Positions 1 to 64,000 of a stretch of 64,000 bases of DNA are shown piece after piece. A program made the position numbers and the translations under genes. The notes beneath the pieces are model-generated. The model was given only the letters and a program-made list of their open reading frames with translations, made no database searches and was not told the origin of the DNA. Numbering within the stretch: the stretch's first letter is position 1; every line of letters begins with the position of its first letter. Origin of the DNA: a bacterium (Candidatus Blackallbacteria) CG13_big_fil_rev_8_21_14_2_50_49_14 (GTDB lineage: Bacteria; Cyanobacteriota; Sericytochromatia; UBA7694); assembly GCA_002783405.1 (NCBI GenBank), contig PFGG01000052.1, positions 1 to 64,000 on the forward strand, in the 5' to 3' direction.

Positions 1-389
1 AACCACCTTTTTAATTCAATGGGATACTTATATTATATCGCTTTTTGAATCTATTACTAGTTTTTCTACAAACTCAACGCTGTGCTTAAGCTGCGAATAC
101 ACGCCGAGCGTAGCGAGTAGTGTATGAGGCAGTTTGAAGCACTTTGTTGTGTGTGCATATTTTTGTATAAAAATTTTAACTAAAAATAACTTTAGGGTCA
201 TTAAATATCCTTGTTTATCCAGTCACTCAAATTTGGTTGTAATCAATTAAATTTTGTTCAACAACATTTTTGTGGGCGGTTTTAGGGCTTTAACATCGCA
301 TAAGCTAATTGAGTTTAGTAATTACATTGACGGTACCTACCTTCAAACATTTTTTCCACGAATTAGGCAGCATCGCATAAAGGTTTTCT
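1..389. other. Gene-free cassette end with attC-like site
   Basis: No convincing coding sequence is seen. Positions 72-152 form an attC-like site (listed separately). The remainder is AT-rich. The decamer catcgcataa occurs twice, near 293 and 372, without an obvious role. This is probably the 3' untranslated part of the acetyltransferase cassette. Confidence 0.5.
72..152 (-). repeat. attC-like integron recombination site A
   Basis: Read on the minus strand (the direction of the genes), the site begins ACACAAC and ends GTTGAGT, which fits the attC R' consensus GTTRRRY exactly. Between them GTGCTTCAAACTGCC is matched by GCAGCTTAAGCAC, with one extra C in the first arm, as expected for the extrahelical base of attC sites. 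A second inner pairing is CATACAC/GTGTATT. The site is 81 bp, within the attC size range, and lies downstream of the acetyltransferase. No integrase is visible, so function is inferred. Confidence 0.65.
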
Positions 390-938
390 TTACAGATTAT
401 TGTTAATATCAACACGGTTAATATAGAAAAAATATTTGTCTATTTTATTATCTTTCCATTCTATAAAATTATTTTCAATTTTTTCTAGCTTAAATCCAGT
501 TTTTTCTGCTACTTTTATCATTGAAATATTAAAATCATATGTTTCTAACTCAATACGCAATATATCAAAATTTTCAAAAATATATTTCACCCAAAGTTTG
601 ATAGCTGTTTTTGCAATACCTAACCCTCTATATTCGGGCTCATAAATTCCAATTCCTATTTTCACTGATTTCTTTTCAATATTTAACCCATAGCAATTCA
701 GGCTACCTATTCTAAGGTTATTTGACTCTATCCAAACTCTAGTTCTAAGCCCTGTGATTTCATTATCAATACCTTTATTAAAAACCGTTTTGATTTCTTC
801 TTTTTCGTTTGGAGAAGTTATTTCCCATGGAGCATCAGTAGTCCTCCAATCTCCGTTATTTAACCAATACCAATACCATTCAAAATCATTTTTTTGTCTG
901 GTTACTATTTTACAGATATCTGAATTTGCAATAATCAT
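390..938 (-). CDS. GNAT family N-acetyltransferase
   Basis: This 182-residue protein resembles RimJ/RimL-type GNAT acetyltransferases, which move an acetyl group from acetyl-CoA to an amine such as a protein N-terminus or a small molecule. The acetyl-CoA loop is visible as EYRGLGIAKTAI (about residues 102-113), followed by a helix and the ELETYDFNISMIKVAEKTGF segment typical of the fold's second half (N..s.. then GF). The gene is AT-rich. It starts 23 bp after attC-like site B and is followed by site A, so it looks like a single-gene integron cassette. GNAT genes are common cassette cargo. The substrate cannot be told. Confidence 0.8.
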   Translation of the reverse strand: MIIANSDICKIVTRQKNDFEWYWYWLNNGDWRTTDAPWEITSPNEKEEIKTVFNKGIDNEITGLRTRVWIESNNLRIGSLNCYGLNIEKKSVKIGIGIYEPEYRGLGIAKTAIKLWVKYIFENFDILRIELETYDFNISMIKVAEKTGFKLEKIENNFIEWKDNKIDKYFFYINRVDINNNL

Positions 939-960
939 CTGAATTAGCTCTCTAATCTTT

Positions 961-1024
961 AGCTAACAATCATAGTTCTATAATTTCTGTCACCTGCGAA
1001 GTCAGGTGGATACACTGGTTGTGT
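961..1024 (-). repeat. attC-like site B, degenerate
   Basis: On the minus strand it begins ACACAAC and ends GTTAGCT. The inner stem CACCTG/CAGGTG (991-1008) is perfect around a CTTCG-type loop, but the outer arm of the second half no longer pairs well. The acetyltransferase ATG lies 23 bp after the GTTAGCT end, where a cassette gene is expected. Confidence 0.45.
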
Positions 1025-1403
1025 CGCATCTGGCTTGTTAATCTCACTTTAATTCTCAATTGTCTCTCGGGTTATTTTTATCCAGGTGCATCGCTTTTAT
1101 TAACCCGCCTTTTGAGTTATTCATAATCTCTACTTCTCGTAAATCCCGTAGTTTATTGTCCGTCTCTATTTATCTAACCCTCTTCTTTTGGCCTACTCAA
1201 CCGCTCTTCAGCTAAGACAAGTCGCCCATTTACTTACCATCTAAGGTGCACCGGCTGGTTCGCGCTCCAAAGGTCACATCTTCAGTGATTGTAGATTCTC
1301 GCGAGTTACATATCAACATCCTACACCTGTAGTCCTCGCATTTCGTTTATTTAATCGCCCAAAGTTACGGCTCGCTCTCGGGAAAGCGTCAAGCCGGATG
1401 TCG

Positions 1404-1463
1404 ACACAACACTCCGCTTAACCTGCGCAGCATAGCAAGTCAGGTTGAAGCGGATTGTTGGCT
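1404..1463 (-). repeat. attC-like integron recombination site C
   Basis: This is the clearest of the series. On the minus strand the ends are AGCCAAC and GTTGTGT. The arm CAACAATCCGCTTCAACCTG is matched by CAGGTTAAGCGGAGTGTTG, with a single unpaired C in the first arm, the hallmark of attC. The site lies 7 bp after the stop codon of the neighbouring gene, as usual for integron cassettes. Confidence 0.7.
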
Positions 1464-1470
1464 TATGGGT

Positions 1471-2094
1471 TTATATGTAAGGTTTGATTGCCTTTAAATA
1501 TTTGCCGAAACACATTAGGGCTTTGTCTATCTCTCTTTGAGGGTGCCCAGAGAAAGACTTAAAGAAATTTATGTATTCATTTAAATATACCTCATATTTA
1601 TCTTTATTTTTTTGACTTAGTTCCAAAATTGATCCTTTTTTTAGGAATTGCATAGCACGATAGACATGCTGATCAAATATTGGCCAATTTTCTGGTTCAA
1701 GGCAGTGAGCATAAAATATATTCCAGATTGCTCCACCTGACTGTGATGCGTTAAGATAGCGTCTTTTTATATCTCCACAAAAATGAAGAGGATAATTCAG
1801 TAGGATACCATTCATCTTGTGCTGAGCAATTCTATCCCCAGTGCCATTTTTCCATTGAAATAGTTGCTCTCGGGATTCTTTAGTAAATGGCTTTGTCAGT
1901 GAAATATTTTGATCGTACTTCCATTCATCAGAATAGATATATTTGCTCGACCAATATGTTATAAATTCACAACTCGTTTTATGCTTGGGCGGCAGTGGAA
2001 GATTTAGATTCACGGCTTTTTTCCAATAGTAAGTATGATTTCTATTGTACAAAACACGATGTAGCCTACACGTTCCATTGTGAGCATAATACAT
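1471..2094 (-). CDS. Hypothetical cassette protein
   Basis: I do not recognise this protein. From the ATG at 2094 it has 207 residues, rich in aromatic and basic residues, with no membrane segment. The open frame extends upstream to 2157, but an attC-like palindrome lies at 2109-2129. The ATG at 2094 puts the start 15 bp after that site, as for other cassette genes, so I prefer it. The segment GGAIWNIFYAHC followed by IFDQHVYRAM vaguely recalls the helix-hairpin-helix DNA glycosylase pattern (a conserved D then HV.R), but no catalytic set can be shown. It is followed directly by attC-like site C. Confidence 0.55.
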   Translation of the reverse strand: MYYAHNGTCRLHRVLYNRNHTYYWKKAVNLNLPLPPKHKTSCEFITYWSSKYIYSDEWKYDQNISLTKPFTKESREQLFQWKNGTGDRIAQHKMNGILLNYPLHFCGDIKRRYLNASQSGGAIWNIFYAHCLEPENWPIFDQHVYRAMQFLKKGSILELSQKNKDKYEVYLNEYINFFKSFSGHPQREIDKALMCFGKYLKAIKPYI

Positions 2095-2099
2095 AAATG

Positions 2100-2150
2100 T
2101 AATTATAACCTCTCGCACCAGTCGAGAGGGTGGAAGTTTTGCCAGAAAGC
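2100..2150 (-). repeat. attC-like palindrome G
   Basis: Positions 2109-2129 form a perfect 7-bp stem, CCTCTCG/CGAGAGG, around a short loop. The loop (GACTGGTG on the minus strand) resembles those of the neighbouring attC-like sites. The outer arms are poor. It lies between the FGE-like gene and the following gene. Confidence 0.3.
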
Positions 2151-2235
2151 GGAGCATTTTTCATCAGAAACCTCTCTTACGCCTATTAAAAGCGAATTAT
2201 ACCCCCTGTATCAGGCTTACCAATTTGGGTACAAG

Positions 2236-4437
2236 CTATTCAGACCTGACAAGCCGAAACCCGAAGTCGTCGGACCTGATGTTGAGGAGAATGTTCGTAT
2301 TGCTGTTATTATCAAAGCTACAACTGTATGCAGTTGTGTTCCAGCCCCCGCCACGAAGAATACTAGGCTCGTAAAATTCATTTTTACACCATTCCTGAAC
2401 ATTGCCGTGCATGTCATAAAGCCCCCAGGCATTGGGTTTTTTCTGGGCCACAGGATGGGTGCGACCGCCAGAGTTTTTATCATACCAAGCATACTGGCCC
2501 AACTCGGATTCTTTGTCACCAAAACAGTAATTCCCGTTGCTGCCTGCCCGACAGGCATATTCCCACTCTCTTGCTGTGGGCAAACGATAGACATTTTGCC
2601 CTGCCTGATCATTCAATTTCTTAATAAAGCTTTGTGCATCATACCAACTGACTTGCTCGACCGGGCAATTCTCATCACGTTTATTTTTCGATGGATTATC
2701 CCCCATCACTTGCTGCCAGAGCTTTTGGGTGACAGGATATTGAGCGATATAAAAATCTTGATATACGGTGAAAGACTTCGCATTACTTCCTACTCCCCTG
2801 CTGAAACTTCCTGCTTTAATCAAGACAAAATCCTGATTATAATGATCTACGTAACTTTTAACGCGATTCGGATTATCCATATAACTTTTAGAGTTAATAA
2901 GAACTCCTAAGCCATTGTATTCTTTTTCAATTCTTTCCCCAACATAAAATTCAACAGTTTTCATTACAATACGTGTTTTTTCCACCCAGTTGGTCTTTGA
3001 CACCAGGCGGGTTTTATCCACCATGTGGGTTTTAGTTTGCAATTCAGTCACTGCAGCGCGCCAAAGCCCGGCAGGCTTGATTATCACTCTTTCTTGATAG
3101 GTTTTTTCCTCTTGATAGACCTCCTCGACTTGATACTTGACCTCTGCTCGATATACCTCATTGACAGGGTCTTCTTCGTAAAGGGTGTGCACGACATCCT
3201 CATTAAGCCAGATTCGCTTTTTTTCCAGTTCAGTCCGAAACTGCTCCAGCACAGACGAAAAATCCACCAGATCATATAAAGCCCAGTTATGGCCTGTGTC
3301 TAAAAACAAATCCATTTGCTGTAAGCGCTGATCATGTAACGCTTCGGGACTATTTTGACGATAAAAATCCAATTGACCAGCCAGCTCCTGAGTCACAGGA
3401 AGAATTTGGTTGTATTTTTCAGCTCTTAAATCATTTAGGAAGTGACAGAATGTGTCATTGTGTTTTTGAAAATCGCCATCTCCAGCGGCCTTGAATATAT
3501 AAAAACGATCCAGATCAATGGCTTTTCTTATAACGGGTAAAGCTAAATTTACCTGATTTGTTGCCATTAAAACCTTTGCAGCCTGAAAAAAGGCTTCTCC
3601 CATTTGGGGGTGAAGTGTCATTGCCATTTCTGTATGAGCCAGCGCTTCTTTCATCTTCCCCTGGCAATAAGCGGCCCAACCGGCTGATAAAAACGCACGC
3701 GCAGAATCTTCAGGATAATCTGTTTTCGCATAGCGAGCGGCCAGCAAAAACGATTCCTCAGCTTTGTCCAGATTCACAAGGGAGAGATCCCCATTGACAA
3801 AGCCGAGGTATACTGTACCCTTCATCTGATGAAATCGCCATTCCAGTTTATATCCAGACGACGTATGGTCCCCCGATATCGACTTTTCCAGCTCATCCAG
3901 GCACTCTTGAAATAGTCCTTGCCTAAAAGCATCACGGGCAATTTCAAAGTGGTTAAAAGCAACTGTTTGGACTGGGGTTTTGGCAATTTTGACCAATTCA
4001 GACAGGGAGTCATTCATGTGTCCAAGAGAGGCAAGGACAGCTCCAAATCCCCAGTGAAAAGTCGCATTTAGCTCAGATATGGATGCTCTTATCTCACCCA
4101 AATCATAGGACAACTGCTCAAAACCGGAATTCAGGGTTTGGATATTTTCACGCTCCAGAGCTTTATGTTCAGAAAAAAGTTCTCTAGTTTGTTCCATATG
4201 TTCGCGGGATAAAGCTTCATGCGAAGTGATCATTTCTCTGGTTTGGGTCTCTACAAAGCGGATATTCTCACGGGATAGGGCTTCTTGAGAAGCGATCAAT
4301 TCACGGGCTTCACGAGAAATTGTCATTGAAACCCGTTGTGAAGATTGAGATGCTGATGATGTCAGATCATCCACAAAAGACTTTGCCAATAAATAATCCG
4401 GATAAGAAAGGTGCGAACCCGACACGTAATTACCCAT
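2236..4437 (-). CDS. Coiled-coil/TPR protein with C-terminal FGE-sulfatase (SUMF1-like) domain
   Basis: This 733-residue protein has three visible parts. Residues 1-120 are a coiled coil with a heptad-like repeat (SREARELIASQEALSREN, then TREMITSHEALSREH, then ELFSEHKALEREN). A middle region of about 160-300 has TPR-like helices (AFRQGLFQECLDELEKS; KAEESFLLAARYAK; MKEALAHTEMAM). The C-terminal 200 residues are an FGE-sulfatase/SUMF1-like fold with PVTQKLW, VEQVSWYDA, RLPTAREWEYACRAG, MHGNVQEW and GFRLVR. The catalytic cysteine pair of true formylglycine-generating enzymes is not evident, so the domain is probably a binding or effector module, as in many bacterial conflict proteins. A segment near residues 430-500 repeats KT..V.KT-type motifs. 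Its job here is unknown. Confidence 0.75.
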   Translation of the reverse strand: MGNYVSGSHLSYPDYLLAKSFVDDLTSSASQSSQRVSMTISREARELIASQEALSRENIRFVETQTREMITSHEALSREHMEQTRELFSEHKALERENIQTLNSGFEQLSYDLGEIRASISELNATFHWGFGAVLASLGHMNDSLSELVKIAKTPVQTVAFNHFEIARDAFRQGLFQECLDELEKSISGDHTSSGYKLEWRFHQMKGTVYLGFVNGDLSLVNLDKAEESFLLAARYAKTDYPEDSARAFLSAGWAAYCQGKMKEALAHTEMAMTLHPQMGEAFFQAAKVLMATNQVNLALPVIRKAIDLDRFYIFKAAGDGDFQKHNDTFCHFLNDLRAEKYNQILPVTQELAGQLDFYRQNSPEALHDQRLQQMDLFLDTGHNWALYDLVDFSSVLEQFRTELEKKRIWLNEDVVHTLYEEDPVNEVYRAEVKYQVEEVYQEEKTYQERVIIKPAGLWRAAVTELQTKTHMVDKTRLVSKTNWVEKTRIVMKTVEFYVGERIEKEYNGLGVLINSKSYMDNPNRVKSYVDHYNQDFVLIKAGSFSRGVGSNAKSFTVYQDFYIAQYPVTQKLWQQVMGDNPSKNKRDENCPVEQVSWYDAQSFIKKLNDQAGQNVYRLPTAREWEYACRAGSNGNYCFGDKESELGQYAWYDKNSGGRTHPVAQKKPNAWGLYDMHGNVQEWCKNEFYEPSILRGGGWNTTAYSCSFDNNSNTNILLNIRSDDFGFRLVRSE

Positions 4438-4499
4438 AATCGCCTCAAATTTTTTTATTCAGAAATTATGACCGTATCAGATGTGCTAAATAAAAGATT

Positions 4500-4560
4500 T
4501 TTCAAGCCCTCTTGCGCCTGTCAGGAGGAGAACTGGCAGGTCACGCCAGGGATTCTGATA
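4500..4560 (-). repeat. attC-like palindrome H
   Basis: The palindrome CCTC...GAGG at 4508-4528 has the same CTTGCGCC-(T/A)GTCAGG loop character as the other sites. R' and R'' are not recognisable. It lies about 70 bp upstream of the start of the FGE-like gene and may be a decayed attC. Confidence 0.25.
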
Positions 4561-4824
4561 TCCGGTCATTAAATCCAAAAAGCTGTTTCAATTCATCTAT
4601 CATTGTAACATCCAGTCCTGAGGTTAAAAAATAGCTATAGCAAGCAAAATTAATAAGCCGGGTCGTCAGTTTATCTGAGCAAAATAATTACTGTGGCAAA
4701 ATGTGTCATAACAAGATTTCCTTGATTTTTTCATAACATTGGCCTATTTAAAAATTTGAATAATGACTTTAATAATTATTTAAATTAAAAAGAATATAAA
4801 TTCAAAAATTTTTAGTCTATATTT

Positions 4825-4862
4825 ATGTCTTGCGCCAGTCAAGACGATGAAGTTTGTTGCCC
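4825..4862 (-). repeat. attC-like palindrome D
   Basis: GTCTTG/CAAGAC (4827-4845) pairs perfectly around GACTGGCGC (minus strand), and GTTGCCC at 4856-4862 sits at the R'' position. The opposite outer arm is missing, as in site B, which suggests decay or a hybrid site. Confidence 0.3.
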
Positions 4863-4996
4863 TGTGCGCCACACACTTTAATTATAAACCCCTTCTTTAA
4901 AAAGTTCAGAAAGGCTGAAAACTAATTTTGTATACACTAAAATTCTATATTGCATACCGTCTGAAAGCATGTTAGAATAAGGATATGCTTGCGTGT

Positions 4997-5064
4997 GGCA
5001 AACCATGGCAACGACGCACATGTGCTGCGAGTGGAACGAGTCAGTACGATGTGCATGGTTGGGC
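4997..5064 (-). repeat. attC-like integron recombination site F
   Basis: On the minus strand the site begins GCCCAAC, an exact match to the attC R'' consensus RYYYAAC. It closes with AACCATG/CATGGTT outer and GCACAT/ATGTGC inner pairing. It lies 66 bp after the stop codon of the reverse transcriptase gene, the place expected for the attC of a cassette carrying the OLD-RT pair. The R' heptamer is less certain (GTTTGCC or GTTGCCA). Confidence 0.55.
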
Positions 5065-5129
5065 GAGAAAATCAAGTTATTTATTCACAAATAGATAACA
5101 TGATCAATTCTAAAAAATTAACAACATCT

Positions 5130-6254
5130 TTAATCTAGAGTTAAATAAATGTTTCTCATAATTTTTTCTAACTCATTAATGAGATTCAAATATTTATTTG
5201 AAGTCTCTATAGACATTAATTTTGATCTGTGATTGAACAAAATAAATGAAAGTAAAAATGCCCTATATCCAGCAATTTTATTTATCAATTGATGCTTATT
5301 ATATTTTTCAACCAGATTGTTCGGGACTTTTTCAGGTGTAGTAAATCTCTTTATAATATTGTATTTAAAACATTTTTTTAAAATAGCAGATATTTCAGTA
5401 TTTTTGTTATATTCATAAATAATTTTTTGAATAATTTTTATTTTTTTATTTGAAACTCTAAACTCACACATATTTGGAGTATTTTGCAAAGTATATCCGT
5501 TAATGGAAATTGTATTTTTTTTTGATATGACCTTATGTTTATTTATAAAAAATCCATATTTTGATAAAATTGACTTAATACTTACATAAAAAACATCTGT
5601 TTGAATATGTGGATTTGCATTTTTTGGCATAGAAAATAACATATCATCAGCATATCTAGTATAGGTCACCCCATATTCTAAACAGATATTTGAAATCTGA
5701 ATATCAATGCTTCTAAAAACAATATTTGAGATTAATGGAGAAGTTGAAAAGCCCATTGGAAGAATATATTGATATTTAAATTGATTATTTTTATACGTTT
5801 CATCAATATACAAAGTTGTTAAAAAAATAAAATATTCTAAAAGTGAAATTTGACTGTTTTTGTCAATAAACTCGTCCCTAAAGTATGAAGAAAATACATT
5901 ATTAATTAAATTCTTAGATATAGAATGAAAAAAAGATTTAATATCTAACCTTAAAAAGAAATAATTTTCTATATGTGGAGAAAAAAAATTAATATAGGAT
6001 AATCCAGATCTGAATGCGATAGCGGAGCTATTTAAACTAATTTTTTTTAAGAAATTTTTATTAAGATTCGAATGAATTACGCGTAAAAAACTCCACAGCT
6101 TGATATCAGTTCTTAATTTATAAAAAAATTTATTACTTAATTGAAACTCTACTACGCCAGATGAAGGTATATTAAAAATTTTTCCGGCTGTAAATTCAAT
6201 GAACGTGTCATTATCAATTAGATTGATAAATTCAGGTCTAGAAAGTCTTTTCAT
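5130..6254 (-). CDS. Retron-type reverse transcriptase
   Basis: This 374-residue protein shows the reverse transcriptase motifs in order: LDIKSFFHSI (motif A, residues 103-112), LPMGFSTSPLISN (165-177, like the LPQGAPTSP..SN of retron RTs) and TRYADDMLF (motif C, YADD at 201-204). Motifs D/E follow, with INGYTL where retron RTs usually have VTG. Length and motif style fit bacterial retron RTs, which prime reverse transcription on a partner ncRNA to make a multicopy RNA-DNA hybrid. The partner would be the structured gap just upstream (6255-6437). The next gene upstream encodes an OLD nuclease, the known effector of retron-Eco8-type antiphage systems. The gene is very AT-rich. Other defence RTs remain possible but are less likely given the gap structure. 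Confidence 0.8.
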   Translation of the reverse strand: MKRLSRPEFINLIDNDTFIEFTAGKIFNIPSSGVVEFQLSNKFFYKLRTDIKLWSFLRVIHSNLNKNFLKKISLNSSAIAFRSGLSYINFFSPHIENYFFLRLDIKSFFHSISKNLINNVFSSYFRDEFIDKNSQISLLEYFIFLTTLYIDETYKNNQFKYQYILPMGFSTSPLISNIVFRSIDIQISNICLEYGVTYTRYADDMLFSMPKNANPHIQTDVFYVSIKSILSKYGFFINKHKVISKKNTISINGYTLQNTPNMCEFRVSNKKIKIIQKIIYEYNKNTEISAILKKCFKYNIIKRFTTPEKVPNNLVEKYNKHQLINKIAGYRAFLLSFILFNHRSKLMSIETSNKYLNLINELEKIMRNIYLTLD

Positions 6255-6274
6255 AACTCACTCTATTTAGGAAT

Positions 6275-6437
6275 GAAACTTCAAGGGTATAGCCTGAAAC
6301 CAAAACAACCTTTCACGTGTGGTAACGCGCAGCGTTAAAGTGCTGATATCGTAATAGATAATATTACGAAGTGACCCCGTCAGGTTGTGTAAAATGGACT
6401 AGGTATGACAAGCATACATTTTACCTAAGCAAAATTC
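6275..6437 (-). ncRNA. Candidate retron msr-msd ncRNA
   Basis: The gap between the OLD and RT genes is not coding but is strongly structured. It is flanked by the complementary 8-mers ttaggaat (6267-6274) and attcctaa (6434-6441), which could be the a1/a2 ends of a retron RNA. A second complementary pair, gggtatagc (6285-6293) and gctataccc (6450-6458), crosses it and overlaps the OLD 3' end. Inside are three hairpins: 6323-6337 (taacgc/gcgtta), 6349-6369 (tcgtaat/attacga) and 6389-6424 (gtaaaatg/cattttac with an inner gtatg/catac). Position directly upstream of the RT is where msr-msd RNAs lie. The branching G and exact ends cannot be fixed by eye. Confidence 0.6.
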
Positions 6438-8495
6438 CTAATCTTTCAAGCTATACCCTATAGCTTTAATTATAGTATTTAATTCTGGAAATGTGTTATT
6501 AAATTCATTATAAAAGTTTAAATTTTTTGATTCAATTTTATGAATTGAAAAATTCAAAAATTCTGTTACCCATCCTTCAGTTTTTTCAATTCTATTACAT
6601 AATTTTGCCTGCAAATATTCTAGTATTTTTTTATTTTCAATTGATTGATATTGTTTGCTTTGACTATTTTCAGAAAATATATTTTTATATGTTACTAAAC
6701 TTCTACTTTTACCGTTAAACATAAGTCTGAAATACATCACAATATCATTTGAATCTAAACTAAACTCACTCATTAAGTAGTTAACTATTTCATCAATATC
6801 TGAATCTCTAGATATTTTTAAGAATTTTGGGACACTTTTTAACCATTCAATAAAAATATCATATGAATCAGAACTAATAAGGGCTTCTTCAATTGTTGAG
6901 TAATTTATTTTAACTTTATGATACCAACAAAAGCTAATTAAATTACTTAAATAGTCTTCAAACTTGTTAGAATTCGTTTGAGCGAAAAGACTTTTTGGTG
7001 AATATGTTACACTATCTAAAGGTAATTTTTTTAATTTTTTTAAATGAGAATTGTATGAAATCAACTCTTGGGATCTAAATCCAAAGTTAAAATCATCATC
7101 AACAATGGTTTTTAACTTAAAAATTGTCTTTTGATCTTTTAAATTATATTTTTTTGTATTAATATCAAAATTTAAAACTTTATCTAAATCAAATACAACT
7201 AAATATGGAATATTTAATTCTGATAATGTATCTTTTAAACTACCAATAATGACATTATCAGAACACGAAAAAATATCTATTTTTTTTAAGATGGGAAATT
7301 TTTTTGATAATAATTGATTACCAAATAACTCAATTTCAGTTTCTCCTTCTACAAACAAAACAAAGTTACTAAAAAACAACCTTGATTCATTATCACTAAA
7401 TATATTTAAAAACTTACTAGAATAAATATTACAGTTAAATCTTTTTACTTGAGTAGGCGAATTTTTCGTTGATCGTTTCTTAAAATGTATAACTTGTTGA
7501 ATATTTGAAAATAACTTAATACTATATTTTAGTATGTTTGGAGAATGGGTTGATATAAATAGTTTTGGTAAAGGAGTTTTAGTTTTTCCTAAAAATCGAT
7601 AATAAATTTCACTTAAATTTTGAACCAACTCTTCCGCTTTTTTAGGATGCAAACCTATTTCAGGCTCATCAATGTATAAAACTGGAGAAATATAACTAGA
7701 TCTTGTTAAATTTACCATGATTGACAGAAAAATCTGTATATAAGCAGATGAATTTGCTCCATTCGATTGAATTTCTAGATTTTCGTTATTTAATTCAAAA
7801 TTATGACCAGATACTCCAACTTTTATATAATTAAATAGTTTTTCTCTCGTAGAATATTTTTTTACCGAAACAGGGTTTTGATTAAAGTTATTTTCGATTA
7901 AGTTTATATATTTTGTATATGCTCCTTGCTTATGAGCAATATGTGTATCGAAGAATTCTAATATATCTTTTTGACTTACATTATGAGTTTTAAAGGAAGT
8001 TAACTTACTTGCGTTTTCCCATAGTTCACCCCAATCATATAAATTTAATTCTCGGGTATCAATTGTAAACAAGGGATATAGGTAATGTAAAATTCTAATG
8101 ATCTCTCTGTTTTTTACAGACCATTTTATTGAGTTATTAGATAAAATATTTAGCTCAATAGTAAAAAATGGATTTTTTGTGTTTTTAAAAAAAACATTGT
8201 ATATATTTTTGAAGAATGGGTTATTTAACTGCTCATTATAATTTGTAACAATCGAGTAAATTCGAGTCATATCATAAACAATTTTTATACTTCCAAAAAT
8301 ATCATAATTATTATGAAGCAATGGAGGCATTACTCGTTTTTCTTCTAAACAGTCATAAAAAAATTGTAATGCTTTTAGAAAATTAGACTTACCAACATTA
8401 TTTTTCCCTACAATGCAATTAATATCCTTAATTTCATCAACTTGAAAATTATCAAATGAAAAAATGTTTTTGATAGTAATGCTTTTAATTGTCAT
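6438..8495 (-). CDS. OLD-family ATPase-TOPRIM nuclease (retron effector)
   Basis: This 685-residue protein has an SMC/RecF-like ABC ATPase head. Walker A is GKNNVGKS (residues 30-37), the signature region is near LEIQSNGANSSAYIQ, Walker B is LYIDEPEIGLHP (273-284) and the switch histidine is in ISTHSPN (315-321). A TOPRIM domain follows, with VEGETE (382-387) and the metal-binding DLD in VVFDLDK (433-439). This is the layout of OLD (overcoming lysogenization defect) nucleases and of the retron-Eco8 effector. In such systems the RT-made RNA-DNA restrains the nuclease until a phage protein disturbs it. The gene sits upstream of the ncRNA and RT rather than downstream. Its last codons overlap one arm of an inverted repeat with the ncRNA region. 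Confidence 0.85.
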   Translation of the reverse strand: MTIKSITIKNIFSFDNFQVDEIKDINCIVGKNNVGKSNFLKALQFFYDCLEEKRVMPPLLHNNYDIFGSIKIVYDMTRIYSIVTNYNEQLNNPFFKNIYNVFFKNTKNPFFTIELNILSNNSIKWSVKNREIIRILHYLYPLFTIDTRELNLYDWGELWENASKLTSFKTHNVSQKDILEFFDTHIAHKQGAYTKYINLIENNFNQNPVSVKKYSTREKLFNYIKVGVSGHNFELNNENLEIQSNGANSSAYIQIFLSIMVNLTRSSYISPVLYIDEPEIGLHPKKAEELVQNLSEIYYRFLGKTKTPLPKLFISTHSPNILKYSIKLFSNIQQVIHFKKRSTKNSPTQVKRFNCNIYSSKFLNIFSDNESRLFFSNFVLFVEGETEIELFGNQLLSKKFPILKKIDIFSCSDNVIIGSLKDTLSELNIPYLVVFDLDKVLNFDINTKKYNLKDQKTIFKLKTIVDDDFNFGFRSQELISYNSHLKKLKKLPLDSVTYSPKSLFAQTNSNKFEDYLSNLISFCWYHKVKINYSTIEEALISSDSYDIFIEWLKSVPKFLKISRDSDIDEIVNYLMSEFSLDSNDIVMYFRLMFNGKSRSLVTYKNIFSENSQSKQYQSIENKKILEYLQAKLCNRIEKTEGWVTEFLNFSIHKIESKNLNFYNEFNNTFPELNTIIKAIGYSLKD

Positions 8496-8615
8496 AAACT
8501 TATAAATATAATTAATTAGATTTCAAAACATTAACTTGAAAGACAGAAATTAAACCGTATTTCAAATTCATATAACAACTTAAAATATAAGGATAGCACA
8601 TAGGACTAATTATGA

Positions 8616-8660
8616 TTTTAACAAACCACTTGCGCAGTCAAGTGAGTGAGTTAGTTGCGC
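8616..8660 (-). repeat. attC-like site E
   Basis: On the minus strand it runs from GCGCAAC to GTTAAAA, with a perfect inner stem CACTTG/CAAGTG (8627-8644) around ACTGCG and outer TAAC/GTTA. It is short (45 bp), but its loop matches the other sites. It would be the attC of the cassette upstream of the OLD gene, marking the right end of the array visible here. Confidence 0.45.
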
Positions 8661-8885
8661 GGCGCAGGGCCTAAAATCTAGTTTTTTCTTATGCGCCTCA
8701 AATTGAGTCATAGTCTAATCTCTTGCCTCGTCCGCATTATTTTTCCATCCTAAAACGCACATTATGACTGGGTTTTGCCCGCACAAGTCCGCCGCAACAA
8801 GTAATTATCCAGGGGCTGGATAATCCCATCACCACCCCCAGCCCCCCTTCTCAACACAAATCCCCATCAGCTTTTCAGCCTTGCA

Positions 8886-9100
8886 GTATAACTCCACTTT
8901 GCCCCCCAAATCAGCGAAATTTAGCACTTTCCAAGCAAGCCCTCAAGGTCCATCTAACACGCGCATTTTCAGCTTATCCTGTTTCCGTATAACTCCACCC
9001 CAGGAAGAATTATCCACCCCAGTATATTGCCTCTGAAGAATTCTTCGCTTTCTGTATAACTCCACTTTTTAGAGAATTACTCTCTTTCTGTATAACTCCA
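8886..9100 (-). repeat. Short interspersed repeats around GGAGTTATAC
   Basis: The minus-strand motif TGGAGTTATAC is present at about 8887-8897, 8988-8998, 9055-9065 and 9091-9101. Two neighbouring copies continue as CAGAAAGcGAaGAATTCTtC, ending in a small palindrome. A diverged copy (GTTATCCAGAAAGCGATGAAT) lies near 9370-9392 and an inverted one (GAATTATACAGAAG) near 9404-9417. Spacing is irregular (101, 67 and 36 bp), so this is not a CRISPR array. It could be a binding-site cluster or a decayed tandem repeat. Confidence 0.5.
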
Positions 9101-9851
9101 AAATTAAAAGCATGCTCTACCCAAGGAAAATCCAGACAGAACCCTGCCGCAAACAGGCAATCACAGCTGGACAGAATCAAAACCACCCCCATAGAATACA
9201 ATTCAATCGAAAAAGAATCAAGAGCCCATCAGAGACCAAAAATTTGTCACATAAGTACAGTTTTTTAACAAAATATTGAAATTTGTTAAATTGTATTTTG
9301 TTTGTCATAATTGGATGAAAACCTCAATAGGCAAGAGACTTTCTGGGAGTGGTGAACACCAAAAATAGATCATTCATCGCTTTCTGGATAACGCACAAAA
9401 TCCGGAATTATACAGAAGAAGGGTTTGTGTGTTGAGTCATTTTTCAGTGCCTGGCTCCAATTTCGGCCTGCAGGCTTTCCATTTTTCAAGCGAATGCGTA
9501 TGGGCAAGATTGTGACAGGGAGGATATTATTATCAATTGAGGTGAATCCTACTGTTAGCTGAAAGGTTTGTTGCTCTCCTCCAGCACATCTCTGAATTAA
9601 CTTCACGTTCCGCATATCTTAATACAGAGTTAGCTTCTTCAGCCGCGAACACTTTCAGCCAAACCCCATTTTCTCGGGGAGCAGAATTTCTTTCACCCTT
9701 GCTTTGCCCCTCCAGGTGGGCCATTTTAAAGCTTTCTCTTCTTTTTTGAGACTAAATCAGCAATCTGAGGCAAGCTGAAAAGCTTGAGCTGCTACAATAG
9801 AAGAGGTATTTCAGCTTAATCATTTTAACCACGATAAGGAAAACACTCCGC

Positions 9852-12800
9852 ATGTCAGATCTTCGCTTTCAGACCGGCTCTATGCAGGCTTTCTGGAATG
9901 CCAGACAGAGCGGAAAAGATCCCAATACCCTGAAAGACGACCCCGCCGCCCAAGCTTTGGGCAAGGTCTTTCAGGATCAACAGTTGACCCGCAAAGAATA
10001 TGACCAGCTCAAAACCCTCTATTTGAAATCCAATCCCGACGGGGATTTTGAGACGTTTTTGGCCGACGCCCTCGATGGCAGGGCCGATGGCAAAACCCTC
10101 ACAGCCTTTGCTGACGCCGTGCGGGAATTGAGTCGCAAAGGCTCTGCCCTTTCCTCTGTCTCCTTTCAAAACAATGAACAGCATACGGGCTTTCAAAGTC
10201 TGGCGGCAGCCATCTTACAACCAGATAAGCAGGTGCTCGACGCTGTAAAGGCTGCCGATAGCGATGGCAATGGCAGAATCGAAGGCCAGGAACGGGCCCA
10301 ACTGAAGAGCGTCTTAAATGCTCAGAACTCCCAGGATTTCTCAATGGTGGCCAAGGCCCTGGACGATGGCATGACCACCCTGGCCTACGATGCCAAACAA
10401 AAAACACTGAGCCTCTTCTTCAGCGAGCGGCCCCCTGCTCTGTCGGGCAGAGTGCAAGATGTGCGTTTCAGTGGCGAGTTAAAACTTGAAGACATCGATG
10501 GAGTCAATGATCTCAGCCGCGATGATTTAAAGGGCAGGGCCAATGGCCAGGTGCAGATCAGCTATCCCTTTCTCTCTGAAGTCATTCATGATGCCTTGAA
10601 CCCCAATTTGCCCAATATGTCAGGTTCTGCTTTGGGTCTCAGTGGCGGCTTTCGTTTTTCACTGCAAAACGAGCATTTTGATGCCCAGCGCGGCATGTAT
10701 ATTGTCAATGCCACCACCACCCTCAGTGCCGGGGTCTCACGTTTTTCAGCCTCTCAGGATATTCCGGTAGAAATTCAAATCAAGCATTCCCCAGAGGGTG
10801 AGCTTCAGATTCAAATTCCCGCTTTGGATGATGTCTCTGTGCCTGGTTTGCGCGCCGCCGCCTGGAAATTGCGCGATGGCTTGTTGCAACGGGTTTCTTC
10901 GGGCATGGAGCGGGCCGTCGATCAGCAGTCCATGGGCGTGAAACTTCACCCCCACGTCAAAACCATCGAGGGCACCTATACCAACTGGCATTTGGGTGAG
11001 TCCCGTGGGCCAGTCAGTCAGCGCCTGGTGCTGCAGCCCAGTTTGCAACTCCAGTTAAAAAATCCCCTTCCCCGCTCAGATGGCAAACCGCCAGCGGATA
11101 TGCTATTAGACCTGCAGGCCGATCGCAGCAATACCCAGGCCAAGGTTCAGGCCAAAGGCATTCAATTGCAGTTAAAAAATGTGCCCGTGGCTGGCAGCTC
11201 AGATCAGAAGGCCACCGTCTCTGCTGCCAGTCAGCGCGATCGGGTTTCCGACAGCGCACGGGTTCAATTGGAGTATGGGCTGGACATCGACATCGCCAAG
11301 GGCGGCAAGCTGCGCCATGAGGCGGTGATTCAGGAAGCCGATTTTAATTTGGATGTTCAGGCCGATGAAATGGCGGATTTTGCCTTTGTTCCCCGCACAG
11401 AAGCCGTCTTGGGCAAAGAAGGCAAGGCCCGCATGCAATTGCGAGGCCATTTAGAGGTCAGCCCCGATCATCAGGTGCGTGGCAGCCTCAATGGCAAGAT
11501 CAGTGGGCAATCCACCCAGGGGGAAGCCTTTACGCATTTTAAAACCCATTTGGACACAGGCAAAACCGAGGCCCAACGCATTTCGCTGGCGGGCACCGAT
11601 TTAAAGTACAACCCTGCCGCCGGGCAAAAAGGCGAGGTTCACCATGCCCGCTTGCAGGCCCAAACCGGTGAAGTCACTCGCGGGGCCGCGCAACCGGTTA
11701 AACTCGAACTGAACCAAGCCGAAGGCCAGGTTAAAATCGACCTGAAAGTCTTGCAGGAATTGCAGGATCAGCTCAAGCAGGGCAATGAACAGCTGCTCAA
11801 AACCCTCCAGTCTGTGGGTTTGAGTGATGAAACGCTGCAAAAACTGACCAAGGGTTCGCGCAAGGAATTGCGCCAATTGCTGAAACTTGACGATTTCCTG
11901 CCCCGTTTGCAGTCTGCCATGGTGCGCTTTGAGGCCGGGCACTGGGAATTGGCCATTGATCGCCAGGGCTACCAGGTCAAGGGCAAAGAGTTGCATTTAA
12001 AAGCTGAAACCCAAGAGACAGGGGCCGATCAGGTACATGCCGGAGCAAACTTAGAAGTTTCAGCCCAAAGTCTCGAAGGGCATTCTTTGACCACACCGAT
12101 CAGCATCAAAGGGCTGCAGCAATTGCAGAAACGGCTTCAGGATGCACCTTTTCTGCGCGAAAGCATTATGAACCGGCTTAAAATTGCAGGTTTGACCCCT
12201 GAACAAATCGCCGTGTTTGAATCGGGAAATGCCCAGGCCTTAGAGGCTCTCTTGCGGGTCAGCGACTTGCCCGAACGGCTTCAGGCGGTTTTGTCTGACA
12301 ATGAAGTCAGGCTCGAAAATCTGTCTGCAGATTTGAAGGCCGAACGGGCAGACCACGAGACCGGGCTGCTTGCCCAGGCACATTTTGAGGCCGGCAGTCT
12401 GCGCCTGGATGCCAGTGAAAATTTAATCACCCCAGAGCTGCTCAAAACGATTCAGGCCCGCCTGCAGCCTCCCAACCGGGAAGCGGCTGAACTCTTGGAA
12501 ACCCTGCACGATGCCGGGCTCAGTGAGGCCCAGATTGAACGCTTGAAATCTGGCTCTGAGCAGGAGCTGGCAGAGCTGGCCAAAGATTCAGATTTTGTTC
12601 AGAAAATGGTCTTTGTGCCCGCCCGCAATCAGCTTCACCTTTCGCTCAAAGACGGGGCAGCCCAAGCCCAGATTCAGGCGACTGAATCCTCAGGCAATCG
12701 GCTCGAACTCAAGGCCGGAGCCGCAGGGCTCTCGGGGCGGCATGACAGCCCCGGCAGTTCACGCCTCAAGGCCGATAGCTTGCAGGCCGAGGCCCAGTAC

Positions 12801-15800
12801 CAGGATGGGCAGGGCAACCGCCTGCATTTAGAGACCGTTTTAGAAAACAGTCAGTTTCGCAAAGATGCGCGTGGCAAATACGTGCTCGAAGCCCCCCAAG
12901 CAGAAAGCGTAGCTGAGCTGCGCCTGGCGCTGAAAGACTTCAACCGTTTGGTAGAGGCGGTGGGCCCAGTTGAACTCAAACGTCTGGTGGAAGCCGGTCA
13001 AAAAGATGATCTTCAGGGCATTCTGCACAGCATGGGCCTGACCGAAGCCCAAATCGCCCGCACCATCGCCATCCTCTGGCAGCCCCAGGTCAAAGCCCTT
13101 TTGGGCACCAGTGATTTTGTCAAAGCCTTAGAAAATGCAGAAACCTTGGATATCCGCATTCAGGCCAATACCTCTGCCCGTATCAGCAACCCCACGGGCC
13201 AAATCGAAGTCGATGCCAAGGGGGCCGGCACAATGCATGCCGCTCTCAAAGATGCCTCAGGAAACGCCCTCGTGCGTTCTGAAGGCCAGGCCCAGGGCCT
13301 GAAAGCAGGCTTGGACGCTTCAGGGGTTCAGCTGGATATTGCTAAAATTTCTGGAGATACCCGAGGCTTGCATGCCGATGGCTCTGAGTTTATTAAGTTA
13401 TCTGGCAGTATTGCTGATTTCCGCAGCCATTGGAGCGAAGCGCAGAAATCTGTTGGAATGGGTGCTGTTAGGGCAGATATCGACGCAAGTACCCAATTGG
13501 ATTCTGAATCGCTTGAAAAGATTCAGGATATTCTTAAAAACTTTAAAGATGCCCTGCAAGAGCGCCTCAAATCTTTTGGCTTGAGTAAACAACAACTTGA
13601 AAATTTGATTCGGGCCTTTGGCCAGAAGCAATTCAGCCAGTGGTTTTCTGGGGCAGATCGCGAACAGATTCAGGCCTTTGCTGAGCAGTTTGGAATCAGC
13701 ACCCAGCAATTGGAGCGGATTCTGGATTTGATGCATGACCAATCTTTCCATCAGGTGATTGAAGAGATCTATAATTTTTCAGAGCTGCTCGACAAGGCCG
13801 AGCTGAAGACCCATCTCGGCGTAAGTGCAGGGGGCATGGACTGGTCTGACAACGACAAGCAAATGGTGTTGGGGCTGCGCGATTTGCAGGCCAATCTCAC
13901 GGTCGACAGTCAAAATGCCCAGGGCCACTCAAGCCTCAGCGTGCATGCCGAGCAGGATCAAACCCGCCGCGAACGCACCAAGTCTGAAAGCCATACCACC
14001 TGGGGGGAAACCCGTTTCACGGTCTCAGGCGATTCGCAAGATCGCTTGGGCAACCAGATATCTGCCCAGGGCAAATTGAGTTACCAGCCCGGAGAAGTGC
14101 GCACCCAGGCCGACGGCAGCTCTCAGCTGAAATTTGGAAAAATTGAAGGCCAGCTGAGCGGGAAAATGTCTGGCCCCAAGCTGCACCAGGCGGATCTTTC
14201 TGTGCAGGGAGGCCTGGATTCCATTGAAACCAGCAGCAGCAGCCCTGAGGATTCAGTCTTGCAGCTTGCGAATCTGCAGACCTCTGGCAGCCTCAATATT
14301 CAACAGGGCAAAGAAAAGACCCAGTTGGATGCACGCGTAGGTCTTGAGCACCTGACCTCACGGCCCGAACAGCTCAAACTCGACCAGCTTCAGGTTCAGG
14401 GCGATTACCAGGCCGATTCAAGCTCTGAAAGCCTGGGGCATCAGCGCCGGGATCACGGCAGTCTTTCAGCTCAGAACCGCATTGCCTCAATCGAAGTGGG
14501 CAAAGAAGGCGCGCATATCCAGGGAACCCAACTTTCAGTCCAGGCCCAGGCCAGCCTCTCAGAAGATGGCAAAACCTCAGCCCATCTGGCGGGGCGGATT
14601 CAAGATGCCAAGGTCCATGATATTCAGGCCCATGCCGGGCATGTCAAATTGGATCAAGTCGATGGGCATTTAATGGCAGAAGTGCGTACCCCCACAGCCC
14701 GCACCAAACTCAGCGCAGACCCCCACTTGGCTGGGGTAAGTGCCCATGAAGGGTTGGTCACTGCAAAAGATCTTCAGATTCGCGGAATTGAGGGCGATGC
14801 ACGGATACGCATGCAAAAGGTGCGTGAGCTTTTAAGCGCCAGCCCCAATGCTTTAAAAGTCTTGAACCAGGTCGCTTCACATTTTGGCACGCGACCGTCT
14901 GAATTGTTTACCAATGATACCCTGACCTTTAAGCTGAATCAGGGCCAGTTAATCACCCAGCCCGGCCAGGAAGACGCTCTGCGCAATCCCAAAGATTTCA
15001 GTGGACAGCTTCAAATTCCCGGTTTGCAGACCCAATTGGGCAAAGCGGATCTGAATCTCGATTTAAAACATCTGAGCCTCAATCCCAACCCGGATGCTTC
15101 CCCACGGGTGGAGCTTTCAGGTCAGGCCCGTTTTGAGCCCCGTCAACCGGCCTTTAATCAGGCGATCAACCAATTGCTCAAACAACAGTTCAGTGCCTGG
15201 GGTTTGCCCAATCTGAATGCCTCGGTGGAGATCAAAAATGGAGAATTTCAGGTCAAAATTGACCGCTGGTTTGTGGCGGGCTTGGTCAAAGCCGATTTTG
15301 AGGGCGATCGCATGTCGATTGAATTGGATCGTGTCAAACTCCTGCGTTTTATCAGCGCCAAAGGCCTGATCACAGGCAAAGTAGCTGATTCGCTTGAAAA
15401 GAACCTGATTGATTTTTCTCAGGACGAAAACCGCCTGCATTTATCGCTGAACGATATGACCGAAGCAATCCTGCACAAGGACAATCTTCAGATCAAACGC
15501 GTGGAGTTGGCGCCAGACAATCATTTTGAAATTCAGTTCAACTATGAAGATTCTCAGGCCTATAATGCGGGAGCCCGCCAACGCCAGGTCAAAAAAGTTC
15601 AGGAGCGGGTGCTGCAAAACCGCAGCGAAAGCGAACTTGAGGATATTGTAGAAGACATGGGCAAGAGCACCCGTCAGCGCCTCTTTCAACAGGCCAGTTC
15701 CCAGCAGTTACGCAAAATGCTGGAAGCGGTGGGCAATGACTATGACAATGTATTACGTGAGACCTTGGCCCAAGAAAAGGATCTGAAAAACTACCCACTT

Positions 15801-16028
15801 GAAAACCGGGCGATCATGGCGGCTTATCTGGCCTCCGACAAGGGCTTCCTTGAAGGCGTAGATCGTCAGGAAAAAGATCTGATCAAAAAACTTGTGAATT
15901 CTCTGCAAGGCCGGGATTACCAGGTTTTCGCAAAGAGCTTGAGTGCCGATGAACTCAAACGCATCAACCAATTCGCCCATGCCGAGCTGGAAGCGGCTTA
16001 CCAGCGCCTGAAAGCCAAGGGCACTTAA
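9852..16028 (+). CDS. Giant repetitive protein of unknown function
   Basis: I do not recognise this 2058-residue protein. No signal peptide or membrane segment is visible. Near residue 135 is a canonical EF-hand loop (DSDGNGRIEGQE). The rest alternates beta-rich, polar stretches of the type LQAEAQYQDGQGNRLHLE with helical modules of the form L..aGLs..qi..l..g....l..ll....F. At least five such modules occur, for example QSVGLSDETLQKL, KIAGLTPEQIAVF, HDAGLSEAQIERL, HSMGLTEAQIART and KSFGLSKQQLENL. The alternation of extended amphipathic beta strands recalls AsmA/TamB-type or DUF748-like beta-groove proteins, but this is only a resemblance. The C-terminal 170 residues are helical. The start has a ribosome site (aagga, 11 bp upstream). 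Confidence 0.8.
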   Translation: MSDLRFQTGSMQAFWNARQSGKDPNTLKDDPAAQALGKVFQDQQLTRKEYDQLKTLYLKSNPDGDFETFLADALDGRADGKTLTAFADAVRELSRKGSALSSVSFQNNEQHTGFQSLAAAILQPDKQVLDAVKAADSDGNGRIEGQERAQLKSVLNAQNSQDFSMVAKALDDGMTTLAYDAKQKTLSLFFSERPPALSGRVQDVRFSGELKLEDIDGVNDLSRDDLKGRANGQVQISYPFLSEVIHDALNPNLPNMSGSALGLSGGFRFSLQNEHFDAQRGMYIVNATTTLSAGVSRFSASQDIPVEIQIKHSPEGELQIQIPALDDVSVPGLRAAAWKLRDGLLQRVSSGMERAVDQQSMGVKLHPHVKTIEGTYTNWHLGESRGPVSQRLVLQPSLQLQLKNPLPRSDGKPPADMLLDLQADRSNTQAKVQAKGIQLQLKNVPVAGSSDQKATVSAASQRDRVSDSARVQLEYGLDIDIAKGGKLRHEAVIQEADFNLDVQADEMADFAFVPRTEAVLGKEGKARMQLRGHLEVSPDHQVRGSLNGKISGQSTQGEAFTHFKTHLDTGKTEAQRISLAGTDLKYNPAAGQKGEVHHARLQAQTGEVTRGAAQPVKLELNQAEGQVKIDLKVLQELQDQLKQGNEQLLKTLQSVGLSDETLQKLTKGSRKELRQLLKLDDFLPRLQSAMVRFEAGHWELAIDRQGYQVKGKELHLKAETQETGADQVHAGANLEVSAQSLEGHSLTTPISIKGLQQLQKRLQDAPFLRESIMNRLKIAGLTPEQIAVFESGNAQALEALLRVSDLPERLQAVLSDNEVRLENLSADLKAERADHETGLLAQAHFEAGSLRLDASENLITPELLKTIQARLQPPNREAAELLETLHDAGLSEAQIERLKSGSEQELAELAKDSDFVQKMVFVPARNQLHLSLKDGAAQAQIQATESSGNRLELKAGAAGLSGRHDSPGSSRLKADSLQAEAQYQDGQGNRLHLETVLENSQFRKDARGKYVLEAPQAESVAELRLALKDFNRLVEAVGPVELKRLVEAGQKDDLQGILHSMGLTEAQIARTIAILWQPQVKALLGTSDFVKALENAETLDIRIQANTSARISNPTGQIEVDAKGAGTMHAALKDASGNALVRSEGQAQGLKAGLDASGVQLDIAKISGDTRGLHADGSEFIKLSGSIADFRSHWSEAQKSVGMGAVRADIDASTQLDSESLEKIQDILKNFKDALQERLKSFGLSKQQLENLIRAFGQKQFSQWFSGADREQIQAFAEQFGISTQQLERILDLMHDQSFHQVIEEIYNFSELLDKAELKTHLGVSAGGMDWSDNDKQMVLGLRDLQANLTVDSQNAQGHSSLSVHAEQDQTRRERTKSESHTTWGETRFTVSGDSQDRLGNQISAQGKLSYQPGEVRTQADGSSQLKFGKIEGQLSGKMSGPKLHQADLSVQGGLDSIETSSSSPEDSVLQLANLQTSGSLNIQQGKEKTQLDARVGLEHLTSRPEQLKLDQLQVQGDYQADSSSESLGHQRRDHGSLSAQNRIASIEVGKEGAHIQGTQLSVQAQASLSEDGKTSAHLAGRIQDAKVHDIQAHAGHVKLDQVDGHLMAEVRTPTARTKLSADPHLAGVSAHEGLVTAKDLQIRGIEGDARIRMQKVRELLSASPNALKVLNQVASHFGTRPSELFTNDTLTFKLNQGQLITQPGQEDALRNPKDFSGQLQIPGLQTQLGKADLNLDLKHLSLNPNPDASPRVELSGQARFEPRQPAFNQAINQLLKQQFSAWGLPNLNASVEIKNGEFQVKIDRWFVAGLVKADFEGDRMSIELDRVKLLRFISAKGLITGKVADSLEKNLIDFSQDENRLHLSLNDMTEAILHKDNLQIKRVELAPDNHFEIQFNYEDSQAYNAGARQRQVKKVQERVLQNRSESELEDIVEDMGKSTRQRLFQQASSQQLRKMLEAVGNDYDNVLRETLAQEKDLKNYPLENRAIMAAYLASDKGFLEGVDRQEKDLIKKLVNSLQGRDYQVFAKSLSADELKRINQFAHAELEAAYQRLKAKGT

Positions 16029-16101
16029 GTCAAAAGATTGAAACCAAGGGATTGAATCCCCAGGTTTTAACGGAGTGCGTTCAAGTCAAGGGTGCCTCAG
16101 T

Positions 16102-16926
16102 TCAAGGTTTCAGCAGGATTTGGGTGCCTTTCCCTGCCTTGAGGAAGTTTTTCGCATTGCCCTGATTGACTGCAATTTCAAGAAAATCACTGCTCCCCCA
16201 CAGGGCCAGCAGTTGACCTGCTTGCGATTGTGAATAGGTGCTGCTGATTTCGGTTAAAACATGGCCATTGATCTGCAGACTGCAATTTAGGTTTTCGTGG
16301 GGGCCGATCTTGAGGTTCCGACAGGCTTCCATATCCTCTCGGGAGATATTGGTGATTAAATTGCCAAAATGATCGTGGAACAAGACCTCGCCCTGCATCT
16401 GGTGAGCTTGCGTTTTGACCTCAGGCCATTCCAGTTTCACAATCTCTGTCAAGGCCGGGCCCAAATCTGAGGGTGAAACCCCATTCAAGAGATGGGCAGA
16501 GACAGGCGCAAAGATATCGCGCCCGTGAAACGTCGGGCTGACACGCTCGAGAAAATAGCCAGGGTTTTCAAGGCTGTAAATCGCTTGGGCAGGATAATCC
16601 CTTAAAACATAGCTGAACAAGCCATTGTCGGGGCCCACCAGCCAAAAGGGACCGGCCTGAATACACAGCCCTTTGCGTTTGGAGCCGACCCCAGGATCAA
16701 TCACTGCCAAGACCACGGTTCCCTCAGGAAAATAGCGCAGGCTGGTCATGAGCGTAAACGCCCCCCAGTGAATGTCTCCCCGGGGAATCTCATGGGTTAA
16801 ATCCAAAACCGGGGCTCCGGGCTTGATTCTGTCGATCACGATTTTCATCAGTCCGACATAGGCATCTTGGGTGCCAAAATCTGTTAAAACGGCAATGCGG
16901 TTTGCTTTCATTTTGAGAATGCTCAC
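16102..16926 (-). CDS. SAM hydrolase (SAM hydroxide adenosyltransferase, DUF62 family)
   Basis: This 274-residue protein belongs to the DUF62/fluorinase superfamily, whose usual members hydrolyse S-adenosylmethionine to adenosine and methionine. Family motifs visible are ITVLTDFG-like RIAVLTDFGTQDAYVG at the N-terminus, DLTHEIPRGD, AVIDPGVGSKRK and VGPDNGLFS. The second, beta-barrel domain has HDHFGNLITNI. The frame starts at a GTG that overlaps the upstream stop codon by one base. An ATG 15 bp inside (16911) is an equally good start. It is co-transcribed with the 545-residue hypothetical gene. Halogenase activity is unlikely without the specific loop, which I do not see. Confidence 0.85.
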   Translation of the reverse strand: MSILKMKANRIAVLTDFGTQDAYVGLMKIVIDRIKPGAPVLDLTHEIPRGDIHWGAFTLMTSLRYFPEGTVVLAVIDPGVGSKRKGLCIQAGPFWLVGPDNGLFSYVLRDYPAQAIYSLENPGYFLERVSPTFHGRDIFAPVSAHLLNGVSPSDLGPALTEIVKLEWPEVKTQAHQMQGEVLFHDHFGNLITNISREDMEACRNLKIGPHENLNCSLQINGHVLTEISSTYSQSQAGQLLALWGSSDFLEIAVNQGNAKNFLKAGKGTQILLKP

Positions 16927-18563
16927 TATATTTTATGATCAAAGGAAGGCAAGGGGCCTTCTTCTTCGGGTTCGGTGAGTGAACTGGGCGCGGGGCTGTT
17001 TTTTTGAGTTGGTTTTGCCATGAACTGGGCATATTGAGGCGTTGATACCCGCTGCGCCGTGGGCTGGGGTTCAGGATGCTTTTCCAGTTCACTTAAGTTG
17101 TGCAGAATCTTTTCAGTTTTTGTTGGAAAACTGTGAAGGTATTGCGCAAATCCGGCATGGATTTCGGCGTAATTTTTTTGTAAAAGCTCAAACTTCAGGG
17201 CCAGCTGCAAACCCGTCTCTGGGCTGAGATTGACGTGAATTCCGGATTGCCCCGGCAATTCAGAAAGCAACATCTGACGCAGCGGAGCCTCCAGGGGTTT
17301 TAAGTTGGGGTTTTGTCTGATTTGACGCAAGCACTGGTTGGCTTCCTCAAGCCAATGATTTAAATGGGTCTGCAATAAATCCCAATCAGGTGAGAGCTTT
17401 TGGGCACAAATACTTTCAAACTGCCAAGGGGTACCCAAATCCTTGAGTTGAATTTCACGGCCTTCAACTTGTAAAAAACCTTCGGCATCCAAGTGAATCT
17501 GTAGGCCCGTTTGGATATATATTTGAGTTGCTAGCGTTTTGATGTGTAACTGCAAGGCCTCAGGATTGCAGAGGTCTTCCTCACCGAAATCATAAACCTG
17601 CCCATTGAGTTCAAGCTGGCCCAAGACTTGGTTTTGCGTTTCTGGCTCTGGAGCTTCTTCGCCCATAAACAGACCTTCAGGCAGGTGAAGAGCTTGGATT
17701 TCTGGGCTTTCTGAACTTAAACGGCGGATCTCGATCTTGCCAGCACTGCCTGATTGGGTCTGCGTTAAAACCAGATAATTTTCAGGATTAAAACTGGCGC
17801 GCACCCCAGTCTCTGCAGTGTGTTGGTTCAACTGGTTTAAAATCTCTTGATAAACCCCAGAGAATTGGCTCTGACGGTTTTCAAGTTTCAGAGAAATCTC
17901 TATGCCGTTGAGAAGGTAGCTGCCAAAGTTGAGCTGCCCCAGGGTTCCAGGAATTTGCTCCTGGTTCAGGCTCGACAGCCCTGGTTTTAAACCCATATGA
18001 CAGGCCTTCAAGCCTGCGGGAAGGGGCATCAGGATTAAGTCTTGTATTCGAATATTCCAACCTTCCCGACCGGGCAAGGCTTGAAATACAAGCCTTGAAT
18101 CCTGGCGCAGCACCTGAAACCCCAGCATTTCCAAATCTAAATCGAGACTGGTGGCGAGATATTCGCTGAGATGTCGGGCAATATTGCCGTGGGCAAAGGT
18201 TTTGAAGGGGGGAATACTCAATTCAAGTTCTTCGCTGTGCTGATCGGGTGCGATCAGCTCAATCACGAGCACAGGAAAGGCATAACGCGTTTCAGGCTGA
18301 ATATTCTGAATCGGCTCACCCCTCAGTTGACAGGTTTGCCCTTTGCTGAGATTGGGTTGAACAGGCTCAAGCGACAAAACCCGTGCAAAGGGAGACTCAG
18401 GAGCGAGGGGCAGGCTCTGAAGGGGCAGCGCTTGGGGGCTTTTGAATGTAAATTTTTCTTCAGAAGGCAATTCAGGCAGATGGGCAAGCAGTTCTTGCCC
18501 CCTTTGTTTTAAACGCGAGAGCGTAAGCGCGAGCATGGTATAGATATTTACGGGTGTGACCAT
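16926..18563 (-). CDS. Hypothetical protein with two flagellin-IN-like segments
   Basis: This 545-residue protein is not confidently recognised. Two internal segments resemble the flagellin/FliD 'hook IN' motif: around residue 220, GQLNFGSYLLNGIEISLK followed by INQ-like helix and TGVRASFNPENYLVLTQTQSGSAGKIEI; and around 320, GQLELNGQVYDFGEED followed by LATQIYIQTGLQIHLDAEG. The rest is Leu/Gln/Glu-rich helical with a low-complexity tail rich in P, E and S. No flagellar gene is nearby, so a flagellar role is not implied. It may be a host surface or appendage protein. The stop overlaps the start of the SAM hydrolase gene, suggesting one operon. Confidence 0.6.
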   Translation of the reverse strand: MVTPVNIYTMLALTLSRLKQRGQELLAHLPELPSEEKFTFKSPQALPLQSLPLAPESPFARVLSLEPVQPNLSKGQTCQLRGEPIQNIQPETRYAFPVLVIELIAPDQHSEELELSIPPFKTFAHGNIARHLSEYLATSLDLDLEMLGFQVLRQDSRLVFQALPGREGWNIRIQDLILMPLPAGLKACHMGLKPGLSSLNQEQIPGTLGQLNFGSYLLNGIEISLKLENRQSQFSGVYQEILNQLNQHTAETGVRASFNPENYLVLTQTQSGSAGKIEIRRLSSESPEIQALHLPEGLFMGEEAPEPETQNQVLGQLELNGQVYDFGEEDLCNPEALQLHIKTLATQIYIQTGLQIHLDAEGFLQVEGREIQLKDLGTPWQFESICAQKLSPDWDLLQTHLNHWLEEANQCLRQIRQNPNLKPLEAPLRQMLLSELPGQSGIHVNLSPETGLQLALKFELLQKNYAEIHAGFAQYLHSFPTKTEKILHNLSELEKHPEPQPTAQRVSTPQYAQFMAKPTQKNSPAPSSLTEPEEEGPLPSFDHKI

Positions 18564-18678
18564 CTTGATGGCTGTTTCTCAGTAAACTTTACTTTTTTCA
18601 GTATACTCTTCTCAGATTGATTGGGTCAGTAGTTCGGGGTTGTTTTCAATCCTGCAAAGGCCATGGTAGGGTGGAAAG

Positions 18679-19698
18679 ATGCGAATTGTACTGGATGCCC
18701 GATGTCTGGTTTTTCCTTTGCATGGAATTGCCAGATACACACGCAATTTAATTCAAAATCTTCCCCTGGCTGATACAGATCAGTTGTGGGTGCTCTATCA
18801 CCCCATGGCCTTTCAGGCCTTTGAACACAAGGGAGTCACCTGGATACCCTGGCAGGGAAAAACTTTTTCACTGCTTTCCTTTCTCGAACTGTATCTGTTT
18901 TTAAAAGAGAATCAGGTGGATCTGTTTCACAGCCCCTCTTTTTTTTGCCCGCCCTTTTTGCCCTGCCCCTGGATTTTAACCCTGCATGATTTGATCCATG
19001 TGCAGCGGGCAGAAGAGTATACATTTTTGCATCGCCTCTATTTTGCCTGGTTGCAGAAAAAAGCACGCCAGGCAGCGGGGCTGCTGACCGTTTCTGAAGT
19101 CTCGCGAGAACTGATCAAAACCTGGCTGGGCCCCCAAGCCCCAGCGATTGAAGTCAGCACTTTGGGGGTGGAAGCACATTTCACGCCCCGAGTTGAAAAT
19201 CGGGAGTTTCGTAAACATTACCATTTGCCCAAAGAATATTGGTTGTTTATTGGCAATCACAAAGCCCATAAAAATTTTAAGCTCTTAAAACAGCTTTGGC
19301 AGCAGGCCCGCGATCTGCCTGTGCTGGTCACACTTGGGTTGCCCGAATTAAACTTGCCCGGCATTCTCAATCTGCCAGGGCTTGCAGATCAGGATTTGCC
19401 CGAGCTCTATTCCCATGCCTTGGGCCTGATTGCCCCCTCTTTGACAGAGGGTTTTGGCTTGCCCCCGCTTGAGGCTTTGGCGTGTGGCATTCCGGTTCTG
19501 GCGGCAGATATCCCCGTTTTTCATGAGGTTTTAAAAGACGCTGCCAGCTATTTTGACCCGCTCTCGCCCAGCGATTTGGAGCAAAAGATCAGGCAGTTTA
19601 AAGCGCAGCGATCTGAGCAAAGGCCTGCGCTGGCCTATAGTTGGCAAAACTTGGGCAGCACGACCTATGCCTTTTATCGGCGGTGCTATGCTGCCTGA
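18679..19698 (+). CDS. Glycosyltransferase, GT4 family
   Basis: This 339-residue GT-B enzyme has the N-terminal MRIVLDARCLVFPLHGIARYTRNL, where the glycine-rich acceptor loop of GT4 glycosyltransferases lies. The donor-site signature is LIAPSLTEGFGLPPLEALACGIPVLAAD (about residues 250-280), with the E(x7)E pattern of retaining enzymes. It probably transfers a sugar from an NDP-sugar in polysaccharide or lipid-linked glycan synthesis. The next gene overlaps by 11 bp and is a second glycosyltransferase, so the two likely act in one pathway. It lies divergent from the 16926-18563 gene. Confidence 0.88.
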   Translation: MRIVLDARCLVFPLHGIARYTRNLIQNLPLADTDQLWVLYHPMAFQAFEHKGVTWIPWQGKTFSLLSFLELYLFLKENQVDLFHSPSFFCPPFLPCPWILTLHDLIHVQRAEEYTFLHRLYFAWLQKKARQAAGLLTVSEVSRELIKTWLGPQAPAIEVSTLGVEAHFTPRVENREFRKHYHLPKEYWLFIGNHKAHKNFKLLKQLWQQARDLPVLVTLGLPELNLPGILNLPGLADQDLPELYSHALGLIAPSLTEGFGLPPLEALACGIPVLAADIPVFHEVLKDAASYFDPLSPSDLEQKIRQFKAQRSEQRPALAYSWQNLGSTTYAFYRRCYAA

Positions 19699-20806
19699 AA
19701 AGACTGCCTTGATACAGGATTGGCTGATTGGCTGGGGAGGGGCAGAGCAGGTTCTGCTCGAAATCGCTCAGCTTTTTCCAGGGGCCCCGATCTATACCTC
19801 TTTGTTTGATGCTGAGCATTTGCCCGCTGAATTTCAAACCAAGCAAATTTACACTTCTTTTCTGCAGCAGCTCCCCGGTGCCTTGAAACGCCACCGTTTG
19901 ATGTTGCCCCTGATGCCCCTGGCCTTTGAACTCTTTGATTTGAATGGTTATGAACTCGTGATCAGCAGCAGCCACGCCTGTGCCAAAGGGGTGATTCCGC
20001 CCCCTGGCGCCTGCCATCTTGCCTATATTCATACCCCGATCCGCTATGCCTGGGATATGTTGCCAGCCTATTTTGCCCAGGCCCAGCCTTCCCTTTTGAA
20101 ACAGCTGTTGATGCACCCCCTGCTGCACTATCTCAGACAGTGGGACCTGCTTAACAATTTCAGAATCGATGCCATGGCCTGCAATTCGCGCTTTGTAAAA
20201 CAGCGGATTTGGCGTTACTACCGTCGAGAAGCTGAGGTGATTGCCCCGCCTGTCAAAATTCCAGAGCAGCCCCCCCTGCGGGATGAACAGGATTTTTATT
20301 TGATGGTTTCGCGTGCGGTGCCGTATAAACGCCTCGATCTGGCGATTGAGGCCTTTCGCGAAAATGGCAGAACCTTGGTCGTGGTCGGAGAGGGCCCTGA
20401 ATTATCGGCACTCAAAGCCCGGCCCCATGACAGGATTCAGTTCAAAGGCCACCTCAGTCGGGCTGAAATTGAAAAGCTTTTCCTCAGTGCCAGGGCCTTG
20501 ATCTTTCCGGGCCTAGAAGATTTTGGCATTGTGCCAGTTGAGGCCCAGGCGTTTGGCTGCCCCGTAATCGCCTTTGGGCAGGGAGGCGTGCTCGATTCGG
20601 TTTTGCCTGAAGAGACGGGCCTGTTTTTTCAGGAACAGACGGTGCAAAGTTTAAACCGTGCGCTTGAAGCCTTTGAAGCCTGTCATTTTGATCCCCTGCG
20701 GCTTTATCTCCATGCGCAGGCCTTTTCAGAACCTGCTTTCCAAAGCAAATTCAAGGCGTTTGTAGCGGCTCACTACGCAGAATTCAGACAGAAACGCGCG
20801 CTTTAG
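19688..20806 (+). CDS. Glycosyltransferase, GT4 family
   Basis: This protein has 372 residues when started at the ATG at 19688, which gives the sensible N-terminus MLPEKTALIQDWLIGWGGAEQ. The longer open frame from 19553 reads through the previous gene and is not used. The W-GGAE segment is the GT4 acceptor loop. The donor-binding half has MVSRAVPYKRLDLAIEAF, VVGEGPE and LIFPGLEDFGIVPVEAQAFGCPVIAFGQGG, ending with ETG.FF. This is typical of GT4 mannosyl/galactosyl-type transferases. It overlaps the preceding glycosyltransferase gene by 11 bp and converges with folE by 4 bp. Confidence 0.88.
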   Translation: MLPEKTALIQDWLIGWGGAEQVLLEIAQLFPGAPIYTSLFDAEHLPAEFQTKQIYTSFLQQLPGALKRHRLMLPLMPLAFELFDLNGYELVISSSHACAKGVIPPPGACHLAYIHTPIRYAWDMLPAYFAQAQPSLLKQLLMHPLLHYLRQWDLLNNFRIDAMACNSRFVKQRIWRYYRREAEVIAPPVKIPEQPPLRDEQDFYLMVSRAVPYKRLDLAIEAFRENGRTLVVVGEGPELSALKARPHDRIQFKGHLSRAEIEKLFLSARALIFPGLEDFGIVPVEAQAFGCPVIAFGQGGVLDSVLPEETGLFFQEQTVQSLNRALEAFEACHFDPLRLYLHAQAFSEPAFQSKFKAFVAAHYAEFRQKRAL

Positions 20807-21486
20807 ATCCCACCGGCAGAGCGAATCAAGCTTAAAAACTCATTGCGTGAATTCATATCGTCTTTGAAACAGCCGCCCATTTTACTGGTAATCGTTTCGC
20901 AGTTGATATCTTCAACGCCCCGGGCTTTGACACAATAGTGTTTGGCACTTACCAAAACCGCGATATCCGGGGTTTCGAGAATATGCTCAAGCGTATGGTA
21001 AATCTGCTCTGTCAAACGCTCCTGAATTTGGGGCCGTCTTGAAAAATATTCAACCACCCGGTTCATTTTGCTCAGGCCGAGTACTTTGGCGCGGGGAATA
21101 TACGCCACATGGGCATAGCCATCGATCATCACAAAATGGTGCTCGCAGGTGCTGTGCACCACGATATTCTTTTCAATCACCATCGAATCGTAGCCCATTT
21201 TGTTTTCAACCGCTGTAATCTTGGGGAAATTTTGCGGATCCAAACCCCAGTACATTTCATTGATAAACATCGTCGCCACCCGTTGGGGCGTATCCTTTAG
21301 GCTATCATCTTTAAGATCCAGGCCCATCACGGTTAAAATATCGCGAAAACTTTTTTCAATCGCGGTGACCTTTTCAGGGGGGCTCATTTGGTAATTATTG
21401 CGTGGGGTTTCAACCCCTTTGCTTAAGAGATAATCCAAAACTTTTTGTCCAAGCTTGGCATCTGTTTTACTACAATCGAGGCTCAT
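20803..21486 (-). CDS. folE: GTP cyclohydrolase I
   Basis: FolE converts GTP to 7,8-dihydroneopterin triphosphate, the first step of tetrahydrofolate and related pterin synthesis. The 227-residue length fits the bacterial enzyme. Visible are the zinc ligands in STCEHHF (C114, H117 region) and the second cysteine in KHYCVKARG. The substrate motifs are HVAYIPRAKVLGLSKMNRVVEYFSRRPQIQERLTEQI, followed by the C-terminal SKMGGCFKDD. It forms a single-gene unit after the terminator at 21586-21610. Confidence is high. Confidence 0.96.
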   Translation of the reverse strand: MSLDCSKTDAKLGQKVLDYLLSKGVETPRNNYQMSPPEKVTAIEKSFRDILTVMGLDLKDDSLKDTPQRVATMFINEMYWGLDPQNFPKITAVENKMGYDSMVIEKNIVVHSTCEHHFVMIDGYAHVAYIPRAKVLGLSKMNRVVEYFSRRPQIQERLTEQIYHTLEHILETPDIAVLVSAKHYCVKARGVEDINCETITSKMGGCFKDDMNSRNEFLSLIRSAGGI

Positions 21487-21585
21487 TCAAAAGACTCCTT
21501 CTTCAGTTGCGGATCATTGCACTTGATTGAGTGTAGCCCAGTGAACAGGTTTTTCTCAAGCAGGAAGGAGCTGAAAATTCGCAAG

Positions 21586-21610
21586 AAAAAAGGGGGAATT
21601 GCTTCCCCCT
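21586..21610 (-). terminator. Rho-independent terminator after mtaB
   Basis: On the minus strand an 8-bp stem (agggggaa/ttccccct, loop gcaa) is followed by a run of six T. It lies downstream of the mtaB stop and upstream of folE, separating the two leftward units. Confidence 0.8.
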
Positions 21611-21772
21611 ACAGGGTTCAAGGAATTTAAGGACTTACCCAGTGGGTAAACAGTGAATCATAAAACGCTGGATTACACCGCAGCCAAAAAAGTTGATTCA
21701 GGCTTAAGCTGGCTGCATATTATATGTTTCCCAGGCTTAAACAAGAATATGTATCAGAAAAGCAACTTTTTA

Positions 21773-23116
21773 CTATCTTTTTACATTTGACGCAGAATGG
21801 ACGCGCCTGCCACGCACAGATTCCCGATCGGGATTGATATCAAGAACCTCAACCTCAAGAAATCTATTGTGATCTTCTGCACTGCAACCGGGAACCTGAA
21901 CCCGCAGATAATGCGGCGTATAGCCTTTGCCCAGGCCCTCTTTGCTGATCGTTTCGATCAATACTTTGACGGTTTTCCCTTGCCAGGACTGCATCCAGGC
22001 CGACTGTTGTTTGTGGCTCAGTTCCAACAAACGCTGGGAGCGAGCTTCAATCACCGCTTCGGGCAGCTTGTCTTTCATAAAGGCTGCACGGGTGCCGGGT
22101 CTGACTGAAAAAGGAAAGACGTGAATTTTATGAATGCCCAGTTCTTCCATCAATTGGTAGGAGGCTTCAAAATCTTGATCTGTTTCACCGGGAAAGCCGA
22201 CGATCATATCTGTTGTCAGGGAGATATCTGGCATGGCGGCTTTGAGTGCCAGTACGGTTTTGCGAATTCCCGCCTGGGTGTCTCTGCGCCGCATGCGTTC
22301 CAAAACCGTGTCTGAGCCACTTTGGATTGGAATATGTAAGAATCTGCAGATTCTGGGGGAGTTTGCCATGGCTTCAATCATGCGTGGGCTGATTTCATGG
22401 GGGTCAATTGAACTCAGGCGCACAGCTGTGATTTCTGTTTCAGAATTGATACGTTCCAAGAGTTGATCGAGGGCATGGGTATTTTTTTCATGGCCCAAGG
22501 CGCCCAGATGCACGGCTGTCAGAACCACTTCCTGGTAGCCCAAAGCATGGGCCAGGTTTAAACGTTTGATGATTTCATCTGTCTCCAGGCTGCGAACGGT
22601 GCCCCGGCGGGCCGGAATAATGCAAAAGGCGCAGGATTCAAAACAGCCATCGGCAACTTTCAAATTCAGGCGCGTGGTGCGCGATTCATGCACTGGCGGA
22701 AAGGGCCGTTCAAACTGAGGGTGGGGCGCTTCGCCCAGAAAGCGGTGAAGCTCTTCAACCAGACTTTCTTTGCTCAGGTTGGGAATATACAGATCGGCAA
22801 TCCCCTCCATTTCAGGATGGCCTTGCAAAGAGCGTCCTGCGCAACCTGTCACCACGACGGTGGCTGCCGGATTGCGACGCCGGGCCTGGCGAATCATCTG
22901 ACGCGACTGGCGCTCTGCTTCAAGGGTGACAGCACAGGTATTGATGATATAGATATCTGCGCTTTCGCGGTAATCGACGATTTTCCAACCGCTTTCCAGG
23001 CTGTGTTCACGGTAGGTACTTTCTTCTGCCTGATTGAGGCGGCAGCCCAAGGCCAAAAAAGCGACGGAACGCAGGCTGGCAGGATTCGGCGGTTTAAGTG
23101 AGGGGGCGGTTGACAT
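21773..23116 (-). CDS. mtaB: tRNA (N6-threonylcarbamoyladenosine-37)-C2-methylthiotransferase
   Basis: This 447-residue radical SAM methylthiotransferase modifies t6A37 to ms2t6A in tRNAs reading ANN codons. The N-terminal UPF0004 domain has its three cluster cysteines in GCRLNQ (C25), NTCAVT (C61) and TGCAGR (C92). The radical SAM cluster motif is CFESCAFC (C158, C162, C165) followed by IIPARRG. The NTCAVT and GCR.NQ.E forms favour MtaB over MiaB or RimO. A C-terminal TRAM-like barrel begins around GKTVKVLIE. Its start directly abuts the stop of the upstream secreted-protein gene. Confidence 0.92.
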   Translation of the reverse strand: MSTAPSLKPPNPASLRSVAFLALGCRLNQAEESTYREHSLESGWKIVDYRESADIYIINTCAVTLEAERQSRQMIRQARRRNPAATVVVTGCAGRSLQGHPEMEGIADLYIPNLSKESLVEELHRFLGEAPHPQFERPFPPVHESRTTRLNLKVADGCFESCAFCIIPARRGTVRSLETDEIIKRLNLAHALGYQEVVLTAVHLGALGHEKNTHALDQLLERINSETEITAVRLSSIDPHEISPRMIEAMANSPRICRFLHIPIQSGSDTVLERMRRRDTQAGIRKTVLALKAAMPDISLTTDMIVGFPGETDQDFEASYQLMEELGIHKIHVFPFSVRPGTRAAFMKDKLPEAVIEARSQRLLELSHKQQSAWMQSWQGKTVKVLIETISKEGLGKGYTPHYLRVQVPGCSAEDHNRFLEVEVLDINPDRESVRGRRVHSASNVKR

Positions 23117-23881
23117 TTAATAAGCTCCGGGTCTGAGGGGATGGGAGGGGTAATAATAGCCCCCTCCTCCAAATGGAAAATCCCAAATCTGATATTTGTT
23201 GATACCGGGCAGTTTACCACTGTAGTTTATTTCCAGGGAAGTTGAAGCGCCGGGCATGAGGGGACGGGGCAGGAATATTTTCAAACGGCCCTGGTGGTGC
23301 TGGTATTTTAAAGCACTGCCAGCACTTTTGACCGATGTGACGTGAAAGGCTGAACTCAAGCCCAAAGGCAGGGCTTTGAGCGCCGTTTGGCCCGAATCTT
23401 TGAGTGCAGCCAGGGCTTTGGCCTGAATTTTCAGATGGGCTTCAACCTGAAAGCGACTCTGTGCCGGAATCGTCTGATAATCCAATTGGTAATCCTGAAT
23501 CGAAAAATAGGGGGATTCCGGGCCCGTTTCGATGTTTGCAAGTGCCTGGATCTGAAGCTGGGTCTGGGAGGTTTGTCGTGTGCCAGCAGCGTTCATATAC
23601 ACAATTAAGAGTCCGCCCTGGTGACTAAAGCGCAAAGGCGTTCCCGCTTGGTAAACCCCTTCAATTTGGCGATCGGCGGGGAGATAAAAGCGAAAACTGG
23701 CGGGCAGGGTGCCTGCACTGAGGGTCAGCCAGGTCGAAATTTGCATTTGACTTCCCTCGTTCTCAATTGCCAGATGTGCGTTAATTTTTTCAATCTGGGG
23801 CAAAGTCGTTTGGGCTTTGAGCAAAAGGCAGACCAAAGCCAGACTACCGGCTTGAATCCATCTTTGAAAGGGGTTTTTCAT
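23117..23881 (-). CDS. Secreted protein resembling an M1 peptidase N-terminal domain
   Basis: I start it at the ATG at 23881, which overlaps the preceding stop as ATGA and gives a clear signal peptide (MKNPFQRWIQAGSLALVCLLLKAQT). The 254-residue product is beta-rich. In its order of strands and the phrase LEINYSGKLPGINKYQIWDFPFGGGGYYYP it resembles the N-terminal beta-saddle domain of M1 aminopeptidases and related DUF proteins. It ends there, without the GAMEN and HEXXH catalytic region. It is either a stand-alone domain or a truncated relic. It is coupled to mtaB downstream and a membrane protein upstream. Confidence 0.65.
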   Translation of the reverse strand: MKNPFQRWIQAGSLALVCLLLKAQTTLPQIEKINAHLAIENEGSQMQISTWLTLSAGTLPASFRFYLPADRQIEGVYQAGTPLRFSHQGGLLIVYMNAAGTRQTSQTQLQIQALANIETGPESPYFSIQDYQLDYQTIPAQSRFQVEAHLKIQAKALAALKDSGQTALKALPLGLSSAFHVTSVKSAGSALKYQHHQGRLKIFLPRPLMPGASTSLEINYSGKLPGINKYQIWDFPFGGGGYYYPSHPLRPGAY

Positions 23882-24423
23882 GGGGTTTGCAGGCGGGGCT
23901 GGGTCGCTAAGATCGCTTGCACTAGCCAAGCCAATTCTGATTCAGGCAGGCCTCCACCCAAACACAGGTTTTCCTCAGCTGAAAGGGTTTCAAAACAAAT
24001 AACGGGCTGGCTGCGGTTTCTCCCTGTCGCCAGCGTTTTCAGATAAATATTTTTCAGCGCAGATTGTTCTATCCTTTGCCAGGCCTCAGCGCTGAACTGA
24101 TCCTCTGGCCCTTCCCAAAAATGGAGCGTCTTGGCAAGCGCTTCCAGTCTGAAGACTTTTTTGCGCATCTGTTCTGTTCCCAAACCATAGAAAAGAGTTC
24201 CCAGGCCCAGCAAGGCCGGAAACAGACCGGGGTAGCCAGGTGCCAGCAGACTTAGATACTCCAGGCCTGCCAAGAGCAAGGTACTTGCAGCCAAAACTGA
24301 AATTTTGATCAGGGGGGTTCGCAGCAGCGGATCTGTCCAAGCAATCACATGGCTGCGAGCCAGCCAGCCTTCAGCATCTGTTTCAAACTGAATCAAGCCA
24401 TTGGGGGAAGTTTGCACGGCCAT
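23878..24423 (-). CDS. Hypothetical membrane protein
   Basis: This 181-residue protein has two adjacent hydrophobic segments at about residues 38-78 (LIKISVLAASTLLLAGLEYL and FPALLGLGTLFYGLG) and soluble flanks. No family is recognised. A good ribosome site (caggaac) precedes the ATG. Its stop overlaps the start of the secreted protein gene (ATGA), so the three genes to mtaB probably form one operon. Confidence 0.7.
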   Translation of the reverse strand: MAVQTSPNGLIQFETDAEGWLARSHVIAWTDPLLRTPLIKISVLAASTLLLAGLEYLSLLAPGYPGLFPALLGLGTLFYGLGTEQMRKKVFRLEALAKTLHFWEGPEDQFSAEAWQRIEQSALKNIYLKTLATGRNRSQPVICFETLSAEENLCLGGGLPESELAWLVQAILATQPRLQTP

Positions 24424-24561
24424 GTTCCTGTGAAACCTTTATCTAAGAGAATGCCATCAGTTTAGCATTCTTGCAAATTCAAGGCCAATTCCTGGGCCTG
24501 CTGACGACCGGGTCTGAAACTGAGATTGCTTCAGCTTGGTAAAAAGGATTTTGGCAGACTG

Positions 24562-24570
24562 TGTTAAAAT
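24562..24570 (+). promoter_or_regulatory. Extended -10 element
   Basis: TG-T-TAAAAT at 24562-24570 fits an extended -10 box about 28 bp before the diguanylate cyclase start. No matching -35 box is seen at the usual spacing. Confidence 0.3.
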
Positions 24571-24598
24571 GCCTTTTATTTCTTAGGGTAGGTGGCGG

Positions 24599-25570
24599 AT
24601 GGGCATTTCAATCTTTACGCAAAAGGCTTTTTCAAACCTCTTGCTGGCAAATTCAGATCTTTTTGAAAATGCCCCTTTGCAGCTGGTTCAATCAGAAGCT
24701 GAACTGATCGGGCTGCTTGACTCAAAGAGCCATTCTATAAATGAATGTTCAGATATTTTTGTGGTCAATCCTGCTCTGGTGCATGAAGAAGCATGGCCCA
24801 AACTCAAGCATTTTGCACAAATGGGCACACTCTGGCTGAGTCTTGAAACCTCTGCAAACTTAAAGCAGATTCTTGAAAGTACGGGGGCCCATGAAAGTTT
24901 TCTGAACCCAATTGAACCTGAACTTTTGAGATACCGGCTTGAAAAGGCTGTTCAAACCTGGCAATTTAAACAGGAAAGTTTGAGACTGACGCAGGAAAAC
25001 CGAAGTCTGCGCGATGAGGTCTTGCAACTGAAAGAACGCCTGATCCAGAATTCAGGTCGCGATCCCTTAACCGGCCTCAGCCATCTCGAGGCCTTTTATC
25101 AGGTGCTGGAACGTGAATGGCGACGCGCTGTGCGTGAGCAGTATTATATGTCGTTGCTGCTGGTCGATATGGATTTTTTCATTCAAATCAACCAAACCTA
25201 TGGCACAGATTGCGGCGATCTCTGTTTGCAGAAAGTGGGCGAAATCTTAAACCACTATCCGTTGCGCCCAGGCGATTTAACTGCCCGTTATGGCGGGGAA
25301 GAGTTTGTTGTGCTTTTGCCCAATACCAGTCTCGAGGGCGCGCGTGCGGTGGCCGAAACCCTGCGTAAAAGTATTGAAGATCTGCAGATTGAGTTTGAGC
25401 AAAAACTGATTCCTCTGACGGCCAGCCTGGGGGGAGCGACGCTGTATGTACATGACGATGCTCAGAGCCCCCAATTGCTCTTTGATGCCGCTCAAAAATC
25501 CTTGCAGGAAGCGAAAATTGCGGGTAAAAATTTCGCGTGCCTGGTCGATCTCTCTGAAAATATGCTTTAA
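24599..25570 (+). CDS. Diguanylate cyclase (GGDEF)
   Basis: This 323-residue protein makes the second messenger c-di-GMP from two GTP. Residues 1-120 look like a degenerate receiver or other alpha/beta sensory domain without an obvious phospho-acceptor triad. A coiled-coil linker follows at about 122-152 ([22 protein letters not shown]). The cyclase domain has DPLTGL (155-160), LLVDMDFF (187-194) and GGEEF (232-236). RPGD sits exactly five residues before GGEEF and is an intact inhibitory I-site, so product feedback is expected. A GGTGG-type ribosome site precedes the ATG. It converges with the cNMP-binding gene by 4 bp. Confidence 0.9.
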
Positions 25571-25998
25571 ATGCTCTGATTCTGATGGTAGCCCAGTTCT
25601 TTTTTGAACTGGAGATCCATAATATGCATCCGCTCTGCCATCAGGCGAATCAATTTCAAAGCCAGAACGGGGTATTTTTCAAGCAATGAAAAAAACATAT
25701 CACGATCTAAAACAATCAGTTTGGCGTGTGATTCTGCCTCTACGCTGGCTGTGCGCGGTAAATTGTTAAAAAGAGCCATTTCGCCAAAGACATCTCCGGC
25801 AGAGAGCGAACACAGGGAACGTTTGAGTTTGTTTTGCTGAATAAAAATATTGACGATGCCATTCAGTACAAAATAAATTTTATCGCCTAAATCACCTTCA
25901 GAGAAAATGAGTTCGCCACTTTCGTATTCAACTGCGTATTTGGGAGCCAATAACGCTAAAACCTTGGCATATGCTTTTTCAGAATCAATCGAAGGCAT
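25567..25998 (-). CDS. Cyclic nucleotide-binding domain protein
   Basis: From the ATG at 25998, which has a gagg ribosome site, the protein has 143 residues. An upstream extension of the open frame to 26148 overlaps the divergent gene's promoter region and lacks domain character. The single domain is a cAMP-receptor-type beta-roll: [25 protein letters not shown], then [22 protein letters not shown], the phosphate-binding cassette with its arginine. There is no helix-turn-helix, so it is not a transcription factor by itself. It may respond to cAMP or another cyclic nucleotide and act through a partner. Its neighbour is a diguanylate cyclase. Confidence 0.85.
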
Positions 25999-26135
25999 TT
26001 CAGTTTCCTCAACTTCTGCGTGGTGGATAGGATTATAAAGGAAAAAACGATTTTTTGCACCTTTGCGGCTCGCTTTTTTCAACCCCGGCAGAGAGTATAA
26101 TACCTGTGCACGAAATTGACAGAAAGGCCGAGAAA

Positions 26136-27059
26136 ATGCCCGAAACATCCCTCCAATACCTTGCCAAGCAATTGAAAGATCCAGATGAATTTCAACGCTG
26201 TGCAGCCGTACATGCCCTGGGAAGAATTGGACTTGCTGAAGCCCATCCCTATTTGCTTAAGGCTCTGAAAGATGCGCATTTTGAAGTGCGTGAGGCGGCT
26301 GCCTGGGGCTTGGGAGAAGCCCAGGTGACAGAAGCCATTCCAGATTTGCTGGCGGCCTTAAACGATCCCCATCCTGTGGCCTGGGCTGCCGTGGCAGAAG
26401 CTTTGGGTCTGCTCAATGTGTTTGAGGCCATTCCCCAGTTTATCGCAGCGCTAGATGCGCCTGAGGCTCCAAAACGGGCAGCCTCCGCCTGGTGTTTGGG
26501 GATTCTTTCTGTGAGAGAGGCGATTCCTGCCTTGATACAGCGGGTTCAGGACCCAGATGACGAGGTGCGTGCGGCAGCGATTCAGGCTTTGGGCGATTTG
26601 CAAGCCCAAGAAGCGATTCCTGCTTTGATTCCAGCCCTCAGCGATCAGGTTTCGGGCGTTTGCAGCAATGCCGCACTGGCCCTGGGGCAACTCAAAGCCG
26701 ATGCAGCCATTGCCGAATTGATCAAGGCCCTCGAAAACCTGGGCTCAGAGGTGCGCAGCAATGCGGCCTGGGCCTTGGGTCAGGTACGGGCCACAGCGGC
26801 GAGAGCGGCGCTTGAAACTTTGCTGAAAGATTTTGTTGCAGAGGTCAGAGGCACAGCCCTTTGGGCCTTGGGCGAAATTCAAGCCCCTGAGAGTTTACCG
26901 GCTTTGATTGAGACCCTGGCGGATCCTGACGCTGAAGTTCAGGCCCAGGCCATTGAGAGCCTGGGCCAATTTGGAGCAGCTGCCGAGCAGGCTTTGCAAG
27001 CCGCACTCAGCCATGAAAATTCAGACATTCGCGCAGTCGCCAGCAAGTGTCTGGCTTAG
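26136..27059 (+). CDS. HEAT-repeat (PBS lyase-like) protein
   Basis: This 307-residue protein starts at the ATG at 26136 (MPETSLQYLAKQLKDPDEFQR). It is made almost entirely of about nine HEAT-like repeats of 31 residues, with the pattern A.wALG.i....AIP.Li.aL.D....Vr. The same repeat is found in phycobilin lyase-type and other scaffold proteins. Such proteins usually bind other proteins, and nothing here indicates catalysis. It diverges from the cNMP-binding gene and converges with nuoF. Confidence 0.85.
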   Translation: MPETSLQYLAKQLKDPDEFQRCAAVHALGRIGLAEAHPYLLKALKDAHFEVREAAAWGLGEAQVTEAIPDLLAALNDPHPVAWAAVAEALGLLNVFEAIPQFIAALDAPEAPKRAASAWCLGILSVREAIPALIQRVQDPDDEVRAAAIQALGDLQAQEAIPALIPALSDQVSGVCSNAALALGQLKADAAIAELIKALENLGSEVRSNAAWALGQVRATAARAALETLLKDFVAEVRGTALWALGEIQAPESLPALIETLADPDAEVQAQAIESLGQFGAAAEQALQAALSHENSDIRAVASKCLA

Positions 27060-27062
27060 CGC

Positions 27063-28331
27063 TTAAACCCCAGCCAATTTGGGCAGCAGGGCTTCAAACT
27101 CTGAACGGAATTTGGTCAGATAGGAACGGGTCGGCATGGTGGCTGCTGCTGCCAAGGGGCAAACAGTGCGGCCTTCCATCTGATTGGCGATATCGAGAAT
27201 TTTTTCGACATCATCAGCGGTGCCCTGCCCTTTGAGCAGATTTTTCATGGTGCGGTGCAACCAACCCGTGCCTTCGCGGCAAGGGCTGCATTGTCCACAG
27301 GATTCATGGGCATAAAAGTGCAGGAGATTGGTGATCACTTCGACCATATGGGTGTCTTCGTCCATCACGATAATGCCTGCGGAGCCAAACATGGTGCCTG
27401 CAGCTGCAAGCGCTTCGTAGTCCATGGTGATGGTTTCGCATTCCTCAGGCGTCAAAACCGGGGTTGAAGACCCGCCAGGAATCACGGCTTTGAGTTTTTT
27501 ACCGCCCCGCACTCCCCCACCGTATTCATTGATCAGAGTCATGAGGGGAATTCCCAATTCCTCTTCATACACGCCGGGTTTGTTGACATGGCCACTGATG
27601 CCAAACAAACGGGTGCCCGGACTTTTTTCAGTGCCCAGTTCGGCATAGGCTTTGCCGCCGTTTTGCAGAATCCAGGGTATATTGGCAATCGTTTCAACAT
27701 TGTTAATAATCGTGGGGCAGCCAAACAAGCCCGCCACCGCAGGAAAAGGCGGTTTGAGCCGGGGATAGCCGCGTTTGCCTTCCAATGATTCCAGCAGGGC
27801 GGTTTCTTCTCCGCAGATATACGCACCTGCGCCACGGTGCACGACAATATCCAGTTTAAAATCTGTGCCCAGACATTTTTCACCAATCACGCCCTGGGCA
27901 TAGGCTTCAGCCACAGCTTGAGAAAGATGCACTTCGGGCAGATGAAATTCTCCCCGGATATAGACAAAGGCCTGATGAACACCCAGGGCATAGCTGGAGA
28001 TCAAAATGCCTTCAACCAGCATATGGGGATCCCATTCCATGATTTGACGGTCTTTAAACGTACCCGGTTCACTTTCATCGGCATTGACCGTCAGATAGCG
28101 GGGAACCCCTTCAGGCTTGGCGAGAAAGCTCCATTTCATGCCAGCCGGAAAGCCTGCGCCGCCCCGACCTCTCAAGCCCGAGGTTTTGACTTCAGCCGTC
28201 ACTTCATCGGGCTGGAATTCGCTCAAGACTTTTTTTGCGGTTTCGTATCCACCGCGCGCAACGTAATGATCATAGGTCCAGGCCTGATCTACGCCGAAAT
28301 AATTGGAGAGAATTTTGACTTTGGGCGCCAT
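27063..28331 (-). CDS. nuoF: NADH-quinone oxidoreductase subunit F
   Basis: NuoF is the NADH- and FMN-binding subunit of respiratory complex I. The NADH site is [19 protein letters not shown] is contacted by [13 protein letters not shown] and [16 protein letters not shown], and the N3 4Fe-4S cluster motif is [15 protein letters not shown] with a later C.PLAAA. The product has 422 residues. I start it at the ATG at 28331, which follows an AAGGAGG ribosome site. A longer frame to 28361 overlaps nuoE. It is the last gene of the nuoCDEF run. Confidence 0.96.
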
Positions 28332-28332
28332 C

Positions 28333-28812
28333 TTAGGGGGCCTCCTTTTTGAGCGAATCAATCAACGCATCAAACTTTTCTGGGGTCAGGTTTTCATGGT
28401 ATTCACGGTTGATTTGGCACATGGGGCCGGTTCCACAGGAGGCCAGGCATTCGACCCGCGTCAGGGTAAACTGGCGATCGGGGGTGGTCTCTCCCGCTTG
28501 AATGCCCAATTTCTTTTGCATATGCTCAATCAGGGGTTCTGCTCCCGCCAGTGCACAGGAGAGTGTATGGCAGACCTGAATATGGTGTTTGCCAATCGGT
28601 TCGGTCTGGTACATCGAGTAAAACCCAATCACGCTGTAAACATGGCTGGCAGGAATTTCGAGCAGATTGGCAATATATTCCATGGCTTCGGTGGAGACAA
28701 AGCCATCCACTTCTTGGGCAATCCAGAGACAGGTCAAAAGAGCTGCCTGTTTATGGGGGTATTTGGCTACAGCGGCTTCAAAGCGCTCTTGAATTTCAGG
28801 GGGGTATTTCAT
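28333..28812 (-). CDS. nuoE: NADH-quinone oxidoreductase subunit E
   Basis: NuoE carries the N1a 2Fe-2S cluster of complex I. Its four ligands are visible in CHTLSC and VECLASCGTGPMC-type segments of this 159-residue protein. The N-terminal thioredoxin-fold helices are typical (QEVDGFVSTEAMEYIANLLEI). Start and stop lie within 3 bp of the flanking nuoD and nuoF genes, so translation is probably coupled. Confidence 0.95.
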   Translation of the reverse strand: MKYPPEIQERFEAAVAKYPHKQAALLTCLWIAQEVDGFVSTEAMEYIANLLEIPASHVYSVIGFYSMYQTEPIGKHHIQVCHTLSCALAGAEPLIEHMQKKLGIQAGETTPDRQFTLTRVECLASCGTGPMCQINREYHENLTPEKFDALIDSLKKEAP

Positions 28813-28814
28813 TT

Positions 28815-30047
28815 TTAACGCTCCAGTTCCCCGGCAATGATATTGATACTGCCCAAAATGGCAATGGCGTCGGCGATTAAGCCCCCTTCAATCAACTGGG
28901 GGTAGGCCGAAAAGATCGTAAAACAAGGGGGGCGGCAACGCACGCGGAAAGGGTGCCCACTGCCATCTGAGACGATATAAAAGCCCAGCTCACCATTGGC
29001 GGCTTCGGTGGCATCATAGTATTCTCCCGCAGGCACTTTGACGCCTTCGTAAATATGCTTGAAATGGTTGATCAGACCTTCAATATTGACATAGGTCTCT
29101 TTTTTGGGGGGCAGAGAAACCCGTTTGTCATCGCTGTTGACGGGCCCATCGGGCAGGGTTTTCAACGCCTGACGCACAATCCGAATACTTTGCGTGATTT
29201 CTTCAAAGCGTACCATGATGCGATCATAGGTATCTCCCACTTCTCCGACAGCGACGTCAAACTCATAGTTTTCGTAGCCATAGTAGGGGAATTCCTTGCG
29301 CAAATCATAGGGAATGCCTGTGGCTCTGAGACAGGGGCCTGTAAAGGCATAGCTCAAGGCGTCTTCTTGGGAGATAATGCCCACGCCCTGGGTTCTTTTC
29401 AGAAAGATTTTATTGCGAAAAACCAGCTTCAAGACGTCTTGCATGGCGATTTCAAACTCACCTAAGACATGCAGCACATCTGAGTCAAAACCTTCATAGG
29501 CATCACGGGCCAAGCCGCCAATTCGGGTAAAACTGTTGGTCAGGCGGGCCCCGGTCAGTTTGTCGAGAATATCATAGAGCTGTTCGCGTTTATTAAAGAG
29601 ATACCAAAAATTGGTAAGTGCGCCAATATCCACGAGATTGGCACCAATACAGACCAGGTGATCGACAATCCGCATCAGCTCGCTGACAATCACCCGCAGG
29701 GCTTGGCAACGGGGGGTGATTTCCACCCCGATCAGGCTTTCAACGGCTTTGGCAAAGCCCACATTGTTCATAATCGCTGAGACATAATTCAGACGATCGG
29801 TATAGGGAATCACCTGATCATAGGTGCGGTTTTCAGCTGTTTTCTCAAAACCCCGGTGCAGATAGCCAATTTCACAGACCCCGGCTTTGATCGTCTCACC
29901 ATCCAGGGCCACCAAGGTGCGCAGGGTGCCGTGGCTGGCAGGATGTGAGGGCCCGAGGTTCAAAAACATCAGGTCTGTATGTAAATCCCGATAAAACTCA
30001 GGCTCAAAATCCTGATTTATGGGGTGAAGTTCGTTGATTCTTTGCAT
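28815..30047 (-). CDS. nuoD: NADH-quinone oxidoreductase subunit D
   Basis: NuoD, the 49-kDa-type subunit of complex I, forms the quinone site with NuoB. The 410-residue length is usual. Recognisable are LNLGPSHPASHGTLR (the quinone-site histidine), GYLHRGFEKTAENRTY, PRCQALRVIVSELMRI and the C-terminal FRVRCRPPCFT. The ribosome site is aaggggctg before the ATG. It is one base past the nuoC stop, consistent with coupling. Confidence 0.96.
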   Translation of the reverse strand: MQRINELHPINQDFEPEFYRDLHTDLMFLNLGPSHPASHGTLRTLVALDGETIKAGVCEIGYLHRGFEKTAENRTYDQVIPYTDRLNYVSAIMNNVGFAKAVESLIGVEITPRCQALRVIVSELMRIVDHLVCIGANLVDIGALTNFWYLFNKREQLYDILDKLTGARLTNSFTRIGGLARDAYEGFDSDVLHVLGEFEIAMQDVLKLVFRNKIFLKRTQGVGIISQEDALSYAFTGPCLRATGIPYDLRKEFPYYGYENYEFDVAVGEVGDTYDRIMVRFEEITQSIRIVRQALKTLPDGPVNSDDKRVSLPPKKETYVNIEGLINHFKHIYEGVKVPAGEYYDATEAANGELGFYIVSDGSGHPFRVRCRPPCFTIFSAYPQLIEGGLIADAIAILGSINIIAGELER

Positions 30048-30048
30048 C

Positions 30049-30582
30049 TTATTTCAGCCCCTTTTCAATCAGGCGTTTTTCCATTTCATCCATCAGCGAA
30101 TCATTGACCGTTAAAACTTGGCGTTTATCGATGGGATAATCTTTGCGCAGGGGGTGACCCACGAACTCAATATGGTTCAGAATCCGTTTCAGATTGGGAT
30201 GATTCACAAACTGAATTCCATACATATCCCAGACTTCCCGCTCCAGCCAATTGGCAGTTTTCCAAAGTGTACAGGCACTGTCGAGGGCGGGATCTGCGCC
30301 TCCAACGGGTACTTTTACGCGCAGGCGATGGCCTTTGTCTAAGGAGTGAAGATGGTAGACCACTTCAAAGCGCTGACGTTTTTTTTCAGGATAATTGAGA
30401 TAGTCTACAGCACTCAGATCCGTGAGGATATTGAAATCCAATTCAGGATCATCGCGGAGCAGTTTAAGGGTCTGATAAATGCTTTCTTTTTTACAAATCA
30501 CCACGGGCATATCCCGGGCTTCGATCATTTCAAGTACAGAATCACCTAATTTGTTTTTCAGGTGCTCAAGCAGCAGATGCAT
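30049..30582 (-). CDS. nuoC: NADH-quinone oxidoreductase subunit C
   Basis: This 177-residue subunit (30-kDa type) belongs to the peripheral arm of complex I. It shows the family signature ANWLEREVWDMYGIQFVNHPNLKRIL with HPLRKDYP near the end. I use the ATG at 30582 (MHLLLEHLKNKLGD). The open frame reaches 30618 with no better ribosome site. nuoA and nuoB are not found upstream, and nuoG onward are not downstream, so the complex I genes are split in this genome. Confidence 0.93.
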   Translation of the reverse strand: MHLLLEHLKNKLGDSVLEMIEARDMPVVICKKESIYQTLKLLRDDPELDFNILTDLSAVDYLNYPEKKRQRFEVVYHLHSLDKGHRLRVKVPVGGADPALDSACTLWKTANWLEREVWDMYGIQFVNHPNLKRILNHIEFVGHPLRKDYPIDKRQVLTVNDSLMDEMEKRLIEKGLK

Positions 30583-30646
30583 GGCAGTCTTGCCTTTCGC
30601 AGATTTTACACCCTGCATTTTACCATTGAACCGAGTTGGGTTGCAG

Positions 30647-31276
30647 CTAATAGCCCCTCAGCCGTCCCAAGGCTTTAAATTCAATCATCAGGCTGCCTGA
30701 TTTGTCCTGGCTGATATCCAATTCAGACAGCAGCAGGTTTTCTACGGGGGGTGTTTTGCGATCTTCGAGATGAATTCCTTTGCCTTCAAACAGACTGAGA
30801 AAAGCCAATTCGCCACGGTTATTGCGCTTTAAGGTCCGCAGAAATTGCTCTATCGGACTTTCGTCAAAGGGATGCAGTCCACTGCGAGCCAGCCCACGGG
30901 CAAAAGCCTTGAAAATACTGGCAGTTTCAGAGTGTCCAATCGGTTGTGCCAAGGGCAGATGGTAAGTTTTTTCAAGCAAGAGCACCCCTTCAGAACTGAC
31001 ATCGGTGGTCAGCGAAAAGAGATTTTTAATTTTAAAATGAAAGCGGCTGCCTTCCAGTTTTTCCTGAATCATGCCCGCTTTGAGTTGGGTGCGCACTATC
31101 CAGGGCAAGAAACCCAAGGCCCGATCCACGGCTTCACCCAGGGCGACGCGTAAATAGCCTGTTACGATCACATCGCCTGTATCCAGAGGTTGAATATTGG
31201 CCTCCAGTTTGAGTGGGCCTGCAACGCTGAGTTGAATCGGACGGGTATCCAGGGGTTGGCTGAACGATTCGCTCAT
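30647..31276 (-). CDS. Hypothetical protein, possible DUF2993-like
   Basis: This 209-residue protein is not recognised with confidence. Its phrases SVAGPLKLEANIQPLDTGDVIVTGYLRVALGEAVDRAL and LSLFEGKGIHLEDRK.P have the beta-rich look of LmeA/DUF2993 lipid-binding proteins. It has no signal peptide. Its start overlaps the stop of the upstream 3D-domain gene (ATGA), so the two are coupled. It may not be part of the nuo unit despite its position. Confidence 0.5.
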   Translation of the reverse strand: MSESFSQPLDTRPIQLSVAGPLKLEANIQPLDTGDVIVTGYLRVALGEAVDRALGFLPWIVRTQLKAGMIQEKLEGSRFHFKIKNLFSLTTDVSSEGVLLLEKTYHLPLAQPIGHSETASIFKAFARGLARSGLHPFDESPIEQFLRTLKRNNRGELAFLSLFEGKGIHLEDRKTPPVENLLLSELDISQDKSGSLMIEFKALGRLRGY

Positions 31277-32124
31277 GGTTTAGCGGGTTTGTCTTGTATA
31301 TTCATCTGCTTCCCATCGGGATGCAGAACTTTATAAAGCGAGAGGCTTTGTTGAACTTTGGCATTGTGCGTCGTATTGCAGCAAATATCCACTTTGGCTC
31401 CGCCCGTACCCTTGAAAGCCCCACCATTATCGACTAGGGCAAAATAGAGATCGGGGGTATTAAAAATTTCTTCGAGTTCAGGAATGCGAAAGATATCGCC
31501 ATACTTGAAGGGCGCATTCTTACCCTGAAACAAAGATTGATCCATGGCTATCGCGACATAATTGTCGGGGCCGTTTTTGCCCTTGCGGGTATTTTCCAAA
31601 ACATTTTCGAGGGTATGGGGAGTCAGACTGCGACCAAGCGAGTCTTTCTTACCCCCTTCCATCCGGGTGTTTTTGGGGCTGTAACTGGTGCCTGAAGCTA
31701 TATTAAAAAATTCACAGTTGGGTTTGGTAGGGGGTTTTCCAAAGCCAGAAAAACCTTCAATCGCGATGGCTGAAACCGCTTTGCCTTTTGCCGGCAGTTT
31801 GGGTGGCATTTCATGTTTTGCCAGGTTTAAAAGCGCTTGTTTTTCTTTTGCGTCAATTTTTCCATCTTTGAGAGCAGATACGGTCATTTCACGGGCTTTA
31901 TCTACCAATGTATTGGCTCCAGCTTTCTGCTCTTTGCTCAGCACTTTGGAGAGGGCAATTTCAGTTTTTACTTTTTTGGCCTCGGCAGCGCTGAGACCCG
32001 TTTCGCCATCACTGCCTTCAGTATAGTGGCGCTTTGCGGAGAGCGGGTGAATATACGCGGCGAAGCTATTGGGCATGATTGGCGGGGTTGTCATGGGTGT
32101 CAGCAGGCTCCCTGTTGAAGTCAT
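31273..32124 (-). CDS. 3D-domain (double-psi beta-barrel) protein
   Basis: This 283-residue protein has an N-terminal low-complexity part and a helical middle with an EF-hand-like piece (KDGKIDAKEKQAL). The C-terminal domain reads SYSPKNTRMEGG, LGRSLTPHTLE, YVAIAMD, YGDIFRIPELE and FALVDNGGAFKGTGGAKVDIC, which matches the 3D/DPBB domain of cell-wall lytic transglycosylase-like enzymes. The acidic residue pattern D.GGAF.G....D is kept. A role in peptidoglycan turnover is inferred. The N-terminus has no clear signal peptide, which is odd for that role. The ribosome site is aagga. Confidence 0.65.
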   Translation of the reverse strand: MTSTGSLLTPMTTPPIMPNSFAAYIHPLSAKRHYTEGSDGETGLSAAEAKKVKTEIALSKVLSKEQKAGANTLVDKAREMTVSALKDGKIDAKEKQALLNLAKHEMPPKLPAKGKAVSAIAIEGFSGFGKPPTKPNCEFFNIASGTSYSPKNTRMEGGKKDSLGRSLTPHTLENVLENTRKGKNGPDNYVAIAMDQSLFQGKNAPFKYGDIFRIPELEEIFNTPDLYFALVDNGGAFKGTGGAKVDICCNTTHNAKVQQSLSLYKVLHPDGKQMNIQDKPAKP

Positions 32125-32177
32125 TCTAATAGTTTTATCCTTATTTTAGCTGGGCTCTTGCTTAAAAAGCAAAATTT

Positions 32178-33794
32178 TCAGGTGCTTTGAACTGCCTCTT
32201 TGCCAGTGGGGTTTAAGATCTTCGCCAAAACATGGCTGAGTTGGGCAGATTGAAAAGGCTTTTGAATAAAAAAAGAGAGGCCATCAGAGAACATCTGCTC
32301 GAGTTCAAAGGGGTCCATATTGCCCGAACTGAGGACGATTTTCAGATCTGGGCGCACGTCCCGCAGTGCATAAAAGGTTTTCTTGCCATCCATTACGGGC
32401 ATGACCCTGTCAAGCAAAACAAGGTCAATGCTTTCGGGGGCCGCCCTAAACAGCTCAAGGCCTTCGCTGCCATTTTCGGCACATAAGACTTCGTATCCCA
32501 GGCCAATCAGCAAAGTGCGCAGGCTTTCTCTGAGTATAAATTCATCATCAATTATCAAAATACGCCCTTTGCCCTGAAGACGTTTATAATCCGTTTGGAT
32601 TGGCGGCTCGTATGCAGATTCTATCAGCGGAAAATAAAGTCTGAAACGGGTGCCCTGGTTTAGTTTGCTCTCAACTTTGATGGCACCCTGATGCTCTTGA
32701 ACGGTGCCCAAGACTACGGCCAATCCCAAGCCTGTGCCTTTGCCTGGATCTTTGGTGGTGAAAAAGGGCTCAAAAATTCTCTCTAATAATTCGGGTGCGA
32801 TGCCACAGCCTGTATCCTCAAATTTTATTTCTATGAATTTGCCTGGTTTTAATTCAAAGAGAGAGTGATGACAGGCTTTTTCATTTAACTCAGTGATTTG
32901 ACTGGAAATTCTGAGCCTTCCCCCTTCTGGCATGGCATGTGAGGCATTGATGCCCAGGTTGAGAAATGCGCTTTGCAGTTGAGAATAATCCCCTAAGATG
33001 ATGCTTTCTTTGGCCCGCAGCTCCAAATCTATCTCTATCGAGCGTGAAATGGTATTGGAGAGCAGTGAAACCGTTTCCTGGAGGGTTTGGTGGAGATCCA
33101 TCCGATCTGAGTGGGTGGGTTGTTTTCTGGCAAAGGTTAAAAGTTTTTCTGTGAGTTCGGCTGCTCTTTGGGCTGAATCGATCACCATGCGTATCAAGGT
33201 CTGGTTTTCTGGATCTGCTTCGAAGTTTGATTCAAGCAGTTCGCTGGCGACCATAATACAGGTCAAGCGATTGTTAAAATCGTGGGCTATTCCCCCTGCC
33301 AATTGTCCAACCAGTCTCATTTTTTCACTTTGGTGAAGCTTTTCTTCACTTTTGGCAAGCGCAGCCTCAGAATGTCTTCTCTCTAAATTTTCCTGAATCA
33401 ATTGCTCACGAAAGATCTGATGTTCTTTGACCAGTTCACTGCGATCGCGCACCGCACGCTGTGCTTCTAGTTGAGAGATTTGCGCATTTTCGCGGTGATC
33501 GCGATTATTTTTGAGCAGTTCCAAGAGCGGGGCTGCCCAGGCTTTCAGATTGGAGAGAGAGGCTTCGGGAACTGTCCATTCCATCAGCTCAGGTGCCAGC
33601 TTGCGGCTGGTGAATTGTTTTCCTGGCAAAATCACAAGCCCGGTTAATTTTTCGAGGAGAGCTTGATCTTCAAAGGGATTTTTTTCACAGAGCAGGCAAA
33701 AGATTTGGCGTCGCAATTGTTTAAAATTGAGATCTTTTTCAAACTGGAAGCCTTCGGGGACAGGGCTTAAGAGCGAAATATAGTTAAACTCCAT
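32178..33794 (-). CDS. Hybrid sensor histidine kinase with C-terminal receiver
   Basis: This protein has 538 residues from the ATG at 33794 (MEFNYISLLSPVPEGF). That start lies 4 bp past the upstream stop, whereas the longer frame overlaps it. The N-terminal 120 residues are unassigned and followed by a coiled coil. The kinase core has the H-box GQLAGGIAHDFNNRLT, an N-box-like LNLGINASHAMPEGG, DTGCGI and GKGTGLGLA. The receiver begins RILIIDDEFI with the phospho-acceptor in LVLLDRVMP and the lysine in FIQKPF. The H-box form is that of NtrB-like hybrid kinases. It is paired with the FIST sensor gene, probably its signal input. No output regulator gene is adjacent. Confidence 0.9.
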   Translation of the reverse strand: MEFNYISLLSPVPEGFQFEKDLNFKQLRRQIFCLLCEKNPFEDQALLEKLTGLVILPGKQFTSRKLAPELMEWTVPEASLSNLKAWAAPLLELLKNNRDHRENAQISQLEAQRAVRDRSELVKEHQIFREQLIQENLERRHSEAALAKSEEKLHQSEKMRLVGQLAGGIAHDFNNRLTCIMVASELLESNFEADPENQTLIRMVIDSAQRAAELTEKLLTFARKQPTHSDRMDLHQTLQETVSLLSNTISRSIEIDLELRAKESIILGDYSQLQSAFLNLGINASHAMPEGGRLRISSQITELNEKACHHSLFELKPGKFIEIKFEDTGCGIAPELLERIFEPFFTTKDPGKGTGLGLAVVLGTVQEHQGAIKVESKLNQGTRFRLYFPLIESAYEPPIQTDYKRLQGKGRILIIDDEFILRESLRTLLIGLGYEVLCAENGSEGLELFRAAPESIDLVLLDRVMPVMDGKKTFYALRDVRPDLKIVLSSGNMDPFELEQMFSDGLSFFIQKPFQSAQLSHVLAKILNPTGKEAVQST

Positions 33795-33798
33795 GAGC

Positions 33799-34962
33799 TT
33801 AGGAACCCAAAACACAGACCACAAATGTCATATTGTGAAAATAAGAGGCTGAATATTCGCCGTGACGGTAGAAGGGGCCTATTTCGCCAAAAGAAAGGAA
33901 TCCAACAAGTGGCAAGGGGCCTAAAAGGGTTTTGATACGGTTCAATTCTTCTTTCCCACCTTCTTGAAATAACCACTTTCTGCCTGCACAACTGACAGCC
34001 ATGACAGCCGCTGGCTTGAAACGCGCTTCGTCAAAAGGGAGCAGTGCCTGATCGACTGCTTGAATGATTTCTTCAAGCGTAGAACGGCAGACGTTAATTT
34101 CTGCACCCAGGGGCACTTCTCCAAACAGAGAGATCGAACCCGTTTCGGGATTGCTATCTGAGGAGGTACGCAGGACCTTTATATCTTGCCCAACTTCAGC
34201 CTGTACTGCCAAGGGGACAACGCCAAAATCCATCGCGCCAACCATGCGACCCGTTTGCTCTGCGATAAATTTCATAGCCGTCTGAGTTCCAATTTGCTTG
34301 AGCTGATTGCCCTGGACAGAGCTGACCTGACTTGTATCACCCGTGGGCATCCAGCCGGTTGCTGCGTTGATCCAGAAAGGCAGATCGCCTGAGGCGGTGA
34401 GCACAAGGACTGAATTTTCAATCACTTGACGGTTTGCAATCAGGCCTGTTTTTTTAAACCTGCGATCATCGGCTACCAGGCCCCCCAAACAGGGAATGCT
34501 TAAGACCTGTCTGAGACCCTCTGCAATTTGAGTGCCATTGGCGTAAATCCCGTCGGCGAAGACAAAGGCCAGAACGGGATCCTGCTCGGGCACGAGCGCT
34601 TCGCGGGCCGCCTGGGCAGCTGTTTTGCTCCAATCCGCTTCGCGCAGTTCAACACAGGCCAATTTCCAGACAACCCGGCCCTGGGCATTGATCGCGAAAG
34701 CACTGACGCCATGATGAGCAACGGCTTCGGTTTCATAAAAACCATCAGAGGTTCCCCCCAGCAGAATCAGGTTTTCACCCAAAATCTCATAGAGTCCTTC
34801 AGCGAGTTCTGATAAATTTTCAAGATATTGGCAAGAGGCAAACAGAAAGACGACTTCTGGTGCAATCGGGAGCAGCTTTTCCCCGATTTGAATCCCGGCC
34901 CGAAAGGGATCGGGGATTTGTGTACTGGCAGATAAATACTGAATTTCAGGCAAAGACGCCAT
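33799..34962 (-). CDS. FIST domain sensory protein
   Basis: This 387-residue protein has the FIST_N segment (ILLGGTSDGFYETEAVAHHGVSAFAI) and the FIST_C segment ending SFGEIGPFYRHGEYSASYFHNMTFVV, the family's typical closing motif. FIST domains are proposed small-ligand sensors, possibly for amino acids, found in signal-transduction proteins. There is no transmembrane part, so it is cytosolic. It lies 4 bp from the hybrid kinase gene, suggesting that it feeds that kinase. Confidence 0.88.
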   Translation of the reverse strand: MASLPEIQYLSASTQIPDPFRAGIQIGEKLLPIAPEVVFLFASCQYLENLSELAEGLYEILGENLILLGGTSDGFYETEAVAHHGVSAFAINAQGRVVWKLACVELREADWSKTAAQAAREALVPEQDPVLAFVFADGIYANGTQIAEGLRQVLSIPCLGGLVADDRRFKKTGLIANRQVIENSVLVLTASGDLPFWINAATGWMPTGDTSQVSSVQGNQLKQIGTQTAMKFIAEQTGRMVGAMDFGVVPLAVQAEVGQDIKVLRTSSDSNPETGSISLFGEVPLGAEINVCRSTLEEIIQAVDQALLPFDEARFKPAAVMAVSCAGRKWLFQEGGKEELNRIKTLLGPLPLVGFLSFGEIGPFYRHGEYSASYFHNMTFVVCVLGS

Positions 34963-35059
34963 AGTTATACATTTCTATACTTGAATCAATTTGTACAAAA
35001 TAAAATTTGTATAACAATTATATGTCAATAATTTCGGTCTGTATATCTACTATCAGAAT

Positions 35060-35680
35060 TCAATTTTGCTGAGTGAAGTTTGTGCCTTTGAAAATTCTGA
35101 TAGCATTTCCCCTCTCTAAGGACTGATGGGCCTGCCATTGGGTTTTGCGAGCCTGATTTTTCAGCGCAAGATTTTCTTTGGCGATTAAATTCTGCATGCG
35201 CGCCAGCGCCAGCTGTCTGTTGCGCAACTGGGTTCTTTCTTCCCGTGCCAAGACACTTAAGCCGGTAGGAAGGTGGGTCAAACGGACGGCGGTTTCCAAT
35301 TTGTTGACATTTTGTCCGCCAGGGCCACTGCTGCGCAGACTTTCAAATTTCAGGTCGCTCAGATCCAAGTTGTTTTCTGCCGGAGCTTGAAAAATTTCAA
35401 AGCCTACAAACCAGTTTTTGCGTTTGTGTTGGGGCCGAAAAGGGCTTTGGCCAATCCACTGCAAACTGCCTTCCCAGGTCTTGGCCCAAAGCAAAGCCTG
35501 ATCTCCCTCTACGCTGCAAAGCACAGAATTGAGGGTTTCTTTTACAGGTCCGGCTTCGGTTTCAAGGATTTCAAGGGCAAGCCCCTTTTGTTTTGCCTCT
35601 TGCTCAAGAATGGGCAAGAGGCGAGCCACGACCCAGGCACATTCTGCAGGGCCTTTTCCAGCGGTCAGTAAAACCCACAT
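35060..35680 (-). CDS. prfH: Peptide chain release factor homologue PrfH
   Basis: This 206-residue protein has the GGQ peptidyl-tRNA hydrolysis motif in RSSGPGGQNVNKLETAVRL but lacks the codon-recognition domain of RF1/RF2, as PrfH does. It is known to release peptides from ribosomes with a cleaved 16S rRNA decoding centre. It overlaps rtcB by one base (TGATG), so the two are translated together. The pairing with RtcB2 is a known rRNA repair operon. Confidence 0.9.
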   Translation of the reverse strand: MWVLLTAGKGPAECAWVVARLLPILEQEAKQKGLALEILETEAGPVKETLNSVLCSVEGDQALLWAKTWEGSLQWIGQSPFRPQHKRKNWFVGFEIFQAPAENNLDLSDLKFESLRSSGPGGQNVNKLETAVRLTHLPTGLSVLAREERTQLRNRQLALARMQNLIAKENLALKNQARKTQWQAHQSLERGNAIRIFKGTNFTQQN

Positions 35681-36786
35681 CAGCTGCGCCTCGTTTTATA
35701 GGTGATCACGGGATCCATTTCTGCGATGATTTCGGCCAAACCCGCGTCTACCAAATCTTGAACCACCCGATCAATGGCTTTATAGGCTTGGGGGGCTTCT
35801 TCATAGAGCAATTCTCTGTTTTCACAGATCACCCAGGAACCCTTTTCCGTTCGCTGCAGATTCTCAGGTTTAAAGCGTTTTTCCAGACGGCCTTTGGTTT
35901 CTCCTCGGCTCCATTTGCGGCCTGCGCCATGGGCCAGAGACCAGGCACTTTTTTCACTGGGCAGCGCTTTGACGAGATAACTTGAACTTCCGCGTGAGCC
36001 AGGAATCACGACTGCGCCCTGATCTGCCGGACTGGCCCCTTTGCGATGCAGCCAGGATAGATTTGATGCGTGATTGAGCTTGCAGACACTGTTATGGCAG
36101 CGATCCAGCACCTGTTTTCCTTGGGCTCCCAAGAGGTTGAGAAAGCGTTTTTGAATAAGGGTGCGGTTGGCTTCACTCCAGCGCACGGCCAGGTCATGGG
36201 CCTGTAGATAAGCTTCGGCTTCTGGGCTAGGGGCAGCCAGGCCCTGTGCGCCAAAGCGTTCAGTATGTGCTCTGAGAATACTTTCTCCCAGCCCGCGAGA
36301 GCCGCTGTGCACCAATAAGAGCAGGCAATTTGGATCGATTTCAAGTTCTGCCAGGGCATCGGGATCGGCAATGCGTGTGATTTTTTGCAATTCAGCAAAA
36401 TGGTTGCCTCCCCCAATGGTTCCAAGTGAAGTGTCGTAGGGGGTGGGCTCTAAACCAAAATCTTGGAGCCAGGCTTGGGTATCCCCCTCCCAGGGTGTTT
36501 CAAGCCCTTCCAGTTTGCGTAAATTTTTTTCGGCTTTGAATTTTCGAACTTGAAGATCGGTTTGCCACAAACCCATGCCACAGCCGATATCATTGCCGAC
36601 CAAAAAGGGGTAAACTTGCCCCTCTGAAAGAAAGGCTGCTCCAATCGGGTGGCCTTTGCCGGGGTGCAAATCGGGCAAACCCACAGCCAAACGCATTCCC
36701 GGCAGTTTGGCCATGGTTTTAAGTTGTTCGATGGCTGCCCCTTCAATCCAGGAGTGGGGCGAAGCAATGATTTCAATCTCTGTCAT
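35680..36786 (-). CDS. rtcB2: RNA ligase RtcB, RtcB2 type
   Basis: RtcB joins RNA 2',3'-cyclic phosphate or 3'-phosphate to 5'-OH ends using GTP and manganese. Motifs visible in this 368-residue protein are GNDIGCGMGLW (metal cysteine), GGGNHFAELQ, LVHSGSRGLG and the guanylylated histidine region SLAHGAGRKWSRGE. The length is shorter than canonical RtcB (about 408) and fits the RtcB2 group that accompanies PrfH. It is predicted to repair 16S rRNA cut by toxins. An agagg ribosome site precedes the ATG. Confidence 0.92.
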   Translation of the reverse strand: MTEIEIIASPHSWIEGAAIEQLKTMAKLPGMRLAVGLPDLHPGKGHPIGAAFLSEGQVYPFLVGNDIGCGMGLWQTDLQVRKFKAEKNLRKLEGLETPWEGDTQAWLQDFGLEPTPYDTSLGTIGGGNHFAELQKITRIADPDALAELEIDPNCLLLLVHSGSRGLGESILRAHTERFGAQGLAAPSPEAEAYLQAHDLAVRWSEANRTLIQKRFLNLLGAQGKQVLDRCHNSVCKLNHASNLSWLHRKGASPADQGAVVIPGSRGSSSYLVKALPSEKSAWSLAHGAGRKWSRGETKGRLEKRFKPENLQRTEKGSWVICENRELLYEEAPQAYKAIDRVVQDLVDAGLAEIIAEMDPVITYKTRRS

Positions 36787-37069
36787 GTAACCTCTGAAAT
36801 ATTTTCACTGTTGAAACATGACGCTGAAGCTTGCAAAAGGTTCCCTTTGAGATCTTAGCGAGTTGCCAATTCGAAAAACTTGAAAGAACTGCATTCTCAG
36901 TCTGGAGTTTTCACGGCCCTTACAAGTGCTAAGGCCTTGCTATTGGGGGCTTATTGTCTCATTTGTCCTGTAATTTTGATTAAGATCAATTCTTAATTCT
37001 TTATGGATCAAGGATGAAGAGTGTTAAGTTGACTAAGATCTGATCAGATAATTTATCCGGAGGATTTCT

Positions 37070-39568
37070 ATGCGCTCCCGTACCTCACTTCAAATTTCTA
37101 CACTGCTGGCTTTGAGCTTAACAGCCTGTGGCCCTTCACCCACACTTCCTGGCCCCCAGGCCACAACTTCCAATCCGCCTGTGGCCAGTCCTTCGGCTCC
37201 TGTAACCGTGAGCCCTTCGCCTGTAACGACACCCACCCCTCCCCTTGTCGTACCCCCAGTTCCAGGGCAATCTGCGACCCCTGCACCGCTGCCTTCTGCT
37301 GAAGCAACTGTTGTTCCTGTCAATGAATGTGGGTCTGCTGCAGTTTTGAAAGAATTGCCCTTGCCTGAAGGGTTTACACCCCCTGCGGGGATGCAGGCCC
37401 GTCTGTTTGAAACCCCCTTTAAGGTGGGAGATATTGTTTTTGATGACCATGGGCAAGCCCAGGTATTTTCGTCAGATCGGACTCAAAAGTCTCTTACCAG
37501 TACCGATGCCTGTGGTGGCTGGAAGACAGCGGTAAGCAGTGAATTGCTGGCTGGCATCAATGGCAAGACTGCTGTGCCATTGAAAACAGGCACGGGCTAT
37601 TTGACCGTTGTGGATTATTACCCAGATGGCGGAAACAATTTCGGGGGGATGTTTAACCTGCTCCAGAGTGGTAGCTATGAGCAACTCAGGCTCAAGTCGG
37701 ATCATGCGGGGCTTCAGGACATTATTCGCCAGCCCCGGACAGATTTACTTTTGCCCGCTGAACTGAAAGGGATTGAAGCCCCCAGTGAGCTTCAGATTCA
37801 GGTTTTGCGCTCAAACTATACGCTGGGCCCGCTGGGCAGTCTTTTTTATGGGCCTGAGGGATCACTGTATATCATGACTTCTTCTCTCAACCGGCAGACA
37901 ATGCTCAAACTCGACCCCTTGGGCAAAGCCACGGTTTACGCCAATAACGAACTGCTGCGGGGCCCCATCTGGCGGCATGGTGCCGTGGTCAACGGCGTTC
38001 CCGTGGTGAGCATGGATTATGCCCCTGCCGCAGGGGTTCAAACCCAAGGCATTTATCAGTTCAATGCCGATGGCGGTTTTGCTGAGTGGAAAACCGCTCA
38101 AGCGCATGCTGGGCTTCATGACGTGCTGGCTGCTCCGCAAGGGGGGATCTATTTTACGGATTTTGAAAACGACAATGTCTGGTATAAAGCCGATGCGGCC
38201 AGCCCAGAAACAGGGCTGCTCGATGCCAACAAAGGTCAGATTCCTGGGGCATTGGCCAGTTTGGCCTATGATGCTGCAAACCAGAATCTATTTTATTTGA
38301 ACCGGATTGAAGCCGGCAGTTGGTGGGGTTCTGGCCCGGGTGTGCGCGGGGTGTATAAGGTGGCCGATGGTGTGGCGACGCTTTATGCCCAGGCCGCAGA
38401 GGGCTCCGATTGGGATGGCCTGGCCTATGCAGATAAAGGCCCTTTGGGAGCGGGTCTGTATACCTTGGAACGTCAGACCGGCAATCTGCTCAAAATTCAG
38501 ACCGATGGCACTGCGACCCCTGTGGTCAAGGGGCTGCCCAAACCTTCTGAATTGCGTTTTGATCCCCAAACAGGGAATCTGACAGTGGTCTGTGAGGGGC
38601 AATATCTTGTGCAGATTGGCAAAGGCCTGACCCCCTTAAAGTTGAATGATTTACCCGCCAATGATGCGGGGTGGTATTTTACAGATTTTGAAAATGACAA
38701 TCTCTGGTATCTGCCCAATGGCAGTACTCAGGAAGTGGCTGTTTTAGACAGTGAGATTCCCCCGGGGCTTTTCTCGCTGACTTATCTGGATTCCCGCCAT
38801 GAAATCTATGCCCTCAACAGTGCAGGGGGCTGGCCCTTTGGCGGCACCCCTGGGGTGTACCTGATTCAGCCCAATGGAACCGCCAAATTACTGGCTGAAG
38901 CTGACAAAGATACCAATTTTGGCAGTCTGGCCGCTGGCGGTGGGCAATTTGACAAGGCCTTGTTTTGGACGGATCCCAGCAAGAACCGGATTCTCAAAGG
39001 GGGGCCAGAGTATTCTGCTCCTGTTCCCTATCTGACGGGGGTTCCCAAACCCGGCTATCTGGCCTTTAGCCCGCAGGGAGATCGCCTTTTGACCGTTGTC
39101 AATGAAGGCAAAGGCCTGCTTTGGGTGGGCCCCAATCTGGGAACGCCGAAACCTTCAGCGTCCGCTACGCCCAGCCCCACGGCCTCGGTTATACCTGCGG
39201 CAGATCAACTGATCTTTGACAATGGCAATATTCTTGCCGTTTTTAACCGCCCGACTGCTGCAACCACCTTTCATCTTGAGAAGGCCACGCTGATTACCTA
39301 TCTGCAAACCTATCACTGGAATGAAGGTCAGGGCTCGACAGGAGGCACAGTCTCGCTTGAAGACAATTCAGGCAAAATTTATGGCCCCTGGAAAGTTCAA
39401 ACCCGCCCAGGTCAGGGAGGGGTACCCAATGCCTATTGGTTTGCAGAACCCCAGGTGATTGTGCCCGCAGGGACTTACCATGTGCTGGATTCTGAACCCT
39501 CTACCTGGTCGCAGAACAGCGCCAATGGAGGACAAGGCATGGCCTTGGTGCGGGGCATTCCGCAATAA
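37070..39568 (+). CDS. Lipoprotein with Pro/Thr linker and beta-propeller-like repeats
   Basis: This 832-residue protein starts with a lipoprotein signal ending LTAC (cysteine 20). It has a 60-residue Pro/Ser/Thr/Val-rich linker, then repeats typical of NHL/SMP-type propellers. GWYFTDFENDNLWY and GIYFTDFENDNVWY are near-identical, and DANKGQIPGALASLAYD parallels DSEIPPGLFSLTYLD. A second low-complexity stretch (PKPSASATPSPTASV) precedes a C-terminal beta domain. It is likely outer-membrane or cell-surface, possibly binding a glycan or protein. Its ribosome site is ggagg, and it is followed by a strong terminator. Confidence 0.85.
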   Translation: MRSRTSLQISTLLALSLTACGPSPTLPGPQATTSNPPVASPSAPVTVSPSPVTTPTPPLVVPPVPGQSATPAPLPSAEATVVPVNECGSAAVLKELPLPEGFTPPAGMQARLFETPFKVGDIVFDDHGQAQVFSSDRTQKSLTSTDACGGWKTAVSSELLAGINGKTAVPLKTGTGYLTVVDYYPDGGNNFGGMFNLLQSGSYEQLRLKSDHAGLQDIIRQPRTDLLLPAELKGIEAPSELQIQVLRSNYTLGPLGSLFYGPEGSLYIMTSSLNRQTMLKLDPLGKATVYANNELLRGPIWRHGAVVNGVPVVSMDYAPAAGVQTQGIYQFNADGGFAEWKTAQAHAGLHDVLAAPQGGIYFTDFENDNVWYKADAASPETGLLDANKGQIPGALASLAYDAANQNLFYLNRIEAGSWWGSGPGVRGVYKVADGVATLYAQAAEGSDWDGLAYADKGPLGAGLYTLERQTGNLLKIQTDGTATPVVKGLPKPSELRFDPQTGNLTVVCEGQYLVQIGKGLTPLKLNDLPANDAGWYFTDFENDNLWYLPNGSTQEVAVLDSEIPPGLFSLTYLDSRHEIYALNSAGGWPFGGTPGVYLIQPNGTAKLLAEADKDTNFGSLAAGGGQFDKALFWTDPSKNRILKGGPEYSAPVPYLTGVPKPGYLAFSPQGDRLLTVVNEGKGLLWVGPNLGTPKPSASATPSPTASVIPAADQLIFDNGNILAVFNRPTAATTFHLEKATLITYLQTYHWNEGQGSTGGTVSLEDNSGKIYGPWKVQTRPGQGGVPNAYWFAEPQVIVPAGTYHVLDSEPSTWSQNSANGGQGMALVRGIPQ

Positions 39569-39594
39569 CTTCCCCAATATAATTTCTTACAAAA

Positions 39595-39628
39595 ACAAAC
39601 GGAAGTACTGCTTCCGTTTGTTTTTTTT
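39595..39628 (+). terminator. Rho-independent terminator
   Basis: The perfect 11-bp stem acaaacggaag/cttccgtttgt has a 5-base loop and is followed by seven or more T. It terminates the lipoprotein gene, and its T run ends about 9 bp before the proposed left end of the prophage. Confidence 0.92.
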
Positions 39629-39636
39629 ATCCGGGT

Positions 39637-39804
39637 TGTTAGCAATCAACTGATCTGAGACACAAACGTGATATGGCGTGATGAGCTGTGAAGTGATGTG
39701 ATGACGCGGGTCACACCCCCATCAAAAAGCCCCAAACCAATTTGAGACACTTTTGCGCCAGAAGCAAAAAACCGGCTTTTCGTGCAACTGATTTGAGACA
39801 CTTT
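39637..39804. mobile_element. Mu-like prophage left end (attL) with transposase-site repeats
   Basis: The proposed end begins TGTTAGCAATC at 39637. TG is the terminal dinucleotide of Mu-like elements. Three direct copies of a 20-bp motif follow: 39647-39666 (caactgatctgagacacaaa), 39734-39753 (aaaccaatttgagacacttt) and 39785-39804 (caactgatttgagacacttt). The shared core is T(C/T)TGAGACAC. The irregular 87- and 51-bp spacing recalls Mu L1-L2-L3, the sites bound by the transposase. The element extends past the window, so the right end and the 5-bp target duplication cannot be checked. Confidence 0.65.
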
Positions 39805-39847
39805 GATTTTCTTAAATGAGGCGTTTAAATGGCGTTTGAACACTCGT

Positions 39848-40375
39848 TTAAAATTTGCAATCCCGAACAATAATGTTCATAGAGAAATCATCGATGGTAC
39901 CTTCAACAGTGATGGGTTGGCCTTTATTGAGCTTTGTTAGTTTGTCAGCCTCTTTCTTTTTAAAAAGACACTGAAGGCTGGGTATTTCAATTTGCTCACC
40001 AGAGCCAAAAGTAAAGTACGGGTTGCCCAGAAAATCATCTCCTATGGAGGAGACAAATCCTTTGATGATAAAGCGTTTCCCCTTGTATTCTTGTTCAGCT
40101 TTTAGCTTGTTATTGTCGTAGACCTTAATGATTTGAGAGGCTGTAACCGTTGCCAGCTTGGCCTTCTCTTCAGCTGCTTTGGTCGCTTCCATTTTTTGTC
40201 TGTATTTCTCTTTTGCAGCTTCTTGTTCTTCGGATTTTTTTACTTCAATTTCGGCTTGTTGCTCAGCTTTTTTTCTTTCTTCTGGTGACTGCATAGCGAC
40301 ACCGATAATTGAAACGACCACCAACAGCAAAAACAACGCCCCAAATATGGTCAAACAGCCCTTTAAGAATTTCAT
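39848..40375 (-). CDS. Membrane-anchored OB-fold (tRNA_anti-like) protein
   Basis: This 175-residue protein has one N-terminal membrane segment (MKFLKGCLTIFGALFLLLVVVSIIGVAM), a charged Glu/Lys coiled coil at about 33-73, then an OB-fold domain of the tRNA_anti-like type (KGKRFIIKGFVSSIGDDFLGNPYFTFG... TVEGTIDDF). The ribosome site aaggag is strong. It lies between the phage end and the repressor, in leftward orientation, where Mu-like phages keep cargo and superinfection genes. It may be expressed from the lysogen. Function is unknown. Confidence 0.7.
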   Translation of the reverse strand: MKFLKGCLTIFGALFLLLVVVSIIGVAMQSPEERKKAEQQAEIEVKKSEEQEAAKEKYRQKMEATKAAEEKAKLATVTASQIIKVYDNNKLKAEQEYKGKRFIIKGFVSSIGDDFLGNPYFTFGSGEQIEIPSLQCLFKKKEADKLTKLNKGQPITVEGTIDDFSMNIIVRDCKF

Positions 40376-40466
40376 ATTGTCAGCTCCTTATATTTTTCGC
40401 TTAAAATTATCCCATAAGATAATTGCGAGATCTAGAGAGGCCAACAAAACCGAACCATAGCCCCGA

Positions 40467-40670
40467 TTAAATGTATTTTTTTAAAACTTGTTCAAGTTCA
40501 TCTAAGACTTGAATCTTTTGTTCTTCCTTTGTATCCAACATCAAACATTGGAGTGTAATCAACTCTTGTTTGTGATTTTCAAGGCCCTTTGTAATATCGA
40601 TGATTACTATATTGGAGCCTGTTTTTAAATGTGATTTATCCACTGTGCTCTCCAAAGATTCTGTGTACAT
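40467..40670 (-). CDS. Hypothetical small protein
   Basis: This is a 67-residue acidic protein from the ATG at 40670 (MYTESLESTVDKSHLKTG). The frame's earlier GTG at 40712 falls in the promoter -10 box and is rejected. The sequence suggests a short helix-rich chain (GLENHKQELITLQCLMLD... DELEQVLKKY). There is no recognised family. It is transcribed leftward as phage cargo. Confidence 0.5.
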   Translation of the reverse strand: MYTESLESTVDKSHLKTGSNIVIIDITKGLENHKQELITLQCLMLDTKEEQKIQVLDELEQVLKKYI

Positions 40671-40703
40671 CAGCAAGCTGCTAGTTTGAGGGCGACAGAA
40701 ATG

Positions 40704-40732
40704 ATTATACACGTTTATACATTACGTATAAA
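40704..40732 (-). promoter_or_regulatory. Leftward promoter with operator-like inverted repeat
   Basis: On the minus strand the perfect inverted repeat TTTATAC/GTATAAA (loop GTAAT; plus-strand 40714-40732) is followed by TATAAT (40704-40709). With 17-bp spacing a TTTATA -35 falls inside the repeat, so a regulator bound there could block the promoter. It would drive the two leftward cargo genes. Confidence 0.5.
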
Positions 40733-40748
40733 CCATCACATTTAAATT

Positions 40749-41168
40749 TCAGTCTTTTTGAAGTTCTTTAACCATCCTTTCCAGTTCATTCATTCTCACC
40801 GCATCTTGAACCTTGGAAAGCATTTCAGCGATTGCAACACCGCGCTTTTCTTCATCAATTTGAAGTAGTAAATCAAACAATCGTTTCATTTTTTCTTGAA
40901 CTTCTGACAGTTGCCCAGGTAAAACCTGAGAGTCTGTTGAACTGTCAGCCATTGCCATAGATCCTTCCCCGGTTAAAAGCCAATTGATATTTACACCAGT
41001 TTCTGCAATTGCAGCTAAGGCTTCTCCTCCAGGAGTGTTTTTGCCCTGTTCATATTTTTTAAAGACACCTATATGTACCCTTATTTGCTCTGCAAATTTT
41101 TCTTGGGTTAAACCTAAATGCTTCCTCCACTGCTTGAGGCGGGCACCAATTAGTTCCGACCTCATACT
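40749..41168 (-). CDS. Phage repressor, XRE-family HTH
   Basis: This 139-residue protein from the ATG at 41168 has an XRE helix-turn-helix in RLKQWRKHLGLTQEKFAEQIRVHIGVFKKYEQGKNTP, followed by a NWLLTGEGS segment and a C-terminal coiled part that suggests oligomerisation. It holds the place of the Mu c repressor, leftward next to the early promoter. The longer frame from 41186 uses a TTG inside an operator and is rejected. The four TCGGAAC sites beginning 2 bp upstream of the start are its likely operators. Confidence 0.82.
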   Translation of the reverse strand, partial: SMRSELIGARLKQWRKHLGLTQEKFAEQIRVHIGVFKKYEQGKNTPGGEALAAIAETGVNINWLLTGEGSMAMADSSTDSQVLPGQLSEVQEKMKRLFDLLLQIDEEKRGVAIAEMLSKVQDAVRMNELERMVKELQKD

Positions 41169-41170
41169 AA

Positions 41171-41286
41171 AAAGGTCGGAACCCAATTGCTTGAAACAAA
41201 GAACTGTTCCGACCTTCGTCTTTTCCTTTTGCAGTGCGGGTTACAAGGATTTCAGACATATAAAGGTCGGAACAAAAGGTCGGAAC
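41171..41286. promoter_or_regulatory. Phage operator array (AAAGGTCGGAAC sites)
   Basis: There are four copies of a 12-bp motif: direct at 41171-41182, inverted at 41206-41216, and two direct at 41262-41273 and 41275-41286 (13-bp period). They lie between the repressor gene and the rightward early promoter. The first is 2 bp from the repressor start, so autoregulation is likely. In Mu the same region also acts as a transpositional enhancer. Confidence 0.75.
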
Positions 41287-41315
41287 AAAAAGATACATAT
41301 AGTTCCCCTTACGTA

Positions 41316-41345
41316 TTGACAAGGATGCAAATAAGTTCCTAAAAT
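41316..41345 (+). promoter_or_regulatory. Rightward early promoter
   Basis: TTGACA at 41316-41321 and TAAAAT at 41340-41345 are separated by 18 bp, a near-consensus sigma-70 promoter reading into the ner-like and transposase genes. It lies just past the operator array. Confidence 0.7.
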
Positions 41346-41403
41346 AAGATATGTAATATTTCATGGTTTCTCACAGTATTTCATATCTCACAGAGAGAGC
41401 AAA

Positions 41404-41616
41404 ATGGCAACCAAAAAAATAAAAACAATTGAGGAAGTCAGAGACGACTTTCGGAGGAAGGGTCTAACGATTAGATCCTGGGCCGCCAAGCATGGCGTCA
41501 GCGAGCGCACGACTTATGCAGTCATCTCTGGTGAAAACAAAGGCAATTATGGAAATGCCCACAAAATTGCTGTTTTGTTGGGTTTAAAAGATGGAGAAAT
41601 AAATGCAGCTTGTTGA
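41404..41616 (+). CDS. Ner-like DNA-binding protein
   Basis: This 70-residue helix-turn-helix protein (VRDDFRRKGLTIRSWAAKHGVSERTTYAVISGENKGNYGNAHKIAVLLGL) has the small size and position, between repressor and transposase, of Mu Ner, which damps early and repressor transcription. There is a ribosome site (gagagcaaa) upstream. It overlaps the transposase gene by 14 bp. Confidence 0.78.
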   Translation: MATKKIKTIEEVRDDFRRKGLTIRSWAAKHGVSERTTYAVISGENKGNYGNAHKIAVLLGLKDGEINAAC

Positions 41617-43537
41617 TAGCACCACAATCGGAACAGCTTTATCAATGACGTCCAGAGGTGTAAGAAAACGCGCTCAGCGTGAGTCTTGGGAATACTCTGA
41701 AAGACAATCAAACGGTGGGGCGCAGCAAGTTTATCATTTTGAGGCTTTGCCTTCAGAAGTCCAAGCAAAAGTCGCATTACACTTGCTTCAAACGGGTCAG
41801 ATTAAACCTGCTGAATCCCCAGATCAAACTCCCAAAACAGTCAAACGCAGTGCTTCAGGCTATGACCGTGACTCACTTTGGAGCTGGTACGACAGCCGCC
41901 CCCAAACCATCAAAGACGAAGGCACGCGCCGCGCTGGCTATTGTTTGAAAGTCCGGGCTTTGCTCGATTCGGGTCTCAAAGTCCGACCAGCTTTGGCCGA
42001 AGTGGCCCGCGTCGAAGGCGTCTCGCTGGCTTCGCTCAAACGCTGGTGGTATGGCGATACCCTGATCATTGGGGCCGCCAATGTAGACCGCACAGATTTC
42101 GCCGCCGCCTTGGCTCCCCGCTATGCTGGCTGCCAAGACTATGCGGAATTTAGCCAAGACGCTTGGGACTGGATCAAAGCTGACTGGCTTCGCCCAGAAC
42201 AGCCCTCGGCTGCGGCTGTCTACCGCCGAGCCCAAAGCATTGCAAAACAAAATGAGTGGGCCTTGCCCAGTTTGGCCACAGTCAAACGCCGCCTGGAGGC
42301 ATTGCCTTGGCAGGTGCGCGTGCTGGCCCGTGAAGGCGAAGAAGCCCTCAAACGGATGTTACCCCACGTCACTCGCAACAAAAGCAGTCTGCACGCCCTC
42401 GAAGTGGTCAACGCCGATGGCCATATCTTCGATCTGCGCGTGACCCTTCCCTCTGGTGAAGTGGGCCGCCCGGTTTTGGTGGCCTGGCAGGACATCTACA
42501 GTGGCAAAATTTTGGCGTGGCGCGTGGGCGAGACCCTGAATCAACACATTGTGCGCCTGGCTTTCGGGGATGTCGTTGAAAAATATGGTGTACCTGAGCA
42601 TTGCTTCCTCGACAATGGCCGCGAATTTGCCAATAAATGGCTCACAGGCGGGGCCAAAACCCGCTTCCGATTCACCATTCGAGAGGATGATCCCATCGGG
42701 ATTTTCACCCAATTGGGCATCAATGTTCACTGGACCACGCCCTACCATGGCCAATCCAAACCCATCGAACGTGCTTTTCTGGATTTATGTGAAGGAATAT
42801 CCCGGCACCCCGCTTGCAGTGGGGCATATACAGGCAACAGCCCTGTTACCAAGCCCAGCAATTACGGCTCACGGGCATTGACCTGGGATGAATTCTTGGC
42901 TGTGGTTCAAGAGGGCATCACCGAACACAATGCCCGCACGGGCCGCCGCTCACAAACCGCCAACGGGCGCTCTTTTGAACAGACCTTTGCAGAGTCTTAT
43001 GCCACCAGCATGATTCGCAAAGCCACCGCCGAACAGCGCCGTCTCTGGCTCTTGGCTGCCGAGGGCGTCACCGTCATTCAAAGCGGCCATGTTGCCATCT
43101 TGAAAAATCTGTACTGGGGTGAAGCCGTTGCTGGCTTGGCCGGGCGCAAAGTCGTGGTGCGCTTTGATTCCGACAATCTCTCTTTGCCGGTCCACGTCTA
43201 CGATTTGGCTGGTGAATACATTGGAGAAGCCTCTTGCACCCAGGCCAACTTTCTGGATGCCCAAGCGGCCAAAGACCATGCCCGCGCCAACCGCCAAAAA
43301 ATCAAAGCAGCAAAGGCGCAGCTTGACGCTGAACGCAAAATGGATGCCATCGAAGCCGCTCAGGCCCTGCCCAATGTGGTGCCCATGGAACGCCCTGCAT
43401 CCAGCGTGATTGTGCCCATGTTCGAGAAGGCGCAAAAGGTCGCCAATGGCCCGGATGTAGATGAAATGCCCTCAGATGAGCGCTACATCTTGGACATCTT
43501 GAGCCGGATGCCCCGCCGCACAGAAGAAGATTTTTAA
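41603..43537 (+). CDS. MuA-like DDE transposase
   Basis: This 644-residue transposase pairs and cuts the phage ends. An N-terminal winged-helix enhancer-binding segment (TTIGTALSMTSRGVRKRAQRESW) and a bipartite end-binding region are followed by the RNase H-fold core. The catalytic triad is D272 (VVNADGHIFD), D337 (CFLDNGREFAN) and E389 (SKPIERAF), almost the same residue positions and spacing as in MuA (D269, D336, E392). The C-terminal part, rich in K/A/E, is where MuB contact occurs in Mu. A ggaga ribosome site precedes the ATG inside the ner-like gene. Confidence 0.93.
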   Translation: MQLVDSTTIGTALSMTSRGVRKRAQRESWEYSERQSNGGAQQVYHFEALPSEVQAKVALHLLQTGQIKPAESPDQTPKTVKRSASGYDRDSLWSWYDSRPQTIKDEGTRRAGYCLKVRALLDSGLKVRPALAEVARVEGVSLASLKRWWYGDTLIIGAANVDRTDFAAALAPRYAGCQDYAEFSQDAWDWIKADWLRPEQPSAAAVYRRAQSIAKQNEWALPSLATVKRRLEALPWQVRVLAREGEEALKRMLPHVTRNKSSLHALEVVNADGHIFDLRVTLPSGEVGRPVLVAWQDIYSGKILAWRVGETLNQHIVRLAFGDVVEKYGVPEHCFLDNGREFANKWLTGGAKTRFRFTIREDDPIGIFTQLGINVHWTTPYHGQSKPIERAFLDLCEGISRHPACSGAYTGNSPVTKPSNYGSRALTWDEFLAVVQEGITEHNARTGRRSQTANGRSFEQTFAESYATSMIRKATAEQRRLWLLAAEGVTVIQSGHVAILKNLYWGEAVAGLAGRKVVVRFDSDNLSLPVHVYDLAGEYIGEASCTQANFLDAQAAKDHARANRQKIKAAKAQLDAERKMDAIEAAQALPNVVPMERPASSVIVPMFEKAQKVANGPDVDEMPSDERYILDILSRMPRRTEEDF

Positions 43538-43554
43538 ATAACGGAGGTCTGTTT

Positions 43555-43701
43555 ATGCCTATGAATCAGTTTTTGTCTTTGCTTAACGGCTTGGAGGGCT
43601 GGGAGTTGATCTCAGTCGAAACCATCGAGCAAGAAATCATGACCCTGATCGCTGAATTTCAGCACACCTTGGAACTGGTGGAGGCTCACTATGCAGCCTA
43701 A
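43555..43701 (+). CDS. Small phage protein (48 residues)
   Basis: This small ORF (MPMNQFLSLLNGLEGWELIS... ELVEAHYAA) has a strong ribosome site (acggagg, 8 bp upstream). It fits tightly between the transposase and the next gene, whose ATG it overlaps by 11 bp. It is acidic and helical. Function is unknown. Confidence 0.6.
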   Translation: MPMNQFLSLLNGLEGWELISVETIEQEIMTLIAEFQHTLELVEAHYAA

Positions 43702-43939
43702 AACCGCAATGGGCAAACGTAGAATCTATGCGATTGATGTATTCATTGCCCCCGATGAAAAAGGGGATCTTGGATTTTCTGTTTCATTAGAAGCAAGCCA
43801 AGCTTGGCTTGAATTGCTTGCAGAAGAAGGTGGCCGGTCGCTTGCTGCCGCTGCCCAAAAGAAGATTTTGCCATCTATTGGGAAAGCCTTTACAAAATCG
43901 CATTCCAAGCTTCCTAAAAAGGGGGTGAGCCAATCATGA
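43691..43939 (+). CDS. Hypothetical phage protein
   Basis: This 82-residue basic, alanine/serine-rich protein (YAIDVFIAPDEKGDLGFSVSLEASQAWLELLAEE) belongs to the tightly overlapping early cluster. Its start overlaps the preceding ORF and its stop overlaps the next start (ATGA). It is not recognised. Confidence 0.65.
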   Translation: MQPKTAMGKRRIYAIDVFIAPDEKGDLGFSVSLEASQAWLELLAEEGGRSLAAAAQKKILPSIGKAFTKSHSKLPKKGVSQS

Positions 43940-44265
43940 CCATTGAAACCACCTACCACACCGCCAATCTGCTCAGCACGGCATTCTTTTGCGGTGCCTT
44001 TGCTGGCCTCTTTGGTTTTGCCTGGGGCTGGGAATCGGCCCAAGAACAACAGAGAAAGGAGATCTCGATGGTAGAAGTTGAAATCGTTAAAAACCATGGT
44101 TATGAGAATGCTGAAACCGTCATGGTTCTTGAGTCTGAGAGCGCCGAAACTGCCGCGAAAAAACTGACTAAGTTGGGCTTTTTCCAGCACAGCGAAACAC
44201 TCTTTTTTTCTGGCGACCAGCCCGATGTCTGGGCTGTGCTGTCTGAATCCGTTCCTGCTGCATGA
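43936..44265 (+). CDS. Hypothetical phage membrane protein, possible dual start
   Basis: This 109-residue protein has a hydrophobic segment at about residues 10-32 (LLSTAFFCGAFAGLFGFAWGW) and a small soluble domain. A second in-frame ATG at 44068 (residue 45) follows a near-perfect ribosome site (agaaaggag). The soluble domain (VEVEIVKNHGYENAE...) may therefore also be made alone. No family is recognised. Confidence 0.6.
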   Translation: MTIETTYHTANLLSTAFFCGAFAGLFGFAWGWESAQEQQRKEISMVEVEIVKNHGYENAETVMVLESESAETAAKKLTKLGFFQHSETLFFSGDQPDVWAVLSESVPAA

Positions 44266-44314
44266 AAAAAGGCCCATGAAGGGCCGAGGGTAAAAATATC
44301 AATCTGAGGTAATT

Positions 44315-45262
44315 ATGACAGAAAAAACGTCCGAAACCAAACCCAAAGCACCTGAATCCGCGACACTCAAACAAGTGAGAGCCGAGATAGACAAACGCGG
44401 AATCACCCAAGGCCAAGTGGCCCGTGAGATCGGGCTCAGCCCCACCACGCTGACCCAATTGCTCAACGGCACGTATGGAGCAGACCCTTCCAACCAGCTC
44501 GAAAAGATTGTGCGCTGGCTTTTGGCCCTGAAAGATCAGGACCATGTCAGAGGGCAATTGCCTTCTGTCCCAGACTTTGTGCTGACACCCACTTCATCGC
44601 GGGTCATGGCTGCGCTGGGTTACGCCAAGCTGGCTGGAGATATTGCCGTGATTTATGGTGGGGCGGGCCTGGGCAAAACCACCACTGTGCGGGAATTTCA
44701 GCGCAGCTATCCCAATGTTTGGATCGCAACCATGAGCCCAGCCAAAGCCAGTGTTGCCGCAGCATTTGAAGAGCTGTGTGTCGCTGTCGGTTTTCGCTCT
44801 CCCGCAATGGGTGCAGCCCGGCAACAGCGAGACATCGAGCGCCGCCTTGCAGGCACCGAGGGCCTGCTAATAATCGACGAAGCTCAACACTTAAGCATTC
44901 CAGCGCTCGACGCAATTCGGGCCATTCATGACGCCACAGGCGTGGGTATTGCTCTGGTGGGCAATGAGGCTGTCTATGCCCGCATGACAGGTGGCAATCG
45001 TGCGGCCTATCTGGATCGCTTGTTCAGCCGCATCGGTAAAAAGGTCAAGCTGCAACACCCCACATCCACAGATGTTGAAACCTTGGCTGGTGTCTTTAAC
45101 ATCACCGAAAAAGAGTCCATTGTTTTGCTCTGCCAGATTGGGGCTAAAGCGGGCGCACTTCGTTCAGTCGTTAAAATTCTGCGCCTGGCAACCATGAAAG
45201 CTGAAGGGAAAACCCCTGATGCAGTCCACATCAGAGAAGCCTTGAAGGAGCTGGGTGTATGA
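44315..45262 (+). CDS. MuB-like transposition ATPase
   Basis: This 315-residue AAA+ ATPase delivers target DNA to the transposase. The N-terminal helix-turn-helix (ITQGQVAREIGLSPTTLTQLLNGTYG) matches that of MuB. Walker A is GGAGLGKT (115-122), Walker B is LLIIDEAQH (184-192), and the sensor region is near ALVGNEAVY. The C-terminal ALRSVVKILRLATM helix fits the MuB C-domain. It overlaps the next gene by ATGA. Confidence 0.92.
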   Translation: MTEKTSETKPKAPESATLKQVRAEIDKRGITQGQVAREIGLSPTTLTQLLNGTYGADPSNQLEKIVRWLLALKDQDHVRGQLPSVPDFVLTPTSSRVMAALGYAKLAGDIAVIYGGAGLGKTTTVREFQRSYPNVWIATMSPAKASVAAAFEELCVAVGFRSPAMGAARQQRDIERRLAGTEGLLIIDEAQHLSIPALDAIRAIHDATGVGIALVGNEAVYARMTGGNRAAYLDRLFSRIGKKVKLQHPTSTDVETLAGVFNITEKESIVLLCQIGAKAGALRSVVKILRLATMKAEGKTPDAVHIREALKELGV

Positions 45263-45615
45263 CAGTAAAAACCAAAGTTCACCCAGTTGAGCAAGCCCTT
45301 CTTGATGCTATTAAAAAGTCCAAGGCCGAAATTGAAAAAATCCAATCAGATTTGGATAGCAACCCTGATTTAGAATTGTTTCGTCTTAAAGGAAAGCGCA
45401 TAGAAATTGAGTATGGTTTAGCTCCAGCCAAAGAGCGGTTAACACAATTGGCTGAAATCGAAGAGCAGATTACCAAACTTGAAAAAAAGTGTAAGCGCTT
45501 CAATGTTTCTGATGCTGTGGATAAACAAATAGCTTTAGAACACGATGTCTACTTACTTGAGCGCGAGTTGACTCTCTTTCGCTTTCGGTATTCTCCAACC
45601 GATGAGGAGGATTAA
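45259..45615 (+). CDS. Hypothetical coiled-coil phage protein
   Basis: This 118-residue protein is almost wholly helical and charged (AEIEKIQSDLDSNPDLELFRLKGKRIEIEYGLAPAKERL, then VDKQIALEHDVYLLERELTLF), indicating a coiled coil. It is translationally coupled to muB and to the zinc-ribbon gene. Function is unknown. Confidence 0.6.
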   Translation: MTVKTKVHPVEQALLDAIKKSKAEIEKIQSDLDSNPDLELFRLKGKRIEIEYGLAPAKERLTQLAEIEEQITKLEKKCKRFNVSDAVDKQIALEHDVYLLERELTLFRFRYSPTDEED

Positions 45616-45619
45616 GCCA

Positions 45620-45979
45620 ATGCCTCTTTCACCCAAAATCTGCCACTGTACACAGCCGCCCCACTTCTGCTCATGCCCCACCAATTGGGCCAAGTGCTCC
45701 ACTTGCGGAGCCGACATCACCTGGGTCAAAACCCGGAATGATAAACCCATGCCCATCAATGGCCACATCCGCACAGGCTTTTTTGAGCACGGTACCCACG
45801 TTCCCCACTTCAGCACCTGCCCTGAACATGCCCAGCACCGGCGCAAGAAAACCGCTGAAGCGAATATCAGCACCATGCGCAGGGCAGCTCAAACGGTCAA
45901 ACAGCCGGTCCAGCTAGATCTCTTTGCTTCTTCTGCTCTCGAAAATATACGCGAAACTCTGAAAGGCGGCCACAAGTGA
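45620..45979 (+). CDS. Hypothetical zinc-ribbon phage protein
   Basis: This 119-residue protein starts at the ATG at 45620 after gaggagg, which is a better start than the earlier in-frame ATG at 45602. It has clustered cysteines (ICHCTQPPHFCSCPTNWAKCSTCGADITWV) and a later CPEH, consistent with a metal-bound ribbon. It lies in the early operon. Function is unknown. Confidence 0.6.
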   Translation: MPLSPKICHCTQPPHFCSCPTNWAKCSTCGADITWVKTRNDKPMPINGHIRTGFFEHGTHVPHFSTCPEHAQHRRKKTAEANISTMRRAAQTVKQPVQLDLFASSALENIRETLKGGHK

Positions 45980-46197
45980 AAGACATGAGCAGAATTATCT
46001 TGGAAAAAAACCAAGCATTTGAGCGGGAATGCGCTAAAGCAGTAGTGCAAATAAATCGAATGGTAGACGAGTCAAACCAGGCGCTTGCTAAGGCTTTGCC
46101 TATTGCAATACGCGAAATAAATCGAATGATAAACGAGTCAAACCAGGCATTTGCTAAGGCTTTTAATACTAACTTGAAAGGCGGTCCCAAATCATGA
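45976..46197 (+). CDS. Small protein of three 22-residue repeats
   Basis: This 73-residue protein from a GTG (an ATG at 45985 is an alternative) consists of three similar units: LEKNQAFERECAKAV, then INRMVDESNQALAKALPIAIRE, then INRMINESNQAFAKAF. The last two are encoded by a near-identical 66-bp DNA duplication at 46049-46181. The pattern suggests a helical repeat. It overlaps both neighbours (GTGA and ATGA). No family is recognised. Confidence 0.6.
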   Translation: MKDMSRIILEKNQAFERECAKAVVQINRMVDESNQALAKALPIAIREINRMINESNQAFAKAFNTNLKGGPKS

Positions 46198-46541
46198 GTA
46201 CTTTAAACAAAGCTATCTTTACCCCGACTGTCATTGTTGGCATTTACAAACATGATCAATTCGGCACCTATCATCTGCGGAATCTGCGCACAGGTCAGAT
46301 GCTCAATCGGGGTTATTCAACCATCGACGAAGCCCGGTTGGTTCAGGAGCTGCTTGAAAACAATCCTGATGGCCTTTCTGAAGAGGCGCGTCAGTCATTC
46401 TCTGCGGTTTATCAGCCGGAGTCAGAGAGGGGCCTGGATGCCTTGATTAAAGTCTTGGCCAGTGAACTTGCGGAATGGGAAAAACTCAGCAATAGCTTTA
46501 CCTTTAACCTGGAGGCTGCCAATGCAAGGCTCTCAAGGTAA
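46194..46541 (+). CDS. Hypothetical phage protein
   Basis: This 115-residue protein is mixed alpha/beta (VIVGIYKHDQFGTYHLRNLRTGQMLNRGYSTIDEA; LVQELLEN). It lies in the early region and overlaps the GemA-like gene by 20 bp. Not recognised. Confidence 0.55.
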   Translation: MSTLNKAIFTPTVIVGIYKHDQFGTYHLRNLRTGQMLNRGYSTIDEARLVQELLENNPDGLSEEARQSFSAVYQPESERGLDALIKVLASELAEWEKLSNSFTFNLEAANARLSR

Positions 46542-46980
46542 GGATTTCGCCCGCAAAAAAGACCTGGCTATCATCCACGCGGCCAAGAAGCGCATGGGCC
46601 TGGATGACGAATCTTACCGCGATCTGCTCGAAGGAGTGACCAGCAAAGGCGGTACCAAACAGGGGAAGCGCTCAGCCGCAGATCTGACAGCCTCTGAACG
46701 CCAAGCTGTCATTGCTGAAATGGAGCGCCTTGGTGGCCAAACAGCCCCCCGTCTCAAGGGCAAAAGAATCCAGCCCGCCGATGAACGGGCACCATTGCTA
46801 TCCAAGGTCTATGCCCTGCTTTACCATCTCGATCTCTCCATCGAATACGCCTTGGGTATTCTCAAACAGATGTTCAAAGACAAAGCCCCAGCCCGTTTGG
46901 AGTGGGCCAATTCCAGCCAGCTGCATAAACTGGTAGCGGCCTTGGAGTACCACAAGAAACGGAGCGCGGCCAAGCAATGA
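46522..46980 (+). CDS. GemA-like protein (Mu gp16, DUF1018 family)
   Basis: This 152-residue protein shows the DUF1018 signature: KKDLAIIHAAKKRMGLDDESYRDLL, then RSAADLTASERQAVIAEMERLGG and LHKLVAALE near the end. In Mu, gp16/GemA modulates host gene expression and DNA supercoiling. The start at 46522 is chosen for its ggagg ribosome site inside the upstream gene. It overlaps the next gene by ATGA. Confidence 0.82.
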   Translation: MQGSQGKDFARKKDLAIIHAAKKRMGLDDESYRDLLEGVTSKGGTKQGKRSAADLTASERQAVIAEMERLGGQTAPRLKGKRIQPADERAPLLSKVYALLYHLDLSIEYALGILKQMFKDKAPARLEWANSSQLHKLVAALEYHKKRSAAKQ

Positions 46981-47159
46981 AAGGCAAGAAAAAAGATTTG
47001 TGTGAACGCTGCAGAAGATGGACTGATTGCAGTAAATCTATTTACGGGCGCGACTTTTGCCCTGTCTGTTTTGAGTGTGAAACAGAAGAAATACGGATAT
47101 TGTCTGAGGCAAAAGTACCGTTCCCTTTTGAGAAAAGGCAGGAGGAAAAAGAGGTATGA
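46977..47159 (+). CDS. Small zinc-ribbon protein
   Basis: This 60-residue protein has CERC, CSKS, CPVCFEC clusters, consistent with a zinc-binding fold, and a charged C-terminus. It is coupled to the GemA-like gene by an ATGA overlap. Function is unknown. Confidence 0.55.
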   Translation: MKGKKKDLCERCRRWTDCSKSIYGRDFCPVCFECETEEIRILSEAKVPFPFEKRQEEKEV

Positions 47160-47362
47160 ACTCACCTCAATTTGAGCCAACCGCTGTGCCCAATATTTAC
47201 AAGCATTTGCCGACCAATTGCTTTTGCTTTTACAGCCAGCTGACCACGTATCTTGTGCGTGGTGTTGGGGTTTGCCTGTTCGATTCCATTGATGCTGCTC
47301 AGCAGGCAGAGAGTGCATTTCGTGAGTCACTGTCAAAGCGGGAGGCTTCATATGCGCATTAA
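47156..47362 (+). CDS. Hypothetical phage protein
   Basis: This is a 68-residue protein (IYKHLPTNCFCFYSQLTTYLVRGVGVCLFDSIDAAQQAESAF), not recognised. It belongs to the early cluster and overlaps the next gene by 11 bp. Confidence 0.45.
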   Translation: MNSPQFEPTAVPNIYKHLPTNCFCFYSQLTTYLVRGVGVCLFDSIDAAQQAESAFRESLSKREASYAH

Positions 47363-47804
47363 ATGCCCAAGCTGCTTTGCTGAGTTCGATCTGCTTTCGG
47401 CCCTCGACAGTGAAGCGGGCCGCTCCCTGATGGGCCTGCTGGCCAAGCTCGAACCCTATTTGTCTCGGCCATTGGTGGCGTATCTCAGCCTGTTTCGCTC
47501 TGCTTCACGGGCACTGAGCTGGGATCGGGCACTGAAGCTCGCAGAAGAGGTTTTGGCCTTGGAGTCTGACAAAGCCCGGTTATCCACAGCTCTGGCAAAA
47601 GCTGTGGAAATCCTGCGCGACAAACAGGCTGCGGGTGGGTGGAAACCCATGAACAATCACAACTATCTGAAGCGGGTTTTAGAGGGCGTATCTGCCCAGG
47701 CTGAAACAGTGGTTATAACCCCATTAAAACAGGATTCAAAACCCGTTTATAAAAGCAAAACTGCGGCAGCGCTCATGTCTTTGGAGGGATTGAAACGTGG
47801 CTAA
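47352..47804 (+). CDS. Hypothetical phage protein with N-terminal zinc knuckle
   Basis: This protein has 150 residues from the ATG at 47352, which follows cgggagg. The frame is open further upstream but overlaps the previous gene. It starts MRIKCPSCFAEFDLL, a CxxC motif resembling zinc ribbons, and continues helical. It may be a DNA-binding or regulatory protein. Not recognised. Confidence 0.55.
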   Translation: MRIKCPSCFAEFDLLSALDSEAGRSLMGLLAKLEPYLSRPLVAYLSLFRSASRALSWDRALKLAEEVLALESDKARLSTALAKAVEILRDKQAAGGWKPMNNHNYLKRVLEGVSAQAETVVITPLKQDSKPVYKSKTAAALMSLEGLKRG

Positions 47805-48213
47805 AATGATTCCAAACTGGCTGCGTGAAGTGGTTGCAGAAGGCCTCATGAGCTTTGTCGTTTTGGGCCTACCCAATCAACCTCCTGCAGAAACCGTGGC
47901 TTTAACAGGTGAAATGTGGATCAAAGCACTTTGGAAGCATTCCCAATCCTGGGACGAAGAGCAAGACCGCATTCGGCTTGAGGAGGGGTTCTTGAATCTC
48001 TTGCCTATCTTGGAGCGCTGGCCTTTGCCCAAAGACCTGTTGGCGGCAATACCACTCAGACCCGAACAGGATATCTATTACCTTGAAGCACCGGCTATGA
48101 CCGAAAAACAGCGGAAATTCAACTTAGAGCAGATTCAGAAAATCAAAGCCCAACTGAAGGCTCTTGAAATCAAGATGAGTATGCCTAAAAAGGAGAAGAA
48201 CAAAAATGCGTGA
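47797..48213 (+). CDS. Hypothetical phage protein
   Basis: This 138-residue helical protein has a basic C-terminus (QRKFNLEQIQKIKAQLKALEIKM) and no recognised family. It is the last gene before the Mor-type activator and overlaps it by 8 bp. Confidence 0.55.
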   Translation: MAKMIPNWLREVVAEGLMSFVVLGLPNQPPAETVALTGEMWIKALWKHSQSWDEEQDRIRLEEGFLNLLPILERWPLPKDLLAAIPLRPEQDIYYLEAPAMTEKQRKFNLEQIQKIKAQLKALEIKMSMPKKEKNKNA

Positions 48214-48631
48214 TCAGCTTTCCCTGTTTCCACTTGAAGAGTATGTCAAAGAGCCTGTTTTTGAGGAACAGGCAGGAGGCATACTCGAACACAATCTGGG
48301 ACCAGAGAATGCCGCTGCGGTTGTAAAGGCTTTGGGTGGGCTGTCCATCAAAATCCCCAGTCACCCCAAAGGTACAGACTATGTTTTTTTCGAGCAAAAG
48401 CTGGGGTCAGAACTGGCCCAGCTTTTGATAGATAAATTTGCGGGTGAGGAAATTTACATCAGCCGCAATCACTCTGAAGAAGTGTGGACCCAACATCAGC
48501 AAGTGATTAAAACATTTCGGGACTTTGTTGCCAAGGGCAACTCGCGCCGCCGTGCTGTTCAGCAGACGGCCCTGCAGCTCCAGCGGAGTGGACGGCATAT
48601 CTACCGGATACTTGATGAATACAAGAGTTGA
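48206..48631 (+). CDS. mor: Mor-type middle transcription activator
   Basis: This 141-residue protein resembles Mu Mor/C activators. A dimerisation part (LGGLSIKIPSHPKGTDYVFFEQKLGSELAQLLIDKFAGEEIYISR) is followed by a C-terminal helix-turn-helix (NSRRRAVQQTALQLQRSGRHIYRILDEY). Mor activates middle and late phage promoters by binding dyad sites. The repeated motifs at 49250 and 57622 are candidate sites. Confidence 0.82.
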   Translation: MRDQLSLFPLEEYVKEPVFEEQAGGILEHNLGPENAAAVVKALGGLSIKIPSHPKGTDYVFFEQKLGSELAQLLIDKFAGEEIYISRNHSEEVWTQHQQVIKTFRDFVAKGNSRRRAVQQTALQLQRSGRHIYRILDEYKS

Positions 48632-48632
48632 G

Positions 48633-48854
48633 TTAGTCTTGCAGATCAAATGCTTGCTTAATTTTCTTCTTTTCTTTTTGGATTTTCATAATCTCTGATA
48701 CTTGTTTACCGTCAATTTGACGAGAGTTGCCCTCTGACTTATACGCTTGTTTTGCTGCACTTTTCGCTTCAGTTTCCTTGTCGCTTAGAGTGTTGTAGCG
48801 TTGCTGGGCAACTGGTAACAGTTCTTTGTTTAGTTCAGCATCAACGATTTTCAT
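48633..48854 (-). CDS. Hypothetical leftward cargo protein
   Basis: This 73-residue basic, helical protein (ETEAKSAAKQAYKSEGNSRQIDGKQVSEIMKIQKEKKKIKQAF) starts at the ATG at 48854 and overlaps the upstream leftward gene by 14 bp. It reads against the phage's rightward operon, so it is probably a cargo ('moron') gene expressed in the lysogen. Not recognised. Confidence 0.5.
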   Translation of the reverse strand: MKIVDAELNKELLPVAQQRYNTLSDKETEAKSAAKQAYKSEGNSRQIDGKQVSEIMKIQKEKKKIKQAFDLQD

Positions 48855-49185
48855 AAGGCACACCTTTATCGGCGTTCAAGAACATGGTGCGCATTTTTGC
48901 TTCTAATTGGCGAGCATCTTCTGAATTGCTATTGAAAATATAAGGCTTGCTCCCAAAAAAAGGGCATCTGAGGGTAATGGTTCCAGATACCAGATGCAAT
49001 GATAGATCGGCATTATATTGTTGGTTTTCAACAGTTATTTTGACCCCTCTGCGCTGGTAAATAGCCATTAGTGGGTTTATCCCATTGAGAGGCTTAAGCC
49101 CTTCCCTTGAAGAAGAGAAATCCATAGGGGTTTCAATCGTTAATAAATTTGTTGTATTTAATGCATTTACAGCCAATAGAGTCAT
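48841..49185 (-). CDS. Hypothetical leftward cargo protein
   Basis: This protein has 114 residues from the ATG at 49185 (MTLLAVNALNTTNLLTIETPMDFSSSREG). The open frame continues upstream to 49545, but that part overlaps the endolysin gene and is rejected. The start has an agagg site. It is mixed in secondary structure (VKITVENQQYNADLSLHLVSGTITL). It forms a leftward pair with the next gene and may be an exclusion or toxin-antitoxin-like cargo; no family is recognised. Confidence 0.5.
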   Translation of the reverse strand: MTLLAVNALNTTNLLTIETPMDFSSSREGLKPLNGINPLMAIYQRRGVKITVENQQYNADLSLHLVSGTITLRCPFFGSKPYIFNSNSEDARQLEAKMRTMFLNADKGVPYENR

Positions 49186-49249
49186 AAATAACCTCTTGTT
49201 TTTAGGGTCTGCTCTGATCTTATCACAGCAAGAGTTAGTTGTTTGACCA

Positions 49250-49264
49250 ATGTCACCACGACAC
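49250..49264 (+). promoter_or_regulatory. Dyad motif TGTC-N5-GACA, copy 1
   Basis: ATGTCACCACGACAC lies 48 bp before the endolysin start. The identical 15-mer recurs at 57622, before the protease/scaffold gene. The dyad symmetry fits a Mor/C-type activator dimer. Confidence 0.5.
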
Positions 49265-49311
49265 ATCGCCTTATTTTTCGGCATTATTTCTACAATGCGA
49301 GGTAATTGCCC

Positions 49312-49764
49312 ATGTCTCAACTGACCCACAACTTTACTCTGTCCGAACTCACCGTCTCTCAAACTGCTGCCCGTCGTGGCCTGAATAACACCCCTGGACC
49401 TATTCAAACGGCCAATCTCAAACTCTTGTGCGTGCAGGCTTTGCAGCCCCTGCGCGATAAGCTCAATAAGCCCATTATTGTCACCAGTGGATACCGCTCG
49501 CCTGTGGTCAATCGTGCAATTGGTGGTGCTACCAACTCGGCACACATGTCCGGCTTAGCTGCCGACATCTATGTGCCAGGTATGTCATCCGCTGAACTCA
49601 TGAAACGGATTCACACCATGGGCCTGCCCGTTGATCAGGTGATTGATGAATTTGGCTCCTGGGTCCATGTAGCTGTGCCCGCCAAAGGTCAGCCCGCTCG
49701 CCGTGAATATTTGATTGCCCGTTACCAAAATGGTGGGGCTGTCTACAGTGTGGCCAAGTTCTGA
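49312..49764 (+). CDS. Endolysin, M15-type L-alanyl-D-glutamate/DD-peptidase
   Basis: This protein has 150 residues from the ATG at 49312, with a gcgagg ribosome site. It carries the peptidase M15_3 zinc site: SGYRSPVVNRAIGGATNSAHMSGLAAD (H78 and D85) and the later H119 in SWVHV. Such proteins cleave peptidoglycan peptides for host lysis. There is no signal peptide, so a holin is needed for export. The 49925 gene is the candidate. Confidence 0.88.
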   Translation: MSQLTHNFTLSELTVSQTAARRGLNNTPGPIQTANLKLLCVQALQPLRDKLNKPIIVTSGYRSPVVNRAIGGATNSAHMSGLAADIYVPGMSSAELMKRIHTMGLPVDQVIDEFGSWVHVAVPAKGQPARREYLIARYQNGGAVYSVAKF

Positions 49765-49928
49765 TGAGGTGCAAATTTCACCTTGGAAAGCAGGGCTATC
49801 ATTTCTATTTCGGGAGCTATACAAGTTCTCCTTACTATTCTCTTCAATTGGCTGAAGAAGCCTTTGAAATCTGGGCAAACCCCAGCAACCCTGAATACCA
49901 AAAAGCCCTGGAGGAAGCGCAAAAATGA
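49764..49928 (+). CDS. Small phage protein (54 residues)
   Basis: This ORF is coupled to the endolysin stop (tgATG) and overlaps the next start by ATGA. It reads MRCKFHLGKQGYHFYFGSYT and ends helical (ALEEAQK). Tight coupling on both sides makes it likely to be real. Function is unknown. Confidence 0.6.
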   Translation: MRCKFHLGKQGYHFYFGSYTSSPYYSLQLAEEAFEIWANPSNPEYQKALEEAQK

Positions 49929-50146
49929 AGCCGTGGTACAAATCCAAAACCATCTTGGTCAATGCTGTGGCAGCTGCCCTGACCGCCCTCGAAGCCAGTA
50001 CCGGAATGCTCAAACCCATTCTGGGAGACAGCTTCTATCTCATTGTTGCCGTGGGCCTCCCGGTGGTGAATGCCATGTTGCGCACCGTGACCACACAGCC
50101 CCTCGGAAAGCCTGAAGCTCCAGACGAGCACGGGGGGCTGCTGTGA
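49925..50146 (+). CDS. Probable holin
   Basis: This 73-residue protein has hydrophobic stretches at about residues 10-25 (TILVNAVAAALTALEA) and 37-52 (FYLIVAVGLPVVNAML) and a charged C-terminus, as small phage holins do. Its place directly after the endolysin and before a spanin-like gene supports a role in membrane permeabilisation at lysis. Sequence identity with a named holin family cannot be shown here. Confidence 0.65.
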   Translation: MKPWYKSKTILVNAVAAALTALEASTGMLKPILGDSFYLIVAVGLPVVNAMLRTVTTQPLGKPEAPDEHGGLL

Positions 50147-50466
50147 CAGATATGACGCTCAATCTGGCATGGGGTCAGATTACTTGGGTTATGGGCATTG
50201 TCTTTGCTTGGTCTGCTTTCCTGATTGGAATTATTACCGGGCTAGTAGCAAAGATTGTCTCCAATTTTGAAAAAAAAATCACGGATGACAATGTCCAGCT
50301 CAAAGCCAGAGTAGAGCTTGTGGACCTTGAGTACAGAAAGCTCTTGGTCGAATTGCCGATCCAGTACCAACGCCGAGAAGATACGATTCGCGACCAAACC
50401 GTTATCAACGGCAAGCTGGACAAACTGTATGAACTCATTTTGGAGACAAAGACCGATGCCCGATAA
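50143..50466 (+). CDS. Single-pass membrane coiled-coil protein (Rz-like?)
   Basis: This 107-residue protein starts at a GTG overlapping the holin stop (GTGA). One membrane helix (ITWVMGIVFAWSAFLIGIITGLVAKI) is followed by a helical charged tail (KITDDNVQLKARVELVDLEYRKLLVEL). Inner-membrane spanins have this build, but the order in a Mu-like lysis module also allows another accessory role. Confidence 0.55.
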   Translation: MTDMTLNLAWGQITWVMGIVFAWSAFLIGIITGLVAKIVSNFEKKITDDNVQLKARVELVDLEYRKLLVELPIQYQRREDTIRDQTVINGKLDKLYELILETKTDAR

Positions 50467-50764
50467 CTTAGATATCCACCGTGCAGAACGGGAGTTTCTT
50501 CGCTGGATTATCATCACAGCCCTGTGGCACGCCCGCCCCTATGGCTGTCATGAACGGATCATTCTTCGTGCGGCTCAGGATATGCCGTTGCAAATCACCA
50601 CTGACCAATTGCGCCAAGAAATGGATTATGTCGAAGAAAGCGGCTTTTGCAAAATAGACAAAAGTGGGGAGCTTTGGCACGCTAAAATCACCCCCAAAGG
50701 CACAGATCTTGTAGATTACCGGGAAGATTGCCCCAAGGGCATTGCCCGCCCACCTAAGTGGTAA
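50456..50764 (+). CDS. Hypothetical phage protein, winged-helix-like
   Basis: This protein has 102 residues from the ATG at 50456, the longer frame being rejected. It is helical (IHRAEREFLRWIIITALWHARPYGCHERIILRAAQ), then has a YVEESGFCKID strand-turn and a beta hairpin (GELWHAKITPKG), like Mu gp25/gp26-region proteins. Probably DNA-binding. Function is unknown. Confidence 0.55.
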   Translation: MPDNLDIHRAEREFLRWIIITALWHARPYGCHERIILRAAQDMPLQITTDQLRQEMDYVEESGFCKIDKSGELWHAKITPKGTDLVDYREDCPKGIARPPKW

Positions 50765-50769
50765 ACCCC

Positions 50770-51309
50770 ATGTCAAAACCCTCCAAAGTTGAACTGATGC
50801 CAACCGAAGTGCGCGACTGGCTGGATAAAGCCCTGATTGACCGCTCGTTTTCTGGCTACAAGGAACTCGAAGCCCTGATGAAAGAAAGAGGGTTTGACAT
50901 CAGTCACGCCGCCATCCATCGCCACGGCCAAAAACTTGAGCGTCGATTGCAGGCTATCAAAACCAGCACCGAAGCGGCCAAGCTGATTGCCGAGGCAGCT
51001 CCCGATCAGGCTGACCACCGCAGCGCCGCCACCACGGCCCTGATTCAAACATCTCTCTTTGACGCCCTGGTGGATGTGCAAGAGGCAGAAGAAACCCTCG
51101 ATCCAGTCAAGAAGGTCAAGCTTTTGGCTGGGGCTGCAGCCGCCTTTTCCATGCTCGCAAAATCCAGCCTGGCACAAAAGCAGTGGGAGGAAAAAGTCAG
51201 GATAAAGCTGGATGCCCTGGAAAAAGCTGCTCAACAGGAAACGGGCGAGAAAAAGACCGTCACGCTTGAAATCCTGAATATGATTCGCAAAGAAGTCTAC
51301 GGTGTTTGA
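50770..51309 (+). CDS. Terminase small subunit-like (Mu gp27, DUF3486)
   Basis: This 179-residue helical protein begins with a helix-turn-helix-like part (LPTEVRDWLDKALIDRSFSGYKELEALMKERGFDISHAAIHRHGQKLERRL), as in DUF3486/Gp27 proteins of Mu-like phages, the presumed small terminase subunit. It lies before the methyltransferase and large terminase genes. Confidence 0.8.
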   Translation: MSKPSKVELMPTEVRDWLDKALIDRSFSGYKELEALMKERGFDISHAAIHRHGQKLERRLQAIKTSTEAAKLIAEAAPDQADHRSAATTALIQTSLFDALVDVQEAEETLDPVKKVKLLAGAAAAFSMLAKSSLAQKQWEEKVRIKLDALEKAAQQETGEKKTVTLEILNMIRKEVYGV

Positions 51310-51320
51310 AGGAGTACCCC

Positions 51321-52106
51321 ATGTCTGATCTCTGCCCCATTTGTCCCTATCTCAGGAGCGCGTTTACTCTCGAAACGGGCCTTGGCTGGAGTGCCTATCA
51401 CGGCAACTCTATCGAAGTGCTGAAGTCCCTGCCAGAAGGCTCTGTCGATGCCTTGATCTCTGACCCGCCTTACGGAACTGGTGCCAATACTCTGATGGGC
51501 CGTCTGAAGCCTTCTTCGGAAAAATACCGCAGCACAGGGGCCGCCCCTCTGCCAGATATTGACGGGGACTCGCTCATGCCTGAAGCCTGGCAGGATATGA
51601 TGGGTCAGATATTGCGCAGATCCTACCGGGTTCTCAAACCAGGAGCAACAGTGCTGCTGTTTTGCGATTGGCGTAGCCTGCCCAGTCTAATCAACGTGGT
51701 CAGCTATTCAGGTTTTGCCCTGCAGGCGGTCCCAGTCTGGGACAAAGGCCGGGGCTCACGCCCGCGCAAGAATGGTTTTCGCTCTCAATCCGAGCTGATT
51801 CTCTGGGCCAAAAAGCCAGGTGTTTTAGATGGCCCTGAACCCCCGGTCTATCTGGATGGGGTGCTGAAGCATTCCACTTTGAGCAATCACAAGCAGCACT
51901 TGACCCAAAAGCCGCTCCCATTGATGAAAGAACTGGTGCGCGTTGTGCCCAAGAAGGGGCTGGTTTTAGACCCCTTTCAAGGCAGTGGCACCACTGGCGT
52001 TGCTGCACTGGAGCAGGGGCTGACGTATATCGGGATTGAATCAGTGCCCGAATACCACAAGATTGCCTGTGAAAGACTGGCTGCATCCCAAGCCCGCGCC
52101 GCTTGA
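51321..52106 (+). CDS. DNA methyltransferase (N4/N6, beta class)
   Basis: This protein has 261 residues from the ATG at 51321, following gaagga. It shows the catalytic motif DPPYG (near residue 50) before the SAM-binding FQGSGTTG near the C-terminus. This is the order of beta-class N4-cytosine or N6-adenine methyltransferases. Between them is a variable target-recognition region. No partner endonuclease is nearby, so it is probably an orphan phage enzyme protecting or regulating phage DNA. Sitting between the two terminase subunit genes, it may also influence packaging. Confidence 0.88.
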   Translation: MSDLCPICPYLRSAFTLETGLGWSAYHGNSIEVLKSLPEGSVDALISDPPYGTGANTLMGRLKPSSEKYRSTGAAPLPDIDGDSLMPEAWQDMMGQILRRSYRVLKPGATVLLFCDWRSLPSLINVVSYSGFALQAVPVWDKGRGSRPRKNGFRSQSELILWAKKPGVLDGPEPPVYLDGVLKHSTLSNHKQHLTQKPLPLMKELVRVVPKKGLVLDPFQGSGTTGVAALEQGLTYIGIESVPEYHKIACERLAASQARAA

Positions 52107-52114
52107 GGTAAATT

Positions 52115-53464
52115 TTGTCTATCCTTCTTCCCTACCAAAAAACCTATCTGGCAGACAAATCGCGATTCAAAGCGGGGATGTTTGCCCGTCAAACAGGGAA
52201 GACATTCACTACAACCCTCGAAGCCACCGACGATTGCATGGAGGCTGAAGCCACAGGCCGCATCTCTCGCTGGACCATTCTTTCGGGCTCAAAGGCCCAG
52301 GCCAAAGAGGCCATCGATACGGGTGTGAAATTGCATTTAAACGCTTATCGAACGGTGTTTGAATACCTCGAACAGCCCTTTGATGAAGACATCGACGAAC
52401 TGGCCTATGAAGTTCGCTTCAAAGGGGGTTCCCGTATTCGTGCTGTGGCCGCCAACCCCGCCACAGCCCGTGGCAAATCCGACAATATTATCCTAGATGA
52501 ATTTGGCTTTCACAAAGACAATCGCGCCATTTGGCGGGCCTTATTCCCCATTATTTCCAGACGTGATCTGAAGCTGCGTGTCATCTCAACCCCCAATGGT
52601 ATGGGTGACAAATTCTTTGAAGTCATGAACTCGGAAAAGATGGGCCGAGTTTTCTCCCGGCATGTCATCGACATTTATCAGGCGGTGGCTCAGGGCCTGG
52701 ACCGCGACATTGAAGAGCTGCGCGATGGGATGAATGACCCCGATGGCTGGGCCCAGGAGTTTGAATGCAGATTCATTGACGCAGCCACAGCTTGGTTAAC
52801 CTTTGAGCTGATTGATGCGTGTGAAGATCCCTTGGCGGGCATGCCCGAAGAGTATCAAGGGGGGCTGTGCTTTGTCGGGATGGACTTTGGCCGCCGCCGT
52901 GACTTGACCACCATTTATGTGCTCGAAGACGTCGAGGGCGTCTTGTGGCTGCGCGAATGGGTCGAACTGGAGCGTAAACCCTTTCGGGAGCAATTGGCCG
53001 AGCTGGATCGCATCTTTAAAACCTATCGGGTGGTGCGGGCTGCACTTGACCAGACGGGTATGGGAGAAATGCCTGTCGAAGAAGCCAAAGCGGCACACGG
53101 CTCCAGCCGGATTCTGGGGGTTTTGTTTCAAGGCCCGGCCAAAATGGAAATGGCCACAGCCCTGAAGCAGCGAATGGAAGACCGGCAATTGAAGCTGCCA
53201 AAACGCTCTGAGCTGCGAGATGACTTGCACTCTGTTTCTAAGCGGGTTGGCCCGACTGGCATCCCTCAGATTTCTGCTCCGCGCATCAATGGATCACATG
53301 CTGACCGTTTCTGGGCATTGGGTTTGGCCTGTATGGCGGCCTCCAGTGCCGAAATGCCAGACTTTAACAAAATTCAAACCACAGGGGAATTCACCCAGCA
53401 GGAAAGTGGCCTGTGGCTGCCAACTTGGGGAACAGTAGAAGGAGCACGTTATGACGGATACTGA
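52115..53464 (+). CDS. Terminase large subunit (Mu gp28-like)
   Basis: This 449-residue packaging ATPase-nuclease starts at a TTG with gagg upstream. The N-terminal ATPase has a Walker A-like FARQTGKT (23-30) and Walker B IILDEFG; the C-terminal RNase H-like nuclease has VGMDFGRRRDLTTIY and ALDQTGMG. This is the Mu gp28 layout. It packages phage DNA into the prohead. Confidence 0.93.
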   Translation: MSILLPYQKTYLADKSRFKAGMFARQTGKTFTTTLEATDDCMEAEATGRISRWTILSGSKAQAKEAIDTGVKLHLNAYRTVFEYLEQPFDEDIDELAYEVRFKGGSRIRAVAANPATARGKSDNIILDEFGFHKDNRAIWRALFPIISRRDLKLRVISTPNGMGDKFFEVMNSEKMGRVFSRHVIDIYQAVAQGLDRDIEELRDGMNDPDGWAQEFECRFIDAATAWLTFELIDACEDPLAGMPEEYQGGLCFVGMDFGRRRDLTTIYVLEDVEGVLWLREWVELERKPFREQLAELDRIFKTYRVVRAALDQTGMGEMPVEEAKAAHGSSRILGVLFQGPAKMEMATALKQRMEDRQLKLPKRSELRDDLHSVSKRVGPTGIPQISAPRINGSHADRFWALGLACMAASSAEMPDFNKIQTTGEFTQQESGLWLPTWGTVEGARYDGY

Positions 53465-54950
53465 GGCCAAAACCACACGGCCCGAACTCAACGAAATTGC
53501 CAGTACCAACGATGGCCGGGATATTACCAGAGGATTTGTCGAAGCCCTGCATTACCTGAGCCCCACCGACAAAGTTTTGCAACAGGCGGGAGGCCTGGAA
53601 TCGTATGAGGAGCTGCTCAAAGACGATCAGGTTTCTGCTACCTTTGCCCAGCGCAGAAATGCAGTGCTTGCCCGCCCATGGACAGTGACACCAGGGGGCA
53701 CCAAGCGTCAGGACAAATTGGCGGCTAAACTGGTCCAAGAAACCTTGAAGGCCCTGCCTTGGGACACGATCACCGACCATATGCTTTACGCCAGGTTGTA
53801 CGGCTATGCTGTGGCCGAAGTCATGTGGGTTGTTAATAGCCTGGTCAAAATCTCAGACATTCGCGTGCGTGACCGCCGCCGCTTTGTTTTCGCCCCCGAC
53901 AACTCCCTTAAAATGCTCACCCACAGAAACCCCAATGGCGAGGTTTTGCCTGATCGCAAGTTCTGGGTTTCGAGTGTTGGCGCTAGCCACAACGATGAAC
54001 CTTATGGCCTGGGCCTGGGCCATGCGCTCTATTGGCCCGTCTTTTTTAAACGCAACGGGGCCCGCTTTTGGGCCAAGTTTATGGAAAAATTTGCATCGCC
54101 CACCGCCATGGGAACCTTTCCCGCTGGGGCCTCAGATTCAGAGCGTCAGAAGCTCTTGGGGGCGGTTCGGGCTGTGGCAATGGATTCAGGGATTATCATT
54201 CCCGAAGGTACTCAAATTCAACTCCTCGAAGCCACACGGGGCGGGAATGCCTCTTATGGAGAATGGCTCCATTATTGGGATAGCGCAATTGCCAAGGTCA
54301 TCCTCGGCCAAACCATGACCACCGAAGACGGGAGCAGCTATTCCCAAGCCACGGTGCATTATGCGGTTCGCCAAGATTTGGTAAAAGCTGATGCCGACTT
54401 GGTTTCTCAAACTGCTAACAGCTCTTGGGTGCGCTGGCTGGTTGACTACAATTTTGCTGGGGCTGCTTATCCTCAGGTCTGGCGAGATATGGAAGACGCC
54501 GAAGATCTGGAGCAGCGCTCAACCCGAGACAAAACCCTCTTTGACATGGGATTCAAACTCACCCCCGAAGCCGTGACCCGTATCTATGGCGACGATTATG
54601 AGCCCATCGAACCCCCGCAGCCAGAAACGAAGCCCGATCCCATTCCCGCCAAACAAGAACAGACCGCCCCGGCCCTAGCCGAAGGCGACGAAATTGACTT
54701 GACCCCCAGCCCAGTTGAGCCCCTGGCCAATGCACTGGACCAACAAAGTGCGCCTGCCTGGCGTAAAATTCTGGACCACATTCAGCAGCTGGTAAACAGC
54801 GCCCCCGATCTCCCGACTCTGCGTGATGCTCTTTTAAATGCCTATGCAGAGCTGCCCGGCGATGAACTTGGGGATGTGATGGCCTTGGCCATGCTGACCG
54901 CTGAACTGGCGGGACGGTACGATGTTGAACAGGAATCCGCCGATGACTGA
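53451..54950 (+). CDS. Portal protein (Mu gp29, DUF935)
   Basis: This 499-residue protein matches DUF935/Gp29: YEELLKDDQVSATFAQRRNAVLARPW, RFVFAPDN, YGLGLGHALYWPVFFKR and LGQTMTTEDGSSYSQATVH. The C-terminal stretch is Pro/Gln-rich. It forms the ring at the prohead vertex through which DNA passes. It overlaps the terminase gene by 14 bp and the MuF gene by 8 bp. Confidence 0.93.
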   Translation: MTDTEAKTTRPELNEIASTNDGRDITRGFVEALHYLSPTDKVLQQAGGLESYEELLKDDQVSATFAQRRNAVLARPWTVTPGGTKRQDKLAAKLVQETLKALPWDTITDHMLYARLYGYAVAEVMWVVNSLVKISDIRVRDRRRFVFAPDNSLKMLTHRNPNGEVLPDRKFWVSSVGASHNDEPYGLGLGHALYWPVFFKRNGARFWAKFMEKFASPTAMGTFPAGASDSERQKLLGAVRAVAMDSGIIIPEGTQIQLLEATRGGNASYGEWLHYWDSAIAKVILGQTMTTEDGSSYSQATVHYAVRQDLVKADADLVSQTANSSWVRWLVDYNFAGAAYPQVWRDMEDAEDLEQRSTRDKTLFDMGFKLTPEAVTRIYGDDYEPIEPPQPETKPDPIPAKQEQTAPALAEGDEIDLTPSPVEPLANALDQQSAPAWRKILDHIQQLVNSAPDLPTLRDALLNAYAELPGDELGDVMALAMLTAELAGRYDVEQESADD

Positions 54951-56139
54951 GCCCGCGATCTCAGGCGTCTTTCGGGAGCCCTTTCAAGAACAGGTGGCCT
55001 TCTTTCGGCAGAAACTTGGCAATCTGGTTCCCACTGAGCGCTGGACAGACATGCAAAAAGAAGCGCATGACAAGGGCTTTATGGTGGCAGGCGCTGCCAA
55101 AGCGGATTTGCTGTCTGACCTTGCCGCTGCCGTGGACAAAGCGATCAGCCAGGGCACAAGTTTGGGCGCTTTTCGCAAAGACTTCAAAAGCATTACTGCC
55201 CGCCATGGCTGGGATTACCGTGGGGAATTCAACTGGCGCACAAAGGTCATTTACCAAACCAATATGGCCACCAGTTATGCTGCCGGACGCTTGGCCCAGC
55301 TCCGTGATGCCGAATTCACTCACTGGGAATACATTCACAGCAATGCCGTGGCCCACCCGCGTAAGCAGCACTTGGGTTGGAATGGTCTGGTACTCTCTGC
55401 AGATGATCCGTTTTGGAATGCGCACTACCCACCCAATGGCTGGGGCTGTCAGTGCCGGGTAAGAGGCCGGAACAATCCAGATAAAGTGGGGCAGGCCCCT
55501 GATGACGAGATTGACCCCCGCACGGGTGAGCCAGTGGGCATAGACAAGGGTTGGGGTTATATGCCCGGCAATACTGTCAGCGCCACAGTGACGTCCTTGG
55601 CCGCTCGCACCGTGCAATGGAAATATGAGCTGGCAAAGGCTTATCTGGAGAATTTACCGGAAGGGCTCAAAGACCAATTTTCCCGCTCTATGCGTGATTT
55701 GCCATCAACAAGAGACGCGGCAAGGCAGTTTGCTGGGCGCGTATTGGATGATCGCAATCATACCGAATACCAGTCTATGGGCCTGCTGACATCTGAAGAT
55801 GTCTCTAAAATTCAGGAATTGAAAGGCCTTGATGTGGCTGGGTATGATTTTGCGCTTGACCCGTCTTCGGTAAGACATATCCAGAAAAAACATGGAGACT
55901 TAAAATCTGAAGCCTTGCGTGGTCAAAGAGCAGTCACAAAGGAAGACTATGAAAAGATTCCTGAATTACTCAACTCACCAGATGAAATTACAGACTCAGG
56001 CTTATCTCATACTACAAATAATCCATTGATCGAGTACTCAAAGGTAATTGGTCAAGATAAGTATTCGCTGGTGCTTGAATATCGTAAGAAACGAAAGATG
56101 TTGGTTTCGACAACATTCTACATTCAAGGGGGGAATTAA
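54943..56139 (+). CDS. MuF head protein with C-terminal PBECR-like nuclease domain
   Basis: This protein has 398 residues from the ATG at 54943. Residues 1-270 are the Mu gpF/SPP1 gp7 minor head protein, ending with CQCRVRGRNN. The remaining 120 residues (from about NHTEYQSMGLLT) have a fold-like pattern RHIQKKHG, VTKEDYEKIPELLNSPDEI and LEYRKKRKMLVSTTFY, typical of the phage Barnase-EndoU-ColicinE5/D-RelE-type RNase domain fused to MuF. The histidines H312 and K313 region is a candidate catalytic patch. Such a protein could be injected with the phage DNA and act as a toxin. An inhibitor gene would be expected nearby. Confidence 0.85.
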   Translation: MTEPAISGVFREPFQEQVAFFRQKLGNLVPTERWTDMQKEAHDKGFMVAGAAKADLLSDLAAAVDKAISQGTSLGAFRKDFKSITARHGWDYRGEFNWRTKVIYQTNMATSYAAGRLAQLRDAEFTHWEYIHSNAVAHPRKQHLGWNGLVLSADDPFWNAHYPPNGWGCQCRVRGRNNPDKVGQAPDDEIDPRTGEPVGIDKGWGYMPGNTVSATVTSLAARTVQWKYELAKAYLENLPEGLKDQFSRSMRDLPSTRDAARQFAGRVLDDRNHTEYQSMGLLTSEDVSKIQELKGLDVAGYDFALDPSSVRHIQKKHGDLKSEALRGQRAVTKEDYEKIPELLNSPDEITDSGLSHTTNNPLIEYSKVIGQDKYSLVLEYRKKRKMLVSTTFYIQGGN

Positions 56140-56140
56140 G

Positions 56141-56239
56141 ATGATTTGGCAGGAGCTGCAACGGTACGTGCTTTTCAGCCTTATCCCTACGTCCGAAACG
56201 CTTCGCAGTAGTTCCCCTGCCATTTCTATTATACCCTGA
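56141..56239 (+). CDS. Short ORF with strong ribosome site
   Basis: This 32-codon ORF (MIWQELQRYVLFSL..) has a near-perfect ribosome site (ggggggaa, 8 bp upstream) immediately after the MuF gene. It is hydrophobic near the middle. It may be a leader or relic. I cannot confirm it is a gene. Confidence 0.3.
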   Translation: MIWQELQRYVLFSLIPTSETLRSSSPAISIIP

Positions 56240-56247
56240 GAGCCATT

Positions 56248-56472
56248 ATGTCTAACAACACAGCCCAAACCCTTTTCCCCGAAGAAGTAGAGATGTTGGT
56301 CAACCATTTCAGGCACCAGACCGGCAATCCCAGAATTGAATCCTTTCTCTCGCTAAACAATCCCAACCTTTGGCTGATTGGCCAGCAAGTGGGCTCCAGT
56401 TTGCATGTGATCGCAGAGTATGAAAAGTTTGACCTGGAGCTGAAAATACTCAAGGGAGACGATTTTTTCTGA
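56248..56472 (+). CDS. Small phage protein, candidate MuF-toxin inhibitor
   Basis: This 74-residue acidic protein (MSNNTAQTLFPEEVEMLVNHFRHQTGNPRIESFLSLNNPN) lies between MuF-toxin and gpG, where immunity or inhibitor proteins are found in polymorphic-toxin loci. It overlaps the next ATG (tgATG). No family is recognised, so inhibitor status is an inference from position and charge. Confidence 0.45.
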   Translation: MSNNTAQTLFPEEVEMLVNHFRHQTGNPRIESFLSLNNPNLWLIGQQVGSSLHVIAEYEKFDLELKILKGDDFF

Positions 56473-57044
56473 TGCAATTTGACATCAAGCTTGATGATTC
56501 AATGGTGCTCAACTCCCTGCGCCGCTTGCAACTTAAGACCAGCAACCTTAAGCCTGTGATGTCTGAAATAGGGGAAGAGATGCTGGAGAGTGTCAAGAAG
56601 CGCTTTGAAACCAGTACAGGCCCAGACGGTCAAAAGTGGGCCGCAAACAAAGAAAGCACGCTCCTGAAAATGCTCAGCCAGACCAAAGGCAATTTCAAAA
56701 TTAAGACAGTCACAAGTAAATCTGGGAGCAAACGGGAAATTAAGGTGGGAGGACTGAGAAAAAAAGGTCAGGAACGTGTCTCTGGTAAAAAGCCCTTGAT
56801 TGGTGATAGCAAAGCGCTCTCAGGAACCATAAATTACCGGGCCACATCTGACTCTTTGAAAGTCGGCAGCAACATGATTTATTCGCGGGTACAGCACTTT
56901 GGCGCAGGCAAGGGGGCCTTTGGGGCAACCAGACGCGGGGCACCAATTCCTTGGGGAAGTATTCCTGGTCGCCCATATCTGGGCTTTTCGGATGAGGACC
57001 GCTCGATAATTTTAGAGACAGTTGAGAAGTATTTGAAGGCCTGA
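56472..57044 (+). CDS. Virion morphogenesis protein (Mu gpG-like)
   Basis: This 190-residue protein has the gpG signature: VKKRFETSTGPDGQKWAANKESTLLKM, then LSGTINYRATSDSLKVGSNMIYSRVQHFGAGKGAFG and PGRPYLGFSDEDR. In Mu, gpG acts in head-tail completion and tail termination. It belongs to the phage_tail_S family. Confidence 0.87.
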   Translation: MQFDIKLDDSMVLNSLRRLQLKTSNLKPVMSEIGEEMLESVKKRFETSTGPDGQKWAANKESTLLKMLSQTKGNFKIKTVTSKSGSKREIKVGGLRKKGQERVSGKKPLIGDSKALSGTINYRATSDSLKVGSNMIYSRVQHFGAGKGAFGATRRGAPIPWGSIPGRPYLGFSDEDRSIILETVEKYLKA

Positions 57045-57078
57045 ATCTCTCTGGGGATGGTGGCTATTTTCCAAGTTT

Positions 57079-57396
57079 TTAAACTGCTGTCACAGTTGTT
57101 CTGATAGCCACTTGTGTGGAATTGGGAAAGAATCTGCGTCTGATATTATTCGATAAAACAACGGCTTCTTGTTCTGCTGTATCCTGATCAGCAAATTCCG
57201 CAACGAAAGAAAAGCGATTTTCGACAAACTCCCTGCCAAGAGCTGTTTCGGCTTGTCGTAAATGTATGAGTTCAAAATCAGGGGGCATGGTAAATCTTGA
57301 GTTTGCGCTAATGAAATCTGTAAGTTCTTGAGTAAAATCAGGAAGAGGTGTGGGTAGATCTTCCAAAAAATCATATCTAATTTGAAAATTAGCCAT
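57079..57396 (-). CDS. Leftward cargo protein
   Basis: This 105-residue acidic protein is encoded on the opposite strand between gpG and the protease gene (FQIRYDFLEDLPTPLPDFTQELTDFISANSRFTMPPDFELIHL... FPNSTQVAIRTTVTAV). A purine-poor leader precedes it. It looks like a second moron inserted in the late operon. Not recognised. Confidence 0.5.
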   Translation of the reverse strand: MANFQIRYDFLEDLPTPLPDFTQELTDFISANSRFTMPPDFELIHLRQAETALGREFVENRFSFVAEFADQDTAEQEAVVLSNNIRRRFFPNSTQVAIRTTVTAV

Positions 57397-57527
57397 ATTG
57401 TTTACTGCTTAAGCCTCGCATTTTTTAAATTCCAAGATCTAATGTTACCTTCTTTTCCTAATATATGAAAACAAAACCCGTTTAACCCCGTTTGAAAGCC
57501 GTTTAAATTTTGTTTTGACCAGCTTGG

Positions 57528-57536
57528 TGGTATAAA
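57528..57536 (+). promoter_or_regulatory. Extended -10 promoter element
   Basis: TG-G-TATAAA fits an extended -10 box about 130 bp upstream of the protease/scaffold gene, just past the leftward insertion. A TTGTTT 15 bp upstream is a poor -35. It may restart rightward transcription after the inserted gene. Confidence 0.35.
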
Positions 57537-57621
57537 GAGAGTATTCAGATCTGACACCGGCCTTAAAATCGATTCTACGGCGTCTCGCTATTCTCCTTCT
57601 AAACTATCCCCGGTGTGAAGT

Positions 57622-57636
57622 ATGTCACCACGACAC
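57622..57636 (+). promoter_or_regulatory. Dyad motif TGTC-N5-GACA, copy 2
   Basis: ATGTCACCACGACAC is identical to the copy at 49250. It sits inside a larger inverted repeat (cggtgtg at 57611-57617, cacaccg at 57637-57643), 30 bp before the protease ATG at 57666. Likely activator or regulator site. Confidence 0.5.
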
Positions 57637-57665
57637 CACACCGCCTTGCCGCCTACGATGGGGGC

Positions 57666-58667
57666 ATGAATCAAGCACTTTCTCCCCAAACACCCACCCA
57701 CAATCTTCGCCCGGCCCGCATTCACGCGCTGAAAGCAGGCACTTGGCAGAGCTTGGGTGGCGCTGTTTCCCTTTCCCTTTTTGACCTGGCTCATATCGCT
57801 GAGTCTTATAATCCCGCTTTACACGAAGCTCCTGTCGTGATTGGCCACCCGGCAACGGATGACCCTGCTTTTGGCTGGGTGCGTTCAGTTGATTTGCAAT
57901 CAGATGGCTTGTGGCTGAATACGGAGCTGCTGCCTGAGATGGCAGATCTCGTCAAGCGGAGTTTGTACAAAAAGGTATCTGTATCGCTGTATCCACCTGA
58001 TGCTCCTGCCAATCCTGTGCCCGGTGGTTATTCCATCAAGCACTTGGGTTTTCTGGGAGCACAGCCGCCAGCGGTCAAAGGGCTTCAGGGAGTGGTGCTC
58101 AATAGCGAGTCTGATCAGACGATTATCATCGAATTCGAGGAGGCCCGTATGGGTGACGAAAACAAAGACCCTGCCTTGGCGCTGGCTGAAAAGCAAGCGA
58201 GCTTAGCACAAGAACAGCAGGTACTGACTCAGAAAAAAACTGAGATCGACCTGGCTGAACAAAATTTGACCAAGCGCGAACGCGACCTGCGTCAAAAAGA
58301 ATGGGGCATCCAGCTCGATTCTCATATCCAGGCTGGGCGCTTGCTGCCCAAAGACAAGGCTCAAGTCTTGGCTTTTATGGAAGGTCTTCATGGCCAAAAT
58401 GTGGATCTCGGCGAAGGTGAAAAACCCATGCTGGATTCATTCAAGGAATTTTTGGCGGCCCTGCCTGCCCAGGTCAATCTGAGCGAAGTCGCCCCCGCAG
58501 ACAAGGCGGCCACGCCCCCTGTCGCTGTTAACTTCGCAGCCCCTGCCGGTTATGAAGTCGACGCCCAAAGCTTGGCTCTTCATCAGAAAGCCAAGGAATG
58601 GATGTCTAAAAACCCAGGCAAACTCTATACCGAAGCCATTCGCGCTATTGAAGGAGGTGCTGCCTAA
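57666..58667 (+). CDS. Mu gpI-like prohead protease with internal scaffold
   Basis: This protein has 333 residues from the ATG at 57666, following ggggg. The longer frame from 57615 would code through the regulatory dyad and is rejected. The N-terminal part resembles Mu gpI protease (PVVIGHPATDDPAFGWVRSVDL and KKVSVSLYPPDAP). From about residue 160 it is coiled-coil scaffold (LAEKQASLAQEQQVLTQKKTEIDLAEQNLTKRERDLR). It matures the prohead. A nested start for the scaffold alone is listed separately. Confidence 0.88.
   Translation: MNQALSPQTPTHNLRPARIHALKAGTWQSLGGAVSLSLFDLAHIAESYNPALHEAPVVIGHPATDDPAFGWVRSVDLQSDGLWLNTELLPEMADLVKRSLYKKVSVSLYPPDAPANPVPGGYSIKHLGFLGAQPPAVKGLQGVVLNSESDQTIIIEFEEARMGDENKDPALALAEKQASLAQEQQVLTQKKTEIDLAEQNLTKRERDLRQKEWGIQLDSHIQAGRLLPKDKAQVLAFMEGLHGQNVDLGEGEKPMLDSFKEFLAALPAQVNLSEVAPADKAATPPVAVNFAAPAGYEVDAQSLALHQKAKEWMSKNPGKLYTEAIRAIEGGAA
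58149..58667 (+). CDS. Internal-start scaffold protein (Mu gpZ-like)
   Basis: An in-frame ATG at 58149 (MGDENKDPALALAEKQ) follows the very strong ribosome site gaggagg. It would give a 172-residue coiled-coil scaffold, exactly as Mu gene Z is nested in gene I. The shared stop is at 58667. The scaffold is degraded by the protease during capsid maturation. Confidence 0.7.
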   Translation: MGDENKDPALALAEKQASLAQEQQVLTQKKTEIDLAEQNLTKRERDLRQKEWGIQLDSHIQAGRLLPKDKAQVLAFMEGLHGQNVDLGEGEKPMLDSFKEFLAALPAQVNLSEVAPADKAATPPVAVNFAAPAGYEVDAQSLALHQKAKEWMSKNPGKLYTEAIRAIEGGAA

Positions 58668-59006
58668 ATGTCAGCCCAATACCGTTCTGTTCTCACTCTA
58701 TCTTTGGTTGCTGTGGCTGCCCTGACAGCCAATCGTTTTGTTTCCCCTACCCGTGGCCTGCCTTCGGATGGGGGGAATACCTTGGGCGTGGCTTTGACCG
58801 ATGCCGCCATTGGTCAAACAGCCCCAGTCGTTACGCTGGGCACAGCGCCCGCTGAAGCTTCTGCTGCAATTGCCGAAGGGGCCTTGGTCGAGGTGGGTGC
58901 CGATGGCCGCATTGAAACCCTTGATGCTGGCGTTGCTGTGGGTCGGGCACTGCAAGAGGCAACTGGTGCAGGCCATGTCATTGAAGTCATGCTGATCCCC
59001 AATTAA
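58668..59006 (+). CDS. Head decoration-type protein (DUF2190)
   Basis: This 112-residue beta-rich protein (RFVSPTRGLPSDGGNTLGVALTDAAIGQTAPVVTLGTAPAEASAAIAEGALVEVGADGRIETL) fits the DUF2190 family of small proteins coded beside Mu-like capsid genes and thought to decorate or stabilise the head. It starts directly after the protease stop. Confidence 0.72.
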   Translation: MSAQYRSVLTLSLVAVAALTANRFVSPTRGLPSDGGNTLGVALTDAAIGQTAPVVTLGTAPAEASAAIAEGALVEVGADGRIETLDAGVAVGRALQEATGAGHVIEVMLIPN

Positions 59007-59033
59007 TCCCCAGAACACAAGGAGAAAAACCCC

Positions 59034-59969
59034 ATGTCCCAGATGAATCCTTCACAGGCCCGTGTCATCGATCCCGTTTTGACAGAAGTGGCCCGTGGTT
59101 ACAAGCACCCTGAGCGGGTGGGTATGAAGTTGTTTCCCGAAGTGCCTGTGGGCCAGCGCGGTGGGAAAATTATTCAGTTTGGAAAAGATTCTTTCAAGCT
59201 GTACCAGACAGGCAGAGCCCCCGGTGGCAATGTGGCTGTCGTGGATTATGGCTATTCAGGGTCCAGTTACTCGCTCGAACAGCACGCCATTTCTGGTAAG
59301 GTGCCCATCGAGCTGCTCGAAGAAGCCAAAGCCGTTCCAGGTATTGACCTGAGCAAAGGCGCTGTCCAACAGGCCCAGGATATTATCTCCTTGCGCCTGG
59401 AGTACCAGCAGGCCACCATTGCCAGAACAGCGGGCACCTACGCATCAGGTAACAAGGTGACTCTTTCTGGTTCCTCTCAATGGAGCCATGCCGATTCTAA
59501 CCCCTCTGCAGACATTGAAACAGCCCGTGAGGCAATTCGCGCCAAAACTGGGTTTTATCCCAATATCACACTGCTTTCACCCAAGGCTTTTTCAGCATTA
59601 AAAGTCCACACCCGTATTCTCGACCGGATGAAATACACAGGTCGGGATTCGCTCACAACAGACATGCTGGCCAAACTCTGGGACATTGACGAAGTTGTGG
59701 TTGGCAAAGGTGTTACGGCATCGGATGCAGGCGTGTTCTCAGATATCTGGGGCAAAGATGTCATCTTGGCCTATGTCGCCACCGGAAACCTGGCATCCAT
59801 GGGCACCCCCAGCTATGGCTATACCTACCGCTTGCGCAATTACCCGATTGCCGAGCAAGGTTATTACGCAGCTGGCAGCCGTTCATGGTTCTATCCCGTG
59901 ATTGATGAAGTTTCGCCCGTGATTGCAGGGGCTGAAGCGGGCTATCTGATCACCAACGCGGTGGCCTAA
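59034..59969 (+). CDS. Major capsid protein
   Basis: This 311-residue protein has a pattern seen in Mu gpT-like/HK97-fold major capsid proteins of this phage group (VIDPVLTEVARGYKHPERVGMKLFPEVPVG, then an extended loop region, SLEQHAISGKVPIE and LLSPKAFSALKVHTRILDRMKYTG). It is the main shell subunit, preceded by a good ribosome site (aaggag). Confidence 0.88.
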   Translation: MSQMNPSQARVIDPVLTEVARGYKHPERVGMKLFPEVPVGQRGGKIIQFGKDSFKLYQTGRAPGGNVAVVDYGYSGSSYSLEQHAISGKVPIELLEEAKAVPGIDLSKGAVQQAQDIISLRLEYQQATIARTAGTYASGNKVTLSGSSQWSHADSNPSADIETAREAIRAKTGFYPNITLLSPKAFSALKVHTRILDRMKYTGRDSLTTDMLAKLWDIDEVVVGKGVTASDAGVFSDIWGKDVILAYVATGNLASMGTPSYGYTYRLRNYPIAEQGYYAAGSRSWFYPVIDEVSPVIAGAEAGYLITNAVA

Positions 59970-59973
59970 GCCG

Positions 59974-60159
59974 ATGAAAGTCAAAGTAATCATTGATTCT
60001 CTCAAGCACGACGGCGAGATGGTTGTCAAGGGCGACGTGCTTGATCTACCCAAAGCCCAGGCCCAGGCTCTGCTGGACAGCGGTGCTGCCCTCGAAGTGG
60101 ATTTAAACGGCGTTAAAACGCCCATTAAAACCGCCAAAAAGACGGAAGCTGACAAATGA
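59974..60159 (+). CDS. Small phage head-region protein
   Basis: This 61-residue protein (MKVKVIIDSLKHDGEMVVKGDVLDLPKAQAQALLDSGAALEV) resembles the small beta-strand proteins found downstream of Mu-like capsid genes, of unknown function. It is coupled to the gp36-like gene by ATGA. Confidence 0.6.
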   Translation: MKVKVIIDSLKHDGEMVVKGDVLDLPKAQAQALLDSGAALEVDLNGVKTPIKTAKKTEADK

Positions 60160-60566
60160 GCTACGCCACGCCCGAAGATCTGATTGCTGCTTCCCCTGCC
60201 CATCTGGTTGCCGATCTCACTGGCACTACTGAGCCGGATGAAGTGGCCATTGCTCGGGCGTTGGCAGATGCCAGTGCTGAAATTGACAGCTACCTGGCAG
60301 CCAGGTATTTTCTCCCACTTGGGACCGTACCAGAGAATCTGCGCCGCGTCAGCATTGACATCGCTCTCTATCGCCTGATGAACCTTCGGGCCTTGGGGGA
60401 TATCGAAGATGCCCGCAAACGCTACGAAGATGCAGTGAAATACCTGATGGCTGTGGCCGATGGCAAGATCAGCTTGGGCCTGCCCACCGCTGATTCAGGA
60501 GCCGCCGCAGCCACAGGTATTGCCTACGTGGCCGCCCCTTCTGTCATGAGCAATTTGGGGTATTGA
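60156..60566 (+). CDS. Mu gp36-like protein (DUF1320)
   Basis: This 136-residue helical protein has the DUF1320 pattern: MSYATPEDLIAA then ALADASAEIDSYLAARYFLPL and LRRVSIDIALYRLMNLRA. The family is the head-completion connector of Mu-like phages. It overlaps its neighbour by 4 bp. Confidence 0.86.
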   Translation: MSYATPEDLIAASPAHLVADLTGTTEPDEVAIARALADASAEIDSYLAARYFLPLGTVPENLRRVSIDIALYRLMNLRALGDIEDARKRYEDAVKYLMAVADGKISLGLPTADSGAAAATGIAYVAAPSVMSNLGY

Positions 60567-60570
60567 AGCA

Positions 60571-61032
60571 ATGACCTGGGAGATGGAGATTGAGACCGCG
60601 ATTGTGGACCGGCTGAAAATTGCCTTGGCCCCTCTGCCGGTCGAAGCGCTCCCAGACAAACCCTGGAATTTCACCCATCCCAGAGGGGCTGCTTTGGTGG
60701 TTTTTACTGGAGCAGATCCCGCCGAGGGGGTGGATCTTTACACCTCGGCCCAGCCCGTGACTTTGAGTTATGAGGTGGTTTTGCTCTCGCGCTCATTGCG
60801 GGACAACGCCGGACTATACCCGATGCTCGAAGCTGCCCGCAAAGCCCTGCTGGGTTGGCGGCCCGAAGATTCCGGCCTCACCCCCTTTCGCATGGGCCGG
60901 GTCACGAATCAAGGGTACGAAGACAGCGCCTGGCGCATGAGCCTGATACTCACTACCCAAGCCATGTGGGTGGATGATGCAGAGCCCACTATCGGGCCGC
61001 TACTTAAGGAATTAACTTTTGAGGAGATTTAA
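60571..61032 (+). CDS. Mu gp37-like protein (DUF1834)
   Basis: This 153-residue protein fits DUF1834/gp37 (IETAIVDRLKIAL, then YEVVLLSRSLRDNAGLYPMLEAARKALLGWRPEDSGLTPFRMGRV). It is a probable head-tail joining protein. Confidence 0.8.
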   Translation: MTWEMEIETAIVDRLKIALAPLPVEALPDKPWNFTHPRGAALVVFTGADPAEGVDLYTSAQPVTLSYEVVLLSRSLRDNAGLYPMLEAARKALLGWRPEDSGLTPFRMGRVTNQGYEDSAWRMSLILTTQAMWVDDAEPTIGPLLKELTFEEI

Positions 61033-61035
61033 CTG

Positions 61036-61257
61036 ATGGCAAGCTACACCTATTCCGGCCCGCCCTCTGGAACCACTTTAAACGATGGGCGCGAAGTGCT
61101 GTTTTATGATGGCAAGACCTACGACCTGCCTGCTGAAAACGAGTACGTTTTATCTTTGGTTGCTCAAAAGCGCCTGGCACCCACCAAAGCCACCCCCAAC
61201 CAAGTCAAAGCCCCCTCCAACCAAGTCAAAGCCCCCAAAGAGAAGGAGAAAGTCTGA
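61036..61257 (+). CDS. Mu gp38-like small protein
   Basis: This 73-residue protein (SGPPSGTTLNDGREVLFYDGKTYDLPAENEYVLSLVAQKRLAPT) ends with a Lys/Pro repeat (NQVKAP twice), suggesting flexible tail extension. It corresponds in position to Mu gp38, upstream of the sheath gene. Confidence 0.6.
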   Translation: MASYTYSGPPSGTTLNDGREVLFYDGKTYDLPAENEYVLSLVAQKRLAPTKATPNQVKAPSNQVKAPKEKEKV

Positions 61258-62687
61258 TGGCTGTAAATTACCTGCATGGTGTAGAAACCATCGAAAACGA
61301 CAAAGGCCCCCGCCCGATTCGCACAGTCAAAACAGCTGTGGTGGGCCTGATTGGCACTGCCCCCATGGGTGCAATCAACGAGCCGATTGTCATCAACAGC
61401 GACCGCGATGTGGCCCAATTTGGCCCCATGACCCCCGGCTTTACCATCCCCCAGGCCTTGGACGCCATCTTTGATCAAGGGGCGGGCACGGTGATTGTGA
61501 TCAACGTCTTGGACCCCGATACCCACAAAACAGCAGTGGCAGACGAAGCCGTTACCTTCAGTACCACCACAAACAAAGTCAAACTGGACAATCCCCATGT
61601 GGCTAATCTGGTGCTGAAAAACAATGCCGGTGATGTGACCTATGTGCTCAACACCGATTACAAAGTGAATCTCGTCACTGGCGAGCTTGAGCGCGTGGTC
61701 GGCGGGGCCATTGCCAGCGGTGGGGCAGCCAAAGCCAGCTATGATTATGCCGATCCCACTGAAGTGGTTGCAGCGGATATTATCGGGGAAGTGACTGTGG
61801 GCGGCCTGCGCACGGGAATCAAGGCCCTCGAAGACACATATAACCTCTTTGGATTCTTTGCCAAGATCCTGATTTCACCTGTCTTCTGCACCCAAAACAG
61901 CGTTGCCGCAGAGATGATCAGCATGGCTGTCAAACTGCGTGCTTTTGCCTTGATTGATGCACCGATTGGCACCACCCCGGCCCAGGCCATCACCGGACGC
62001 GGCCCCAGTGGTTCGATCAACTTCAATACCAGCTCTGAGCGGGCAATTCTCTGCTATCCCCATCTCAAGGTCTACGACCCTGTACTGGATGAAAACCGCC
62101 TGGAGCCCTTTAGCCAGCGCTTGGCTGGGGTGATGTGTCGCCGCGATGTGGACAACGGTTATTGGTGGTCGCCCTCCAATATGGAAATCTTGGGTATTGT
62201 CGGAGCCGAACGCTCCATTTCTGCACGGGTCAACGATCCCAATACCGAAGCCAACCAGCTCAACGAAGCGGGCATCATGACCATTTTCAACAGCTTTGGC
62301 ACGGGTCTGCGCACCTGGGGCAACCGCAGCGCCGCTTTCCCCAGCAATACCAGCCCCAAGAATTTCATCTCTGTGCGCCGCACTGCTGATGTGCTGCATG
62401 AATCGGTTGAATTTGCCATGCTGCAATTCATCGACTATCCCATTGATGATGTCTTAATTGACGCCATTTTGCAGAGTGCCAATGCCTTTGTTCGCACCCT
62501 GATTGGCCGTGGGGCTATTATCGACGGCCTGGTTACATACGACCCGGCCAAGAACCCGCCCACGGAAATTGCTGCCGGGCACCTCACTTTTGACGTGACA
62601 TTTGTCCCACCGACCCCGGCTGAGCGTATCACGTTTGAATCTTTTATCGACATCAACCTGCTGGCTGGCCTCGGGGCCGCCGCTTAA
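61257..62687 (+). CDS. Tail sheath protein
   Basis: This 476-residue contractile-tail sheath has the family opening VETIENDKGPRPIRTVKTAVVGLIGTAPMGAINEPIVI and the C-terminal FFRTWGNRSAAFP-like core (GTGLRTWGNRSAAFPS; FISVRRTADVLHESVEFAMLQF; RTLIGRGAIIDG). It shares P2 FI/Mu gpL ancestry. It shows the phage is a myovirus. Confidence 0.93.
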   Translation: MAVNYLHGVETIENDKGPRPIRTVKTAVVGLIGTAPMGAINEPIVINSDRDVAQFGPMTPGFTIPQALDAIFDQGAGTVIVINVLDPDTHKTAVADEAVTFSTTTNKVKLDNPHVANLVLKNNAGDVTYVLNTDYKVNLVTGELERVVGGAIASGGAAKASYDYADPTEVVAADIIGEVTVGGLRTGIKALEDTYNLFGFFAKILISPVFCTQNSVAAEMISMAVKLRAFALIDAPIGTTPAQAITGRGPSGSINFNTSSERAILCYPHLKVYDPVLDENRLEPFSQRLAGVMCRRDVDNGYWWSPSNMEILGIVGAERSISARVNDPNTEANQLNEAGIMTIFNSFGTGLRTWGNRSAAFPSNTSPKNFISVRRTADVLHESVEFAMLQFIDYPIDDVLIDAILQSANAFVRTLIGRGAIIDGLVTYDPAKNPPTEIAAGHLTFDVTFVPPTPAERITFESFIDINLLAGLGAAA

Positions 62688-62708
62688 TACTAAAGGAGAA
62701 AACCCCCC

Positions 62709-63230
62709 GTGGCTAAAATCGAAATTAACCGCCTGGTCAATGCCAATTGTTTCTTTGATGGGAACAATCTGCTGGGGCGCGTCGAAGAAATCACCCTGCC
62801 TGAAATCAAGATGAAAATGGCCGAACACAAGGCCTTGGGAATGGTGGGCTCTATCGAAGCCTTCTCAGGTTTTGAAAAGCTCGAAGGCAAGATCAAGTGG
62901 TCCAGCCTCTATCCCGATGTCATGAAAAAAACGGCCAATCCCTTCAAGGCAGCACAGGTTCAGGTTCGGGGTTCTTTGGAATCCTGGACCGGCCAAGGCC
63001 GCACAGCTCAGGCCAAAGTGGTCATTACCTTGACCCTGACCTTTAAGAAATTCCCCGGTGGCAATTTCAAGCCCCAGGACAATGTCGAGATGGAGACCGA
63101 TTACGCCTGCACCTACATGAAGCAGACCGTGAACGGTGAAGACATTGTGGAAATTGATGTGCTCGAAAACATCTACAAAGTGGGTGGCGTGGATATGCTC
63201 ACGCAATACCGCTCGAATATTGGGGGTTAG
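62709..63230 (+). CDS. Tail tube protein
   Basis: This 173-residue protein (GTG start) has P2 FII/Mu gpM-type features (ITLPEIKMKMAEHKALGMVGSIEAFSGFEKLEGKIKW and a final DVLENIYKVGGVDML). It builds the inner tube within the sheath. Confidence 0.88.
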   Translation: MAKIEINRLVNANCFFDGNNLLGRVEEITLPEIKMKMAEHKALGMVGSIEAFSGFEKLEGKIKWSSLYPDVMKKTANPFKAAQVQVRGSLESWTGQGRTAQAKVVITLTLTFKKFPGGNFKPQDNVEMETDYACTYMKQTVNGEDIVEIDVLENIYKVGGVDMLTQYRSNIGG

Positions 63231-63238
63231 ACTAAACC

Positions 63239-63523
63239 ATGGAACCTACAACCCAAACCACTGAATCCCAGGAAGCCAAGCCCACCCAAATTGAAGTGCC
63301 CCTGTCTGATGGCCGCACTGCGATTGTGCGCAAAGGCAAAGGAAAACAGCTCAGAAACGCGATGCGAATCACCGATGACCCCAATGAGTTTGGCATGATT
63401 CTGGCTGCCGACTGTACGACTATCAACGGCGAATCCCTGAGCTACGAAGACGAGTTTTTGGAGATGGATCTTGAAGACTGTAATGCCCTGATCCAGGCTT
63501 CCAACAAACTCATGGGAAAGTAG
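63239..63523 (+). CDS. Tail assembly chaperone, short form (P2 gpE-like)
   Basis: This 94-residue protein (VPLSDGRTAIVRKGKGKQLRNAMRITDDPNEFGMILAADCTTING) belongs to the tail assembly chaperone group. It is the short product of a gene pair joined by frameshifting, ending right after the heptamer GGGAAAG. It helps assemble tube protein on the tape measure. Confidence 0.8.
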   Translation: MEPTTQTTESQEAKPTQIEVPLSDGRTAIVRKGKGKQLRNAMRITDDPNEFGMILAADCTTINGESLSYEDEFLEMDLEDCNALIQASNKLMGK

Positions 63524-63675
63524 CAATTCCCTCCCCTCAACAACTCATTCACCTCAGCCATGTCACTGGGGCCAGCCCATCTGAAATAGATGCAATGGAT
63601 ATCGACGACCTGGCGTGGTGGTGTGACGAGTCAATCAAGTACTGGAACTTTATCAACACCCCCAAGGAGGATTAA
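63239..63675 (+). CDS. Tail assembly chaperone, -1 frameshift product (gpE+E'-like)
   Basis: A -1 shift at GGGAAAG (63514-63520) joins the short chaperone to the downstream frame reading VAIPSPQQLIHLSHVTGASPSE and on to DDLAWWCDESIKYWNF. The DDLAWWCDES pattern resembles the P2 E' end. The frame closes at 63675, with the tape measure's ribosome site inside. The heptamer is the same as in lambda gpG-T. Product ratio cannot be judged. Confidence 0.75.
63514..63520 (+). promoter_or_regulatory. -1 ribosomal frameshift heptamer GGGAAAG
   Basis: The zero-frame codons are G GGA AAG, the classical X XXY YYZ form, followed at once by the TAG stop. It is in the exact position needed to reach the downstream chaperone frame. 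It is identical to the lambda G-T slip site. Confidence 0.8.
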
Positions 63676-63678
63676 TCC

Positions 63679-64000
63679 ATGTCTGACATGCTTTTGGCCA
63701 TGTTGTTAACTCTCAAAGACATGGCCAGTGGTCCTTTGGGGCAGTTTCAGGGCAATGTGAAAAAGCTGAGTCATGACTTGATGGCCACAGGTGTTGTTTC
63801 AAGAGCAATGGGGCAAGGGATTCTCAATGGCTTAAAAGCGCCTATTGCGGCTTTTGCTGAAGCTGAAGACGCGGCAACCCGCCTGCGAGTTTCGATGATG
63901 GACTCCAAAGGCATCTCAAAAGGCTTTGAGCAGGTCAACAAACTGGCCACAGATCTGGGCAATAAATTGCCAGGCACGACCGCAGATTTCCAAGAAATGA
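63679..64000 (+). CDS. Tape measure protein, N-terminal part (cut by window)
   Basis: The first 107 codons (MSDMLLAMLLTLKDMASGPLGQFQGNVKKLSHDLMATGVVSRAMG) follow a strong aaggagg. Helical, with a repeating AxxG pattern. Position right after the chaperone pair identifies the tape measure gene, which sets tail length. The rest lies beyond the window end. Confidence 0.85.
   Translation, partial: MSDMLLAMLLTLKDMASGPLGQFQGNVKKLSHDLMATGVVSRAMGQGILNGLKAPIAAFAEAEDAATRLRVSMMDSKGISKGFEQVNKLATDLGNKLPGTTADFQEM

Follow-up and report, generated by a model that had tools for sequence, protein, structure and literature searches.

The locus at positions 39637-39804 raises the question of what three short direct repeats behind the terminator of a lipoprotein gene represent. 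The original prediction took them for the transposase sites of a Mu-like phage, and our analysis agrees: with a probability of about 0.96 the repeats are L1, L2 and L3, to which the transposase would bind, and mark the left end (attL) of a Mu-like prophage that is complete at 37,033 bp. The window, i.e. the whole stretch of 64,000 nucleotides analysed, equals C52:1-64000 of a contig, C52, that runs to 83,545, and window and contig coordinates are identical. The left end consists of the following features.

39637-39643, forward strand: left terminus TGTTAGC, read from the sequence (the right terminus, read inwards, is TGTAAGC)
39647-39663, forward strand: L1, putative MuA-binding site, matrix rank 3 of the contig
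39734-39750, forward strand: L2, a weaker site, matrix rank 8
39785-39801, forward strand: L3, matrix rank 1 of the contig

The three sites share the exact 10-mer TYTGAGACAC, that is T(C/T)TGAGACAC, in direct orientation on the forward strand at 39654-39663 (TCTGAGACAC), 39741-39750 and 39792-39801 (both TTTGAGACAC). The number of copies and their spacing, 87 bp and then 51 bp, are as originally predicted; the repeat unit, given there as 20 bp, is 17 bp long (CAACTGATYTGAGACAC). L3 is 94% and L2 76% identical to L1, and L2 matches L3 at 17 of 19 bp. As also foreseen, the first repeat starts 10 bp inside the TG terminus, and a terminator lies some 9 bp ahead of it: the T-run of a strong hairpin stops at 39628, 8-9 bp before TGTTAGC. 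The 64-kb window holds no exact match to the 10-mer other than these three, and 12 matches with up to one mismatch (6.1 expected; 12 was reached in one of 100 shuffles). Genome-wide there are 17 exact matches versus 16 for the reversed control, i.e. no enrichment, and the 10-mer alone was dropped as evidence; it is informative mainly through its clustering. An inverted pair of TTTGAGACAC at C19:9231-9257, considered as a further phage end, was rejected, since by eye it looks like a hairpin behind a host gene.

If the repeats mark one end of a Mu-like element, a matching end should lie beyond the window, and the search for it proposed in the original prediction could be carried out on the remainder of the contig. 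The element is delimited as follows.

C52:39637-76669, forward strand: Mu-like prophage, 37,033 bp, of which 39637-64000 lies in the window; right terminus read in C52:60001-80000 (L009)
39632-39636 and C52:76670-76674 (the latter beyond the window), no strand: left and right copies of the 5-bp target duplication CGGGT, from the reading of the flanks

The termini are TGT...ACA, with the left at 39637 and the right at C52:76669, where its last letters are ...GCGCTTACA, after which comes CGGGTGGG. In the inward direction this end reads TGTAAGCGCTCAGGTAATTTGGGACAG, and another site lies 22 bp deeper. It carries inverted copies of the motif, namely R1 and R2 on the opposite strand with a spacing of 22 bp, together with a reversed R3. 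The outcome named beforehand as refuting the original prediction, a right end without the motif or with another terminus, thus did not occur. R1 deviates from the shared core (TAATTTGGGACAG) and has the lowest score among the five strong sites. The CGGGT flanks match solely in the exact register (nine registers were tried). Leptospira prophages with B3/Tn552-type transposases are described as leaving 6-bp repeats in the relevant part of PMC8705779, and by that account the 5-bp scar found here fits the Mu type. The G+C content of the element is 51.1%, compared to 46.5% in the left and 44.9% in the right flank. R2 overlaps with the reversed R3 at C52:76604-76640 (L009 16604-16640), where the two form an inverted repeat some 35 bp long; the Thermomonas haemolytica prophage (L072) and L078 have, by eye, a similar one. 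A stable hairpin at this palindrome is unsupported (z -1.27, with 18 of 200 shuffles equally good).

The correspondence between the two ends was assessed in two ways. In a motif-free comparison of the left 180 bp with the right 80 bp, 16 of 17 positions match, whereas 2000 random pairs of internal segments all fell short of this value; in the Thermomonas prophages the same comparison gave 16, 16 and 15. In addition, a matrix built from 21 distinct of 25 sites of relatives, none of them from contig C52, was used to scan the 83.5-kb contig on both strands. The five top-scoring matches (21-bp, given by start) are L3 at 39782, R2 at 76620 (reverse strand), L1 at 39644, R3 at 76604 (forward strand) and R1 at 76642 (reverse strand), and L2 (start 39731) comes eighth, below two chance matches. 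Column permutation gave 300 control matrices, and for none of these did the element ends contain more than one of the five best matches. The matrix test is partly circular, the relatives' sites having been found by scanning with the window motif, whereas the motif-free test is not.

Relatives of the transposase were drawn from genomes and viral contigs. The same site code, TTTGAGACA, stands upstream of MuA in the prophages of T. haemolytica and Thermomonas sp. S9 (L015-L017, L022) and in four IMG/VR sequences (L023, L025, L026, L027); in L031 there is a single site, and G002, a genome of the same family as the host, carries an altered version on its contig C58. Where MuA is 51-63% identical, the relatives have sites of this kind, and the distance between these and their termini is the same as here. 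The MuA clade with TTTGAGACA ends comprises ten rows, including L031 and G002, with 100/98 support (midpoint root). At MuA loci outside it for which upstream DNA was available (L018-L021, L036, L038, G003) the L1 and L3 pair of this code is absent; L024 (660 bp), L029, L030, L032 and L033 were left out because of short upstream DNA. The host 16S rRNA gene is 77.4-77.9% identical to those of the two Thermomonas genomes, and therefore the clade spans very distant hosts.

The Thermomonas prophages, with MuA 51-53% identical to that studied here (L015-L017), share the end code, the 22-bp R1-R2 distance and 5-bp duplications, but in three of them L2 lies on the opposite strand. The IMG/VR sequences are closer in MuA (60-63%) and share the code, but are fragments whose right end was not found in the sequence searched; L2 is at +85 in L025, L026 and L027, and L023 has no L2 match. 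The G002 prophage (MuA 51%) also has a Mu-like left end with L2 and L3 51 bp apart, but differs in having TTTAAGACAC in L2 and L3 and the terminus TGA; its right end was not found with the one pattern searched. In the nine left ends compared, TGT stands 14 bp ahead of the 12-bp core, the exception being S9-C, which has one extra T at a contig end (L077) and no L3 match there, L3 being visible in L079. All five right ends in this comparison have R1 and R2 22 bp apart, and three further IMG/VR right ends agree; L078 represents a right end to which no left end was matched. Exact 5-bp duplications flank all four prophages for which both flanks could be read (CGGGT, GCCGT, CCGGG and ATCAC), that of S9-C matching also one register off. 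The left terminus of S9-C was matched with the extra T allowed. S9-B (L079) was not counted separately, since it represents the insertion already given by S9-C (same flank, at the start and end of the contig).

The distance from L1 to L3 is 137 bp in T. haemolytica, S9-A, S9-C (L079), L023, L025, L026 and L027, 138 bp here and 148 bp in G002. The three Thermomonas prophages have L2 reversed; it is direct in this element and in L025, L026, L027 and G002. We tentatively suggest, as a reading that may well prove wrong, that the clade keeps the L1-L3 distance near-fixed (with about one helical turn more in G002), that L2 is a structural site whose orientation is irrelevant, and that the clade amounts to a natural experiment on the joint change of transposase and end code (TTTGAGACA to TTTAAGACA in G002).

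The genes behind the left end are those of a Mu-like phage.

39848-40375, reverse strand: 175-aa protein in the interval between left end and repressor; Sie-like superinfection-exclusion family phrog_8545 (E 7.6e-16) and PF12869 (tRNA_anti-like, E 2.5e-21)
40749-41186, reverse strand: HTH repressor-like gene; PF12844 (E 1.5e-11), phrog_8, phrog_4
41153-41286, two copies on the reverse and three on the forward strand: five repeats of GGTCGGAAC around the repressor gene start, candidate repressor operators
41404-41616, forward strand: small HTH protein at the position of Mu ner; phrog_925 (HTH DNA-binding protein, E 1.1e-25)
41603-43537, forward strand: MuA-type transposase, 644 aa; PF02914 (E 4.2e-52), PF09039, PF09299 and PF02316, all above Pfam cut-offs
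44315-45262, forward strand: MuB-type ATPase, 315 aa, downstream of A; PF09077 (E 1.5e-18), AAA_22, phrog_296 (E 1.1e-75)
46462-46980, forward strand: GemA; PF06252 (E 3.3e-18)
48206-48631, forward strand: Mor-like late activator; PF08765 (E 1.3e-7), phrog_836
50758-51309, forward strand: terminase small subunit; phrog_426 (E 1.1e-37)
51306-52106, forward strand: DNA methylase between the terminase genes; PF01555 (E 5.4e-31)
52115-53464, forward strand: terminase large subunit; phrog_5909 (E 1.1e-51)
53451-54950, forward strand: portal protein; phrog_113 (E 6.4e-126)
54922-56139, forward strand: minor head protein; phrog_220 (E 5.5e-79)
59034-59969, forward strand: major head protein; phrog_1005 (E 6.3e-98)
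61257-62687, forward strand: tail sheath (contractile tail); phrog_23 (E 3.9e-123)

A baseplate protein was also matched in the element (PHROGs). The small HTH protein has no Pfam match, and its position suggests the role of Ner. The catalytic DDE residues of MuA are D272, D337 and E389, aligned to D269, D336 and E392 of Mu, the residues named in PMC3362531 for Mu MuA. The portal is most similar to that of Chromohalobacter phage YPCBV-1 (45.0%), followed by B3, and for the tail sheath Escherichia phage PhiKM (57.8%) ranks first among the phages of the collection. The element may thus be mosaic.

The proposal that the repeats are transposase sites is supported by the right-end sites, by the adjoining MuA and MuB genes and by the sites of relatives. 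The MuA-like transposase would bind the TTTGAGACA sites at both ends via its DNA-binding domains, pair the ends and nick beside TG/CA; the ends would then be joined to target DNA picked with the MuB ATPase, the joining would leave the 5-bp duplication, and replicative transposition would produce copies. Whether the prophage could still grow in this way bears on the most serious alternative, which is compatible with the transposase-site reading, namely that the ends are real and the prophage is a dead remnant. A near-identical IMG/VR record (one mismatch in 29,105 bp) begins in the same left flank and gives no sign of activity, and the deviating core of R1 points in the same direction. Against this, intact reading frames that match their families strongly were seen for those core genes that were tested, and both termini and the duplication are exact. 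We regard a remnant as unlikely, if well worth weighing; the prophage may be active and grow replicatively.

Less probable still is the notion that the terminator hairpin guided the insertion. This element did insert right behind the lipoprotein terminator, as proposed, and the hotspots of Pseudomonas phage Ab30 are placed 55-61 bp from a palindrome-like consensus in the part of PMC5977238 that deals with them. This is, however, a single case, and a general preference for such sites finds no echo in the T. haemolytica relative, which sits in a GNAT gene: three open frames span its joined flanks, one of them cut by the phage within the GNAT domain, and PF00583 is matched (E 7.8e-9) as far as position 84 of 116 by the part of the domain left in one flank. 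The open frames around S9-A and S9-C point to no particular gene context. Insertion behind the terminator is therefore likely incidental, and guidance by the hairpin improbable. The left flank is native: its lipoprotein has a 75% identical orthologue in the same-genus genome G001. The right flank contains serpin genes (PF00079). From C52:76800 to the contig end (L009, L010) three serpin genes or gene parts lie in tandem directly behind the prophage, and more serpin matches occur elsewhere in the host genome (G000) and in G001. No empty site was found in G001, where a different gene follows the lipoprotein orthologue and the serpin matches are on other contigs.

It is very improbable that the repeats serve a repressor or another regulator as operators, apart from transposition. 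The left end does lie near the repressor gene, and in other viral contigs TTTGAGACA is found in pairs with a 23-bp period that no Mu-like terminus precedes. On the other hand, here the sites recur in inverted form 37 kb away at the right terminus, where their distance from TGT equals that in relatives, and the likelier operators have a different sequence, GGTCGGAAC, beside the repressor. Judging by their placement, the GGTCGGAAC copies at 41153-41286 are likely repressor operators, and the region perhaps serves as an enhancer as well. In Mu-like phages a transpositional enhancer is bound by domain I-alpha of MuA, and an N-terminal Mu domain is found in the MuA described here (PF02316, E 6.4e-6).

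Paired TTTGAGACA sites were also sought across IMG/VR. The right-type scan gave at least 120 stretches. Among the matches listed, the 13-bp gap occurs at nine places; at four of these (L158, which is T. haemolytica, L160, L199 and L208) TGTA is seen by eye 17 nt ahead of the site, and at the other five it is not; the 14-bp gap is commoner among the matches listed (27 places), by eye with no such terminus. Long open frames near 13 loci with gaps of 12-14 bp were read by eye. The left-type scan gave 65 stretches, with the 128-bp gap in three already known records only; gaps of 129, 130 and 141 bp are commoner (9, 9 and 11), and hence spacing alone proves nothing. Repeats like TTTGAGACACGG with a 23-bp period, perhaps operators, are found in L106, L112, L133, L139, L144, L153, L154, L182 and others; the open frames near those in L106, L112, L144 and L154 were read by eye. 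Finally, chance direct repeats beside a TG dinucleotide, a reading favoured by the lack of genome-wide enrichment of the 10-mer, are already refuted by the right end, as well as contradicted by the clustering, the motif-free end comparison and the relatives.

The transposase sites can be compared with those of phage Mu (Muvirus mu, AF083977), which has three MuA sites per end, inverted ends and a 5-bp stagger in strand transfer, as outlined in the pertinent part of PMC3362531. Scanning Mu's own sequence with the MuA consensus placed L1 at 6 (+), L3 at 151 (+), R3 at 36641 (+), R2 at 36669 (-) and R1 at 36691 (-), and L2 was not among the six best left-end matches. The likeness to Mu's L1-L3 layout proposed for our repeats thus holds for L1 and L3, while L2 is clearly weaker. 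The two phages are also alike in length (36,717 bp in Mu versus 37,033 bp), TG...CA ends, direct L1 and L3, a weak L2 by scan, an R1-R2 distance of 22 bp, a reversed R3, the order repressor-ner-A-B and the DDE residues; GemA and Mor (PF08765) here belong to Mu-named families. They differ in that MuA is 36-37% identical, the end code is TTTGAGACA and not that of Mu, L1 and L3 are 138 bp apart compared to 145 in Mu, and R3 overlaps R2. With such a MuA, and with PhiKM as the best tail sheath match, the element lacks the close overall relatedness to Mu expected of a Muvirus. Ranked by MuA, the top named phage is Microcystis phage Mwe-Yong1 (MZ436628), which has MuB, GemA and a middle operon regulator; however, its MuA is 40.6% identical, and the 11.9 kb read contain one isolated near-match to the site core.

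Mu-like phages transpose replicatively and package host DNA at their ends. The features expected of such a phage are present: MuA with end-binding domains, MuB, TG...CA termini with a 5-bp duplication, three sites per end (L2 weak) in inverted ends, and head and tail genes within about 37 kb. We thus regard it as a complete and ordinary prophage of a known, Mu-like kind, new as an individual and with its own recognition sequence. Literature searches on Blackallbacteria prophages and on Thermomonas 'Mu-like prophage' returned no report, one on Sericytochromatia prophages listed five papers, and none of the literature matches listed for the site motif was relevant by title. The finding provides a fully delimited Mu-like element, with both ends, six sites and the duplication, in a lineage far from Thermomonas. 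Together with its relatives with readable ends, it allows transposase and end sequence to be compared outside Mu, and a mini-element tool for such hosts could be built on these ends. Its interest is modest and lies in an end code found across distant hosts, with a steady L1-L3 spacing and an L2 that is reversed in some members.
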